Source: Rhodoferax sp. (GTDB lineage: Bacteria > Pseudomonadota > Gammaproteobacteria > Burkholderiales > Burkholderiaceae_C). From it: a stretch of DNA of 46,430 nt. Below, piece by piece: positions 1 through 46,430 of this stretch; positions within the stretch are counted from its first letter, which is position 1; each line of letters begins with the position of its first letter. Position numbers and translations under genes: made by a program. The notes under the pieces were generated by a model. The model saw nothing but the letters and a program-made list of their open reading frames with translations, searched no databases and was not told the origin of the DNA. The stretch is taken from contig JARXAM010000060.1 of NCBI GenBank assembly GCA_029865845.1, positions 1 to 46,430 on the forward strand. Direction: 5' to 3'.

Positions 1-56
1 ACAGGTTCCGCGCGGCCCCCGTGCGTGTCGAAGTAGCTGAGTTTCAGTTGGGGCAT
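1..56 (-). CDS. Glutathione S-transferase, N-terminal fragment (cut by window edge)
   Basis: On the minus strand an ATG at 56-54 opens a frame that runs off the left edge and encodes MPQLKLSYFDTHGGRAEP. The pattern K-L-x-Y-F-D-x-x-G-R-A-E-P is the first strand and start of helix 1 of the thioredoxin-fold domain in sigma/mu-like glutathione S-transferases, which conjugate glutathione to electrophiles in the cytoplasm; the Tyr in the YF pair is the usual catalytic position. A purine-rich stretch (GAAGGA) lies about 8 bases upstream as a possible ribosome site. Only 18 codons are visible, so family assignment rests on this signature. The 222 bases between it and the uridine kinase stop must hold its promoter or a read-through linker; I saw no clear promoter or other gene there. 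Confidence 0.6.
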   Translation of the reverse strand, partial: MPQLKLSYFDTHGGRAEP

Positions 57-278
57 GGGGTGGTCCTTCAAAGGTGTTGGTCGGGGCCGCTCGTCTGTCG
101 TGCAGGGCGTGGGGCATTCTATGCAGGCCAACGGTTATGCATCGGCGCGCGGCGTAATTGCCCTTGGACCCGCCCATGTGGGTCTACTGGACGCGCCACG
201 TAAGTTAGCTTGGCTAGCGCGTGTGATGGCTGCAACAGCGGACGCCTTGCGAGCCGCAGCGGTGCGCGCGATACACCG

Positions 279-920
279 TTAGCCCCGTTCCAAGTTCTGA
301 ATCAGTGTTTTCACCTTGGTGGTGATGATGTCTACCGCAGTGTCGTTGGCCCCGTGGGGCAGGATGACGTGGGCGTGCCGCTTGGTGGGCTCGATGAACT
401 GCTTGTGCATGGGGCGCACGGTTTCCAGGTACTGGGCGATCACGCTCTCGGTGCTGCGGCCGCGCTCGGTAATGTCTCGCTGCAGGCGGCGGATGAAGCG
501 CACGTCGGCCGCAGTGTCCACAAAAATCTTGAGCGACATCATCTTGCGCAAGTCCGGGTCAAACAGCGCAAACAAGCCTTCCATCACGATCACCGGGGCC
601 GGATTCACCACCACGGTGGTGGGCGCGCGGTTGTGCTGTACGAAATCGTAGGTGGGCATGGCGATGGCTTCGCCGCGGCGCAGTGCCTGCAGGTGCAGCA
701 CCATCAGGGGCCAATCGAATGCGTCGGGGTGGTCGTAATTGGTTTTGACGCGCTCCTCCATCAGGAGGTGGGTCTGGTCGCAGTAGTAGTCGTCTTGGTA
801 GACCACGCTGGCCATCTCAGGGCCAATGGAGGCCAGCACCTGGCGCGTCACGGTGGACTTGCCGCTGCCGCTGCCGCCGGCAACACCAATGACGAAAGGT
901 TTGCTGGATGGGTTGGGCAT
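279..920 (-). CDS. udk: Uridine kinase
   Basis: Encodes 213 residues, the usual length of Udk, which phosphorylates uridine and cytidine to UMP and CMP with ATP or GTP in pyrimidine salvage. The P-loop GVAGGSGSGKST lies at about residues 12-23. It is followed by the YQDDYY segment that contributes a catalytic Asp, then YDHPDAFDW and IVMEGLFALF, typical of the family, and RRLQRDITERGRS near the lid region. The frame stays open far upstream, but ATG 920-918 is chosen because it begins MPNPSSKPF right before the kinase core and gives normal length; the upstream extension is low-complexity and unlike Udk. A small palindrome (GCTATTT-T-AAATAGC, 952-966) lies just upstream and may belong to the promoter region. 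No partner gene is apparent. Confidence 0.93.
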   Translation of the reverse strand: MPNPSSKPFVIGVAGGSGSGKSTVTRQVLASIGPEMASVVYQDDYYCDQTHLLMEERVKTNYDHPDAFDWPLMVLHLQALRRGEAIAMPTYDFVQHNRAPTTVVVNPAPVIVMEGLFALFDPDLRKMMSLKIFVDTAADVRFIRRLQRDITERGRSTESVIAQYLETVRPMHKQFIEPTKRHAHVILPHGANDTAVDIITTKVKTLIQNLERG

Positions 921-1160
921 GGCAGATTCCGGTTTGGTGGCGATACAACAGGCTATTTTAAATAGCGCGGTGGGGGCTAGCGCAGGCTGCGCTGCACAGC
1001 AATGGCTGACCAGGGCAATGCTGCAGTTACCCGGCCAAAATCCGGTACAGTGGCCCGCCGGACGAGGCGCGCAGGCCACCGGAGGCCCTGCTCGACCGGT
1101 GATGATTGTGTGGGGCAGACGGGCTTCAGCGCTTTGGTGCACATGGGGATAGGGAGGCTA

Positions 1161-2096
1161 ATGAGAATACTGTTGACAGGTGCCACCGGTTTTGTGGGCA
1201 GTGCTGTTTTTGCGCAGGGCACACAACGTGGACTCGCAATACGGGCGGCCGTGCGCAAGCGGGCCAATGCCGAAAGCGTGGCTGATGTCGTGCAAGTAGG
1301 TGACTTGGACGGGGAGACGGATTGGTCTGCCGCCCTGCAAGGCATAGATGTCGTGGTCCACATGGCTGCGCGCACCCACGTGATGCGTGAGACATCGCCC
1401 GATCCCGCGCAGGCTTACCAGCGTGTGAATGTGCAGGGCACTCTGCACCTGGCGCGCCAAGCGGCTGCGGCGGGTGTGCGCCGGTTTGTATTTATCAGTT
1501 CGATCAAGGTCAACGGAGAAAGTACCCGCCCGGGGCACGCTTTTACCGCCGACGATGATCCGGCGCCGCAGGACGCCTATGGCCGGTCCAAAGCGGATGC
1601 CGAGCGCGGGTTGCAGCAACTTGCCGCTGCGACTGGCATGGAGCTCACGGTGCTTCGACCCGTTTTGGTGTACGGCCCGCAGGCCAAGGGAAACCTTGCG
1701 CGCCTCACGGCCTGGATTCAGCGCGGATGGCCCCTGCCGCTGGGATGCGTGACCACCAACCGCCGTAGTTTGGTGGCCTTGGACAATTTGGTGGACTTGA
1801 TCTTGCTTTGTGTGGACCACCCGTGTGCTGCCAACCAGGTTTTTTTGGTCAGTGACGGCGAAGACCTGTCGACTGCGGACTTGCTGCAGCATCTGGGGCG
1901 GGCTGTAGGGCGGGCGCCGCGTCTGCTATCGGTGCCGGTAGGGGCGATGGTGTGGTTTGCCGCCGTGTTGGGAAAAAATGCCTTCATGCAGCGATTGGTA
2001 GGTTCTTTGCAAGTGGATACTGCCAAGACCAGCGCGCTATTGGGGTGGGTGCCTCCGTTGTCGGTGGAAGATGGACTGTCCAAGGCGGTGAAGTGA
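1161..2096 (+). CDS. NAD-dependent epimerase/4-reductase for nucleotide sugar (WbpV/WreQ-like)
   Basis: A 311-residue extended short-chain dehydrogenase. The Rossmann motif TGATGFVG is at residues 6-13, the SSIKVNGE segment after 112 carries the catalytic Ser region, and the catalytic pair is Tyr140-x3-Lys144 (YGRSK). Start ATG 1161 has GGGAGG 4-9 bases upstream; the open frame extends to 1002 but the extension is not SDR-like. It is followed directly by an initiating sugar transferase and a membrane 4,6-dehydratase. In Rhizobium etli (WreV, WreQ, WreU) and in Pseudomonas O-antigen loci (WbpM, WbpV) this set makes UDP-QuiNAc or a related 6-deoxy sugar from UDP-GlcNAc. I infer that this enzyme reduces or epimerises the 4-keto intermediate. 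A generic UDP-glucose 4-epimerase role is possible but fits the context less well. Confidence 0.82.
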   Translation: MRILLTGATGFVGSAVFAQGTQRGLAIRAAVRKRANAESVADVVQVGDLDGETDWSAALQGIDVVVHMAARTHVMRETSPDPAQAYQRVNVQGTLHLARQAAAAGVRRFVFISSIKVNGESTRPGHAFTADDDPAPQDAYGRSKADAERGLQQLAAATGMELTVLRPVLVYGPQAKGNLARLTAWIQRGWPLPLGCVTTNRRSLVALDNLVDLILLCVDHPCAANQVFLVSDGEDLSTADLLQHLGRAVGRAPRLLSVPVGAMVWFAAVLGKNAFMQRLVGSLQVDTAKTSALLGWVPPLSVEDGLSKAVK

Positions 2097-2657
2097 GTGA
2101 ACATGATTCGACTATTTGACGTGGTGTTGTCTGCATGCGGGTTGGTGGTGCTGTCCCCCCTGTTGTTGGTGATTTGGGGAGTGGGGCTGTGGGACACCGG
2201 CGCCCCCATTTTTTTTCAAACGCGGGTTGGGCGGGCGCAAAAGCCATTCACCTTGGTGAAGTTCCGCACCATGCGGCGCGACACGGCAAGCGTGGCATCG
2301 CATTTGGCAGATGCAAGTGCCATCACGCCATGGGGCCGCTTGTTGCGGCGTACCAAACTCGACGAGTTGCCCCAGTTGTGGAATGTGCTGAAAGGTGAGA
2401 TGAGTTTGGTGGGGCCTCGCCCATGCTTGCCTACGCAAACCGAACTGATCCACGAGCGTGCTGCACTGCGCGTGTTTGCTGCCAGGCCAGGCATCACGGG
2501 CCTGGCCCAGATGCGTGGCATCGATATGTCTACCCCCGCGCTGCTGGCCCAAACAGACGCGCACATGCTGCAAACCCTGACTGTTGGGGCTTATGTAAAG
2601 TGCATTGCGTTGACATTGCGTGGCGACGGCGCAGGCGACCGGGTGCGGCCCACCTGA
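2097..2657 (+). CDS. Initiating sugar-1-phosphate transferase (PglC/WreU type)
   Basis: A 186-residue bacterial sugar transferase that would move a sugar phosphate from a UDP sugar onto undecaprenyl phosphate at the inner membrane, the first step of O-antigen or exopolysaccharide assembly. One N-terminal hydrophobic segment (about residues 8-30) is followed by FFQTRVG, then KFRTM, LRRTKLDELPQLWNVLKG with the catalytic Asp-Glu pair, MSLVGPRP and PGITGLAQ. The short length with a single membrane segment matches monotopic PglC-type enzymes rather than large WbaP proteins. The start is either GTG 2097, one base after the previous stop and 8 bases after AAGGCGG, or ATG 2103; spacing favours GTG. 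Tight coupling with the preceding reductase gene supports a shared pathway. Confidence 0.87.
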   Translation: MNMIRLFDVVLSACGLVVLSPLLLVIWGVGLWDTGAPIFFQTRVGRAQKPFTLVKFRTMRRDTASVASHLADASAITPWGRLLRRTKLDELPQLWNVLKGEMSLVGPRPCLPTQTELIHERAALRVFAARPGITGLAQMRGIDMSTPALLAQTDAHMLQTLTVGAYVKCIALTLRGDGAGDRVRPT

Positions 2658-2701
2658 GACCCTTGCACGCCCATTACCCAACATTCCCCGTCTGAGGCCG
2701 T

Positions 2702-4693
2702 ATGTTTGAATCCTTATCGCGCTCTGCGAACCGACTGGCCGTTCCCGTGTTGGCCTTGCCCCGATCCGTCAAGCGTGTGGTGGTGGTGGCGTTGGATATT
2801 GCGCTGTGCGTGCTGTCGGTATGGCTGTCGCTCTATTTGCGCTTGGGGGACTTTGTGCCCTTGTCCGGTGCGGCGCTCTGGCCGGCAATCGCGTCAGTGC
2901 TGCTGGCATTGCCGCTGTTTATCCGGTCGGGGTTTTACCGCGCCATTTTTCGCTACAGCGGCATGCCCGCCATGGTGGCGGTAGGGCGCGCCATGCTGCT
3001 CTATGGGGTGCTGTTCGCCGGAGTGTTTACGTTTTGGGGCGTGACGGGGGTGCCGCGCACGGTGGGCTTGATCCAGCCCGTGGTGTTGTTGTTACTGGTG
3101 GGGGCCTCGCGTGCGGCGGCGCGTGTTTGGCTGGGCGGGCTGTACCACTTGCAGTTACGCAAAGCGGCTTTGCCCAGTGTGCTGATTTATGGGGCCGGCA
3201 ATGCGGGCCGCCAGCTCGCTGCTGCCATGGCCAACAGTCACGAAATCCGGGTAATTGGTTTTGTGGACGATGACGATCGCCTGCACGGCCACGTGCTCAA
3301 CGGGCAGCCTATCTATGCGCCCCAGATGGTGGGTGACATCGTGGCGGAGCGGCCGGTGTCTGCCGTCTTGTTGGCCTTGCCGTCAGTAAGCAGGCAACGC
3401 CGCAACCAGATCCTCACCTTCCTCAGCCAGTTTCAGGTGGCGGTGCGCACCCTGCCTGATTTGAGTGATCTGGCCAAGGGCAAGATCAGTCTCAGCGATG
3501 TGCGTGAGCTCGACATTGACGACTTGTTGGGCCGCGAGCCCGTGAAGCCACACGGCTTGCTGCTCAATCTCCATACCCGTGGCAAGACAGTGTTGGTGAC
3601 CGGGGCAGGTGGCAGCATAGGCAGTGAACTGTGCCGCCAGATTTTGCGCACCAGCCCGCGATGCCTCTTGTTGCTGGAGATGAGCGAATTCGCGCTGTAC
3701 CAAATTCACCGCGAATTGTTGGGCCTGGAGGGGGCAGACGGGGTCGAGATCGTGCCCCTTTTGGCGTCTGTGGTGGACCATCAGCGTGTGCAAGAAATCA
3801 TGGACACATGGTCTCCGCACACGGTTTACCATGCGGCCGCCTACAAGCACGTACCCCTGGTGGAGCACAACCCGGCCGAGGGCCTGCGAAACAACGTGTG
3901 GGGAACCCGCGTGTGCGCGGAGGCTGCCCTGCGCCATGGTGTGCGGAACTTTGTTCTCATCAGTACCGACAAGGCCGTGCGCCCGACCAACATCATGGGG
4001 GCCACCAAGCGACTCGCGGAAATGGTGTTGCAAGCGTTGGCCGAACAAGTGCAGGCGGGCAGCGCGGCGGGCGCTGCCCCGCACGGCGTGCGCACCACTT
4101 TTTCCATGGTGCGTTTTGGCAACGTCTTGGATTCGAGTGGGTCTGTGGTGCCCCTGTTTCGAGAGCAGATCAAGCAGGGTGGGCCTGTGACGGTTACCCA
4201 TGCGGAGATGACCCGCTATTTCATGACCATCCCCGAGGCGGCCCAACTCGTTATCCAAGCTGGAGCCATGGGCCAAGGGGGGGATGTATTTGTGCTGGAT
4301 ATGGGCGAACCGGTTCGCATCATGGACTTGGCGCGTCGAATGATCGAACTCAGTGGACTGACCATCAAAAGCGACAGCTACCCCATGGGTGACATCGAGG
4401 TGACGGTGCCCGGTCTGCGGCCTGGCGAAAAACTCTACGAAGAGCTCTTGATTGGCGACGACCCCAGACCCACCCAGCACCCGCGCATCATGCGCGCCCA
4501 TGAACAGTTTTTGCCGTGGGAGCCGCTCACCCAAAAGCTCCAGGCCCTGGCCCTTGCCATGGCGGTCAATGACGTGCCGGTGATTCGCACCATGTTGAGG
4601 CAGCTGGTCGTGGGCTACCAGCCCCAGGGTGATGTGGTCGATTGGGTGCATCTGGCGCAAGAGCGCGATGTGGCCGTGGCGGACCCGCGCTAG
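2702..4693 (+). CDS. Membrane-bound UDP-sugar 4,6-dehydratase (WbpM/CapD family)
   Basis: At 663 residues this matches the large membrane class of UDP-GlcNAc 4,6-dehydratases. Four hydrophobic segments lie between residues 25 and 135. A CoA-binding-like Rossmann domain with IYGAGNAGRQ begins near 162, and the catalytic SDR domain starts with VTGAGGSIGSE at about 299-309. The active-site region reads STDKAVRPTNIMGATK at 421-436: the usual SDR Tyr of Y-x3-K is replaced by Met432, with Lys436, as in WbpM-type enzymes. YHAAAYKHVPLVE and LRPGEKLYEELL are also family hallmarks. It forms the 4-keto-6-deoxy intermediate likely used by the reductase at 1161 and the transferase at 2097. A GAGG motif 7 bases upstream supports ATG 2702. 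A hairpin after the gene (4768-4792) probably ends the transcript. Confidence 0.92.
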   Translation: MFESLSRSANRLAVPVLALPRSVKRVVVVALDIALCVLSVWLSLYLRLGDFVPLSGAALWPAIASVLLALPLFIRSGFYRAIFRYSGMPAMVAVGRAMLLYGVLFAGVFTFWGVTGVPRTVGLIQPVVLLLLVGASRAAARVWLGGLYHLQLRKAALPSVLIYGAGNAGRQLAAAMANSHEIRVIGFVDDDDRLHGHVLNGQPIYAPQMVGDIVAERPVSAVLLALPSVSRQRRNQILTFLSQFQVAVRTLPDLSDLAKGKISLSDVRELDIDDLLGREPVKPHGLLLNLHTRGKTVLVTGAGGSIGSELCRQILRTSPRCLLLLEMSEFALYQIHRELLGLEGADGVEIVPLLASVVDHQRVQEIMDTWSPHTVYHAAAYKHVPLVEHNPAEGLRNNVWGTRVCAEAALRHGVRNFVLISTDKAVRPTNIMGATKRLAEMVLQALAEQVQAGSAAGAAPHGVRTTFSMVRFGNVLDSSGSVVPLFREQIKQGGPVTVTHAEMTRYFMTIPEAAQLVIQAGAMGQGGDVFVLDMGEPVRIMDLARRMIELSGLTIKSDSYPMGDIEVTVPGLRPGEKLYEELLIGDDPRPTQHPRIMRAHEQFLPWEPLTQKLQALALAMAVNDVPVIRTMLRQLVVGYQPQGDVVDWVHLAQERDVAVADPR

Positions 4694-4767
4694 GCATTGC
4701 GAGCCGCATACAGCCAAGACGGTGGCAGCGCATAGGTATCTCAGGCGCTACCGCCGACGTGGCTCTC

Positions 4768-4792
4768 CCAGGGTGCCAAGTTGGCACCCTGG
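4768..4792. terminator. Stem-loop between convergent genes
   Basis: A perfect 10-base-pair stem, CCAGGGTGCC and GGCACCCTGG, with a 5-base loop lies between the end of the dehydratase gene and the end of the minus-strand DUF1501 gene. Position and strength fit a bidirectional terminator. No long T-run follows on either strand, so termination efficiency is uncertain. Confidence 0.55.
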
Positions 4793-4803
4793 TGCGCTTT
4801 GGC

Positions 4804-6195
4804 CTAGCGCATGAACCCCAAGTTTTTCACCGTGTACTTCGATATCCTGGGAATGACGCTTCCCAGGTTCGCGGCCGGTACCCCAAACCATTGGGCCAAG
4901 GTCGCCATGTACTGATCCACACTGACCGAAGGCAAAAGTCGCCCGCTTCCCACTTGCTCAGGGTGGTCCACACCGATCTTGGGCACGCCGCCATACCACC
5001 GTTTGCCTTTGACGGCTCCACCCATGATCATGTGAAACGACCCCCATCCGTGGTCGGAACCATCGCCATTGCTGGACAAGGTGCGGCCGAAGTCCGAGCC
5101 TGTAAAGGTCGTCACTTGGTCGGCCACACCGAGTTTTACGGTTTCATCGTAAAAGGCCCGCATGGCTTTGGCAACTTTGTCAAGCAATGCATTGTGGTTG
5201 GTTGGCATGCCTGCATGGGTATCAAAGCCGCCCATCGTTGCGAAAAACACTTGCCGTTTAGGGCCGAGCTTTTCCCTGCCGGCGATCATTTTTGCAATGG
5301 TCTTGAGTTGATCCGCAAGGGGGTTGTCGAGAGGAAAATCCGATACCACTGCCGTCGAAAATGTAGGGTTGATCACATCCACAGCGTTGAACGCTTGCTG
5401 TGTCAGATCCCCATAGGCCGTGTGCATATAGTGGCTTCCTGGCTGCAGCATGATTTTCTTTATCGTGTCCGTCACCAGAGTGTTGTTGAAAAACTTGGCC
5501 AGCGGCACCGCGCCTGCGGGGCCCAGCCGATAGCCCGGCCCTTGGGTGCTGCCAAGAAAAGCGCCTCCAGCGACGTTGATGCCACTCAAAAGTTCGTTGG
5601 GTGCGTTTTGATCGGATATCAGGGGGAGGTCTGTCAACCGTCCACCAAACCCGGTCGTGGAGCTGATTTCCCCCTTGAGCCAGGTGACGGTTTGGTCGTT
5701 ATGCGAAAACAACTTGGCCGGTACGCCAATGCTGTTGTCGAATTCGAACTTGCTCAAGGGGCCGCTCAGTGTGCCAACGTTCATAAGCACCGCGAGCTTC
5801 TCGTCGTTAAACAATTGGTGCAGCGGTTCCAAACTGGGGTTCATGGCAAAGCTGCGGCCTGTGGGCCAGGCGTTCAAGGGTTTGAGCTCGAAGCGTTCGA
5901 GCGAGGTCCTGGTCAACGCGATGGTATTCAGACCGTCATCGATGGCACCGGGATCGGTGCGGACCTTCGAATATTCGTCGTAGCTGGCCTGGTCAAACGG
6001 AACAATGGTGTTGTAGTGGTCGTTGCCGCCCAACAAAAACACCAGTACCAAAGCCTTGTAGTCGCTGTTGGAAACTTGTGCTGCGGCGTTCGCCGTCAAG
6101 GCCAAGTTCATGACCCAGGGCGCAACGGCAGTCATGCCGCCCCATGCTGCGGAGTGGTTGAGAAATGCCCTGCGTGATAGTGATGAGTTTGTCAT
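4804..6195 (-). CDS. Tat-exported DUF1501 protein, copy A
   Basis: 463 residues. The N terminus carries a twin-arginine signal, SLSRRAFL, then a hydrophobic stretch and an ANAAAQ cleavage region near residue 39, so the folded protein is likely exported by Tat to the periplasm or beyond. The mature part has the DUF1501 hallmarks: FLLGGNDHYNTIVP, LFSHNDQT, and FTGSDFGRTLSSNGDGSDHGWG followed by GGAVKGKRWYGG. These resemble the metal-binding core of the sulfatase/alkaline phosphatase superfamily. No catalytic activity is established for the family as far as I know. It starts 3 bases after the DUF1800 stop and has no Shine-Dalgarno-like sequence, so translation is probably coupled. DUF1501 genes very often follow DUF1800 genes. 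It is paralogous to the gene at 8872; the first 69 residues of the two differ at a single site. Confidence 0.88.
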   Translation of the reverse strand: MTNSSLSRRAFLNHSAAWGGMTAVAPWVMNLALTANAAAQVSNSDYKALVLVFLLGGNDHYNTIVPFDQASYDEYSKVRTDPGAIDDGLNTIALTRTSLERFELKPLNAWPTGRSFAMNPSLEPLHQLFNDEKLAVLMNVGTLSGPLSKFEFDNSIGVPAKLFSHNDQTVTWLKGEISSTTGFGGRLTDLPLISDQNAPNELLSGINVAGGAFLGSTQGPGYRLGPAGAVPLAKFFNNTLVTDTIKKIMLQPGSHYMHTAYGDLTQQAFNAVDVINPTFSTAVVSDFPLDNPLADQLKTIAKMIAGREKLGPKRQVFFATMGGFDTHAGMPTNHNALLDKVAKAMRAFYDETVKLGVADQVTTFTGSDFGRTLSSNGDGSDHGWGSFHMIMGGAVKGKRWYGGVPKIGVDHPEQVGSGRLLPSVSVDQYMATLAQWFGVPAANLGSVIPRISKYTVKNLGFMR

Positions 6196-6198
6196 GAT

Positions 6199-7992
6199 TT
6201 ACTTTTGGATTAAATATTCAGGGCTGGCCAAAACCATCAATATCGCCACTTTCACCCGCAGGAGTGCATTGGTGTTCCCGACGGCGGGCTTGGGCAACAG
6301 CTCAATGGTTTGAACCATCAGGCTCACTGTGGGTTGCGACAAACTCTCATTGGCAAGAATAAGGTTCAACATACCGATTAATTCGGTAGGCTTGTCAGAA
6401 ACATCCAGAAACTGCCCGTAGTCGAACTGAGTATTCGAAGGGGCGTTATACAAAATACTAGCGAAAAAGTTAATCAACGAAATAACGCTTACTTCGTTTA
6501 CAATCTGAAATTCAGGTGCGCACAAAGCTTTCGCTTGTAGGCTTGAACCTGGTGGACTGTAGTTCGGTTCGAAGAAATTGAATACAGAAGGTGCCCGCCC
6601 TGGAACTTGTACCAAAGTTTCTGTTATTGAGGCCGAGATTCCCCAGATTCCGTTGGGGTGGTTGGACCTGGTCTTCAGCATACGCAATAGCTGGGTAAAT
6701 CGCAGCGCGGGTTCACGTAGCTTTCCCCAATCATCTCGGGGTTTGTCGATGTTGAGCGGGGAAATCGCTTCACTATCCAATAGTACGGCTTTGATAACCG
6801 CCCGCATATCGCCGCGCACGCCACGGCCATTGTTATTGAATTTTTCTGCAACACGTCTGATGTAGGCTCGACTAGGGTTGCTGGTGACCAGGCGCTGGAT
6901 CAGTTGCCTCCCAATAAAGGGCCCCACATTGGGATGGTTAAACAGCGTATCCAATGCAATTTTCAGGCTTTCTACGCCCAGGGTGTGTTTCTCTATGGTG
7001 ACTCCTAGGAATACCTTTTCTTCGGGCGCGTGGCGCGTCGCATCGTGCACCATGGGTTGGTTCCATCGTTTGATGCCCAGACTTTGGTTGGCCGCCCTCC
7101 AGCCGGTAAACACACGTGCCAGATTTTGAATGTCGGTATTGTTGTACGTTTCTTTGATAACACCGTTTTTGGGGCTGCCATCGATATTCAGCTCAATCGT
7201 GCCGATGGTGAATAGCTGCATGACTTCCCGCGCAAAGTTTTCATCGGGAACCCGTATGGCGACATTTGCTTCGTTGTAGAGTGCCTTGTTGTTGTTCATG
7301 TGGGACAGGTACCAGCCCATGGCGGGGCTAAGGGTCACGTCGTTCAGCAAATCGCGAAAGTTGCCAAAAGCGCCTTTTTCCAGCCAATCAAAATAGGCCG
7401 CGCATGCCAGCGCACGATCACCGCCGCCACCCAGTAGACCCCGTACATTCACCACCATGATTTGGGACAAGGCAAAGCCTACCCGCTTGCGAAGCTGGTC
7501 GGGGGCCGTGGCATAGGATTCCCATATATGTAGGTCCCATGCCCCCTCCGTATTCAAATTTGGTTGCGCCTGATAACGTCGCACATCGTCATAATGGGAG
7601 GCTACAGGTGCTATCTCAAATTGCTCATCAATCCAGGTTGAGCGCCATTTGGTGCAGAGTGCGTCAATATCACTGCCTTGTGCACCAAATGTGGCCTGCG
7701 CCAGAAAACGTGCGGCCGAACTGCGCGGCATTGACATGGGGTATTTCATACCCGTAGGCGTATTCACCCTCATGGGGGTCGCCAGCTCGGCAGACTGCTC
7801 GAAAAAGATATCTGCATTTCTGCTAGATCCGTCTGCATTCCACTCGCCAGGCCCTCCACCGGTGAGTCCACCCTCACTGCTGCCACCACCACACGCAGTC
7901 AATATGCTGGCCGACGTGACTGCCAATGCTGCTGTTTCTTGACGCACCGGCGGCGTGGCTGCCAGCTTACATTCTGTTTCAATTGCTTGCAT
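6199..7992 (-). CDS. DUF1800 lipoprotein, copy A
   Basis: 597 residues. The N terminus has a short hydrophobic run ending in the lipobox LTAC at about residues 32-35, followed by Gly-Gly-Gly-Ser, so it is probably a lipoprotein anchored after Sec export. DUF1800 motifs follow in order: RFLAQATFG near residue 93, LRKRVGFALSQIMVV, NFRDLLNDVTLSPAMGWYL, PDENFAREVMQLFTIG, VFTGWR, GPFIGRQLIQRLVTSNPS and GDMRAVIKAVLLD. The family is common in Proteobacteria and Planctomycetes next to DUF1501 and has no agreed function. An AAAGG ribosome site lies about 6 bases before ATG 7992. It is the first gene of the operon; the paralogue at 10258 has the same motifs and 595 residues. An identical C-terminal stretch of about 40 residues in the two copies reflects the homogenised tract. 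Confidence 0.88.
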   Translation of the reverse strand: MQAIETECKLAATPPVRQETAALAVTSASILTACGGGSSEGGLTGGGPGEWNADGSSRNADIFFEQSAELATPMRVNTPTGMKYPMSMPRSSAARFLAQATFGAQGSDIDALCTKWRSTWIDEQFEIAPVASHYDDVRRYQAQPNLNTEGAWDLHIWESYATAPDQLRKRVGFALSQIMVVNVRGLLGGGGDRALACAAYFDWLEKGAFGNFRDLLNDVTLSPAMGWYLSHMNNNKALYNEANVAIRVPDENFAREVMQLFTIGTIELNIDGSPKNGVIKETYNNTDIQNLARVFTGWRAANQSLGIKRWNQPMVHDATRHAPEEKVFLGVTIEKHTLGVESLKIALDTLFNHPNVGPFIGRQLIQRLVTSNPSRAYIRRVAEKFNNNGRGVRGDMRAVIKAVLLDSEAISPLNIDKPRDDWGKLREPALRFTQLLRMLKTRSNHPNGIWGISASITETLVQVPGRAPSVFNFFEPNYSPPGSSLQAKALCAPEFQIVNEVSVISLINFFASILYNAPSNTQFDYGQFLDVSDKPTELIGMLNLILANESLSQPTVSLMVQTIELLPKPAVGNTNALLRVKVAILMVLASPEYLIQK

Positions 7993-8037
7993 ACATTACC
8001 TTTACATTTTGCTTGCTCACTGGTATTCCCTGAATCT

Positions 8038-8176
8038 ATGTATTTGATGAAATGTGAAATACATAAAAAGTGATTTTTGTTATATGCCATTAACCTGTCC
8101 ATTTGTATTTTTAAAAGAGAGTGTTGGTGGCATCGTAACGATGCAAGACGATTTGGTTTTGTATGGTCAATATGAA
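8038..8176 (-). promoter_or_regulatory. Upstream region of copy A: inverted repeat and conserved block
   Basis: Upstream of the DUF1800 start lies an inverted repeat, ATGTATTT and AAATACAT, with an 11-base spacer (8038-8064). Farther up, about 8085-8176 is conserved with 12134-12228 upstream of copy B, including a small dyad CATCG-TAA-CGATG at 8132-8144, AATGGACAGGTTA on the minus strand and TCTCTTTTA. Conservation of non-coding sequence between otherwise diverged copies suggests it holds the promoter or an operator. I cannot assign -35 and -10 elements with confidence. The inverted repeat itself is not conserved in sequence in copy B, where a different palindrome occupies the same place. Confidence 0.45.
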
Positions 8177-8245
8177 CGTTGACTGCGCATAAAAACAAAA
8201 CCAGCGGGGGTGCGGACAAAATCTTCGACTACCTGGAGGTAGTTC

Positions 8246-8509
8246 ATTTATTCATACGAAGAGCGCATTCGTGCAGTCAAGCTCTACACAAAGCTCGGAG
8301 GGCGCCTCGGTGCCACCTTGCGCAAGCTGGGGTATCCCACTAAAAACACCCTCATAAGCTGGTATCGGGAGTACAAGCTGGATCAAAACTTGCAGGTAGG
8401 CTATTCCCGAGCGCCCAGCAAATACTCCGCTGAACAGAAACAGCGTGCAGTCCAGCATCACCTCGATCACGACCAATGCATTGCCTCTACCCTCAGGGCA
8501 CTGGGATAG
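8246..8509 (+). pseudogene. IS3-family orfA remnant (helix-turn-helix protein)
   Basis: The frame reads YSYEERIRAVKLYTKLG, then LRKLGYPTKNTLISWYREY, SAPSKYS-like PSKYSAEQKQRAV and CIASTLRALG before a TAG at 8507-8509. These are the N-terminal helix-turn-helix repeats of IS3-family OrfA. The usual ATG before YSYE is absent: a stop at 8240-8242 is followed by TTC-ATT-TAT, and the first conventional alternative start codon is TTG 8318. The protein normally continues past the ALG segment, so the end is also truncated. Non-functional. Confidence 0.85.
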
Positions 8510-8556
8510 GGCCCCCCCGCGTCACAATAGTTGTTGCCTCCTTAGAAATCAAGAAC

Positions 8557-8772
8557 ATGGGGGCGGCGATGAAGAACATCAGTGGCACGTTACGGACAAT
8601 CATTCTGAAGACGGAGTTGTTCTATCCAAAGAATTGGCAGGATGTTTCTGTTGATCAATTCATCGGAGCAGCGGATGCCTACATCCGCTGGTACAAAAAG
8701 AAGAGGATCAAGATATCCTAGGGTTCGCGGAGTCCCGTCGAGTACCGGGAAAGTCTTGGAATTAGCGTTTAG
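8557..8772 (+). pseudogene. IS3-family transposase orfB C-terminal remnant with in-frame stop
   Basis: The frame reads LKTELFYPKNWQDVS, then DQFIGAADAYIRWYKKKRIKIS, a TAG at 8719-8721, and on to GSRSPVEYRESLGISV with a final TAG at 8770-8772. This is the C-terminal end of an IS3-type integrase-like transposase, in which the stop replaces the Leu normally found in the RIKxSLG motif. Everything upstream of about residue 250 of the normal protein, with the catalytic DDE residues, is deleted. The terminal repeat of the element begins 4 bases after the last stop. Confidence 0.85.
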
Positions 8773-8871
8773 CCAGTCCAAGTTTTACTCCGCACCCCTT
8801 TCAGCATCACAGGCGCTACCGCCGACGTGGCAACCCCAGCGGGCAGGGGCAGTGGTCTGGTGCGCGTGTGC

Positions 8872-10254
8872 TTACCGCATAAAACCCAGGTCAGAGGTGT
8901 TGTAGCGTTTGATTCTGGGGATGATGGTGTCCAGTATCGAGGACGGTGCGCCAAACCACAGTGCCAAAGTAGACATGTACTGATCTACGCTGACCGAGGG
9001 CAACAGTCGCCCGCTTCCCACGTCATCGGGGCCGTCCACGGCGATGGTGGGCACGCCGCCATACCAGCGCTTGCCTTTGACGGCTCCACCCATGACCATG
9101 TGAAACGACCCCCACCCATGGTCAGACCCATCGCCATTGCTGGACAATGTGCGGCCGAAGTCCGAACCGGTAAATGTGGTGACCTGGTCTGCCACGCCCA
9201 GATCATCCGTCGCTTCGTAGAACGCGCTCATGGCGTCAGCAACCTGGGCCAGCAAGGCGTTGTGGTTGTCGGGCATGCCCGCATGCGTGTCAAAACCGCC
9301 GAGGGTTGCATAAAACACCTGCCGCTTGACCCCCAATGTATTTCTGCACGAGATCATGCGTGCAATGGTTTTGAGTTGGTCCCCGAGAGGGGTCGCAGGA
9401 AAACCGGCCACCGATGATTTCAAAAACGGTGGATTGACGACATCCACCGCATTAAACGCCTGCGCGGTGAGGTCTACGTAGGCGGAATGCATGTAGTGGC
9501 TTCCACTTTGCAGCATTAACTTTTTGACCGTTGCCGCAACCATATCGTTGTTAAAAAACTTGGTCAGTGGTACTGCACCCGATGACCCCAGTCGATAGCC
9601 TGGCCCTTGACTGCTGCCCAGAAACGCACCCCCGTTGAGGTTGATGCCACTCAATACGGTGTTCGGTTCATTTTGACTGGATATGAAGTCAGCCAATCTC
9701 CCGCCAAATCCGGTTTTGGAGTTGATTTCACCCTTGACCCAGGTGAGGGTTTGGTCGTTATGCGAAAACAACTTGGCCGGTACGTCTATGCCCTTGAGGT
9801 AGTTGGCTTTGGTCAAAGGGCCACTCAGTGAGCCAACGTTCATGAGTAGCGCGAGCTTCTCGGTATCAAACAGGCTTTTGAGCTTTGCCAATGCCGGGTT
9901 CATGGCAAAGCTGCGCCCTGAGGGCCAGGGGTTCAGCGGGTTGAGTTGGTGGGACGTGAGCGTACTTCTGGCCAACGCGATCGTGTTCAAGCCATCGTCG
10001 ATGGCACCCGGATCGGTGCGGACTTTCGCGTACGCGTTATAGCTGTCGAGGTCAAACGGAACAATGGTGTTGTAGTGGTCGTTGCCGCCCAACAAAAACA
10101 CCAGTACCAAAGCCTTGTAGTCGCTGTTGGAAACTTGTGCTGCGGCGTTCGCCGTCAAGGCCAAGTTCATGGCCCAGGGCGCAACGGCAGTCATGCCGCC
10201 CCATGCGGCGGAGTGGTTGAGAAACGCCCTGCGTGATAGTGATGAGTTTGTCAT
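8872..10254 (-). CDS. Tat-exported DUF1501 protein, copy B
   Basis: 460 residues, paralogue of the gene at 4804. It keeps the twin-arginine signal SRRAFL and ANAAAQ cleavage region, GGNDHYNTIVPF near residue 57, LFSHNDQTLTWVKGE, and the SDFGRTLSSNGDGSDHGWG block, so the predicted fold and export route are unchanged and both copies look functional. Differences concentrate in the middle and at the C terminus, where copy B ends in NTSDLGFMR against TVKNLGFMR in copy A. A shared GFMR tail suggests constraint on the C terminus. The start lies 3 bases after the DUF1800 stop, again without a Shine-Dalgarno sequence, implying coupled translation. The function of the family is unknown to me. Confidence 0.88.
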   Translation of the reverse strand: MTNSSLSRRAFLNHSAAWGGMTAVAPWAMNLALTANAAAQVSNSDYKALVLVFLLGGNDHYNTIVPFDLDSYNAYAKVRTDPGAIDDGLNTIALARSTLTSHQLNPLNPWPSGRSFAMNPALAKLKSLFDTEKLALLMNVGSLSGPLTKANYLKGIDVPAKLFSHNDQTLTWVKGEINSKTGFGGRLADFISSQNEPNTVLSGINLNGGAFLGSSQGPGYRLGSSGAVPLTKFFNNDMVAATVKKLMLQSGSHYMHSAYVDLTAQAFNAVDVVNPPFLKSSVAGFPATPLGDQLKTIARMISCRNTLGVKRQVFYATLGGFDTHAGMPDNHNALLAQVADAMSAFYEATDDLGVADQVTTFTGSDFGRTLSSNGDGSDHGWGSFHMVMGGAVKGKRWYGGVPTIAVDGPDDVGSGRLLPSVSVDQYMSTLALWFGAPSSILDTIIPRIKRYNTSDLGFMR

Positions 10255-10257
10255 GAT

Positions 10258-12045
10258 TTACTTTTGGATTAAATATTCAGGGCTGGCCAATACCATCAAT
10301 ATCGCCACTTTCACCCGCAGGAGTGCATTGGTGTTCCCGACGGCGGGCTTGGGCAACAGCTCAATGGTTTGAACCATCAGGTTCACTGTGGGTTGCGCCA
10401 AACTCTCATTGGCGAGAATAAGGTTCAGCGTCGCAATCAGATCCACCGGCTTGTCAGCCATATCGACAAACCGCTGGTAGTTGAATTCCAGGTACGGCGG
10501 GTTGGTGTTGAGAATAGATGCAAAATAGTTGATGACCGAGATAACGCTCACTTCACTTGCAATCTGAAACTCCGGGGCATATAAGGCCTTCGTCTGGATA
10601 TTGGTGCCTGCAGGACTGTGGTTGGGATCAAAAAAGTTGAATACAGAAGGTGCCCGTCCGGGGTGCTGCGTCACACCGGCATTTGCCATTGTGATACCCC
10701 ATATTCCATCGGGTCCTTTCGACGTGGGTTCCAGCATTCGCAAAAGTTGCGTGAACCGCAGCACAGGTTCCCGTAGTTTTCCCCATTCATCTCTGGGCTT
10801 ATCGATATTGAGTGGAGAAATAGCCTCAGGATCTAACAAGATGGCCTTGATCACTGCCCGCATGTCACCGCGAACGCCACGGCCATTGTCATTAAACTTT
10901 CTCGCTACACGCTCTATATACCCTGGACTGGGGTTGCTGGTTACCAGCCGCTGGATCAATTGCCTGCCAATAAAGGGCCCCACATTGGGGTGGTTGAACA
11001 GCGTATCCAATGCAATTTTTAAACTCTCGACACCCGGTGTTTTTGCCGGGATGGTGACCCCAAGGAATTTTTTCTCCTCCGGCGAATGGCGATTGGTGTC
11101 ATGAATCATGGGCCTGTTCCACCGCTTGATGCCAAGGCTCATGGCATCCGCCCTCCAGCCCGTAAAAACACGTGCCAGATTTTGAATGTCGGTATTGTTG
11201 TACGTTTCTTTTAATACCCCGTTTTTGGGGTTGCCATCGATATTCAGCTCAATCGTGCCTATTGTGAATAGTTGCATGACCTCCCGCGCGTAGTTTTCAT
11301 CGGGAACCCGTATGGCGACATTTGCCTCGTTGTAAAGTGCCTTGTTGTTATTCATGGTGGACAAGTACCAGCCCATGGCGGGGCTGAGGGTCACGTCGTT
11401 CAGCAAATCGCGAAAGTTGCCAAAAGCGCCCTTTTCCAGCCAGTCGAAATAGGCGGCCCCTGCCAGTGCACGATCACCACCGCCTCCCAGCAGGCTCTGT
11501 ACGCTCACCACCATGATTTGCGACAGCGCAAAGCCCACGCGCTTTCTGAGTTGGTCGGGCGCTGTCGCGTAGCTTTCCCAAATATGTTGGTCCCACGACC
11601 CTTCTATGGTGGTAATCTGTGCCTGATAACGTAGCACATCGTCGTAGTGGGACGACTTGGGCGGTATTTCAAATTGCTCATCAATCCAGCGTGAGCGCCA
11701 TTTGGCGCAGAGTGCGTCAATATCATTGCCTTGCACACCAAATGTAGCCTGCACCAGAAAACGTGCGGCCGAACGGCGTGGCATTAACTTGGGGTACTTC
11801 ACACCCGTCGGCGTATTCACAGTCATGGGGGTCGCCAGCTCGGCAGATTGCTCGAAAAAGATATCTGCATTTTTGCTCGATCCGTCTGCATTCCACTCGC
11901 CGGTCCCTCCACCGATGAGTCCACCCTCACTGCCGCCGCCACCACACGCAGTCAATATACTGGCAGACGTGAATACCAATGCGGCTGTTTCTTGACGCAC
12001 CGGCGGCGTGGCTGCCGGATTACATTCTGTTTCAATTGCTTGCAT
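10258..12045 (-). CDS. DUF1800 lipoprotein, copy B
   Basis: 595 residues, paralogue of the gene at 6199. It has the same short signal with lipobox LTAC followed by a Gly run, then RFLVQATFG, LRKRVGFALSQIMVV, NFRDLLNDVTLSPAMGWYL, PDENYAREVMQLFTIG, GPFIGRQLIQRLVTSNPS and MRAVIKAILLD. It has no stops or frameshifts, so both copies appear to be under selection. AAAGG precedes ATG 12045 by about 6 bases, as in copy A. It is the first gene of the second operon and lies downstream, on the same strand, of the LysR gene at 12406, with a 360-base gap. It is probably exported and membrane-anchored alongside the DUF1501 partner; biochemical role unknown. Confidence 0.88.
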   Translation of the reverse strand: MQAIETECNPAATPPVRQETAALVFTSASILTACGGGGSEGGLIGGGTGEWNADGSSKNADIFFEQSAELATPMTVNTPTGVKYPKLMPRRSAARFLVQATFGVQGNDIDALCAKWRSRWIDEQFEIPPKSSHYDDVLRYQAQITTIEGSWDQHIWESYATAPDQLRKRVGFALSQIMVVSVQSLLGGGGDRALAGAAYFDWLEKGAFGNFRDLLNDVTLSPAMGWYLSTMNNNKALYNEANVAIRVPDENYAREVMQLFTIGTIELNIDGNPKNGVLKETYNNTDIQNLARVFTGWRADAMSLGIKRWNRPMIHDTNRHSPEEKKFLGVTIPAKTPGVESLKIALDTLFNHPNVGPFIGRQLIQRLVTSNPSPGYIERVARKFNDNGRGVRGDMRAVIKAILLDPEAISPLNIDKPRDEWGKLREPVLRFTQLLRMLEPTSKGPDGIWGITMANAGVTQHPGRAPSVFNFFDPNHSPAGTNIQTKALYAPEFQIASEVSVISVINYFASILNTNPPYLEFNYQRFVDMADKPVDLIATLNLILANESLAQPTVNLMVQTIELLPKPAVGNTNALLRVKVAILMVLASPEYLIQK

Positions 12046-12405
12046 ATATTACCTTTACATTTTCCTTGTTCGGTAATATTCACCAAATGCATGCATTTAG
12101 TGAATAGTCCAAATACCTAGTAAAGGATTTTGGTAATATGCCACTAACCTGTCCATTCGTATCTCTAAAAGAGAATGTTTGTGGCGTCGTAACGATGCAA
12201 GATGATTTGGTTTTATATGATCAATATGAAAAACACAGACAATGTGGAGGTATTCGCCTGAGGGGGAAGCCGGCCTGATAGTGCGCTGTAGCCGGGTAGG
12301 TGCGGGCCTGGTCAGCCCCCGTTTGCAACATTGGCAGTGGTGATCTCGCGGTCCGCCAGAGTACGCGGCCCACAAATATCAATTAACAGGTCCCGTAACG
12401 GGCAT
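12046..12405. other. Intergenic region between copy B operon and lysR
   Basis: 360 bases without a gene. 12046-12228 is the upstream region of copy B and carries the palindrome at 12079-12104 and the block conserved with copy A. 12229-12405 is unlike the region above copy A. Just after the LysR stop lies a short dyad CCCGT-A-ACGGG (12392-12402) with no T-run, at best a weak terminator. No small ORF in this stretch looks real. Confidence 0.5.
12079..12104. promoter_or_regulatory. 26-base palindrome upstream of DUF1800 copy B
   Basis: The core AAATGCATGCATTT is a perfect 14-base palindrome; it is extended by TTCAC on one side and GTGAA on the other, giving 26 positions with one mismatched pair. 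It lies 34-59 bases upstream of the DUF1800 copy B start, where a dimeric regulator could act as operator. A LysR-type regulator is encoded next door, but the site is not a plain T-N11-A box, so the link is inference. Copy A has a different inverted repeat at the equivalent position. Confidence 0.45.
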
Positions 12406-13356
12406 TTACATGTTGGGCAGATCGTCACCCAGATCTGTCTCCAACTCCCCTGCATGTATGTCGCTAGACTGAACCATGGCAACCAGGTGCTCTGCGAGGT
12501 CGATAATGCGCGTCCTTTCCCTGAGCCATTCCCGCGAGTAACACACCACAAGCTGTCGCAACGCCCACTCATCCAGCAATCGCACTGTTTTGAGTCCTCT
12601 GCGCAGGCTGCCCTTGATCAGGCGTTCGGGCACAACCGCGCAACCCGCGCCCTGCTGGACCAATCGTGCAGCCGCAAGAAACCCATCCACATGAATACGC
12701 ACGTCCATCCGCGTTTTCAGCTGCAAGGCCTTGCCCGCCAAAAAATTGTGCATAGTCGACTTCATGCCTGTTGAAATCATGGGAAATCTGCACGCATCCC
12801 TGAACGAGGTATGGCTAGAGAAATCTGCACCCATGGCGGACGGCACAATAAACACCAGCCGCTCCATGCGGTAATCCAGATTCACCAGCTCGCTGTCCGT
12901 GTGTTCGCTGATCACCAGCCCCAAGTCGGTCTTGCCAGATTTAACCGCCGCCACGATATCCGAGCTTTGGTGTTCTTCAAGCTGAATGCGAAGTTTGGAA
13001 TTGGAGAACAAAAACGGTTGGATATCGTCAATGAGTGTGGTGGCGATGGAGGTGCAATTGGCAAAAAACCGGATGGGTAGCAATTCGTTTTTGCCGATGT
13101 TTCCCACTTCGGTGTGCATCAAGTCCAAAACTTGCAAACAGTTGCGCGCATGCCCCACCATCGCCAGGCCCGCGTCGGTAGGTGTCAGCCCGCGCGCATG
13201 GCGATGAAAGAGGGGTGTGCCCATGACATCTTCGAGGTTTTTCAGTCGGATGCTTGCGGACGATGTGGACATGAAGCAGCCAGCCGCTCCTACCCGCAGG
13301 TTTCCAGCGTCGGAAATTGCAACGAGGAGTTTCAAATCTACTATGTCGTATCGCAA
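12406..13356 (-). CDS. LysR-family transcriptional regulator
   Basis: 316 residues from TTG 13356. That start gives the typical beginning MRYDIVDLKLLVAISDAGNL, and GGAGG lies 6 bases before it. The frame also reaches another TTG at 13368, but with no ribosome site. The N-terminal winged helix-turn-helix continues with SASIRLKNLEDVMGTPLFHRHARG and LTPTDAG, followed by a LysR substrate-binding domain (about residues 90-290), so it likely binds a small molecule. The gene starts 12 bases after the stop of the membrane GGDEF-like gene, with its ribosome site inside that gap, so the two are probably translated together. Its closest downstream neighbour is DUF1800 copy B, a candidate target. Ligand unknown. 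Confidence 0.85.
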   Translation of the reverse strand: MRYDIVDLKLLVAISDAGNLRVGAAGCFMSTSSASIRLKNLEDVMGTPLFHRHARGLTPTDAGLAMVGHARNCLQVLDLMHTEVGNIGKNELLPIRFFANCTSIATTLIDDIQPFLFSNSKLRIQLEEHQSSDIVAAVKSGKTDLGLVISEHTDSELVNLDYRMERLVFIVPSAMGADFSSHTSFRDACRFPMISTGMKSTMHNFLAGKALQLKTRMDVRIHVDGFLAAARLVQQGAGCAVVPERLIKGSLRRGLKTVRLLDEWALRQLVVCYSREWLRERTRIIDLAEHLVAMVQSSDIHAGELETDLGDDLPNM

Positions 13357-13368
13357 ATCAGCCTCCAA

Positions 13369-14856
13369 CTAGCTGATATGTGCGTGTGCATGTGCGCGCG
13401 CGACTTTGAATATCGCATCGATATGCTGATCGTCGTCTGGAGGGATTGCACACTGGCCTATCAGAATATTGGGTTGTATAGCGAGATGCGGGGCCTGATA
13501 GGGCAACGACAAGGTCGCAAGAAGGTCTTGTGTGCTGTAACTGCTTGGCAGGTTTTCCAAAACACCAATCTCGTGATCCCAGAGTTTTCCAATGGGAATA
13601 TCAACGCCAAATATCATATTCAAACGTGAAGCCAATTCGGCGAGCATCGAGTTGACGGCTTCTCCGGAATGGCTTGCTCCACACATTGCTTTGAAATTAG
13701 AAATGATAATGAGCGAAAACCGATAGCTGGTTTTATCGGCCGCACTGCCCAACGTGTTTGACATGCAGCGAATGAATGCTGAGCGATTCAATAAACCCGT
13801 TGCTGCATCCACATCCATCATGCTGCTATGGGATTTTTGGAGTATTGCTTCGGTGTGGGTGTCTTCCAGCGCAATGCCACGCCAGCCATCAACAACCCCC
13901 AGTTTGTTATACAGTGGGTGACCAGAAACTACCCAATAGGATTTGCTGTATGTGTCCATGAATATCAGTGGGCGCTCTTTAAAAGCGGTTCCTGTGGCAA
14001 TGCAGTGACGAATGTCTTGCCACATGGACCGCGCCGATGGGTGCCGCTGCAAAGCTGGTTTGAGCGCCGTCGAGATTCGCTGGTTTGAAATACTCAGGTG
14101 CGCGCGCCTGGTAATGGAAAGGGGAAGCATGTTGGGTTTGCGCAGGTAATAATTTCGGTCTATTTCCCACACAAAAGCGTTGCTGTGCATGTCGAAGTCA
14201 CGGATCAGGTTCAGGACTTCTTCATGCAAGTGTCCAGCATGGCTCTCTACCCGGCAGGTCTCCAGCAGCGACCGCGAAAAGGCCAGTGACCCATAGATGC
14301 ACATCAGCGCATACGAGGCCATGAGTCCCGCGAGCTCAAAAAAGTACCGCGACTCGGTGCTGTACAAAGAATAAAGACTCGCCCCCCCGAGCACCACGCA
14401 ATATCCCACGACGGCCGGCGGCAGCGATGCCAGAGCGAATGAACCTGCGCCTATCATTCCCGTAATCACTGCCGCTATGACCAGTTGTACATCGAGGGGC
14501 GCCTTGGGATAAATATGCAAGGGCAGAAAACTCCACCCCACGGCCAGCAGGCAGGCGCTGATTACCGCGTGCCGTATGGCGCGTTGGCTCGATACTGTAA
14601 AAGGCGGCCTGCGTGTCCATATGTATACCGAATACAGAGCGAACAGCAATATGTACACAACCCAGCCAGTCAGTAATGCTGGGTTGGCAAAATCTTTGGA
14701 TATGGTAGTGACAAACACCGTATTGGCAGCATTGGCCACCATGGCTGCCGGCGTAAACTGGTTGATAAGCTGTAGTTGATTTGCACGCAATCTGCCGTGC
14801 GATACCATTTCAATCGGGCTTTTGCTGGAAATATTAAATTCTGAAAACTTTTGCAT
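13369..14856 (-). CDS. Membrane sensor protein with degenerate GGDEF domain
   Basis: 495 residues from ATG 14856, which has TAAGG about 7 bases upstream; longer starts at 14913 (ATG) and 14985 (TTG) lack a ribosome site. The N-terminal part has about five to six hydrophobic segments (residues 30-200), starting with LRANQLQLINQF, resembling the membrane sensor regions of some diguanylate cyclases. A PAS-like stretch with FVWEIDRNYYL and YWVVSGHPLYNKLG follows. The C-terminal domain begins with DAATGLLNRSAFIRCM, the start of a GGDEF domain, but the active-site loop reads KLWDHEIGV instead of GGDEF. It is therefore unlikely to make c-di-GMP and more likely senses a signal or binds GTP or c-di-GMP. 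It forms an operon with lysR and is divergent from an EAL gene. Confidence 0.78.
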   Translation of the reverse strand: MQKFSEFNISSKSPIEMVSHGRLRANQLQLINQFTPAAMVANAANTVFVTTISKDFANPALLTGWVVYILLFALYSVYIWTRRPPFTVSSQRAIRHAVISACLLAVGWSFLPLHIYPKAPLDVQLVIAAVITGMIGAGSFALASLPPAVVGYCVVLGGASLYSLYSTESRYFFELAGLMASYALMCIYGSLAFSRSLLETCRVESHAGHLHEEVLNLIRDFDMHSNAFVWEIDRNYYLRKPNMLPLSITRRAHLSISNQRISTALKPALQRHPSARSMWQDIRHCIATGTAFKERPLIFMDTYSKSYWVVSGHPLYNKLGVVDGWRGIALEDTHTEAILQKSHSSMMDVDAATGLLNRSAFIRCMSNTLGSAADKTSYRFSLIIISNFKAMCGASHSGEAVNSMLAELASRLNMIFGVDIPIGKLWDHEIGVLENLPSSYSTQDLLATLSLPYQAPHLAIQPNILIGQCAIPPDDDQHIDAIFKVARAHAHAHIS

Positions 14857-15178
14857 ATATTGCCTTAAGCGTTCAGTTATCCGTGAAGCCAAGTTGTTCG
14901 AATCGTAAGTCATTAAATGGGTTGGTTGTGTTACCAAATGAAACGTGCATTGAATGTTGGCAAACTCTTTGTTTGTGGATTTCAAATAGCTCGTGATAGC
15001 AGAGGCTGTTAACGTTAAAAAGCAGATAAAACTTATTAATTAATCGTTGGGGCCGCGAATGCTTTCTACATATCTGGCTTGTCGCAACTTCAATCGGTAT
15101 ATCAATACATATACCTCGTTTATGTCGAATTAGTTGACATCTTCTTTACGTTATGGATTAACTGCCGGATGAAATAAA
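14857..15178. other. Divergent intergenic region between GGDEF-like and EAL genes
   Basis: About 320 AT-rich bases that must hold promoters for both directions. On the plus strand TTGACA at 15134-15139 is followed after 16 bases by GATTAA (15156-15161), a plausible sigma-70 promoter for the EAL gene with transcription starting just before its ATG. TTAATTAAT and GTTAACGTTAA occur near 15007-15042. No small gene is convincing here. The base composition of 13370-15180 is visibly more AT-rich than the flanking housekeeping genes, hinting at a separate origin. Confidence 0.45.
15134..15161 (+). promoter_or_regulatory. Possible sigma-70 promoter of the EAL gene
   Basis: A consensus -35 element TTGACA (15134-15139), a 16-base spacer and a weak -10 element GATTAA (15156-15161) lie just upstream of ATG 15179, leaving only about ten bases of leader. 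The -35 is perfect and the -10 poor, so this remains a prediction. Confidence 0.3.
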
Positions 15179-15952
15179 ATGTCTTTGCCTCATGAATATT
15201 TTTCAAAGGAAAGCGGTGTTTGCGCAACCGTTGCACTGAACGAATATGACGTGTACTTTTGCTATCAGCCTATTGTGAGTTTTCCGGCTGGAAAGGTGGT
15301 CAGCTACGAGGCCTTGGTGCGCGGGGGAAATCACGAGAACGCGACAGTGTTTTTCCAACAATTGAGCGATGCAGAATTCACGCGATTTGATGTCGATTCC
15401 AAATACATCGCCATCGCAGACTATGTAAAGACCGGTGCCACGCGAGACTTGTCATTGAATTTCTCCACCAAGACGCTTACACGATTTGCCGATTTGCCGT
15501 CCATGCTGGACGATATGCTGCGAAGTTTGGGAATTTCTGTTAATTCTGTGATTATAGAGATTACTGAAACCGACGCGATAGAAGATATTGATAAATTTCT
15601 GAACACCATAGAGCGCTTGCGTGCCTTGGGTTTCCGCATCGCGATTGATGACTTTGGTGCCGGCTTTTCTGGTCTTTCCCTGTTAACGCACTGCGTGCCG
15701 GACATCATCAAAATTGATTCCTCGCTGGTACTCCATGTCAGTGCAGACAAGGTCAAGCAGTCCATCGTCACCGCGATTCGCATGATCGCGGCCGACTGTG
15801 GCATTGTTGTGGTTGCCGAGGGTGTCGAACATCAGCAGGACTTGCTGTGGCTTTTGGATGCCAAGGTCGACCTGTTTCAGGGCTATCTCTTTGCCAAGCC
15901 TACGGCGCAGCCTTCAAAGAGCGAGGCATGGGCCCGCCTGGGGTTGCGCTGA
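15179..15952 (+). CDS. EAL-domain c-di-GMP phosphodiesterase
   Basis: 257 residues that are essentially one EAL domain with no sensor domain. All the residues expected of an active enzyme are present: YEALVRG with Glu44, Asn93 in LNFS, Glu126 in EITET, the Asp156-Asp157 pair in IDDFGAG, Lys177 in IKID, Glu213 and Glu216 in AEGVE, and Gln233 in QGYLFAKP. It should hydrolyse c-di-GMP to pGpG in the cytoplasm. It is transcribed divergently from the membrane GGDEF-like gene, whose cyclase site is degenerate, so the two may form a sensor and effector pair by direct contact; that is inference. ATG 15179 has only a weak ribosome site. A small dyad (AGTGCT and AGCACT, 15952-15972, loop 9) at the stop codon may help termination before the convergent kinase gene. 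Confidence 0.9.
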   Translation: MSLPHEYFSKESGVCATVALNEYDVYFCYQPIVSFPAGKVVSYEALVRGGNHENATVFFQQLSDAEFTRFDVDSKYIAIADYVKTGATRDLSLNFSTKTLTRFADLPSMLDDMLRSLGISVNSVIIEITETDAIEDIDKFLNTIERLRALGFRIAIDDFGAGFSGLSLLTHCVPDIIKIDSSLVLHVSADKVKQSIVTAIRMIAADCGIVVVAEGVEHQQDLLWLLDAKVDLFQGYLFAKPTAQPSKSEAWARLGLR

Positions 15953-16002
15953 GTGCTAGCGCGCCCAGCACTTGTGTCTGTGTGGTGGTCCAGGCCCGGT
16001 GC

Positions 16003-16938
16003 TTAAGCCGCGCCCGCGTGCCCCAGCGCTGCACACGTTTGCGCATAGGTGGGGGGCTGGCACCCCGGTCTGGCGCAATTGATGGCGGCCGCTTGCATCG
16101 CCTCTTGTAGGGTGTGCGCCACGCGGTGTGCGCTGTCGGGGTTGAGCACCCAGTCGCCCAGGCAATTGCCCCAAAAGGTATCGCCCGCGCCCACGGTGTC
16201 CACGACCGTGGTGGGTGGGACGTCGGCCTCAGCGGTGTTACCGTCTACTTCGAGCCACGCGCCCTGGCCGCCAAAGGTCAGTGCAATGCGGCGGGCTCCC
16301 TGGTCGCGAAACACCGCTGCCATGGATGCCGCCCGGTCTCTGCTTGGGGCATGCACACCCAAAAGCGCCATGTCTTCGTCGCTGGCCTTGATCCAGTCGG
16401 CTAAGGCGGCCACTTGTTGCACCGCAGCGATGTAGGCTTCCAGATCGGCGGCGAGTCTGGGGCGCAGATTTACATCGACGCTGATCGTCCACCCCAATGC
16501 CTTGGCGCCTTGCAAAATATCCACAACCTTGCGGTGTTCCGGGGGCACCAGCAGCAACGAGCCGGTGTGCAGCACGCCCTGGGGCTGCCCTTGCAACATG
16601 GCCAGCACGCTGTCAGTGCTGTAGTCGCGGTCGGCGATACCCTCGCGGTAAAACCCATAGCTGGGCTGGCCCTTGCTCACTTGCACAACGGCCAAGGAGG
16701 TGGGCAGTCGGCTGGGGTGCGCCAGCACCTGCACACCATCGTGGTGGAGTTGCTGGGCAAGTTGCTGCCCAAACAAGTCGGTCGATAGCGGGTTCACATA
16801 GCCCGCCGGTGCGCCGCGCAACGCCGCTGCGCGCGCCATGTTGTAGGGGCTTCCGCCCATCATGGGGCGCAATGACCCATCGGGCTGCGCCAGGCAGTCC
16901 ATCAAGGCTTCCCCCAGTACCCAGATTGCAGTGCTCAT
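16003..16938 (-). CDS. PfkB-family sugar kinase (fructokinase-like)
   Basis: 311 residues, a ribokinase/fructokinase-fold enzyme that phosphorylates a sugar with ATP. It begins with WVLGEALMDC, has the glycine-rich GGSPYNMARAAALRG sugar-site segment and the anion-hole and catalytic-base motif DTVGAGDTFWG near residue 245, with SVDVNLRP in the middle. These are typical of fructokinases. It is the last gene of a minus-strand operon after the binding protein and permease; only 10 bases separate it from the permease stop. It likely phosphorylates the imported sugar. Fructose is the leading guess because the PfkB type and ABC layout match the Frc system of rhizobia (FrcBCAK), but the mutarotase and transaldolase genes on the other side leave other ketoses or pentoses open. 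Confidence 0.85.
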   Translation of the reverse strand: MSTAIWVLGEALMDCLAQPDGSLRPMMGGSPYNMARAAALRGAPAGYVNPLSTDLFGQQLAQQLHHDGVQVLAHPSRLPTSLAVVQVSKGQPSYGFYREGIADRDYSTDSVLAMLQGQPQGVLHTGSLLLVPPEHRKVVDILQGAKALGWTISVDVNLRPRLAADLEAYIAAVQQVAALADWIKASDEDMALLGVHAPSRDRAASMAAVFRDQGARRIALTFGGQGAWLEVDGNTAEADVPPTTVVDTVGAGDTFWGNCLGDWVLNPDSAHRVAHTLQEAMQAAAINCARPGCQPPTYAQTCAALGHAGAA

Positions 16939-16948
16939 TTCGAAGTGC

Positions 16949-17893
16949 TCACTTTTTCAAGAGTCGTTGACGACGGATCACGTCAATCCACACGGCTACG
17001 ATCACTACTGCACCGATGGCCATCATCTGTTTGAATTGCGAAATCTCCATCAGGTTCATGCCGTTGCGAATCATCGTAATCAGCACTGCGCCCAGCAGGC
17101 TTCCCCAGATGCTGCCCCGTCCGCCAAACAAAGAGGTGCCGCCCAGGATGACCGCCGCAATGGCGTCCAGCTCGAACATCTGCGCCATTTTTCCGCTGGA
17201 CGAATCCATGCGGGCCATCAGCACCAAGGCACCCAGGGCGCAGCATAAACCCGACACCACATACACGCCCAGTTTGTACCAGCGGATATTGATGCCAACT
17301 TGCCGTGCCCCCATCTCATTGGAGCCCATGGCATACACATAGCGGCCCAGTTTGGTGCTGGACAGCACAAAGGCCATCACCACAAAAAAGATACCGGTGA
17401 TCCAGATCGGCATGGGAACGCCCAGCACCTGGCCGTAACCGATAAAGGGCAGGGGGTCTGGCATGCCCGCATTGTCAAACCCGCCGGTGGACTCGAACGC
17501 CAAGCCACGCCACAGCGTCAGGCCACCCAAGGTCACGATGAAAGAGGGTATGCCCACAAATGCCACCAAGTAGCCATTGAACAGGCCCACCGCTGCGCCG
17601 ATGCCAACGGCCGCCGCAATGCATAGAAAGGGGTCTATGCCTAACTTGATCATCATGTGGCCGGCCACGGCACCGGCCAGCGCCGTCAGGGCGCCCACTG
17701 CCAAGTCCACCCCGCCGGTAAGAATCACAAAGGTCTGACCACCGGCCAACAAGGCGATAACCGAGGCTTGCACCAAAATGTTGGACACATTGCCGGTCGT
17801 CAAAAAGTAGGGCGATGCGAGGCTGAGCGCAGCCCCCAAAACCAACACGGCCACGAGGGCGCCATACCATTCCTGGCGGGTGATGGACTTCAT
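16949..17893 (-). CDS. Sugar ABC transporter permease (RbsC/FrcC family)
   Basis: 314 residues with eight to ten hydrophobic segments, the single inner-membrane permease type that works as a homodimer in CUT2 sugar importers. Family hallmarks are LLAGGQTFVILTGGVDLAVG near residue 50, GLFNGYLVAFVGIPSFIVTLG, GSNEMGARQVGI (cytoplasmic coupling region) and GGTSLFGGRGSIWGSLLGA near the C terminus. It lies between the binding-protein gene, with two hairpins in the gap, and the kinase gene. The matching ATPase is encoded divergently at 19106 rather than in the same operon, which is less usual and requires two promoters to make one transporter. Confidence 0.92.
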   Translation of the reverse strand: MKSITRQEWYGALVAVLVLGAALSLASPYFLTTGNVSNILVQASVIALLAGGQTFVILTGGVDLAVGALTALAGAVAGHMMIKLGIDPFLCIAAAVGIGAAVGLFNGYLVAFVGIPSFIVTLGGLTLWRGLAFESTGGFDNAGMPDPLPFIGYGQVLGVPMPIWITGIFFVVMAFVLSSTKLGRYVYAMGSNEMGARQVGINIRWYKLGVYVVSGLCCALGALVLMARMDSSSGKMAQMFELDAIAAVILGGTSLFGGRGSIWGSLLGAVLITMIRNGMNLMEISQFKQMMAIGAVVIVAVWIDVIRRQRLLKK

Positions 17894-17917
17894 GAAATCA
17901 ATTCCTCAAGTAAATGG

Positions 17918-17966
17918 CGACGACCGCGATTGCGCGGTCGTCGGTGCCCACCGCCGGCGCGGTGGG
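17918..17966 (-). promoter_or_regulatory. Two tandem hairpins between binding-protein and permease genes
   Basis: The 89-base gap between the two genes holds an 11-base-pair stem (CGACGACCGCG and CGCGGTCGTCG, loop ATTG, 17918-17943) followed directly by an 8-base-pair stem (CCCACCGC and GCGGTGGG, loop CGGC, 17947-17966). Neither is followed by a T-run on the minus strand, so they are not simple strong terminators. Such intercistronic stems commonly protect the 3' end of the upstream message or attenuate read-through, which would give more binding protein than permease. Confidence 0.7.
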
Positions 17967-17982
17967 GGTGGGTGCACACGCC

Positions 17983-18939
17983 TTATTTGACCTTCATGAA
18001 CTGGGCCACGCCAGAGTCCTTGGCAAACTTGTCCACGTTGGACGGCAGCACCAGGAAGGAGCCGGTGTCAATGCGGGCCTCCACCTTTTTGCCCTGAGCG
18101 GCGGCGATGGCGGTTTCCACACCGACTTGGCCGATCTTGGCCAGCATCTGCGCCGCGTTGGCGGACTGCCAGCCTTGCTTCATCATGTCCAGTCCGCCGG
18201 GCGAGCCATCAAAGCCGGCGATCTTCACCTCGCCCGCTTTCTTGCCCGCTGCCATCAAGGCCGCTTTGGCACCCAAGGCTCCACCGTCCCAGGCGCAGGC
18301 AATGACTTTGGCGTTGGCATTGGCGCGCAGTGCCGTCTCCACGCCGTTTTGGGCCATCGTCTGGTCCCAGGTGGTGGGGACTTCCACCACTTTCACGTTT
18401 TTGCGTTTGGCGTTCAGGCCGTCCAAGAAACCCTTTTTGCGTTCTTGCCCGGTGGACTGGCCCTGATCGCCGGTGACGTAGATCACGGTATCGCCATCCT
18501 TGATTTGCTCGGCCGTCCAGTTGCCCTGCACCATGGCCGCCTTGATGTTGTCGGTCGCCACGTACGAGGTGATCGCTGCGCCCGTAATGCCCGTGTCCAC
18601 CGCCACCACTTTGATGCCGGCTGCCAGCGCCTTGTTGATGGCGGGGGCAATGCCAGCGCTGTCGACCGGCGCAATGGCAATGGCGTTGACCTTGCGGGTG
18701 ATCATGTCTTCCACGATGGCCAACTGCTTCGAGAGTTCGCCTTTTTCTGCGGCCAGTTCGATGAACTTCACACCGGCTTGTTGGCCGGCCTTTTTCGCGC
18801 CACCGTTGATCAGCGTCCATCCTTCGTTGGTGTTGCCATTGGTGATGTAGGCAATGGTGGTCTCTGCCATGGCGGCAGACATCAGGCCGGCAGTGGCCAT
18901 CGCGATGGCCAGGCGGCCCAGCAAGCGTTTGGTGATCAT
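17983..18939 (-). CDS. Sugar ABC transporter periplasmic binding protein (RbsB/FrcB family)
   Basis: 318 residues. A Sec signal peptide (MITKRLLGRLAIAMATAG, cleavage after AMA at about residue 25) is followed by a peripla_BP_4-type fold beginning TTIAYITNGNTNEGW. Other family features are ARKVNAIAIAPVD-like RKVNAIAIAPVDS, VVAVDTGI, YVATDN and KVIACAWDGGALGAKAAL. It captures the sugar in the periplasm and delivers it to the permease at 16949. GGAGAGAG before the ATG provides a strong ribosome site. It is first in its operon and diverges from the ATPase gene across a 166-base region with TAGT/ACTA repeats. The ligand cannot be read from sequence. Confidence 0.92.
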   Translation of the reverse strand: MITKRLLGRLAIAMATAGLMSAAMAETTIAYITNGNTNEGWTLINGGAKKAGQQAGVKFIELAAEKGELSKQLAIVEDMITRKVNAIAIAPVDSAGIAPAINKALAAGIKVVAVDTGITGAAITSYVATDNIKAAMVQGNWTAEQIKDGDTVIYVTGDQGQSTGQERKKGFLDGLNAKRKNVKVVEVPTTWDQTMAQNGVETALRANANAKVIACAWDGGALGAKAALMAAGKKAGEVKIAGFDGSPGGLDMMKQGWQSANAAQMLAKIGQVGVETAIAAAQGKKVEARIDTGSFLVLPSNVDKFAKDSGVAQFMKVK

Positions 18940-19021
18940 GTGCTCTCTCCAATAGGGGTTAAAGGGGCCGCCGCGGTGAATTCCATGGCCTGCCGGAACC
19001 GAATTACAGCAGAATTTCGAC

Positions 19022-19045
19022 TAACTAAATCTAGTAGTTTTACTA
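19022..19045. promoter_or_regulatory. Overlapping dyads in the divergent sugar-operon promoter region
   Basis: Two overlapping short inverted repeats occur here: ACTA-AATC-TAGT (19024-19035) and TAGTA-GTTT-TACTA (19032-19045). They lie between the divergent binding-protein and ATPase genes, where an operator serving both directions would be expected. No regulator gene is adjacent. Arms are only 4-5 bases, so this is suggestive only. Confidence 0.3.
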
Positions 19046-19105
19046 ATACGAGGTGGCGCAGATTCTGGCATCCTTCAGGGTCACACCGTCCCATGAGAGG
19101 CTCCG

Positions 19106-19894
19106 ATGACCCCCACGCACCCCGTCCTGCAGATTCAGCAACTCACCAAACACTACGGAGGCGTAAAGGCGCTCACCGATGCCAACTTCCAACTTCTTGC
19201 CGGCGAGCACGCGGCCATCGTGGGCGACAACGGCGCGGGCAAAAGCACGTTTGTGCGCCTGATTACGGGGGTGGAGCAACCCAATGCGGGTGACATCCTG
19301 CTCGACGGGCAACGCGTGCATTTCAGCTCGCCTCTGGATGCGCGCGACCAAGGCATCGAGACCGTGTACCAAACCTTGGCGCTGGCCGAGGACCTGGATG
19401 TGCCAGCCAACATCTTTCTGGGCCGAGAGATCACCCGCCTGTCGCTGGGCCCCTTGTCGGTGTTGAACCACAAGGCCATGCGCGAGCAATCGGCGGCCAT
19501 GCTGTCCACCACGGGGGTAAAAATTCAGGACATGTCCGAGAGCCTGCGCGGCATGTCGGGCGGCCAGCGTCAGTGCGTGGCCATTGCCCGTGCGGCAGGC
19601 TTTGCCAAAAAGCTCATCATCTTCGATGAGCCCACCGCCGCCCTGGGGGTGGCAGAGACTGCGCGGGTGGAGCAGATCATCCAAGGGCTCAAGCGCCAGG
19701 GCGTGCCGCTCATCCTCATCAGCCACAACCTGCGCCAGGTGTTTGAACTGGTGGACCGTATCTGGGTATTCCGTCAGGGTCGCATCATCTGCAGCCGCCT
19801 GACGCGGCACACCCATCCCGAAGAGATCGTGGGCCTGATCACCGGCGCAATCGATCCCGCCACCCTGCCTGTGGAGGAGGGGGTGCCATGCTAA
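19106..19894 (+). CDS. Sugar ABC transporter ATP-binding protein (FrcA-like)
   Basis: 262 residues with a single nucleotide-binding domain, unlike the duplicated RbsA type, and so closest in layout to FrcA of the rhizobial fructose importer. Walker A is GDNGAGKST near residues 37-45, the Q-loop region reads IETVYQTLAL, the signature is MSGGQRQ, Walker B is LIIFDEPTAALG and the switch His is in ILISHNL. It energises the permease at 16949. GAGAGG lies 6-11 bases before ATG 19106. It overlaps the mutarotase gene by 7 bases (ATGCTAA), so the two are coupled. Placement away from the permease and binding-protein operon is notable. Confidence 0.93.
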   Translation: MTPTHPVLQIQQLTKHYGGVKALTDANFQLLAGEHAAIVGDNGAGKSTFVRLITGVEQPNAGDILLDGQRVHFSSPLDARDQGIETVYQTLALAEDLDVPANIFLGREITRLSLGPLSVLNHKAMREQSAAMLSTTGVKIQDMSESLRGMSGGQRQCVAIARAAGFAKKLIIFDEPTAALGVAETARVEQIIQGLKRQGVPLILISHNLRQVFELVDRIWVFRQGRIICSRLTRHTHPEEIVGLITGAIDPATLPVEEGVPC

Positions 19895-20325
19895 AAGGAC
19901 TCGACCCCCTGTTGACCCCCGAATTGCTGATGCACCTGTGCGCCATGGGCCATGGCGAGTGGGTGGCGGTGGTAGACGCCAACTTCACCGCGGATTTTTT
20001 GGGCAAAGGCAAAGCACTGGTGCGCCTGCCGGGGCACAGCCTGGAGCGCGTGAGTCAAGCGGTGCTGTCGGTCTTTCCGTTGGCGCAGGATGTGGTGTGC
20101 CCGGCGGCCTATATGCAGGTATCCGACAGCCCCAAGGGCCACCGCACCCAGGCGCAATCGTCTGTTGTCGCATTGCTGGAGCGCGAAGGCCTGCCCCCCC
20201 ACCGTGTGGAGGCGGTGGAGCGGTTTGCCTTTTACGACAAGATCCGCGGTGCCAGCGTCATCGTCCAAAGCGGCGAGGCTACCGCCTACGGCAACGCCAT
20301 GTTTTGCAAAGGCGTTATTCTCTGA
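19888..20325 (+). CDS. RbsD/FucU-family sugar mutarotase
   Basis: 145 residues, the size of FucU and RbsD. These enzymes interconvert anomers or ring forms of sugars (L-fucose, D-ribose, fructose) to feed kinases or isomerases. The MGHGEWVAVVDANF motif near residues 19-33 contains the conserved catalytic-site His and Asp, and the C terminus has YGNAMFCKGVI, the FucU-type signature with its conserved Tyr. The start overlaps the end of the ATPase gene, so it is made with the transporter. The substrate is presumably the sugar imported by this locus. The FucU subgroup seems closer than RbsD, but I would not call it fucose-specific. Confidence 0.85.
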   Translation: MLKGLDPLLTPELLMHLCAMGHGEWVAVVDANFTADFLGKGKALVRLPGHSLERVSQAVLSVFPLAQDVVCPAAYMQVSDSPKGHRTQAQSSVVALLEREGLPPHRVEAVERFAFYDKIRGASVIVQSGEATAYGNAMFCKGVIL

Positions 20326-20365
20326 CCCCCCGAGGGCAGCTCTTCGGCAGGAATGAGAGCGACAC

Positions 20366-21043
20366 ATGGTCAAAATTTATCTGGATTGCGCCCGCGTGGA
20401 CGCCTGGGCGCTGCCCGCAGGGTGTCCCCCGGTGCAGGGTGTAACCACCAACCCGACCCTGGTGATGCAGGCCGGCTTGCCCGTCACCTTGCCTACCTAT
20501 CTGGGCCTGATTTCGGCTGCTGCCGACCACGGCCTGGCCGAGCTGATGCTGCAACTGCCCGACGCCGACCCCGACGGCGCGCGCGCTTGGCTGCGGGCCC
20601 TGCAGCCTGCGGCCCAGGCGCGCAAGGTGCAGCTGACCATCAAGCTGCCGTGCGCCCCTGCGTGGGAGCCCTGCATCGACGCAGTGCAGGCCCAGCGGCA
20701 GGGCATTTTGCTCACCGGTTTGGCCAACGCGGTGCAGTTGCTGTGGGCACACCACAAGCGCGTGCAGTACGTGGCACCTTACGTGGGCCGCTTGGTCAAC
20801 GACGGGCGCAATGTGTGGGCCTTGGTGCAAGCCTGTGTGCGGGTGCAGGAAACGGGCCCCGCGCTGTTGGCCGCCAGCATCAAAACGCCCGAAGTGTTGG
20901 CCCAACTCATCGCCTCCGGTGCCGCCGCCGTGACCTTGCCCCCGGCCAGCCTGGCGGCCTGGTGTACCGATGCGCTGACCGACGCGGCTGTGCAGCAGTT
21001 TGCGCACGACACGCAGACCAGCGTGAAGTTCGCTCAACACTGA
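20366..21043 (+). CDS. Small transaldolase-family protein (fructose-6-phosphate aldolase-like)
   Basis: 225 residues, the length of the short TalC/FSA class rather than classical transaldolase (about 320). It begins MVKIYLDCARVD and has GVTTNPTL at about 25-32, TIKLP with the presumed Schiff-base Lys93, and GILLTGLANA and YVAPYVGRL later, all family marks. These enzymes cleave or transfer dihydroxyacetone units of ketose phosphates through a lysine Schiff base. It lies 40 bases after the mutarotase gene on the same strand, so I infer it acts on the product of the PfkB kinase of this locus. An aldolase role on a less common ketose phosphate is possible. Confidence 0.83.
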   Translation: MVKIYLDCARVDAWALPAGCPPVQGVTTNPTLVMQAGLPVTLPTYLGLISAAADHGLAELMLQLPDADPDGARAWLRALQPAAQARKVQLTIKLPCAPAWEPCIDAVQAQRQGILLTGLANAVQLLWAHHKRVQYVAPYVGRLVNDGRNVWALVQACVRVQETGPALLAASIKTPEVLAQLIASGAAAVTLPPASLAAWCTDALTDAAVQQFAHDTQTSVKFAQH

Positions 21044-21140
21044 ACGCCACAGTCGGGCTTGTGGCCACCGCCTGCAAATTTTTGCTGGCTTGGACATACT
21101 CGCCCTCCAGCCATTTTGCTGGGTGGTGGGTATCGGGTGG

Positions 21141-22397
21141 ATGTCATATAGCGTAGTCTGGTTCAAACGGGACCTGCGGACACAAGATCACGCGGCCTTG
21201 CAACAGGCCTTGCAAGCCGGGCCGGTGCTGTGTCTGTATTGCATAGAGCCCACCCTGTGGGCGCAGGCCGATGCCTCCACCCAGCACTACCAGTTTTTAC
21301 TGGAATGTTTGCGCGACACGTGGGTGCAACTCAAGCGACAGGGCGTGCGCTTGCCTTGGCTGGCCGCGCCGGTGCCCCGCGCTGCCGCGCTGGGGTTGAC
21401 GCAGCCCGACAAACCCCTTCGGCAACGGGGCGGCACCCACCAGGCGCGGGAGGTTCTCCAGAGTTTTTTAATGCACCGCAGTGCGCGCTACCGGGGCGGC
21501 ATATCGTCGCCGTTGTCGGCCAGCGAAGCGTGTTCGCGCCTGTCGCCCTACTTGGCGCTGGGTTGCCTGAGTGTGCGCGAGGTAGCCCAGGCCGCACAGC
21601 AAGCGCAGGCCCGTTCAAGCGCCGAGCGACAGCACCACCAGGCGGGTCTGCGTGCGTTTGTCAGTCGCCTGCACTGGCATTGCCATTTCATCCAAAAGCT
21701 CGAATCCGAGCCCGGTATTGAGTTCTGCAATATGCACCGCGGCTACGACGGCTTGCGCGAGCCGCAGCACAACCCCGCCCACTTGGCGGCTTTGATGGAA
21801 GGCCGCACGGGGTGGCCGTTGGTGGATGCCTGCGTTGCCATGCTGCGCGATACGGGCTGGCTCAACTTTCGGATGCGCGCCATGTTGGTGTCCGTCGCGG
21901 CGTACCCCTTGTGGCTGCATTGGCGCCCGGTGGGGGTATGGCTTGCCCAAGAGTTTTTGGATTACGAGCCCGGCATCCATTGGAGCCAATTGCAAATGCA
22001 GTCGGGCACCACCGGTATCAATGTTGCGCGCATCTACAACCCCATCAAGCAGGCCCGGGACCAGGACCCCCAAGGCCACTTTGTCCGGCGCTGGCTGCCT
22101 GCCCTGCGCAAAGTGCCAGACGCCTGGTTGTTGGAGCCGTGGCGCATGCCCCTGGAGATGCAGGCCCGACTGGGCTTGCGGGTGGACGGCCCCGTGCCAG
22201 ATATTGCCCAGCCGCTGGTCGATCTGGACCGCGCCACCCGCATCGCCAAGCAGCGCTTGTTTGCCCTGCGCGCCCAGCCCGAGGTGCGGGCGGCCAAGGC
22301 CGACATTGTGCAAAAACATGGCTCGCGCACCTTCCGCACCGCGCACGGCCCGACCCTGCGGCCTGGCCCAGCGCCGGCCCAACTGGAATTGTTATGA
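21141..22397 (+). CDS. Photolyase/cryptochrome-like flavoprotein with shortened antenna domain
   Basis: 418 residues from ATG 21141 ([13 protein letters not shown]). The C-terminal FAD domain is complete: [13 protein letters not shown] near 132-144, [11 protein letters not shown] near 179-189, [15 protein letters not shown] near 221-235, [14 protein letters not shown] near 238-251 and [19 protein letters not shown] near 274-292. The N-terminal Rossmann domain begins normally (strand 1, [22 protein letters not shown]), but after residue 72 (QGVRLP) it jumps to an [10 protein letters not shown] linker that normally precedes the FAD domain. About 70-90 residues (strands 3-5 and the EETG segment) that relatives of roughly 490-510 residues have are missing, with the frame kept. 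It overlaps the DUF2256 gene by 4 bases (ATGA). DNA repair or blue-light sensing is plausible; antenna binding is probably lost. Confidence 0.85.
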
Positions 22398-22543
22398 AGA
22401 TGCGAAAAAAGTCCGACTTGCCCCGCAAAACCTGTGTGGCCTGCGGTTTGCCATTCCAATGGCGCAAGAAATGGGAAAAAGTCTGGGACGAGGTCAAGTA
22501 CTGTTCGGATCGCTGCCGTCAACCGGCTGCGCGCAGGTCGTGA
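22394..22543 (+). CDS. DUF2256 small zinc-ribbon protein
   Basis: A 49-residue protein, [18 protein letters not shown] at the start and [12 protein letters not shown] near the end. Cys14-x2-Cys17 and Cys37-x3-Cys41 form a probable zinc-binding knuckle, and the W-x2-KW-E-W segment between is typical of DUF2256. Its ATG overlaps the stop of the preceding photolyase-like gene (ATGA), and the next photolyase gene starts 8 bases after its stop, so it is embedded in the operon. As I recall, DUF2256 genes often sit beside photolyase/cryptochrome genes; its role is unknown, perhaps DNA or partner binding. Confidence 0.87.
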
Positions 22544-22551
22544 GGCCTAGC

Positions 22552-23907
22552 GTGCAGCGGTCCCCCGTGCTGTATTGGTTTCGCAACGACCTGCGCCTGC
22601 ACGACAACCCGGCCTGGACGCGTGCCTGTGCGTTGGGCCGCCCGGTAGTCGCCATCGTGATTGCGCCGTCCCTGGGCGCGCGGGAAATGGCATGGGGTAT
22701 TGCGCAAGTGGGCGCCGCTCGCCACGCTTGGTGGTGGGCCAATGTGCAAGCGCTTGGGCAGGCGCTCGGTGCGCTTGGTGTTCCGCTGCATGTGGTGCAA
22801 GCCGATCCGTGCACCCTGTTGCCCGACTGGTGCCAGGTATGGGGCACCCGTACGGTGGTCTGCGAAGACATTGCAGCGCCCTACGAGCAGGCCCAGGTGG
22901 CGGCATTGCGCGCCGCAGGATTAGTGGTTCACAGCATGTGGCAAAGCACCTTGATGGCGGCCGACCAGTTGCCCTATGCGATCACCGATTTGCCACCGGT
23001 GTTCACCCGTTTTCGCAATGACGTAGAGCGGGCCGGTGTACCCGCACACACGCCCTTGCCAGCCCCGACACCGCTACCCGGCCTTGCCTGGGCGACTGCC
23101 CCCGTCGGTGCTTCGGACGTGGTATCGCGGTGGGACGCCAGCCCAGCGTGGCAGCCCGACCCGCGCAGCGCTTTTCAATGGAAGGCCTGTGCGGTGGGCG
23201 GGCCAGACACTGACGGCACGCTTGATGAGGTGCGGGCTGGCAGCCGCGGCGGGCAGGAATACCTGCGGCGCTACCTCGCCTCAGAGCGGGTGGCGCGCTA
23301 CAAAGCCACCCGCAACGGCTTGCTGGGCATGGCGTATTCCAGCAAGTGGTCGCCGTACTTGGCCTGGGGTGCCTTGTCGGCCCCAGAGTTGTTGGCAGGC
23401 GTGCGGGCGCATGAGGCCCACCACGGCGTCAGCGATGGCAGCTACTGGCTGTGGTTCGAGCTGTTGTGGCGGGACTACTTTCGGTGGTTGCATCGCCAGT
23501 GGGGGCTGCGTTTGTACCGCGCCTGCGGGCTGCGCCAGGACCCCGTGCCCCGACTCGCACCACACAACCATCGGGCGTTTGCCTTGTGGACGCAGGGCCG
23601 CACCGGGTGCGAGTTGGTGGACGCGGGCATGCGCGAGTTGGCCCACAGTGGCTACTTGTCCAACCGCATGCGGCAAGTGGTAGCCAGTTTTTGGGTGCAC
23701 GAGCTGGGCGGCGACTGGCGCGCCGGGGCCGCGTGGTTCGAGGCGCAGTTGCTGGACTTTGATGTGTACTCCAACCAGGGCAATTGGCTGTACATCGCGG
23801 GCCGGGGCACCGACCCGCGTGGTGGCCGTCGCTTCGATGTGGCCAAACAAACGGCAGTGCACGACCCCGACGGTGCCTACCGCGCCTTGTGGAGCGCAGT
23901 GGCATGA
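22552..23907 (+). CDS. CRY-DASH-type cryptochrome/photolyase
   Basis: 451 residues from GTG 22552 (MQRSPVLYWFRNDLRLHDNP), chosen because GAGG lies 6 bases upstream; GTG 22540, overlapping the DUF2256 stop, is an alternative. The antenna domain starts with the LYWFRNDLRLHDNP motif. The FAD domain has RVARYKATRNGLLG, SSKWSPYLAWGALS, WFELLWRDYFRWL, NRMRQVVASFWVHELGGDWRAGAAWFE, DFDVYSNQGNWLYIAGRG and DPRGGRRFDVAKQ, the pattern of CRY-DASH proteins. Those bind FAD and usually MTHF and repair CPDs mainly in single-stranded DNA, or act as light sensors. It overlaps the next gene by 4 bases (ATGA). With the other three genes it forms a light-responsive or UV-repair operon. Confidence 0.9.
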   Translation: MQRSPVLYWFRNDLRLHDNPAWTRACALGRPVVAIVIAPSLGAREMAWGIAQVGAARHAWWWANVQALGQALGALGVPLHVVQADPCTLLPDWCQVWGTRTVVCEDIAAPYEQAQVAALRAAGLVVHSMWQSTLMAADQLPYAITDLPPVFTRFRNDVERAGVPAHTPLPAPTPLPGLAWATAPVGASDVVSRWDASPAWQPDPRSAFQWKACAVGGPDTDGTLDEVRAGSRGGQEYLRRYLASERVARYKATRNGLLGMAYSSKWSPYLAWGALSAPELLAGVRAHEAHHGVSDGSYWLWFELLWRDYFRWLHRQWGLRLYRACGLRQDPVPRLAPHNHRAFALWTQGRTGCELVDAGMRELAHSGYLSNRMRQVVASFWVHELGGDWRAGAAWFEAQLLDFDVYSNQGNWLYIAGRGTDPRGGRRFDVAKQTAVHDPDGAYRALWSAVA

Positions 23908-25466
23908 GCACGCCGGTCACGCCTGTGCACACCGTCCGCCTGATATTGGGCGATCAGCTCAACCCGCAGCACAGCTGGTTTCAGCACGCCGACCCCCAGG
24001 TGGTGTTCCTGATGATGGAAGTCCGCCAAGAGACCGATTACGTGCTGCACCATGCGCAGAAAGTCATCGCCATTTTTGCGGCCATGCGGGCCCTGGCCGC
24101 AGCGCTACGAGAGGCCGGGCATCGGGTCCACTACCTGGCCATGGGCACCCCGGCCAGTGTGCAGCCGCTGGTGGACAACGTGGCGCAGTTGGTGCAAGGG
24201 TATGGCGCAGCGCACTTCGAGTACCAAGAGCCCGACGAATGGCGGCTGGACGCGGCGCTGCGCGAATATGCCGCGCTGGCAGAGGCGTCTGGCACCCATT
24301 CGAGCCGCATGGTGTCGAGCGAACATTTTTATACCGGGCGCATGGAAGTGCGGCAGCTCTTTGCGCCAGGCAAGCGCTGGCTCATGGAGACCATGTACCG
24401 CCAGATGCGGGTGCGCCACCACATCTTGCTGGATGTGCGCGGCCAACCCGAGGGCGGACAATGGAATTTTGATGACGAAAACCGCAAAGCCTGGCCCGGC
24501 GTGCCGCAGGAGCCCGCCGACTTTCGGCCCTGTCACGACCACAGCGCACTATGGCAAACCCTGCAGGCCGCCGGGGTGGCGACCTTTGGCGTGCCTGCGG
24601 CACATGCCATCCGCTGGCCCCTGGACCGGGGCGAGGCACTGCAGCAGCTGGAATTGTTTGTGGCCCATGCGCTGCCGCATTTTGGGCATTACCAAGATGC
24701 CATGAGTCGGAACGCCAAGCGGCTCTTCCATTCGCTGTTGTCGTTTGCACTGAACACCAAAATGCTGTCGCCTCGCGAGGTCGTGGAGCGGGTGGAGTCT
24801 GCCTGGCGCTGCGGTGGCGTTCCGCTGGCCGCAGCGGAGGGCTTTATCCGCCAAGTTGTGGGTTGGCGCGAGTATGTGCGCGGTGTGTATTGGGCCCACA
24901 TGCCCGGCTACGAGGCCCACAACTTTCTGGGGCATACAGCGCCCTTGCCCCACTGGTTTTGGACCGGCAAGACACACATGGCTTGCATGGCTGCGGCCAT
25001 CACCCAGTCTCTGGAGATGGCGCATGCCCACCATATCCAGCGGCTGATGGTCATCGGCAACTTCGCCCTGCTGGCCGGTGTGAACCCCGAAGCGTTGCAC
25101 GCGTGGTACCTGGGGGTCTATATCGATGCCTTTGAGTGGGTCGAGCTACCCAACACCGTGGGCATGAGCCAGTTTGCCGATGGCGGGGCCTTGGCAACCA
25201 AGCCCTATGTGTCCACTGCGGCCTACATTGACCGCATGGGGGACTACTGTGCCGGGTGCCGGTACGACAAAAAGAGCAAAACCGGCCCCCATGCCTGCCC
25301 GTTCAACGCCTTGTACTGGGAGTTTTACGAGCGCCATGCGGCCAAGCTCGAACACAAGCCCCGCATCGGCATGGTGTACCAACAGCTCAAAAAAATGGAC
25401 CCTCAAAGCAAGCAGGCCATTCTGGACCATGCCCGCTGGCTCCGCGCAGACCTGGATGCGCTGTGA
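23904..25466 (+). CDS. FeS-BCP / PhrB-type prokaryotic (6-4) photolyase
   Basis: 520 residues, of the cryptochrome/photolyase-related family once called deoxyribodipyrimidine photolyase-related protein. It begins VRLILGDQLN, the family signature. The four cysteines that hold the [4Fe-4S] cluster in Agrobacterium PhrB are present with the same spacing: Cys361 (MACMAA), Cys449 and Cys452 (YCAGC) and Cys465 (HACPFN); intervals of 88, 3 and 13 residues match the known protein as I recall it. Other family marks are RLFHSLLSFALNTKMLSP, GWREYVRGVYW and IGNFALLAGV. PhrB repairs (6-4) photoproducts using FAD and a DMRL antenna. The ATG overlaps the CRY-DASH stop. This is the last gene of the operon; no clear terminator follows. 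Confidence 0.93.
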   Translation: MSTPVTPVHTVRLILGDQLNPQHSWFQHADPQVVFLMMEVRQETDYVLHHAQKVIAIFAAMRALAAALREAGHRVHYLAMGTPASVQPLVDNVAQLVQGYGAAHFEYQEPDEWRLDAALREYAALAEASGTHSSRMVSSEHFYTGRMEVRQLFAPGKRWLMETMYRQMRVRHHILLDVRGQPEGGQWNFDDENRKAWPGVPQEPADFRPCHDHSALWQTLQAAGVATFGVPAAHAIRWPLDRGEALQQLELFVAHALPHFGHYQDAMSRNAKRLFHSLLSFALNTKMLSPREVVERVESAWRCGGVPLAAAEGFIRQVVGWREYVRGVYWAHMPGYEAHNFLGHTAPLPHWFWTGKTHMACMAAAITQSLEMAHAHHIQRLMVIGNFALLAGVNPEALHAWYLGVYIDAFEWVELPNTVGMSQFADGGALATKPYVSTAAYIDRMGDYCAGCRYDKKSKTGPHACPFNALYWEFYERHAAKLEHKPRIGMVYQQLKKMDPQSKQAILDHARWLRADLDAL

Positions 25467-25519
25467 CACCCGGGCGTCCGGGCCCGCAGCCACGCCCCTC
25501 GCGCTGCGATACTACGCAC

Positions 25520-26269
25520 ATGCAGTTGCAGGAAATACTCTATACCCAAGGTTTTGGCACCCGTCGCGTGTGTGCCGGTTTGATCCAGCAGGGCTTGGTG
25601 CAGGTCTATTTGCCCCACGAGGGCCCCGCGCCCATCACCGTCACGCAGGCTGCGGCTGAGTTTGCAGAGCACGGCTTGCGTTTTCGGGTGCAGGGCGTGG
25701 ACTGGCCGTATGCCGAGCGCGCTTACCTGGTGCTCCACAAGCCAGCAGGCACCGAATGCTCCCAAAAACCGTCCACCTACCCCAGCATCTACACCCTGTT
25801 GCCCAGCCCCTTGCGCTTGCGCCCGCAAAAAGCGGCGGTCCAAGGTGTACAGGCGGTGGGGCGGTTGGACCAAGACACCACCGGCATGCTGTTGCTGACC
25901 GACGACGGCAAGTTCATCCACCGCATGAGTTCGCCCAAGCACCATGTGCCCAAGGTGTACGAGGTGAGGGTCAAACACCCCTTGGACGCGCAGCAGCTGA
26001 GCAAGCTGCTCAGTGGCGTGGTGCTGGACGACGACCCCAAACCCGTGCGCGCAGCCGCCTGTGAGGCGGTGAGCGAGTTTCATTTGCGCCTGACCCTGAC
26101 CGAAGGCAAATACCATCAAGTCAAACGCATGCTGGCCGCGGTGAGCAACCGGGTCGAGGGGCTGCACCGCTCTCGCATTGGTGGCGTGTCCTTGCCCGAA
26201 GACCTGGCCCCTGGCCAATGGCGTTGGCTCAGCGCCCAAGAAATTGCCGCCGTGCAAGCCAAGGAGTAA
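25520..26269 (+). CDS. 16S rRNA pseudouridine synthase, RsuA family
   Basis: 249 residues from ATG 25520. It begins with a short S4-like RNA-binding segment (LQEILYTQGFGTRRVCAGLI), then the catalytic domain with YLVLHKPAGTECS, GRLDQDTTGMLLLTDDG holding the catalytic Asp, KVYEV and EGKYHQVKRM. RsuA makes pseudouridine 516 in 16S rRNA. RluE- or RluB-like activity on 23S rRNA is possible within the same family. The frame is open upstream into the photolyase gene, but the S4 start at 25520 is natural. It lies 53 bases after the photolyase operon and 4 bases before the EI24-like gene, whose ribosome site AAGGAG overlaps its last codons. Confidence 0.88.
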   Translation: MQLQEILYTQGFGTRRVCAGLIQQGLVQVYLPHEGPAPITVTQAAAEFAEHGLRFRVQGVDWPYAERAYLVLHKPAGTECSQKPSTYPSIYTLLPSPLRLRPQKAAVQGVQAVGRLDQDTTGMLLLTDDGKFIHRMSSPKHHVPKVYEVRVKHPLDAQQLSKLLSGVVLDDDPKPVRAAACEAVSEFHLRLTLTEGKYHQVKRMLAAVSNRVEGLHRSRIGGVSLPEDLAPGQWRWLSAQEIAAVQAKE

Positions 26270-26273
26270 GTCC

Positions 26274-27137
26274 ATGCATGCCGTTCTCGACGCGTTTTGG
26301 CGGTCACTGGTGTATTGCCTGCATCCCAAAGTGATGTTGTGGTCGGTGTTGCCGCTGGTGCTGATGGTGGGGCTCACGGCGGGCCTGGGCTATTTCTACC
26401 TGGACCCGTTGTTAGCGTGGGTTACCCATTGGCTTGAGTCCATGAATTGGATGCAACTCCTGTGGGGCTGGTTGGAGTCGGTGGGGGCGGGCAAGCTCAA
26501 GACAGTGCTGGTCCCGCTGATCGTGATCGTGCTGCTCACCCCGTTGGTGTTGGTAGGCTGCTTGTTGTTGGTTGCGACGTTGATGTCTCCCATGATCGTG
26601 CGACTGGTGGCCACGCGGCGTTTTCCTGATTTGCAGCGGGAGGGCGGAGCTTCCTACCTGGCCAGTGTGGCCTGGGCCCTTTTTTCCACGGTCGCCGCCT
26701 TGTTGGCGTTGGTGATCACGCTGCCCCTGTGGTTGGTGCCGCCCTTAGTGCTCATCGTGCCGCCGCTGATATGGGGCTGGCTGACCTACCGGGTCATGGC
26801 GTTTGACGCTTTGGCAGACCATGCCAGCGCCCAAGAGCGGCGTGATGTGTTGCACCGCCATCGCTGGTGGTTGCTGGGCATGGGCATGGTGACGGGCGGT
26901 ATGGGCGCGGCTCCCAGCCTGGTGTGGTCTATGGGGTTTATGGCGGTGGCGCTGGCTCCGGTTCTGGTGCCCCTGTCCATCTGGCTGTACACCCTGATTT
27001 TTGCCTTCTCGTCCTTGTGGTTCGCCCATTACGGGCTGCGTGCGCTCGCGCTGCTTCGGGCAGAACGGGCAGTGGCTGCTGCGGCTGCCACGCCAGTCCT
27101 TGTGGAGGCACCGATCTTGGAGGCAGAGCGTTTATGA
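26274..27137 (+). CDS. EI24/CysZ-like integral membrane protein
   Basis: 287 residues with about six hydrophobic segments (residues 20-42, 75-103, 135-175, 200-255). It begins MHAVLDAFWRSLVYCLHPKVM and has the GAGKLKTVLVPLIVI and RFPDLQREGG stretches typical of bacterial EI24-domain proteins, a family that includes the sulfate transporter CysZ. The family's role is otherwise poorly defined; transport is possible but not shown. AAGGAG lies 8-13 bases upstream of ATG 26274. The stop overlaps the next start (ATGA), so it is co-translated with the CinA-domain gene. Confidence 0.8.
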   Translation: MHAVLDAFWRSLVYCLHPKVMLWSVLPLVLMVGLTAGLGYFYLDPLLAWVTHWLESMNWMQLLWGWLESVGAGKLKTVLVPLIVIVLLTPLVLVGCLLLVATLMSPMIVRLVATRRFPDLQREGGASYLASVAWALFSTVAALLALVITLPLWLVPPLVLIVPPLIWGWLTYRVMAFDALADHASAQERRDVLHRHRWWLLGMGMVTGGMGAAPSLVWSMGFMAVALAPVLVPLSIWLYTLIFAFSSLWFAHYGLRALALLRAERAVAAAAATPVLVEAPILEAERL

Positions 27138-27940
27138 ATTTTGGCGTCATCATCATCGGAGACGAAATCCTCTCCGGCAAACGTGCAGACAAGCACTTGT
27201 CCAAGGCCATTGAGCTGTTGGGCGCGCGTGGGCTGGCACTGGCGTATGCCCATTACGTGGGGGACGACCCGGCCCGCATTACCCGCACCCTAGCGGACGC
27301 CTTTGCCTCCGGCGACACGGTGTTTTCGTTTGGGGGCATTGGTGCCACACCTGATGACCACACCCGCCAGTGCGCAGCGCAGGCCTTGGGCAAGCCTTTG
27401 GTGCTGGGCGATGTGGCCCGTGCATTGATCATGGAGCGCATGCAGGACGTTGCCCGTGAACAAGGCACCCCCTATGAGCCAGATCGCCCAGACAACGTGC
27501 ACCGGCTCAACATGGGCATGTTCCCGCACGGGGCCTCCATCATTCCCAACCCCTACAACAAGATACCGGGCTTCAGCCACGCGGGGGCAGGGCAGGGCAG
27601 CGTGCACTTTGTGCCGGGCTTTCCCGTCATGGCCTGGCCCATGGTGGAGTGGGTGCTGGACACCCAGTGCAGGGCCTGGTTTCAGACCGGTGCCTGGGTG
27701 GAGCAGTCGGTCATCGTTTTTGGCGCGATGGAGTCCTTGCTGACGCCCCTCATGGAGCAGGTGGAACAGACGTATCCGGTCAAGGTTTTCAGCCTTCCCA
27801 GCGTGGACCATCCCACCTACGGTCGGCATATCGAGCTGGGGGTCAAAGGGCATCCGGGCGATGTGCCCGCCGCCTATGCCGCGCTCTTGCACGGCCTGCG
27901 TGCATTGTCGATGCCGCTAGGCCCTGAGTTGGTGCGTTAA
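27134..27940 (+). CDS. CinA N-terminal / molybdopterin-binding domain protein
   Basis: 268 residues. The N-terminal MoCF-type domain begins FGVIIIGDEILSGKRAD and has FSFGGIGATPDDHTRQ, the phosphate-binding and catalytic region shared with CinA and MoaB/MogA. VHFVPGFPVMAWPM resembles the GxPxxM segment of CinA. The C-terminal nicotinamide-nucleotide amidase domain of full CinA is missing, as in many proteobacterial stand-alone versions, some of which act as ADP-ribose or FAD pyrophosphatases. Activity cannot be fixed from sequence. The start overlaps the previous stop by 4 bases. The 224-base gap that follows carries the glnA promoter. Confidence 0.82.
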   Translation: MNFGVIIIGDEILSGKRADKHLSKAIELLGARGLALAYAHYVGDDPARITRTLADAFASGDTVFSFGGIGATPDDHTRQCAAQALGKPLVLGDVARALIMERMQDVAREQGTPYEPDRPDNVHRLNMGMFPHGASIIPNPYNKIPGFSHAGAGQGSVHFVPGFPVMAWPMVEWVLDTQCRAWFQTGAWVEQSVIVFGAMESLLTPLMEQVEQTYPVKVFSLPSVDHPTYGRHIELGVKGHPGDVPAAYAALLHGLRALSMPLGPELVR

Positions 27941-27971
27941 TCGCAGTGTTCTTTTCCATAAACGCCTGATT

Positions 27972-27988
27972 TGCACCTAATTGGTGCA
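27972..27988. promoter_or_regulatory. NtrC binding site upstream of glnA
   Basis: TGCACCTAATTGGTGCA is a perfect match to the NtrC (NRI) consensus TGCACC-N5-GGTGCA. It lies about 113 bases upstream of the -24 element of the sigma-54 promoter at 28101, a normal enhancer distance. ntrB and ntrC are encoded just downstream of glnA. A GGTGCA half site near 28091 may be a weaker second site. Confidence 0.88.
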
Positions 27989-28100
27989 ATGCTTCCAACG
28001 AGTTGCATGGATGAAGGCCTCTTTGTTGGTGTGCCGTCGAAAAACCGGGTTTTAACGATGCAAAATAGCGCGGTTTGCCGTAATCGCTTTGGTGCACGCT

Positions 28101-28117
28101 TTGGCACAAAAGCTGCA
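28101..28117 (+). promoter_or_regulatory. Sigma-54 promoter of glnA
   Basis: TTGGCACAAAAGCTGCA has the -24 GG and -12 GC dinucleotides of sigma-54 promoters at the correct 12-base distance, and the TTGGCAC half is consensus. The predicted start near 28128 leaves a leader of about 37 bases before ATG 28165. With the NtrC site upstream, this predicts induction of glnA under nitrogen limitation. Confidence 0.85.
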
Positions 28118-28164
28118 TCAACACCGGCGCAAATCTTTTTACAACCGAGCAACAGGAGTATTTG

Positions 28165-29580
28165 ATGGCCAAGACCGTCGCAGACGTGATGAATATGGTG
28201 AAAGAGAACGAAGTCAAGTTTGTTGACTTCCGCTTCACCGACACCCGCGGTAAGCAGCAGCACACCACCGTGCCTGTTTCGCATTTTGACGAAGACAAGT
28301 TCACCTCCGGCCACGCATTCGACGGCTCATCCATCGCCGGCTGGAAGGGGATCGAAGCTTCCGACATGCTGTTGATGCCTGACCCCAACACGGCCAACAT
28401 CGACCCGTTCTTCGAAGAAACGACCCTGATCATGAATTGCGATGTGGTGGAACCTGCCGACGGCAAGTCCTACGACCGCGATCCACGCTCTATCGCCAAG
28501 CGCGCTGAAGCCTACCTGAAGGCCTCCGGCATGGGCGACACCGCGTACTTCGGCCCCGAGCCAGAATTCTTTTTGTTCGACGGCGTGCGTTGGTCCACAG
28601 AAGCCCACAACACGTTCTACGAAATCGAAGAATACGAAGCACCCTGGAACACCGGCTCCAAGCTCGAAGGCGGCAACCGTGGCCACCGTCCCACCGTCAA
28701 GGGCGGCTACTTCCCCGTGCCTCCGGTTGACAGCACGCAAGACATGCGTGCTGAGATGGCCCTGATCCTGGAATCCCTGGGCATCCCGGTTGAAGTGTTC
28801 CACCACGAAGTGGCAGGCGCTGGCCAGAACGAAATCGGCACCAAGTTCTCCACACTGGTGGAGCGCGCTGACTGGACCATGTTGCAAAAGTACGTGGTGC
28901 ACAACGTGGCCAATGCCTATGGCAAGACTGCTACCTTCATGCCCAAGCCCTACCACGGTGACAACGGTTCCGGCATGCACGTGCACCAGTCCGTGTGGAA
29001 AGACGGTAAAAACCTGTTTGCTGGCGACGGCTATGCAGGTCTGTCGGACTTCGCGCTGTACTACATTGGCGGCATCATCAAGCACGCACGTGCCCTGAAC
29101 GCCATCACCAACCCCGGCACCAACAGCTACAAGCGCCTGGTTCCTCACTTCGAAGCGCCGGTCAAGTTGGCTTATTCTGCCAAGAACCGTTCTGCTTCCA
29201 TCCGTATTCCTTTCGTGGCAAACCCCAAGGGCCGCCGCGTGGAAGCACGTTTCCCCGATCCATTGATGAACCCTTACCTCGGCTTCGCAGCCTTGTTGAT
29301 GGCAGGTCTGGACGGCGTAGAAAACAAGATCCATCCCGGCGAAGCAGCCACCAAGGACCTTTACCATCTGCCTCCCGAGGAAGATGCAAAAGTGCCAACC
29401 GTGTGCCACAGCTTGGACCAAGCCTTGGAACACCTGGACAAGGACCGCGCGTTCCTGACCAAGGGCGGCGTGTTCACCGACTCCATGATCGATGCCTACA
29501 TCGACCTGAAGATGCAAGAAGTAACCCGCTACCGCATGTCGGTACACCCTGTCGAATACGACATGTACTACAGCCTGTGA
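28165..29580 (+). CDS. glnA: Glutamine synthetase, type I
   Basis: 471 residues, exactly the expected size for a dodecameric GSI, which condenses glutamate and ammonia with ATP in the cytoplasm. Motifs are [63 protein letters not shown] and [14 protein letters not shown]. The adenylylation loop reads [10 protein letters not shown] with Tyr400 as the site for GlnE. ATG 28165 has AGGAG 6 bases upstream and is preferred to the TTG just before it. Codon use is noticeably more biased than in the neighbours, as in highly expressed genes. Transcription is predicted from the sigma-54 promoter at 28101 and ends at the terminator at 29610. Confidence 0.98.
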
Positions 29581-29609
29581 TCCTTGCGCCGCAAGGCGTC
29601 AAGGTGATG

Positions 29610-29640
29610 AAAAAGGACGGCTTGCGCCGTCCTTTTTTTT
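29610..29640 (+). terminator. Rho-independent terminator after glnA
   Basis: An AAAAAGGACGGC stem pairs with GCCGTCCTTTTT across the loop TTGC, followed by a run of eight T residues. This is a classic intrinsic terminator 30 bases after the glnA stop and implies that ntrB-ntrC are mainly transcribed from another promoter. Confidence 0.93.
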
Positions 29641-29762
29641 GGGTGAGTCGCCAGCGTCTTGGTCCTTGCCCTTGGTAGTGGTGTGGCGACCCAGGCTATC
29701 GGCGTTTTCGGGCGCATACTTCCCCCCCGACGCCCCTACGAAACAACGCTCTCTGATTTGGC

Positions 29763-30260
29763 ATGAAATTCAACCCCCTGATTCTTGTACTAACCCTTAG
29801 CGCCAGTTGGAACGGGCTTGCGCAAGAGCGCATTTATCGTTGTGGCAATGAGTACACCAATACGGTGACCGAGCACCAAGCCAAGTCGTGCAAACTTGTG
29901 GCGGGGGGCAACGTCACCGTGGTGCAGGCCAGAAAGCCGGGCACCCAGGCGTCGGCAAGTGCTGCGCCACCCGCCGCCAGCACCGCATCCAAGTCCGGCT
30001 CGGAGGACCAACGGGCCAAAGACTCCGACGCCCGTTTGATTTTGGAGTCGGAGCTTAAGAAAGCCGAAAGCCGCCAGCAAGAGCTTCTGCGCGAATACAA
30101 CAACGGGGAACCCGAGCGACTCGGGCCCGAGACGCGCAACGCGCAAAAATACATTGACCGCGTCACCGAACTCAAGGCCGCCATCGCGCGCAATGAGAGC
30201 GATATTGCAGGCATTCGCCGCGAGCTGGGCCGATTGCCCGCCGGCGGGGCCAAGCCCTAG
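29763..30260 (+). CDS. Small exported DUF4124-like protein with coiled coil
   Basis: 165 residues. A signal peptide (MKFNPLILVLTLSASWNGLA, cleavage before QERIY) is followed by IYRCGNEYTNT, similar to the N terminus of DUF4124 proteins, with two Cys (about 27 and 43) that could form a disulfide. A low-complexity Ala/Ser/Pro linker (about 58-80) leads to a charged helical, likely coiled-coil region (about 85-150) rich in Glu, Lys, Arg and Gln. It is probably periplasmic. Its place between glnA and ntrB-ntrC is common in related Burkholderiales by recollection, but no function is known. The 122 bases between the glnA terminator and this ATG presumably hold its promoter; I see no clear one. Confidence 0.75.
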   Translation: MKFNPLILVLTLSASWNGLAQERIYRCGNEYTNTVTEHQAKSCKLVAGGNVTVVQARKPGTQASASAAPPAASTASKSGSEDQRAKDSDARLILESELKKAESRQQELLREYNNGEPERLGPETRNAQKYIDRVTELKAAIARNESDIAGIRRELGRLPAGGAKP

Positions 30261-30341
30261 CGCTGGCGTGCCTCGGCCCCCACCGCGCGTGTGGTGGGCA
30301 GCGCGCTAAGCTGTACACACCCTCACCGCCGGATAGGTCTT

Positions 30342-31391
30342 ATGGAGCGATTTCATTCTTTTGATTTGTTGGCCACGCTGGTCGCGGTGGTGAGTGCGGA
30401 TGCGAGCGTGCAGTTTTCTAACGCTGCACTCGAAGACGCTTTGGGCATTTCACGGCGCACCATCGTGGGCTCCAACTTTGCCGATGTGTTTTGCGAGCCC
30501 GCCCCATTTCGCTCGGCGCTGGATGGCGCGCTGGACAACGCGTTTGCGGCGTTGCGCTACGACGCATTGCTCAAGCGCAACGGGGCCGACGCCTTGCCGG
30601 TGCATGTGATTGTGACCCGCACCGAACCCTCCAACGACATCATCGTGGAGATGGTGCCGCAAGAGCAGCAAACCCGCCAAGACCGCGAGGAGCGATTGGC
30701 CGAGCAGGCACAGACCAACAAAGAGCTGATCCGCAACCTCGCCCACGAAATCAAAAACCCGCTGGGTGGCATTCGCGGCGCGGCGCAGTTGTTGGAGATG
30801 GAAATGGGCTCGCCCGAGCTCACCGAATACACCCAGGTCATCATCCACGAGGCGGACCGCCTGCAAAGCCTGGTGGACCGCCTGCTGGCACCACACCGCC
30901 GCCCCCACTTGGTGGGCGATGTAAACATCCACGAGGTGTGTGAGCGCGTGCGCTCCCTCATCCTGGCCGAGTTCCCCAAAGGGCTGCGGGTCGTGCGGGA
31001 CTACGACACGTCTATCCCCGAGTTTCGGGGCGACCGCGAGCAACTCATCCAAACCGTGCTCAACATTGCGCACAACGCCTGCCAGGCCCTGGCCGATCGC
31101 ATCGCAGCAGGCGATGGGCGAGTGACCTTCAAGACCCGTGTGACACGCCAAATCACCTTTGGCAAACAGCGGTACCGGTTGGCATTGGAATTGCATGTCA
31201 TCGACAACGGACCTGGCGTGCCAGATTCGATCAGAGACCGCATTTTTTACCCGCTGGTATCGGGCAGAGAGGGTGGCTCCGGGTTGGGGCTGACACTGGC
31301 GCAAACCTTTGTCCAGCAGCACCACGGATTGATCGAAGTGGATAGCGCGCCCGGCCGTACGGATTTCAAAATACTGATCCCGTTACCGTAA
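30342..31391 (+). CDS. ntrB: Nitrogen regulation sensor kinase NtrB (GlnL)
   Basis: 349 residues, normal for NtrB, a soluble histidine kinase/phosphatase that senses nitrogen through PII and phosphorylates NtrC. The N-terminal PAS domain (about 5-110) is followed by the H-box RNLAHEIKNPLGGIRGAAQL with His135, then the N-box QTVLNIAHNACQAL, the G1 box VIDNGPGVP, the F-box FYPLVSGREGGSGLGLTLAQ and the ending KILIPLP. No membrane segment is present. ATG 30342 has GGATAGG upstream; the open frame to 30291 is not family-like. ntrC follows 34 bases later. Confidence 0.96.
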   Translation: MERFHSFDLLATLVAVVSADASVQFSNAALEDALGISRRTIVGSNFADVFCEPAPFRSALDGALDNAFAALRYDALLKRNGADALPVHVIVTRTEPSNDIIVEMVPQEQQTRQDREERLAEQAQTNKELIRNLAHEIKNPLGGIRGAAQLLEMEMGSPELTEYTQVIIHEADRLQSLVDRLLAPHRRPHLVGDVNIHEVCERVRSLILAEFPKGLRVVRDYDTSIPEFRGDREQLIQTVLNIAHNACQALADRIAAGDGRVTFKTRVTRQITFGKQRYRLALELHVIDNGPGVPDSIRDRIFYPLVSGREGGSGLGLTLAQTFVQQHHGLIEVDSAPGRTDFKILIPLP

Positions 31392-31425
31392 CTGACAAAC
31401 AAAGAACACAAGGGTGCCACACAAC

Positions 31426-32973
31426 ATGAAGCCGATTTGGATCGTAGATGATGACCAGTCCATCCGCTTCGTGCTGGAGAAGGCACTGCTGCGCGAGCAA
31501 CTGCCCACGCGCAGCTTTTCCAATCCACGCGATGTACTAAGTGCCCTGAGCACCGCAGCGGACGACGAGGGCCCGCAAATTTTGGTGAGCGACATCCGCA
31601 TGCCGGGGGGCTCCGGGCTCGACCTGCTCGACAAAGTCAAAGCCAAACACCCCGGCTTGCCCGTCATCATCATGACGGCCTTTTCCGACTTGGACAGCGC
31701 AGTCAGCGCCTTCCAGGGCGGGGCGTTTGAGTACCTGCCCAAGCCCTTCGATTTGCCAAAAGCGGTGGAGCTGATTCGCCGCGCGGTCGAAGAAAGCCAG
31801 CGCGAAGAGGTGGCCGAAGAGCGCATGGCCGAGTCGCCCGAAATGCTGGGCCAAGCGCCCGCCATGCAAGACGTGTTTCGTGCCATCGGCCGCCTGAGCC
31901 AGAGCAACGTCACGGTCATGATCACCGGCGAATCCGGCTCTGGCAAAGAGCTGGTGGCCCGTGCGCTGCACAAGCACTCGCCACGGGCAGACGGGCCGTT
32001 TGTGGCCATCAACACCGCCGCCATCCCCAAAGACCTGTTGGAGAGCGAACTATTCGGCCATGAGCGCGGGGCCTTCACCGGGGCGCAAACCATGCGCCGT
32101 GGCCGCTTTGAGCAAGCGGACGGCGGCACGCTTTTCCTGGACGAAATCGGCGACATGCCGTTCGAGCTGCAAACCCGGTTGCTGCGCGTGTTGAGCGACG
32201 GGCACTTCTACCGCGTGGGCGGGCACAGCGCCGTCAAATCCAATGTGCGCGTGATAGCAGCCACCCACCAAAACCTGGAGCAGCGCGTCAAAGACGGTGT
32301 GTTCCGGGAAGACTTGTTCCACCGCCTGAACGTCATCCGCCTGCGTCTGCCTGCCCTGCGCGAGCGCAAGGAAGATGTGGCCATGCTGACCCGCCACTTT
32401 TTGCAGCAAAGCGCCAAGCAGTTGGGCGTGGAGCCCAAGCGCATTTCAGACTCGGCCCTGCATTGGCTGGAAGGCTTTGGTTTTCCCGGCAACGTGCGCC
32501 AGCTCGAAAACATCTGCCACTGGCTCACCGTGATGGCACCGGCCCAAGTGATAGAGAGCAAAGACCTGCCGCCCGAGGTCAGCCTGGGGCGCACAGACGC
32601 AGCAGACACCCTTGGCCACAAGTCCGCTGCCGCTTTGCCGCAGACCGCGCCGGTGCTGCCAGACGTGCACAACGCTGCGTCGCTGGGCCACGCGTTGCCC
32701 GATTCGCAGGTGGCGCAGCAGCCCGTGCTGCAGACCGCCCCCAGCCTTCTGGCTGCCACCAACGGATGGGAGGCCGAACTCGAAACCGAAGCCGTCGCCT
32801 TGCTGGGCTCAGGCCAGCCCGAGGTGTGGGACACCCTGACCCGGCGGTTTGAGTCGCGCCTGATTCAGGCCGCCCTGGCCAACACCAAAGGCAGGCGCAT
32901 CGAAGCGGCGCAAAAGCTGGGCATAGGCCGCAACACCATCACGCGCAAGATTCAGGAGCTGGGCCTGGAGTGA
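31426..32973 (+). CDS. ntrC: Nitrogen regulation response regulator NtrC (GlnG)
   Basis: 515 residues. The receiver domain has IVDDDQSIR and the phospho-acceptor Asp56 in VSDIRMPGGSG, with Lys in YLPKPFD. The central sigma-54 AAA+ domain has GESGSGKELVARALH, the GAFTGA loop that contacts sigma-54, FLDEIGDMP (Walker B) and RVIAATHQNLE. The C-terminal Fis-type helix-turn-helix ends with EAAQKLGIGRNTITRKIQELGLE. It activates sigma-54 promoters under nitrogen limitation, with the site at 27972 upstream of glnA a likely target. ATG 31426 is preferred; a GTG at 31414 is also in frame. Its last 35 bases overlap the end of the convergent exonuclease gene. Confidence 0.96.
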   Translation: MKPIWIVDDDQSIRFVLEKALLREQLPTRSFSNPRDVLSALSTAADDEGPQILVSDIRMPGGSGLDLLDKVKAKHPGLPVIIMTAFSDLDSAVSAFQGGAFEYLPKPFDLPKAVELIRRAVEESQREEVAEERMAESPEMLGQAPAMQDVFRAIGRLSQSNVTVMITGESGSGKELVARALHKHSPRADGPFVAINTAAIPKDLLESELFGHERGAFTGAQTMRRGRFEQADGGTLFLDEIGDMPFELQTRLLRVLSDGHFYRVGGHSAVKSNVRVIAATHQNLEQRVKDGVFREDLFHRLNVIRLRLPALRERKEDVAMLTRHFLQQSAKQLGVEPKRISDSALHWLEGFGFPGNVRQLENICHWLTVMAPAQVIESKDLPPEVSLGRTDAADTLGHKSAAALPQTAPVLPDVHNAASLGHALPDSQVAQQPVLQTAPSLLAATNGWEAELETEAVALLGSGQPEVWDTLTRRFESRLIQAALANTKGRRIEAAQKLGIGRNTITRKIQELGLE

Positions 32974-33757
32974 TCTCCACGACCACCGGTGCGTGGTCGC
33001 TGGGGCGTTCGTTGGCGCGAGGGGTCTTGTCGATGGTGCAGGCTGTCACCAGCGGCCGCAGCGCATGGCTCACCAAAATGTGGTCAATGCGCAGCCCCCG
33101 GTTGCGGCGAAAGCCTGCATCGCGGTAGTCCCACCAGCTGTACGACTTGGGTGCCTGGGGAAACAGGCGGTAGCTGTCACTCAGGCCCAGGGCCACCAGC
33201 GCACGCAAGTGGTAGCGCTCTTCCTCGGTGCAGTGGATGGTGCCCTCCAGACGCACCGGGTCCCACACGTCGGCCTCGTCAAAAGTGATGTTGTAGTCGC
33301 CCATCAGCACCAGGTTGGGGTGTGCGGCCAGCTCGTCCTTGACCCAGCGGCGCAGGGCGGTCAGCCATTCCATTTTGTAGTCGAACTTGTCGCTGCCGGG
33401 CTCCTGCCCATTCGGGAAATAAGCGCCTATCACCCGTACCGACGCAGCGCCCGGCGCGGCCCCCTCCAGCGCCAGCGTGCCGGTAATCACGCGCGACATG
33501 TCGTCGTCAAACCCCGGAATGTTTTTGACGACGTTGGTGGCGGGGCTGCGCGATAGCAAGGCCACGCCGTTGTAGGTTTTCTGACCGAACCACTGCGCGT
33601 GGTAGCCGATGGCCGCAAACGCATCGGCCGGGAACTTGTCGTCGGTGAGCTTGAGCTCTTGCAGGGCCAACACGTCCACCGGGTTGGCAGCCAGCCAGTC
33701 CAGCACTTGAGGCAGGCGCACCCCCAGCGAGTTGACGTTCCAGGTAGCGAGTTTCAT
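32939..33757 (-). CDS. xthA: Exodeoxyribonuclease III
   Basis: 272 residues of the EEP nuclease/AP endonuclease family that incises abasic sites and removes 3' blocks in base-excision repair. It begins MKLATWNVNSLGVRLPQVLDW, with Asn in TWNVNS and Glu in LQELKL binding metal, then GVALLSR, GAYFPNGQ, MGDYNI (Asp/Asn pair), SWWDYRDAGFRRNRGLRIDHIL and the catalytic His in PSDHAPVVVE. ATG 33757 is chosen because it begins the conserved core; the upstream frame is not conserved-looking. The C-terminal extension PGPAPESCA beyond the usual end runs into the ntrC coding region, giving a 35-base tail-to-tail overlap. Confidence 0.94.
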   Translation of the reverse strand: MKLATWNVNSLGVRLPQVLDWLAANPVDVLALQELKLTDDKFPADAFAAIGYHAQWFGQKTYNGVALLSRSPATNVVKNIPGFDDDMSRVITGTLALEGAAPGAASVRVIGAYFPNGQEPGSDKFDYKMEWLTALRRWVKDELAAHPNLVLMGDYNITFDEADVWDPVRLEGTIHCTEEERYHLRALVALGLSDSYRLFPQAPKSYSWWDYRDAGFRRNRGLRIDHILVSHALRPLVTACTIDKTPRANERPSDHAPVVVEITPGPAPESCA

Positions 33758-33888
33758 GGGTTTAAATATAGTGAGTTTATTAACTAAATTGCAACAAAAC
33801 ACTACAGAAGTGTTTTTATTGCGTAGGCGTGCGCTATCATTTCTGCCAAATAAATCAAGAGAGGCAAATTCAAACAACTCGCTGCGCG

Positions 33889-33918
33889 ACCACGAGAATG
33901 ATCGTGTTATCTCGTGGT
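33889..33918. other. Inverted repeat in the region between xthA and the transglutaminase-like gene
   Basis: ACCACGAGA and TCTCGTGGT form a 9-base-pair dyad with a 12-base spacer inside the 259-base AT-rich divergent gap 33758-34016. There is no T-run after it. It may be an operator or a 5' leader stem for the gene at 34017. Nothing else in the gap is recognisable. Confidence 0.4.
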
Positions 33919-34016
33919 TGGTGCAACATACTCATTGCGGTGGCCCCAGATGGCCATTACTTCATTCATTGTCACTGAATGATCCAATATCTTTTAAAAC
34001 AGGGTGGATATAAATA

Positions 34017-36077
34017 ATGGTTCGAAATTGTATTTCTGTATGGCGCAAGTTTCTATATTTCGCGCATAGTGTGCGTGCGACGACTTTGTGTTTGGTTTTT
34101 GGTTTTTTGCTGGCCACGGACGGGGTCCGCGCCGGTGAGGAGGCTCCGCAATGGACAGAGGTGCATCTCAGCGCTGGCCAGTTTTCCAAAGCGGCGCCCG
34201 CTTCTTGGGTTCAGCTGCAAGGCGAGCTACCTCCAAAGATGCAGGCACCGGTGTACTTCAGGCTGTTCGATACGCAGTACCGGTTTGCTGCACAGACGGG
34301 CAGCGACCGGTATGTGCGCCTGGTGGTGGATGGCAACCAAGGCGCACAGGTACAGCAGCAATGCAAGCAAAGCCTGACTTTTGACCCCACCTACCAAACC
34401 TTGGTGCTGCATACCGTGGGTTTGTGGCGTGATGGGCGCCTGATCGATCAACTCGCCAAAGCGCAGCCCCGTTTTTTGACCAGCGACAAAGGCCAATCCT
34501 CGGTCTATACCGGCCAGGTCAACGTGCTGCTGGAAATTCCGGATTGCAGGGCTGGCGACGCGATTGACCTTGCATGGACCGTCAGCGGGCGCAACCCCGT
34601 ATTTGGCAGCTACAACTTCGCCGTAGAGCAAATGGGCGTGCAAGATTTGCCCATCAGTTCGCGTCGGGTGTCGTTCATGTCGCCGCGTGACGAGCCACTG
34701 CACGTGGATGCGGTGCCACAGGCCGATGGAGGCAAATCACGCTTCAAAAAATTCGCGACGGCACAGGACACCGTATCCGGCCCATGGCGTCGGGTGCAGT
34801 GGCATGACGCAGCGGTGCCAGCCCAGCGCATCGAAGCGTTTGGCGCGCAGGGCGACACCCAGTTGGACATGGTCACTGCCTCCACCTTTGCCGACTGGTC
34901 GGCGGTGGAGCGCTGGGCGGCGGACTTGTTTGTTGTGCCCAAAGCGCCGCGTTCGGCGGCCTATCAATCGCTTGTGCGCGACATCAAGCAACGGCCCACC
35001 GAAGCCGAGCGCGTTGCCCGCGCACTGCAGTGGGTGCAGCGAGAAATCCGCTATGTGTCGGTGTCGCTGGGGGAAAGCGCCTACCGGCCTGCATCGCCAG
35101 ACGTGGTGCTGGAGCGTCGCTATGGCGACTGCAAAGACGTCACCCTGCTGCTGACCACGGTGCTGCGCGAGGCGGGCGTCGACGTGCAGCCTGCACTGAT
35201 GACCTCCTTCAATGGCCGCATTGCTTCGCGCCTGAACGCCGTGCCCTGGTTTGACCATGCGGTGGCGGTGGCCTGGGTGACGGGCCGCCCCTATGTGCTG
35301 GATGCCACCCTGCCGGAGCAGCCCTCCCGACTGGAGCGCATGGCCGTGTGGCACGCACTGAAAGAGGTGTTCGTGCCGGCCGGGCCCCACAAGGGCTTTG
35401 TGCAGGTGCCGGTTGCGCCGGATGTTGCCAACCGGACCCAAACGCATGCCGAGGTCATGGAGTTGCAGCCCGATGGCAAAAGCGGGGTGTTGAGCATAGA
35501 CATCACCCTGCGTGGGAGCGCTGCGGAGCAGCAACGGCAGTTGATGCGGTCCGTGCCGCTGGAGCAAGTCAAAGAGCAGGTACTCAACGACCTGCGGCAC
35601 CTCTATCCCAACGCCACATGGAAGGCAGCGCCAAGCTACACCGATCAGGCGCAAGACAACCGCATCGACATGCATGCGCAGTTTGTGGTGCCAGAGGTAT
35701 TGAAACGCCGCTTTGGCGTCGGCCAGCGCTACGAATTCAGCGACAACCCCATTACCCAGCAGTTGGCAGCCATCACCGACGCCAAGCGCGCCTTGCCAGT
35801 GGGCCTGCCCTCAGAATTGGTGCGGGTAGTGTTCAGCCACGAGCTGCGCTTGCCCGCAGGCTGGCGCGTGGACGAGGCGCTCTACGACGAAGCCATCCAG
35901 GGCCAGGCATTTGTGGCACGCGCCACGCGCACCCGGCCTACACCCCATAGCCTGCTGCATCGCGTGGAGCTGGAGATAAAAAGCGACCGTGTGGCCCCCG
36001 AGCACATGCGGCAATACCACGACGCGGTGCGGCAAGTGCTGGATTTGGAAACTACGCTGGTGGTCAAGCAGCCCTGA
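34017..36077 (+). CDS. Exported DUF3857/transglutaminase-like protein
   Basis: 686 residues. A long signal sequence (about residues 1-39, hydrophobic TTLCLVFGFLLA, cleavage near VRA-GEE) is followed by an N-terminal DUF3857 beta domain (about 60-290) and a transglutaminase-like/papain-fold domain. The catalytic triad is visible: Cys372 in RYGDCKDVT, His414 in WFDHAVAVA and Asp429 in YVLDATLP. A DUF2569/3858-like beta region makes up the C terminus. Such proteins are periplasmic or surface-bound; substrates and exact activity (protease, peptidase or crosslinking) are unknown. The first 40 codons and the upstream region are AT-rich compared with the rest. It ends 5 bases before a hairpin and faces the decayed DUF4337 gene. 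Confidence 0.85.
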   Translation: MVRNCISVWRKFLYFAHSVRATTLCLVFGFLLATDGVRAGEEAPQWTEVHLSAGQFSKAAPASWVQLQGELPPKMQAPVYFRLFDTQYRFAAQTGSDRYVRLVVDGNQGAQVQQQCKQSLTFDPTYQTLVLHTVGLWRDGRLIDQLAKAQPRFLTSDKGQSSVYTGQVNVLLEIPDCRAGDAIDLAWTVSGRNPVFGSYNFAVEQMGVQDLPISSRRVSFMSPRDEPLHVDAVPQADGGKSRFKKFATAQDTVSGPWRRVQWHDAAVPAQRIEAFGAQGDTQLDMVTASTFADWSAVERWAADLFVVPKAPRSAAYQSLVRDIKQRPTEAERVARALQWVQREIRYVSVSLGESAYRPASPDVVLERRYGDCKDVTLLLTTVLREAGVDVQPALMTSFNGRIASRLNAVPWFDHAVAVAWVTGRPYVLDATLPEQPSRLERMAVWHALKEVFVPAGPHKGFVQVPVAPDVANRTQTHAEVMELQPDGKSGVLSIDITLRGSAAEQQRQLMRSVPLEQVKEQVLNDLRHLYPNATWKAAPSYTDQAQDNRIDMHAQFVVPEVLKRRFGVGQRYEFSDNPITQQLAAITDAKRALPVGLPSELVRVVFSHELRLPAGWRVDEALYDEAIQGQAFVARATRTRPTPHSLLHRVELEIKSDRVAPEHMRQYHDAVRQVLDLETTLVVKQP

Positions 36078-36081
36078 ATGC

Positions 36082-36098
36082 GGGGCTGCCACAGCCCC
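36082..36098. terminator. Short hairpin between convergent genes
   Basis: GGGGCTG-CCA-CAGCCCC forms a 7-base-pair GC stem between the end of the transglutaminase-like gene and the end of the DUF4337 remnant. It has no T-run, so it is a candidate bidirectional terminator only. Confidence 0.4.
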
Positions 36099-36430
36099 CT
36101 AGATGTGCAGCACCGCCAACACGCCAACCGCCACCCCCACACCGCCCACGCCAAACATGGCCCACTCCAGCCATTTCTTTTTGGTGAGCAGTGCAATGGC
36201 GGCCAGGGCAATGGCCACTTGCAGCACGGTGGTGGCCTGGGCCCAGCGGTGGTGCTGGTGCATTTGTTCGTCGCTGTGGTGGTCCCACTCCGTGGCCTCG
36301 GCCTCCAAGGCCTCGGCCCGGGTTTTGATGTCGGCCTTTTCGCTTTCGTAGCGGTCAATCTTGGCCTGGAAGTAGTTCTATTGGTACCGTGGAGATGATG
36401 GCGGTGATCATGAAAACCGCCGCCGGACAT
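36099..36430 (-). pseudogene. Decayed DUF4337 membrane protein gene
   Basis: The last part is a clean frame encoding a DUF4337 C terminus: NYFQAKIDRYESEKADIK, HHSDEQMHQHHRWAQATT, ALAAIALLTKKKWLEW and a final hydrophobic segment GVGGVGVAVGVLAVL. Upstream the reading is broken: a TAG sits just before NYFQAK; the segment MITAIIST, which resembles the first membrane helix region of the family, lies in another frame; and the only well-placed start (ATG 36430, with AAGGAG upstream) begins MSGGGFHDH in a third frame. Normal members are about 180-200 residues; only about 110 codons remain, so internal segments are deleted as well. The longest open frame alone (36099-36308) could still make a 69-residue one- or two-helix peptide, but it lacks a good ribosome site. 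Confidence 0.75.
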
Positions 36431-36442
36431 GGGTCTATCTCC

Positions 36443-36958
36443 TTAAGTGCGTGTGTAGCTTACGAAACTGAACGGCAGCCCGTTGGCTGCCACATGGCGT
36501 TCGCGGGCAGTCTCCTGCCACGCTGCGCCCAAGGTGGGGGCGAAGGCATCGCCTTCAAAGTCGTGGTCGATTTCGGTCACCACGGCGGTGTGCGCCAGTG
36601 GCTCGGCCAGCGCATAGAGCTGCGCGCCGCCAATCACCCAAACGTCCGCTGCCAGCGCACAAAGTTGCAGCGCCTCGCGCAGGTCGGATGCGCGCTGGGC
36701 ACCCGGCGCCTGCCAATCGGCCTGGCGAGTCACCACGATGTTGGCGCGCCCCGGCAGCGGGCGAAACTTGGGCGGCAACGAATCCCAGGTCTTGCGGCCC
36801 ATGACGACCGGGCAGCCCAGCGTGGTCCGCTTGAAGTGCGCCAAGTCTTCAGGCAAATGCCAGGGCAGGGCGCCGTTGATGCCAATCACACCGTTGGCAG
36901 CGCGGGCGTAGATCAGGTGCAGGCGTGGCCCTGCGCCGGTGTGTACCGTGCCTGCCAT
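36443..36958 (-). CDS. folA: Dihydrofolate reductase
   Basis: 171 residues from ATG 36958. DHFR reduces dihydrofolate with NADPH, replacing the folate oxidised by thymidylate synthase. Motifs are LHLIYARAANGVIGINGALPWH with the active-site acidic position supplied in LPEDLAHF, VVMGRKTWDSL, LPGRANIVVTR, VWVIGGAQLYA and DHDFEGD. The start shares one base with the thyA stop (TGATG), so translation is coupled. The frame remains open upstream (to 36994) but inside thyA, so the coupled ATG is preferred. The remains of a DUF4337 gene follow 12 bases downstream. Confidence 0.94.
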   Translation of the reverse strand: MAGTVHTGAGPRLHLIYARAANGVIGINGALPWHLPEDLAHFKRTTLGCPVVMGRKTWDSLPPKFRPLPGRANIVVTRQADWQAPGAQRASDLREALQLCALAADVWVIGGAQLYALAEPLAHTAVVTEIDHDFEGDAFAPTLGAAWQETARERHVAANGLPFSFVSYTRT

Positions 36959-37806
36959 CACACCGCCACCGGTGCCTTGATGGCGGGGTGGCACTCGTAG
37001 CCCTGCACCTCAAAGTCCTCAAACTGGTAATCGAAGATGCTCTCAGGCTTGCGTTTGATGTTGAGCGTGGGGTAGGCGTAGGGCGTGCGGCTGAGTTGCA
37101 GCGCCACCTGGTCGGTGTGGTTGCTGTAGATGTGGCAGTCGCCCCCGGTCCACACAAAGTCGCCCACGTCCAGGTCGCACTGCTGGGCCACCATGTGGGT
37201 GAGCAGGGCGTAGCTGGCAATGTTGAAGGGCACGCCCAAAAAGATGTCGGCGCTGCGCTGGTAGAGCTGGCAGCTCAGTTTGCCGCGCCCGCCCTCGGTT
37301 TCGGCAGGGGCCACATAAAACTGGAAGAAGGCGTGGCATGGCATCAGGGCCATCTTGTTCAGCTCTGCCACGTTCCAGGCGCTTACGATGATGCGGCGGC
37401 TGTCGGGGTTGTTTTGGAGGGTGTGGATGACCTCGGCTATTTGGTCAATATGGCCGCCGTCCGGCGTGGGCCAACTGCGCCACTGCACGCCGTACACCGG
37501 GCCCAGGTCGCCGGTGTCGGGGTTGGCCCATTCGTCCCAGATGGTGACACCGCGCTCTTGCAGCCAGCGGTTGTTGCTCGACCCGGTCAAAAACCACAGC
37601 AGCTCCTGGATGATGGAGCGCAGGTGGACCTTTTTGGTGGTAACCAGCGGAAAGCCCTCGTTCAAGTCGAAGCGCATTTGGTAGCCAAACACGCTTTTCG
37701 TGCCGGTGCCGGTGCGGTCGGCCTTGAAGACGCCTGTGGTGAACACGTGGCGCATGAAGTCTTCGTACTGGCTGCGCACTGGGCGCGTGGTAGGTGGAAA
37801 AGCCAT
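36958..37806 (-). CDS. thyA: Thymidylate synthase
   Basis: 282 residues. ThyA methylates dUMP to dTMP with methylene-THF. The N terminus carries about ten residues more than the E. coli enzyme before [58 protein letters not shown], the active-site Cys157 in [27 protein letters not shown] and GDCHIYSNH are all intact. It overlaps folA by one base, a classic functional pair. It lies 69 bases after the MFS gene stop; that gap holds a stem-loop. No strong ribosome site is visible before ATG 37806. Confidence 0.97.
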
Positions 37807-37826
37807 GCTGGATTCTAGATGGAGAG

Positions 37827-37865
37827 GCCCCTGCGCCAGCGGTTTGCGGGCACGTTGGCAGGGGC
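37827..37865 (-). terminator. Stem-loop between MFS gene and thyA
   Basis: GCCCCTGC pairs with GCAGGGGC across a 23-base loop that can extend the stem through a CCA/TGG pairing with a bulge. It lies just after the MFS stop and before thyA on the minus strand. Without a T-run it may be an attenuator or a processing stem rather than a strong terminator. Confidence 0.35.
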
Positions 37866-37875
37866 GGTAAATGGC

Positions 37876-39033
37876 TTAGCTGATCTGGTCTAGCACGTGG
37901 GCCAACACCCCCAGCATGAGCAGCAGCACGAGCACCACCGGCATGACGGTGCCCAGCCCGGCCCAGGTCGCCAGCACGCCAAAGGCTGCGGGGATGACCG
38001 AGCCACCGGCGTAGGCAAAAGCCATTTGCCGCCCAATGACGGTGCGCGCCACATCGGGCGGAAAGCGCCGCGCGGTTTCGTGCATGAGCGAGGGGAACAC
38101 CGGCGCACAGCCCAAGCCCATCAGCACCAGCCCCAGGCTGGCGGCATCGCCAAACACGGCGGGCAGGGCAAACACCAAGGCCCCGAGCGCCGCCACCGCA
38201 ATGCCCAGGCGCACCAACCTGCGGTTGCCCAGCCGGTTGGCAATCAGGCCCACGGCAAAGCGCCCGGCGGTAATAGAGCCGAAATACACCGACACCCATA
38301 CGCCCGCCTGTGCCTGCGGCAGGCCTCGGTCGGTCACCAAAATACTGGCGGCCCACAGGCCGGTGCCCATTTCGGCCGCCACGTACAACAAAAAGAGGGT
38401 GGGTGCCAGCCAGGTGGCGAGCGGGCGCACCGGCGCAAAGCGGGTGGGGGCCTGGGCGTCTTCACTCGTTTGTGCTTTGGCATAGGCTTTGGCCCACAGC
38501 GACAAGGTGGCCCACAAGACCACGGCCAGGCTGAGTTGCATCAGCCCGATGCTGCGCACCCCCAGTGCCCAGCCGCCACTGCTGCTCAGCGCCAGCCCCA
38601 TGATGAGCGGGCCGGTGGTGGCACCCACGCCCCAAAAGCCGTGCAACCAGTTCATGTGGCGGGAGGAATAGTGGTCCGCCACAAAGTGGTTCAGGCTGGC
38701 ATCCACCGCGCCAGCCCCCAAGCCCAGTGGCACGCCCAAGGCCACCAACCAGCCAAACGAGGGGGCCACCGAAAAGCCCAGCAGGGCGAGCGCCGTCATC
38801 AGGCAACTGGTGGCCACCACCGCGCCGGTGCCCATGCGCTTGGCAATGGGGCCCGCAAAGTAGCCTGCGGTGGCCGAACACAGGGTCATGGTGAGGGTGA
38901 TGGCACCCACTGCCGCCAGCGGTTGCCCCATGTCGGCCCGGATGGCTGGCCATGCCACGCCCAGAATGCCGTCGGGCAGCCCCAGGCTGATGAAGGACAC
39001 ATACACAATGCCCAAAAGTAGGAGATGTGGCAC
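37876..39033 (-). CDS. MFS transporter
   Basis: 385 residues with about eleven to twelve hydrophobic segments, a major facilitator superfamily permease of the inner membrane. It begins VYVSFISLGLPDGILGVAWP, a start shared with fucose permease-like (FucP/Bypass) MFS proteins, and has GPIAKRMGTGAVV in the loop 2-3 position and GVWVSVYFGSITAGRFAVGLIANRLG in the second half, the repeat of that motif. The substrate cannot be told. It begins 10 bases after the stop of the FAD-linked dehydrogenase gene, so the two are likely co-transcribed, which could hint at transport of a hydroxy acid or sugar-derived acid; that is inference. Confidence 0.87.
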   Translation of the reverse strand: MPHLLLLGIVYVSFISLGLPDGILGVAWPAIRADMGQPLAAVGAITLTMTLCSATAGYFAGPIAKRMGTGAVVATSCLMTALALLGFSVAPSFGWLVALGVPLGLGAGAVDASLNHFVADHYSSRHMNWLHGFWGVGATTGPLIMGLALSSSGGWALGVRSIGLMQLSLAVVLWATLSLWAKAYAKAQTSEDAQAPTRFAPVRPLATWLAPTLFLLYVAAEMGTGLWAASILVTDRGLPQAQAGVWVSVYFGSITAGRFAVGLIANRLGNRRLVRLGIAVAALGALVFALPAVFGDAASLGLVLMGLGCAPVFPSLMHETARRFPPDVARTVIGRQMAFAYAGGSVIPAAFGVLATWAGLGTVMPVVLVLLLMLGVLAHVLDQIS

Positions 39034-39043
39034 CGCAGTGTCC

Positions 39044-40477
39044 TTATTCTTTGGCCAGTACGCGCCCAGGGTTGAGCAGGTTGTGCGGGTCCAGCGCGCG
39101 CTTGATGGCGCGCATGGCGCCCATGGCCACTGGCGACTTGTGGTGCGCCAGCTTGTCGCGCTTCAAGCTGCCAATGCCGTGTTCGGCGGAGATGGAGCCA
39201 TGAAAGCGGTCCACCACCGCGTACACCAAGGCGTTGATGGGGCCTTCCTGGTCGCGCAAAAAGGCCTCGGCATCGGCGCCCTCGGGGGCCTGCACGTTGT
39301 AGTGCAGGTTGCCGTCGCCCAGGTGGCCGTAGTTCACCAAGCGCACACCGGGAAAGTGCTGCGCCAGCAACGCATCGACCTCTGCCACAAAGGCCGGAAT
39401 GCGGGACACCGCAATCGATATGTCGTGTTTGATGTTGAGCCCCTCTTGCGCTTGCGCCAGCGGAATGCTCTCGCGGATGTGCCACAGCGCGCGCGCCTGG
39501 GCTTGCGTTTGGGCCACCACGGCGTCCAACACACAGCCTTGCTCCAGTGCGGCTTCAAGCAGGCGCTCGAACTGGGCACGGGCATGGCTTTCGGATTCGT
39601 GGTCGGAGTTTTCCAGCACCACACAGTAGGGGCTTAGTCCGCCAAACGGCACGTTTTGCTGCGCAAAGTGCTTGCGCACCAAGCCCAGCGCAAAGTCGCC
39701 CATCACCTCAAAGCCGGTCAGACCCGCGTGCAGGTGGCGGTGGGCCAGGCCCAGCAGTTGCACCGCAGCTTCCAGCGAAGGCACGGCAGCAAAGGCAGTG
39801 AGCTGGGCGGCAGGCAAGGGCACCATGCGCAGCGTGGCCGCCGTGATCACGCCCAGCGTGCCCTCCGAGCCTATATATAGGTGGCGCAGGTCGTAGCCGG
39901 TGTTGTCTTTGCGCAGGCCGGTCAGCCCGTTCCACACCTCGCCCTGCGCGGTCACTACCTCCAGGCCCAGGCACAGCTCGCGGGTGTTGCCATAGCGCAC
40001 CACCTGCGTGCCGCCTGCGTTGGTGGCCAGGTTGCCGCCCAGGGTGCAACTGCCCTCGGCGGCCAGGCTCAGGGGAAACAAAAAGCCTTCTTTCTCGCAC
40101 GCCTCTTGCAGCGTTTGCAAGATGCAGCCGGCTTCCACCGTCACCGTGAGGTTGGCCGGGTCGATGGCGCGAATGCGGTTCAGGCGTTGCAGGCTCAGCA
40201 GCACCTGCGTGCCGGTGGCATCGGGGATGGAGCCCACCACCATGCCAGTGTTGCCACCCTGCGGCACCAGGCTCACACCGGCCTGTGCACAGGCCCGGAC
40301 TACGGCGGCCACCTCGTCGGTGCTGCCGGGGCGCACCACGGCCAGGGCACGGCCGCGCTCGCGTTTGCGCCAGTCTTGCTCGTAGGCGGTGAGGTCGCCG
40401 CTGGTCAGCACATGGGCTTCACCCACCAGCGCGCGCAGCGTGCTGCGCAGGGCGTCTGTCTGCGCTGATTGCATCAT
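39044..40477 (-). CDS. FAD-linked 2-hydroxyacid dehydrogenase (GlcD/D2HGDH family)
   Basis: 477 residues from ATG 40477. The FAD-binding PCMH domain has LVPQGGNTGMVVGS near residues 70-83 and GSCTLGGNLATNAGG near 142-156 for pyrophosphate binding. The C-terminal FAD-oxidase cap has NYGHLGDGNLHYNV, whose His-x-Gly-Asp-Gly-Asn binds metal or substrate, and SAEHGIGSLK. The family includes D-lactate, glycolate (GlcD) and D-2-hydroxyglutarate dehydrogenases; the length and motifs resemble D2HGDH-like members. The start overlaps the DUF2069 stop (ATGATG contains TGA), so translation is coupled. An MFS gene follows. The substrate is not determined. Confidence 0.9.
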   Translation of the reverse strand: MMQSAQTDALRSTLRALVGEAHVLTSGDLTAYEQDWRKRERGRALAVVRPGSTDEVAAVVRACAQAGVSLVPQGGNTGMVVGSIPDATGTQVLLSLQRLNRIRAIDPANLTVTVEAGCILQTLQEACEKEGFLFPLSLAAEGSCTLGGNLATNAGGTQVVRYGNTRELCLGLEVVTAQGEVWNGLTGLRKDNTGYDLRHLYIGSEGTLGVITAATLRMVPLPAAQLTAFAAVPSLEAAVQLLGLAHRHLHAGLTGFEVMGDFALGLVRKHFAQQNVPFGGLSPYCVVLENSDHESESHARAQFERLLEAALEQGCVLDAVVAQTQAQARALWHIRESIPLAQAQEGLNIKHDISIAVSRIPAFVAEVDALLAQHFPGVRLVNYGHLGDGNLHYNVQAPEGADAEAFLRDQEGPINALVYAVVDRFHGSISAEHGIGSLKRDKLAHHKSPVAMGAMRAIKRALDPHNLLNPGRVLAKE

Positions 40478-40881
40478 GGGGCAGTGCCGCTCGCAGGGGC
40501 TTGCGGGGGGGGGGCATGCGCTTTGGCGTGCTTCAAGCGCAGCCGAATGTGGGCGGTGCATGCCACAAACAGCAGCACGCACAGCAGCACTTGCAGCAGG
40601 GCCAGCAGGTTGCCGGGCGCAGCATCACCCCACGCACGGACCACGCCCTCCGTGAAATACAGCCACACCAGCAGGCTCAGCCAGCGGTAGGTGTACATGC
40701 GGCTTTTGAGCAGGCCCGCCAGGGGTATGCACAAAGGCAGCACCTTGAGCGCCAAGGTGCCGCGCCCGGTGGGGGCCAGCCACAGTTCCCACACAAGCCC
40801 CAGCACGATCAGCGCAAGCAGGCAGACTACCGCCACCCAGCGGGCAGCAACTACAGAGGGAGCGGGGGAGGCAGCATGCAC
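40474..40881 (-). CDS. DUF2069 membrane protein
   Basis: 135 residues from GTG 40881 (MHAASPAPSVV), with AGGTG about 8 bases upstream; no ATG is available close by, and the longer open frame upstream is not hydrophobic or family-like and runs into the divergent gene. Four hydrophobic segments are seen: residues 12-34, 43-54, 60-80 and 90-110. Features are VWELWLAPTGRG, LKVLPLCIPLAGLLKSRMYTYRW and LLVWLYFTEGVVRAW, the DUF2069 hallmark. Function is unknown. The stop overlaps the start of the FAD-linked dehydrogenase gene, tying their expression together. Confidence 0.8.
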   Translation of the reverse strand: MHAASPAPSVVAARWVAVVCLLALIVLGLVWELWLAPTGRGTLALKVLPLCIPLAGLLKSRMYTYRWLSLLVWLYFTEGVVRAWGDAAPGNLLALLQVLLCVLLFVACTAHIRLRLKHAKAHAPPPQAPASGTAP

Positions 40882-40983
40882 GGGGAGGGCACCTGTAAAA
40901 ATGGGTAAAGGCGCGTAGCTTAAAGCAATCGTGCCTGCCTCACGCACTGCGCAACTGTGGTTTGGCGCACACGGCAGAATGGC

Positions 40984-42222
40984 ATGATGCAGGCCATGCA
41001 TGCCAAACACCTTTTGACATCCTGGTTGCGCGATGTGGCCAGCATTCCGTGGCGAGATGCCGCCCTCACGCTGCGCGAACGCTTTCGTGAAGACCGCTTG
41101 GGCCTTACCGCCAGCAGCCTGACCTTTACCACCACGATCGCCCTGGTGCCTTTGATTGCGGTGGCCTTGGCGGTGTTCACCGCGTTTCCCATGTTTGCGA
41201 AGTTTCAGGACGTGCTGCAAAAGTGGCTCATCGAGAGCCTGGTGCCCGACAACATTGCCCGCCAGGTGCTGGGCTACCTCAACCAGTTTGCTGGCAAGGC
41301 AAGCCGCCTGGGGGTGGCTGGCCTCACCATTTTGCTGGGCACGGCGCTGGCCCTGATCTTCACCATCGACCGCACACTCAACAGCATTTGGCGGGTGCGC
41401 AAACCCCGCCCGTTTGCCCAGCGCGTCCTCATTTACTGGGCGGCCATCACGCTGGGGCCTTTGTTGCTGGGGGCTAGTTTGTCCATCACGTCTTACGCCC
41501 TGTCTGCGTCCAAGGGCATGGTGGGCGCCATCCCGGGCGGGGTGTCGCTGCTGCTGGATATCTTGCAGTTTGTACTGGTGGCCGCTGGCACCGCAGCCAC
41601 CTTTCACTACGTCCCCAATACCCAGGTGCGCTGGGGCCACGCCTGGATGGGCGGGCTGTTTGTATCTGCGGGCATGGAGCTGGCCCGCAAGGGGCTGGCG
41701 CTGTATGTGAGCAAGGTCCCGACCTATTCGGCTGTGTACGGCGCGTTTGCCACGGTGCCCATATTGCTCATCTGGATCTACATCGTCTGGGTCATCGTGC
41801 TGCTGGGCGCTGCGCTCACCGCGTACTTGCCCAGTTTGCTGGCGGGTGGGCCGCGCCGCACCTTAGGCCACGGCTGGCAGTTTCAGTTGGCGCTGGAGGT
41901 GCTGCACCTGTTGGACACGGCCAAAGCAGAGGGCGACCGTGGCCTCACGCTGTCGCACCTGCAACGCCGCATGCGGGTCGATACCCAGCGGCTTGAGCCC
42001 GTGCTGCATGCCTTGCAGGAGCTGGACTGGGTGGGCCAACTCCAGGAAACCACAGGCCGCGCTGGCCAGGCCCGCTACGTGCTCTTGGCCGACCTGGGGG
42101 CCACCGCGCTGGAGCCCCTGATGCAGCGCCTGCTGCTGGCACCGGACCCACTGAACAGCGGGTGGTGGGCACTGGGCGGCTGGCGCAGCGGCACAGTGCG
42201 CCAGGCGCTGCAAATGCCGTAG
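40984..42222 (+). CDS. YihY/BrkB-family inner-membrane protein
   Basis: 412 residues from ATG 40984 (second ATG at 40987, third at 40996). The first 280 residues form the YihY/BrkB domain with about six membrane segments: RLGLTASSLTFTTTIALVPL, VAGLTILLGTALALIFTIDRTLNSIWRV, GAIPGGVSLLLDIL, FHYVPNTQVRWGHAWMGGL, VPTYSAVYGAFATVPILLIWIYIVW. The C-terminal 120 residues are soluble, with a winged-helix-like segment (GLTLSHLQRRMRVDTQRLEPVLHAL). The domain was once annotated as ribonuclease BN by mistake; the true role is unknown. It diverges from the DUF2069 gene across about 100 bases. Confidence 0.88.
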   Translation: MMQAMHAKHLLTSWLRDVASIPWRDAALTLRERFREDRLGLTASSLTFTTTIALVPLIAVALAVFTAFPMFAKFQDVLQKWLIESLVPDNIARQVLGYLNQFAGKASRLGVAGLTILLGTALALIFTIDRTLNSIWRVRKPRPFAQRVLIYWAAITLGPLLLGASLSITSYALSASKGMVGAIPGGVSLLLDILQFVLVAAGTAATFHYVPNTQVRWGHAWMGGLFVSAGMELARKGLALYVSKVPTYSAVYGAFATVPILLIWIYIVWVIVLLGAALTAYLPSLLAGGPRRTLGHGWQFQLALEVLHLLDTAKAEGDRGLTLSHLQRRMRVDTQRLEPVLHALQELDWVGQLQETTGRAGQARYVLLADLGATALEPLMQRLLLAPDPLNSGWWALGGWRSGTVRQALQMP

Positions 42223-42262
42223 CGTGGGTAGTCACGTTGGCATCGCTTGCTCCAACGGGCGG

Positions 42263-43177
42263 CTACACCTTGCGGAATTCAGTGTTTGAATACGCAATCA
42301 GCAAATACAGGATGTAGAGCGCCAGCACGCCCGTGGTGATGATGCTTCCCTCAGGGCCTATGTTTGCGCCGGTCACCCACGCCGCAGCCGACGGTGTTTC
42401 GGCCAGATCCACGAAGAGCGGTAGCACCGGCAGTGCGTGGCTGCTGATCTCCAGCCCCATGCCCGGCCCGGTCAAAAAGTTCCATATGCTGTGCCAGGCG
42501 CATATGCCCCAGATAGAGCCTTCTCGCCACGCATACAGGCTCATGAACACCGAAAACAACACCAAGTTGCACACAAACACGCCACTCTCGATCGTGGGGC
42601 TCAGGGCACCTCCATGCATCACGCAAAAGACCAGCGCGTTGACAGCGATACCCATGACCAGCCCGTAGCGGGCCGCCACGTTTTGAAACAGCCAGCCCCG
42701 AATGAAGATTTCTTCGGTGGCACCTTGTATCGCAAAGCCCACGAGCAAACATAGCAAGGGGGCCATGGTTGCCACGCTCATCTGCTGGATGGCACCGGCT
42801 GTTTCGACCGAATAGCCCCCGAAGCAGTAGATCAGTGCGATGCAGGTAACGACCGCGAGCGCCCCCGACAAAACGCCCCGCGCATAGAAACCAAGACCGC
42901 TCCGTGTAAACCCAATGGTGTGCAGGCCGCGCCGTTCAAACCCACGGATCCAGGCCATGCACAACACGGCGCTGCCACCAAAGCCGATGACCAAGCTCAA
43001 CACCGTGTGCTGCCAGGACGCGTCTGGAAACCACGCCTTCAGGGCGTTCGATTGAAGCCCGAAGTGCAAAGGCAGATAGCTCAGGGTCATAAACACCAGC
43101 ATCAAGGCCACGACGGCCGGTGCCCAGGTTCGTCGGTGCCCCGCATGGCTTGGTGCGTACAGCGTAAGGGGGGTCAT
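42263..43177 (-). CDS. CPBP-family intramembrane glutamic endopeptidase
   Basis: 304 residues with about eight membrane segments. The CPBP (Abi/Rce1-like) signature motifs are present: EEIFIRGWLFQ near residues 155-165 with the Glu-Glu and Arg, then FCVMHGG, and finally ICAWHSIWNF with the second His and Asn, the catalytic residues of the family. In bacteria such proteases are linked to bacteriocin immunity, envelope stress or protein processing; the target here is unknown. It starts 3 bases after the MipA stop on the same strand, so the two are co-transcribed, divergently from a two-component system. Confidence 0.87.
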   Translation of the reverse strand: MTPLTLYAPSHAGHRRTWAPAVVALMLVFMTLSYLPLHFGLQSNALKAWFPDASWQHTVLSLVIGFGGSAVLCMAWIRGFERRGLHTIGFTRSGLGFYARGVLSGALAVVTCIALIYCFGGYSVETAGAIQQMSVATMAPLLCLLVGFAIQGATEEIFIRGWLFQNVAARYGLVMGIAVNALVFCVMHGGALSPTIESGVFVCNLVLFSVFMSLYAWREGSIWGICAWHSIWNFLTGPGMGLEISSHALPVLPLFVDLAETPSAAAWVTGANIGPEGSIITTGVLALYILYLLIAYSNTEFRKV

Positions 43178-43180
43178 GGT

Positions 43181-43999
43181 TTAAAAGCTGTAGACCACGG
43201 CTGCGAATGCGCTTTGGTTGCTGGCCTTGCGCACCAACGGGCTGTCTTTCGCGCTGCCGGCAAGGCTGGTGCTGCTAAGTCCACCCATGAGGCTCCAGCG
43301 CTGATTGAGCTGATGCCTAAGCCCAATCCCCACGTTGACGTCGCGCAGGCCTGCGCTGGGGGTATAGGCCGTGTAAGCACTGGTGCGCGCCTGCAGTGCA
43401 GTCACGCCGAAGTAGGTTTGCATGTAGTCCGCGTTGGCCAGCGAGGCACCAGTGCTCAGGCGCAGTTGGGTTGCCGCACCCAGGGGAAAGGTGTAGCCCA
43501 CCTCCAGCTTGAGCAGCGCGCCCTTGCCGCCATGACCGGCCCCGAGTTGCAGGCCACTTCGAAGGGCCCACTGCGCACTCGCAGCCCAATTGGCATGCAG
43601 GTGGAGGGTGGCCTGGTCGTCAACGTTGCCCATGCCTGCCAGGTACGACGAGTCCGACTCCTTGCGGCCAGATTCCGCACCCAATCCAACACCGACTTGC
43701 AGTTGTGGGGCAACCGAGCGCTTCACGCCCACCAGACTGTCGCCACCGCCGATGTACACGCCATTGGCCCAGTGGTATTCCCCGATGGGCATCCCGATGG
43801 TGCGGATTTGATCAGCGCCCGGGTAGGCGGGCGCGGTGGCCACGCCCAGACCCACAAAGCCACCGGCGCGGGGCGCATCTTGCGATGGGTTTTCGTCGGC
43901 TTGCGCCAACCCAAGAGAAAAAGGAAGGCAGATGCTCAGGAAGAAACCCGTCGAATAGGGGAGTTTGAAGGAGGGTTTGAATTTTGATGTGGATTTCAT
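43181..43999 (-). CDS. MipA/OmpV-family outer-membrane protein
   Basis: 272 residues. A signal peptide (basic start, then GFFLSICLPFSLGLA, cleavage near AQA-DEN at about 35) precedes a beta-barrel. The mature part begins FVGLGVATAPAYPGADQIR, a MipA signature, has GVYIGGGDSLVGVKRS and GVGLGAESGRKESD, and alternates hydrophobic and polar residues to a terminal Phe (VVYSF), the outer-membrane insertion signal. MipA proteins relate to murein-hydrolase scaffolding and, in some species, antibiotic and polymyxin tolerance. It is divergent from an OmpR-type two-component system, which probably regulates it, and coupled to the CPBP protease gene. Confidence 0.9.
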   Translation of the reverse strand: MKSTSKFKPSFKLPYSTGFFLSICLPFSLGLAQADENPSQDAPRAGGFVGLGVATAPAYPGADQIRTIGMPIGEYHWANGVYIGGGDSLVGVKRSVAPQLQVGVGLGAESGRKESDSSYLAGMGNVDDQATLHLHANWAASAQWALRSGLQLGAGHGGKGALLKLEVGYTFPLGAATQLRLSTGASLANADYMQTYFGVTALQARTSAYTAYTPSAGLRDVNVGIGLRHQLNQRWSLMGGLSSTSLAGSAKDSPLVRKASNQSAFAAVVYSF

Positions 44000-44134
44000 G
44001 GTGCTTATTGATCAGGTAACGACGTGACCCATCGCAGGTTGCAAGTGAATATCTGATAAGGGTTATTTCGAGAATGAAATTTCTTCAGATATTGCTGGGT
44101 CATGGCGAATCACAATGCGCTGCGCAAAAAACAT

Positions 44135-44157
44135 ACTCCAACCTATATTTTTGGAGT
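44135..44157. promoter_or_regulatory. Inverted repeat in the mipA / two-component divergent promoter region
   Basis: ACTCCAA and TTGGAGT form a 7-base-pair dyad with a 9-base AT-rich spacer between the divergent mipA and response-regulator genes (gap 44000-44276). It could be an operator for mipA or for autoregulation, or just a hairpin. No direct repeats typical of OmpR-family boxes are certain. Confidence 0.3.
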
Positions 44158-44207
44158 TGTTTGCATCACTGTTTTTGTGACCGCGTTGAATTGTGGTAGC
44201 AGCGACC

Positions 44208-44237
44208 TTTACATTGCCTTAAGATTTCATTCATTAT
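44208..44237 (+). promoter_or_regulatory. Possible promoter of the response-regulator operon
   Basis: TTTACA (44208-44213), an 18-base spacer and CATTAT (44232-44237) resemble a weak sigma-70 promoter about 40 bases before ATG 44277. The spacer contains CCTTAAG, and TTAAGG recurs at 44250-44255, a spacing reminiscent of PmrA/QseB-like TTAAG repeats but not convincing. Confidence 0.3.
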
Positions 44238-44276
44238 CTTTGGCTGTCGTTAAGGTAGAAAGGTCAAGATCAAACG

Positions 44277-44933
44277 ATGCATATTCTGTTGATTGAAGAC
44301 GACCTGGACCTGGGGCGCGCCTTGCAGCACTCGCTCAAGGCCGAAGGGCTGACCAGCGAGTGGCTACGGCGCGTGCAGGACGCGCCAGCCGCCTTTGAGC
44401 ACGGCCACTTTGACTGTGTGTTGCTGGACCTGACCTTGCCGGACGGCAGCGGTTTTGACTTGCTCACGGCGTGGCGTCAGCGGGATATCAAAGTGCCCAT
44501 TGTGGTGATGACGGCGCGGTCAGGCCTGGATGATCGTTTGGCGGGGCTGGACGGTGGGGCCGACGATTTTGTGGTCAAGCCCTTTGCCACGCCAGAGCTG
44601 ATTTCACGCATCCGCGCGGTCTGCCGCCGCACGGCACGCAAAGTCAGCGATGCCTGGAGTTTTGGTGATCTGTGCGTCATGCCGCGCCAGCACCACGCCA
44701 CACGCGATGGCGTCAAACTGGATTTGTCACCGCGCGAATACCGCATCTTGCTGGAGCTTGCACGCGACCCTGGCGTGGTAATTCCCAAAGGGGCATTGGC
44801 GCAACGTTTGGAGCCCTTGGGCGACCCGGTGGATTTCTCGACGCTGGAGGTTCACATCTCTCATTTGCGCCGCAAGATAGGCACTAACCGCATTACCACG
44901 GTGCGCGGCGTCGGGTACATGTTTCAGCCATGA
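44277..44933 (+). CDS. OmpR-family response regulator (QseB/PmrA-like)
   Basis: 218 residues. The receiver domain has LLIEDDLDLGRAL with the acidic pair, the phospho-acceptor Asp51 in LLDLTLPDGSG, Thr79 in VMTAR and Lys101 in VVKPF. The winged-helix DNA-binding domain (about 125-217) has LDLSPREYRILLEL, VDFSTLEVHISHLRRKIG and TTVRGVGYMF. The layout is like QseB, PmrA and ParR. Its ATG has only AAAGG about 13 bases upstream. The stop overlaps the start of the sensor kinase gene by 4 bases. Divergent orientation with mipA and the CPBP gene suggests that these envelope genes are its targets. Confidence 0.93.
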   Translation: MHILLIEDDLDLGRALQHSLKAEGLTSEWLRRVQDAPAAFEHGHFDCVLLDLTLPDGSGFDLLTAWRQRDIKVPIVVMTARSGLDDRLAGLDGGADDFVVKPFATPELISRIRAVCRRTARKVSDAWSFGDLCVMPRQHHATRDGVKLDLSPREYRILLELARDPGVVIPKGALAQRLEPLGDPVDFSTLEVHISHLRRKIGTNRITTVRGVGYMFQP

Positions 44934-46297
44934 AGCGTTGGCGTCAACCTACCCTGGTCAAGCGGATGATGCTGGGCCTGATATCGGTGTTTTTTCTGGT
45001 CTGGTGCGTGCTGATTGGTTTCTCGTACTGGAACGTGATGCGCGGTCTTGAAAAGAGCACCTACAACTTTGGCAATTACGCCTCAGAGTATCTTGAGTCC
45101 ATAGAGGATGTCCGCCAGGCGCGGATGTTTGCGCAAGGCATTTTTGAGATCCAGTCGCGCCAACTCAAGGACGAGAAAGATCCTTTTGCGATCGGTGTGC
45201 AGCTGTGGAGCAAAGAAGGGCAGGTGGTGTTTTCGTCGCCCGAGTTCGATGACCTTCGGCTCCACGACATTGCGGTGGGGGTAGGTACGGTGCAGGTGCG
45301 CGGGCAGGCGTTTCAATCGGTTCGCACCGACCTCGAGCGGTGGAACCTGGTGTTGTTCACCTCCGCCGTAGACCTGCGCTGGGCTATCCAAGAAATTGCC
45401 ATCAGCTTGCTGCCCCCCATGGGCATTGCGTTTTGCCTGGTGTCTGTCGTGCTCTGGATGGTGGTGCGGCGTGGCTTGAGGCCTTTGGACCTTCTGTCCG
45501 CCCACATCGCGGCCAGAAGCCCGGACGACCTGCAGCCCACGGGGGTTGTTGCCCATTACGCCGAGCTCAGGCCGCTGCAAGAGGCGCTGGACGACATGCT
45601 GAAAAAGCTACGGCACAAAGTGTCGCGGGAGACCGCGTTTGTGCAAGAGGCCGCGCACGAACTGCGAACGCCCATGGCCGTGGTGTCCGCACAAGCCCAT
45701 GTGCTGCGAAAGGCGCAAGACCCCTTAGAGCGACTGGACGCGGAAAAGCACCTGGACGACGCGCTGGCACGCGCCTCCCACTTGGTGGAGCAGCTCTTGC
45801 AGTTGGCCTACGTGGGCAGCGAAAGCCAGCTCGTGCTATTGCGTTTGGATGTGGTGCGCGAGGTGGCCGCAGACCTCGCAACGCTTGCGCCCATGGCATT
45901 GGCGCGCCACATCGAGTTGGGGCTGGATGCCCCAGACCAGTTGATGATGGACACCGAGCGCCAGACCTTCAAATCCATTCTGTTGAACCTCGTGGGCAAT
46001 GCGATTCGTTACGTGCCAGCGGGCGGCAAGGTCGATGTCAGCATGGCGCTGGACGGCGCTGACATGGTGCTGGTGGTTGCGGATAACGGCGCGGGCATTG
46101 CGCCGGAGCAACGTGGGCTGGTGTTTGATCGGTTCCACCGCGCGGGCGACCATGAAGCGCCTGGCGCGGGTTTGGGCCTGTCTATCGTTCTTCAAGCTTG
46201 CCGCCGCTTGGGCGGCCAGGTCCATTTGCGGGACGTGCCTGCGGGGCAGGGTTGCCAGTTTGAAGTGCGGCTTCCGCTCAAAGCGCGCGGCGCATGA
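44930..46297 (+). CDS. Two-component sensor histidine kinase (QseC/PmrB-like)
   Basis: 455 residues. Two membrane segments (about 12-32 and 160-179) flank a periplasmic loop of about 125 residues with no recognised fold. After a HAMP-like linker come the H-box VQEAAHELRTPMAVVSAQ with His243, the N-box LLNLVGNAIRYVP, the G1 box VADNGAGIAP, FDRFHRAG and GAGLGLSIV. It phosphorylates the response regulator encoded just before it; ATG 44930 overlaps that stop. The signal is unknown, but the link to MipA suggests envelope or antimicrobial stress. Its last 20 bases overlap the end of the convergent GNAT gene. Confidence 0.93.
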   Translation: MKRWRQPTLVKRMMLGLISVFFLVWCVLIGFSYWNVMRGLEKSTYNFGNYASEYLESIEDVRQARMFAQGIFEIQSRQLKDEKDPFAIGVQLWSKEGQVVFSSPEFDDLRLHDIAVGVGTVQVRGQAFQSVRTDLERWNLVLFTSAVDLRWAIQEIAISLLPPMGIAFCLVSVVLWMVVRRGLRPLDLLSAHIAARSPDDLQPTGVVAHYAELRPLQEALDDMLKKLRHKVSRETAFVQEAAHELRTPMAVVSAQAHVLRKAQDPLERLDAEKHLDDALARASHLVEQLLQLAYVGSESQLVLLRLDVVREVAADLATLAPMALARHIELGLDAPDQLMMDTERQTFKSILLNLVGNAIRYVPAGGKVDVSMALDGADMVLVVADNGAGIAPEQRGLVFDRFHRAGDHEAPGAGLGLSIVLQACRRLGGQVHLRDVPAGQGCQFEVRLPLKARGA

Positions 46298-46430
46298 AGC
46301 GCCACCGGGGGTGAAATTCTGGGGGCACCTCGGTCCCGGCATACGCGGCGCAGTCGCTGAAGCCATGGGCTTCGTACAGGCGATGGGCCGAGGCCATGAA
46401 GGGGCCCGTGTCTAAACACATCTCGGAAAA
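46278..46430 (-). CDS. GNAT-family acetyltransferase, C-terminal fragment (cut by window edge)
   Basis: Reading the minus strand from the right edge gives 50 codons ending in TGA at 46280-46278. The residues MCLDTGPFMASAHRLYEAHG are followed by FSDCAAY, then VPPEFHPRWRFMRRAL. L-x-T-G-P-F-M, A-x-x-LYE-x-x-GF and W-x-FM-x-R-x-L are the last strand and helix of GNAT N-acetyltransferases, where the LYExxGF segment lies by the acetyl-CoA site. The substrate is unknown and the N-terminal part is outside the window. Its 3' end overlaps the sensor kinase gene by 20 bases, tail to tail. Confidence 0.72.
   Translation of the reverse strand, partial: FSEMCLDTGPFMASAHRLYEAHGFSDCAAYAGTEVPPEFHPRWRFMRRAL

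Follow-up and report, generated by a model that had tools for sequence, protein, structure and literature searches.

In the window, meaning the whole stretch of 46,430 nucleotides that was analysed, a self-contained envelope module made up of two genes has very probably been duplicated in tandem into paralogous copies, which lie within a genome-specific low-GC island of this Rhodoferax sp. (Table 1). In the proposed evolutionary account the module would have been duplicated in tandem long ago, as suggested by a dS of about 1 outside the converted tracts, and the neighbouring copies would later have been partly homogenized by gene conversion. We infer duplication in place from the sisterhood of the copies and the structure of the repeat unit, because none of the genomes searched yielded precisely this locus with one copy.

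Table 1. Features of the duplicated locus and its surroundings (window coordinates).
Feature	Position	Strand	Basis or remark
Repeat unit 1	4738..8176	.	self-BLAST; operon + 66 bp downstream + 184 bp upstream
Repeat unit 2	8806..12230	.	self-BLAST
DUF1501 copy 1 (463 aa), Tat-type N-terminus SRRAFL	4804..6195	-	ORF; PF07394, 113.7 bits
DUF1800 copy 1 (597 aa), putative lipobox LTAC	6199..7992	-	ORF; PF08811, 263.9 bits
DUF1501 copy 2 (460 aa), Tat-type N-terminus SRRAFL	8872..10254	-	ORF; PF07394, 116.9 bits
DUF1800 copy 2 (595 aa), putative lipobox LTAC	10258..12045	-	ORF; PF08811, 269.9 bits
Putative converted tract, copy 1 (DUF1800 3' end, gene junction, DUF1501 5' end)	5991..6368	.	7 mismatches/378 bp; permutation test; pS 0.051
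Putative converted tract, copy 2 (counterpart of 5991..6368)	10050..10427	.	mismatch list, permutation test
Second low-divergence stretch, probably older conversion	7633..8176	.	DUF1800 codons 1-120 pS 0.144; upstream DNA 86% over 120 nt
Decayed IS3-like element	8207..8798	+	terminal inverted repeats of 24 nt (83%); remains of OrfA (helix-turn-helix) and OrfB (C-terminus); central part lost
Near-perfect palindrome, 30 nt	12077..12106	.	32 nt upstream of DUF1800-2 start
Low-GC island containing the tandem, 11.3 kb	4694..16002	.	in three congeners capD and pfkB ~1 kb apart at same place
LysR-type regulator, next gene upstream, same direction	12406..13368	-	profile match
GGDEF-domain protein	13369..14985	-	27.3 bits vs cut-off 23.8; signature motif not seen by eye in translation
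EAL-domain protein	15179..15952	+	profile match

Self-BLAST of the window revealed one long direct repeat, in which 4738-8176 aligns with 8806-12230 at 80.1% nucleotide identity over 3459 columns, each copy of approximately 3.4 kb carrying a DUF1800-DUF1501 operon. The first-pass annotation had placed this two-gene operon twice in a row at 4742-12228; its presence in two copies is borne out by the repeat, the open reading frames and the Pfam scores, and the coordinates were correct within a few bases (the repeat ends lie at 4738 and 12230). The copies form a neighbouring direct repeat, but they do not abut: 629 bp lie between the units, of which 592 bp are inside the inverted ends of the IS3-like remnant, itself unique DNA. 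In this spacer HTH_Tnp_1 scored above its cut-off (7.6e-6) and rve_2 below it (4.7e-4), and the IS3 model NF033516 matched at positions 1-61 and 323-357 of 369, below its cut-off, as fragments may be. No target-site duplication was seen by eye at the element.

All four proteins exceed the curated Pfam cut-offs (27 bits for PF07394, DUF1501; 26.1 bits for PF08811, DUF1800). The genes of each pair are co-oriented and separated by 3 nt in both copies (6195/6199 and 10254/10258; stop codon included), and both families occur in the locus of 79 of 80 named relatives. DUF1501 carries a twin-arginine motif, R8 and R9 being invariant in 47 aligned sequences, and is a predicted Tat substrate. The lipobox of DUF1800, seen by eye in both copies, agrees with the family consensus LxAC and points to a putative lipoprotein-like protein. 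Both copies had been described as intact with conserved motifs, and so they are: no stop or frameshift interrupts any of the four frames, both motifs are kept in each copy, and a search for inactivating changes found the invariant columns of the other aligned sequences retained throughout (65/65 and 46/46).

Paralogy of the two regions, also claimed initially, is confirmed by the DUF1501 tree, in which the copies are sisters (100/100), followed by the C140 pair of the same genome and then by Rhizobacter and Methylibium pairs; their end branches, 0.22 and 0.14, are of similar order, and the trees hold some rows twice, from overlapping loci. The draft genome encodes four pairs, namely the two neighbours, which belong to a divergent subfamily, and two further single pairs. 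A search of related genomes for one- and two-copy loci found neighbouring pairs in one genome out of 103 from the genus (judged by eye from the match list, many of the genomes being fragmented drafts); in another genome of that survey, G082, a distance of about 14 kb separates two pairs. Within the family, at least five more genomes (G280, G472, G411, G212 and G387) contain doublets or triplets, a lower bound among the matches listed, with up to four candidates scored per genome. The arrangement is therefore not unique to this genome. As here, those arrays repeat the two-gene unit head to tail at 3-4 kb spacing, but they belong to other subfamilies, and the copies of G472/G411 and of G212/G387 are older and orthologous by position, unlike those described here. 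The available excerpt of a report on Agrobacterium vitis likewise describes, in slightly ambiguous wording, two DUF1501-DUF1800 pairs in tandem in one genome and notes the Tat motif on DUF1501; one of those pairs was reported as acquired by transfer along with a chitin synthase gene (PMC5122149), whereas here the copies are sisters.

The divergence of the copies had been called considerable, which is only half right, because identity is about 80% overall and yet a 378-bp tract is about 98% identical. Over most of the repeat unit the copies differ by 10-45% per 60-column window, and within the gene bodies the difference reaches 43% in complete windows of 40 codons and 52% over the final 23 codons of DUF1501; the longest exact match is 122 bp. 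The near-identical tract has sharp edges and covers the C-terminal end of DUF1800 and the Tat signal of DUF1501, with a pS of 0.051 as against 0.584 and 0.557 outside. Its identical run of 48 codons and its segment score of 98 were each reached in 0 of 20,000 shuffles, a test that assumes exchangeable codons and is hence blind to regional differences in silent rate. Taken together, the identity, the sharp edges and the permutations indicate that the junction tract arose by interlocus gene conversion, and the stretch at 7633..8176 is probably the trace of an older event. Uniform divergence is ruled out by the synonymous mosaic, and constraint acting on the proteins is rejected as an explanation of the alike junction, since silent positions there are nearly identical as well. 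Among the other arrays tested, a comparable low-pS segment was present only in G212, where it lies in the middle of DUF1800. Evolution of this kind, in part by drift and in part by the copies being written over each other, is ordinary for duplicate genes.

The island that harbours the tandem is absent at the corresponding place in three congeners, in which the flanking genes keep the same order. The congener capD-pfkB gap of about 1 kb is not a clean empty site, as it contains an RF-1-domain frame, presumably ArfB-like, that is missing at this place in the window. Assignment of the contig to the genus is given by glnA (98% to two congeners) and a sugar permease (95% to one congener). A scan of 17 proteins from the window found no chitin synthase. 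In a check for a plasmid source of the island, none of 72,556 plasmid records gave a near match at the DNA level. Relatives of DUF1501 occur in 14 plasmid records, all below 60% identity; the Vibrio maritimus record (five places in the record) has a single pair at the stretch opened, and in the Photobacterium record the stretch opened, with its DUF1501 relative, is unannotated. A phage search for DUF1501 relatives gave one weak match. Neighbours were surveyed at 80 named loci, with an upstream frame in 69 and a downstream frame in 74, chosen by a crude rule so that some may be false; 68 of the 69 upstream frames (one of 1955 aa was left out) and all 74 downstream frames were scanned. The commonest upstream family was CoA_trans (6/68), the other upstream families listed occurred at most twice, and no downstream family was found in more than 2 of 74. 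No constant third neighbour emerged from the frames scanned, which suggests that the pair functions as a unit by itself.

It had been argued that keeping two diverged intact copies implies different specificities or regulation. Both copies are maintained by purifying selection, as judged from the sequences, since dN/dS outside the converted tracts is well under 1, at 0.117 (0.084-0.158) and 0.179 (0.123-0.241). Regulation may differ, with the palindrome as its candidate basis: it is absent from copy 1, has no counterpart elsewhere in the draft genome, and coincides with a predicted RNA fold (z -3.99), so that a cis difference between the copies is real at the sequence level; Rfam at gathering scores gave no match across 4600-16100. 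Different specificity is not indicated, because the amino-acid differences fall at sites variable across the family, as drift under constraint gives. Outside the tracts the copies differ at 10/114 conserved versus 97/263 variable columns in DUF1501 and at 6/106 versus 73/306 in DUF1800 (entropy AUC 0.78 and 0.68). Functional divergence, in which the copies would differ in substrates or partners while the shared junction preserves the export signal and the bodies specialize, is consistent with the maintenance of both copies, with the signal-peptide region being near identical against such divergent bodies, and with the upstream palindrome; we consider it unlikely, given the preference for family-variable positions, the retention by both copies of every column invariant in other sequences, and the G212 array, whose mid-gene segment means that an alike junction is not a rule. 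A more elaborate diversification system seems improbable: conversion would keep the C-terminal part of DUF1800 and the export signal of DUF1501 alike in both copies, the enzyme bodies would drift to different substrates, and the palindrome in the leader RNA of copy 2, predicted to pair the ribosome-binding site away, would set the timing of that copy.

The origin and fate of the pairs could also be read differently. Two homologues might have been co-acquired, side by side or successively, with the island and without duplication in place, a possibility that fits the deviant GC and restricted occurrence of the island, the dS near 1 and the transfer of one pair described for A. vitis (in the excerpt of PMC5122149). 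It is nevertheless quite doubtful, since the copies are mutual closest relatives with full support, the repeat takes in flanking non-coding DNA on both sides, and no closer donor for either copy appeared among the matches listed when 399 family genomes were searched with DUF1501-2. A redundant dosage duplicate in slow decay would resemble passive repeats, in which gene conversion and a junctional IS remnant are seen as well; the intact frames, the low dN/dS and the similar order of the DUF1501 end branches leave this reading little likelihood. As to an assembly artefact, the source is a draft genome (75.8% complete, 143 contigs) in which the arrangement was seen once, and a 122-bp exact match is the type of repeat that troubles short-read assembly, but the differences over most of the unit are beyond what an assembler invents, unique DNA separates the copies and the flanking gene order is that of the congeners, which makes this explanation extremely improbable.

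Structures were predicted for the copy 2 proteins. The DUF1501 model (pLDDT 75.5, pTM 0.82) gave 495 Foldseek rows against the PDB at E <= 10, none at E <= 0.001 (best 1.1e-3), with TM-scores of 0.16-0.33 by query length. The best 50 of the 495 belong, by title and by what we take to be their classification, to the alkaline-phosphatase superfamily (sulfatases, LtaS, YejM/PbgA), to whose folds DUF1501 shows a weak predicted resemblance. Invariant Asp, His and Ser residues (D59, S164, D322, H324, D378 and H379) would be candidate ligands and nucleophile, assigned by order only; the scores of DUF1501 are weak, and a search of PDB sequences with its profile found no member of the superfamily, the sole match being 8fit_A, weak (E 0.045) and another molecule. 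For the DUF1800 model no solved fold was matched (best E 0.77). It is tentatively proposed, at less than even confidence, that DUF1501 is exported by the Tat pathway and is a metal-dependent, alkaline-phosphatase-type enzyme. Together with the lipoprotein-like DUF1800 it would then work in the envelope, its substrate being a phosphate ester, a sulfate ester, or the head group of a lipid or glycan. Under this proposal the two copies would supply dosage or two expression regimes, the palindrome being at copy 2 alone, rather than two substrates.

No function for DUF1501 or DUF1800 was found in the available excerpts of the open-licence PMC literature, and the matches listed for Rhodoferax tandem duplication with gene conversion held nothing of use. 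The duplication by itself is ordinary. Both families are widespread and poorly understood, and the four pairs in this genome, including the two neighbours, provide natural paralogues with which to separate shared from copy-specific roles.

The two-gene DUF1800-DUF1501 operon is present twice in the window, as the first-pass annotation had stated: the units form a long repeat, and 4/4 of their proteins exceed the Pfam cut-offs; none matches an NCBIfam model at E <= 0.1. The window is one entire contig of 46,430 bp, from a draft genome of 2.74 Mb in 143 contigs (75.8% complete). The gene order on the minus strand is DUF1800-2, DUF1501-2, then DUF1800-1, DUF1501-1, and copies 1 and 2 share 82% (DUF1800) and 76% (DUF1501) protein identity over all alignment columns. 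The spacer between the units holds fragments resembling IS3 OrfA and OrfB, and has no second copy in the draft genome.

Positions of the tandem operon copies, the repeat and the spacer
Feature	Position	Strand	Basis
DUF1800-2	10258-12045	minus	ORF + Pfam match
DUF1501-2	8872-10254	minus	ORF + Pfam match
DUF1800-1	6199-7992	minus	ORF + Pfam match
DUF1501-1	4804-6195	minus	ORF + Pfam match
Repeat units	4738-8176 and 8806-12230		80.1% identity, 3459 columns; self-BLAST
IS3-like stretch between units	8207-8798		24-nt inverted ends, 83%

Identity within the repeat unit ranges from 55% to 100% in 60-column windows. Both termini of DUF1800 and the N-terminus of DUF1501 show a synonymous difference (pS) of 0.04-0.17; the remaining windows give 0.29-0.86. 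The sharpest tract, 5991-6368, has 7 mismatches in 378 bp and is immediately preceded by 36 differing columns at 5857-5990. Over 799 shared degenerate codons, neither the longest identical run (48 codons) nor the best segment (110 codons with 3 differences) was equalled in 20,000 shuffles (0/20,000 each). Protein constraint as the cause of the near-identical tract is ruled out, because silent sites are near identical as well; on the sequence evidence, gene conversion between the neighbouring copies does explain it. The description of the copies as considerably diverged holds outside the tracts (dS 1.13 for DUF1800, 1.02 for DUF1501), but not at the sharpest tract.

Judged by dS and by dN/dS outside the tracts (0.117 for DUF1800, 0.179 for DUF1501), the duplication is old and both copies are constrained. 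Both are also intact with conserved motifs, as claimed, since neither departs at any invariant column (65 in DUF1501 and 46 in DUF1800, defined on the other 45 and 48 sequences). At columns at least 90% conserved among other sequences, copy 2 departs at 23/143 in DUF1501 and 12/112 in DUF1800, and copy 1 at 25/143 and 9/112; because 21 and 9 of these positions, respectively, are common to both copies, the departures are mostly subfamily traits. Outside the tracts, the copies differ from each other at 10/114 conserved versus 97/263 variable columns in DUF1501, and at 6/106 versus 73/306 in DUF1800. This pattern, mostly of variable columns, gives no support to the proposal of different specificities; different regulation of the two copies is possible.

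A near-perfect palindrome of 30 nt lies 32 nt upstream of the copy-2 start and has no counterpart in copy 1 or in the related pair on contig C140 of the same genome; with up to 3 mismatches allowed, its core occurs nowhere else in the genome. It was matched by 0/100 shuffles, the best palindromes of copy 1, C140 and Methylibium by 14/100, 89/100 and 83/100; the Rhizobacter locus has a 19-nt palindrome far upstream (0/100). In single-sequence predictions, the copy-2 leader RNA folds with z -3.99, the stretch before the start codon being paired, and that of copy 1 with z -1.27.

DUF1800 and DUF1501 are each encoded four times in the draft genome: twice in the tandem, once in a pair on C140 and once in a pair on contig C43. 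Trees built on 75 DUF1501 and 96 DUF1800 rows place the tandem copies as sisters, which upholds their paralogy; C140 branches next, and then single Rhizobacter and Methylibium pairs. The pair on C43 groups with congeners. At the C140 locus (2822-6171 and 6485-7678) the pair, of the same subfamily as the tandem, is flanked on one side by a gene of a polysaccharide-lyase family (PF14099) and on the other by a DoxX-containing frame and a solute-binding protein.

DUF1800-2 was matched in 76/103 genomes of the genus, and by eye only in the source genome (1/103) do two distinct matches lie within 6 kb of each other. The named nearest loci (n=80) have one of each gene in 75 cases, two DUF1800 frames in 4 and DUF1501 alone in 1. 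Among the four, L150 and L158 have a second DUF1800, full or cut-off, directly after DUF1501 (DUF1800-DUF1501-DUF1800 at 6143-11182 of L150, a betaproteobacterial draft genome); the others are one split frame and one distant weak match. In the family, where DUF1501-2 was matched in 212/399 genomes at E <= 1e-40, ORF search confirmed arrays in at least five other genomes, of two units (G472, G411, G280) or three (G212, G387). In the DUF1501 tree, the G280 copies are sisters (unresolved in the DUF1800 tree), G472 and G411 have two old copies in common, and G212 and G387 three by position. From this pattern, tandem duplication of the unit seems to have arisen several times. A low-pS segment lies mid-DUF1800 between two units of the G212 triplet (0.09), and the one pair of G387 units compared dips to 0.22-0.33; none was seen in G280, G472 or G411. 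The triplets of G212 and G387 (loci L111 and L112) run head to tail, their DUF1800-DUF1501 units being orthologous by position between the two genomes. A Vibrio maritimus plasmid record (NZ_CP090440.1) has five DUF1501-like places, one within a DUF1800-DUF1501 pair.

The tandem lies in a low-GC island with genes for a LysR regulator, a GGDEF protein and an EAL protein; in 2-kb windows GC is 0.50-0.53 between 6 and 16 kb, against 0.585 for the 4-6 kb window and 0.57-0.66 elsewhere. The GGDEF-domain protein (13369-14985) seemingly lacks the GGDEF/GGEEF signature, by eye having WDHEI there, and the adjoining EAL protein retains EAL and DDFGAG. Judging by protein identities to congeners, the contig belongs to the genus: glutamine synthetase reaches 98% with two of them, and with G001 the sugar permease reaches 95% and the ABC protein 90%; capD is 73-76% identical to its three best congeners. 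In three congeners (L131, L132, L136) capD and pfkB lie about 1.0-1.1 kb apart; three further genus loci (L133-L135) have capD without pfkB in the fetched stretch and are uninformative on the island. Where the window has the island, 3/3 of the former have an RF-1-domain frame (Pfam match in L136), presumably ArfB-like, whose core peptide is absent from the window by exact match.

We take COG5267 to be DUF1800. Published hints on function are thin: a passage of PMC6946804 places COG4102 and COG5267, both uncharacterised, among the 50 COGs with the highest abundance in SAR202, PMC6653060, PMC6329079 and PMC3597751 just list the domains, and PMC5122149 reports that the pair accompanies chitin synthase genes in Brenneria, Pectobacterium and Dickeya. 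DUF1501 has a twin-arginine motif (47 aligned sequences), and the matches of its structure model, though weak, all point one way, to the alkaline-phosphatase superfamily. DUF1800 has a lipobox-like start and a mostly helical model (pLDDT 81.0), with no match among solved structures. No constant partner was found among the genes neighbouring DUF1800-DUF1501 loci. The most likely reading is that DUF1501 would be an exported metal enzyme and DUF1800 its attached partner, the pair working alone on an envelope ester. A. vitis also has two DUF1501-DUF1800 pairs in tandem, according to PMC5122149. The tandem in the window is of a kind already known, well preserved and marked by conversion.
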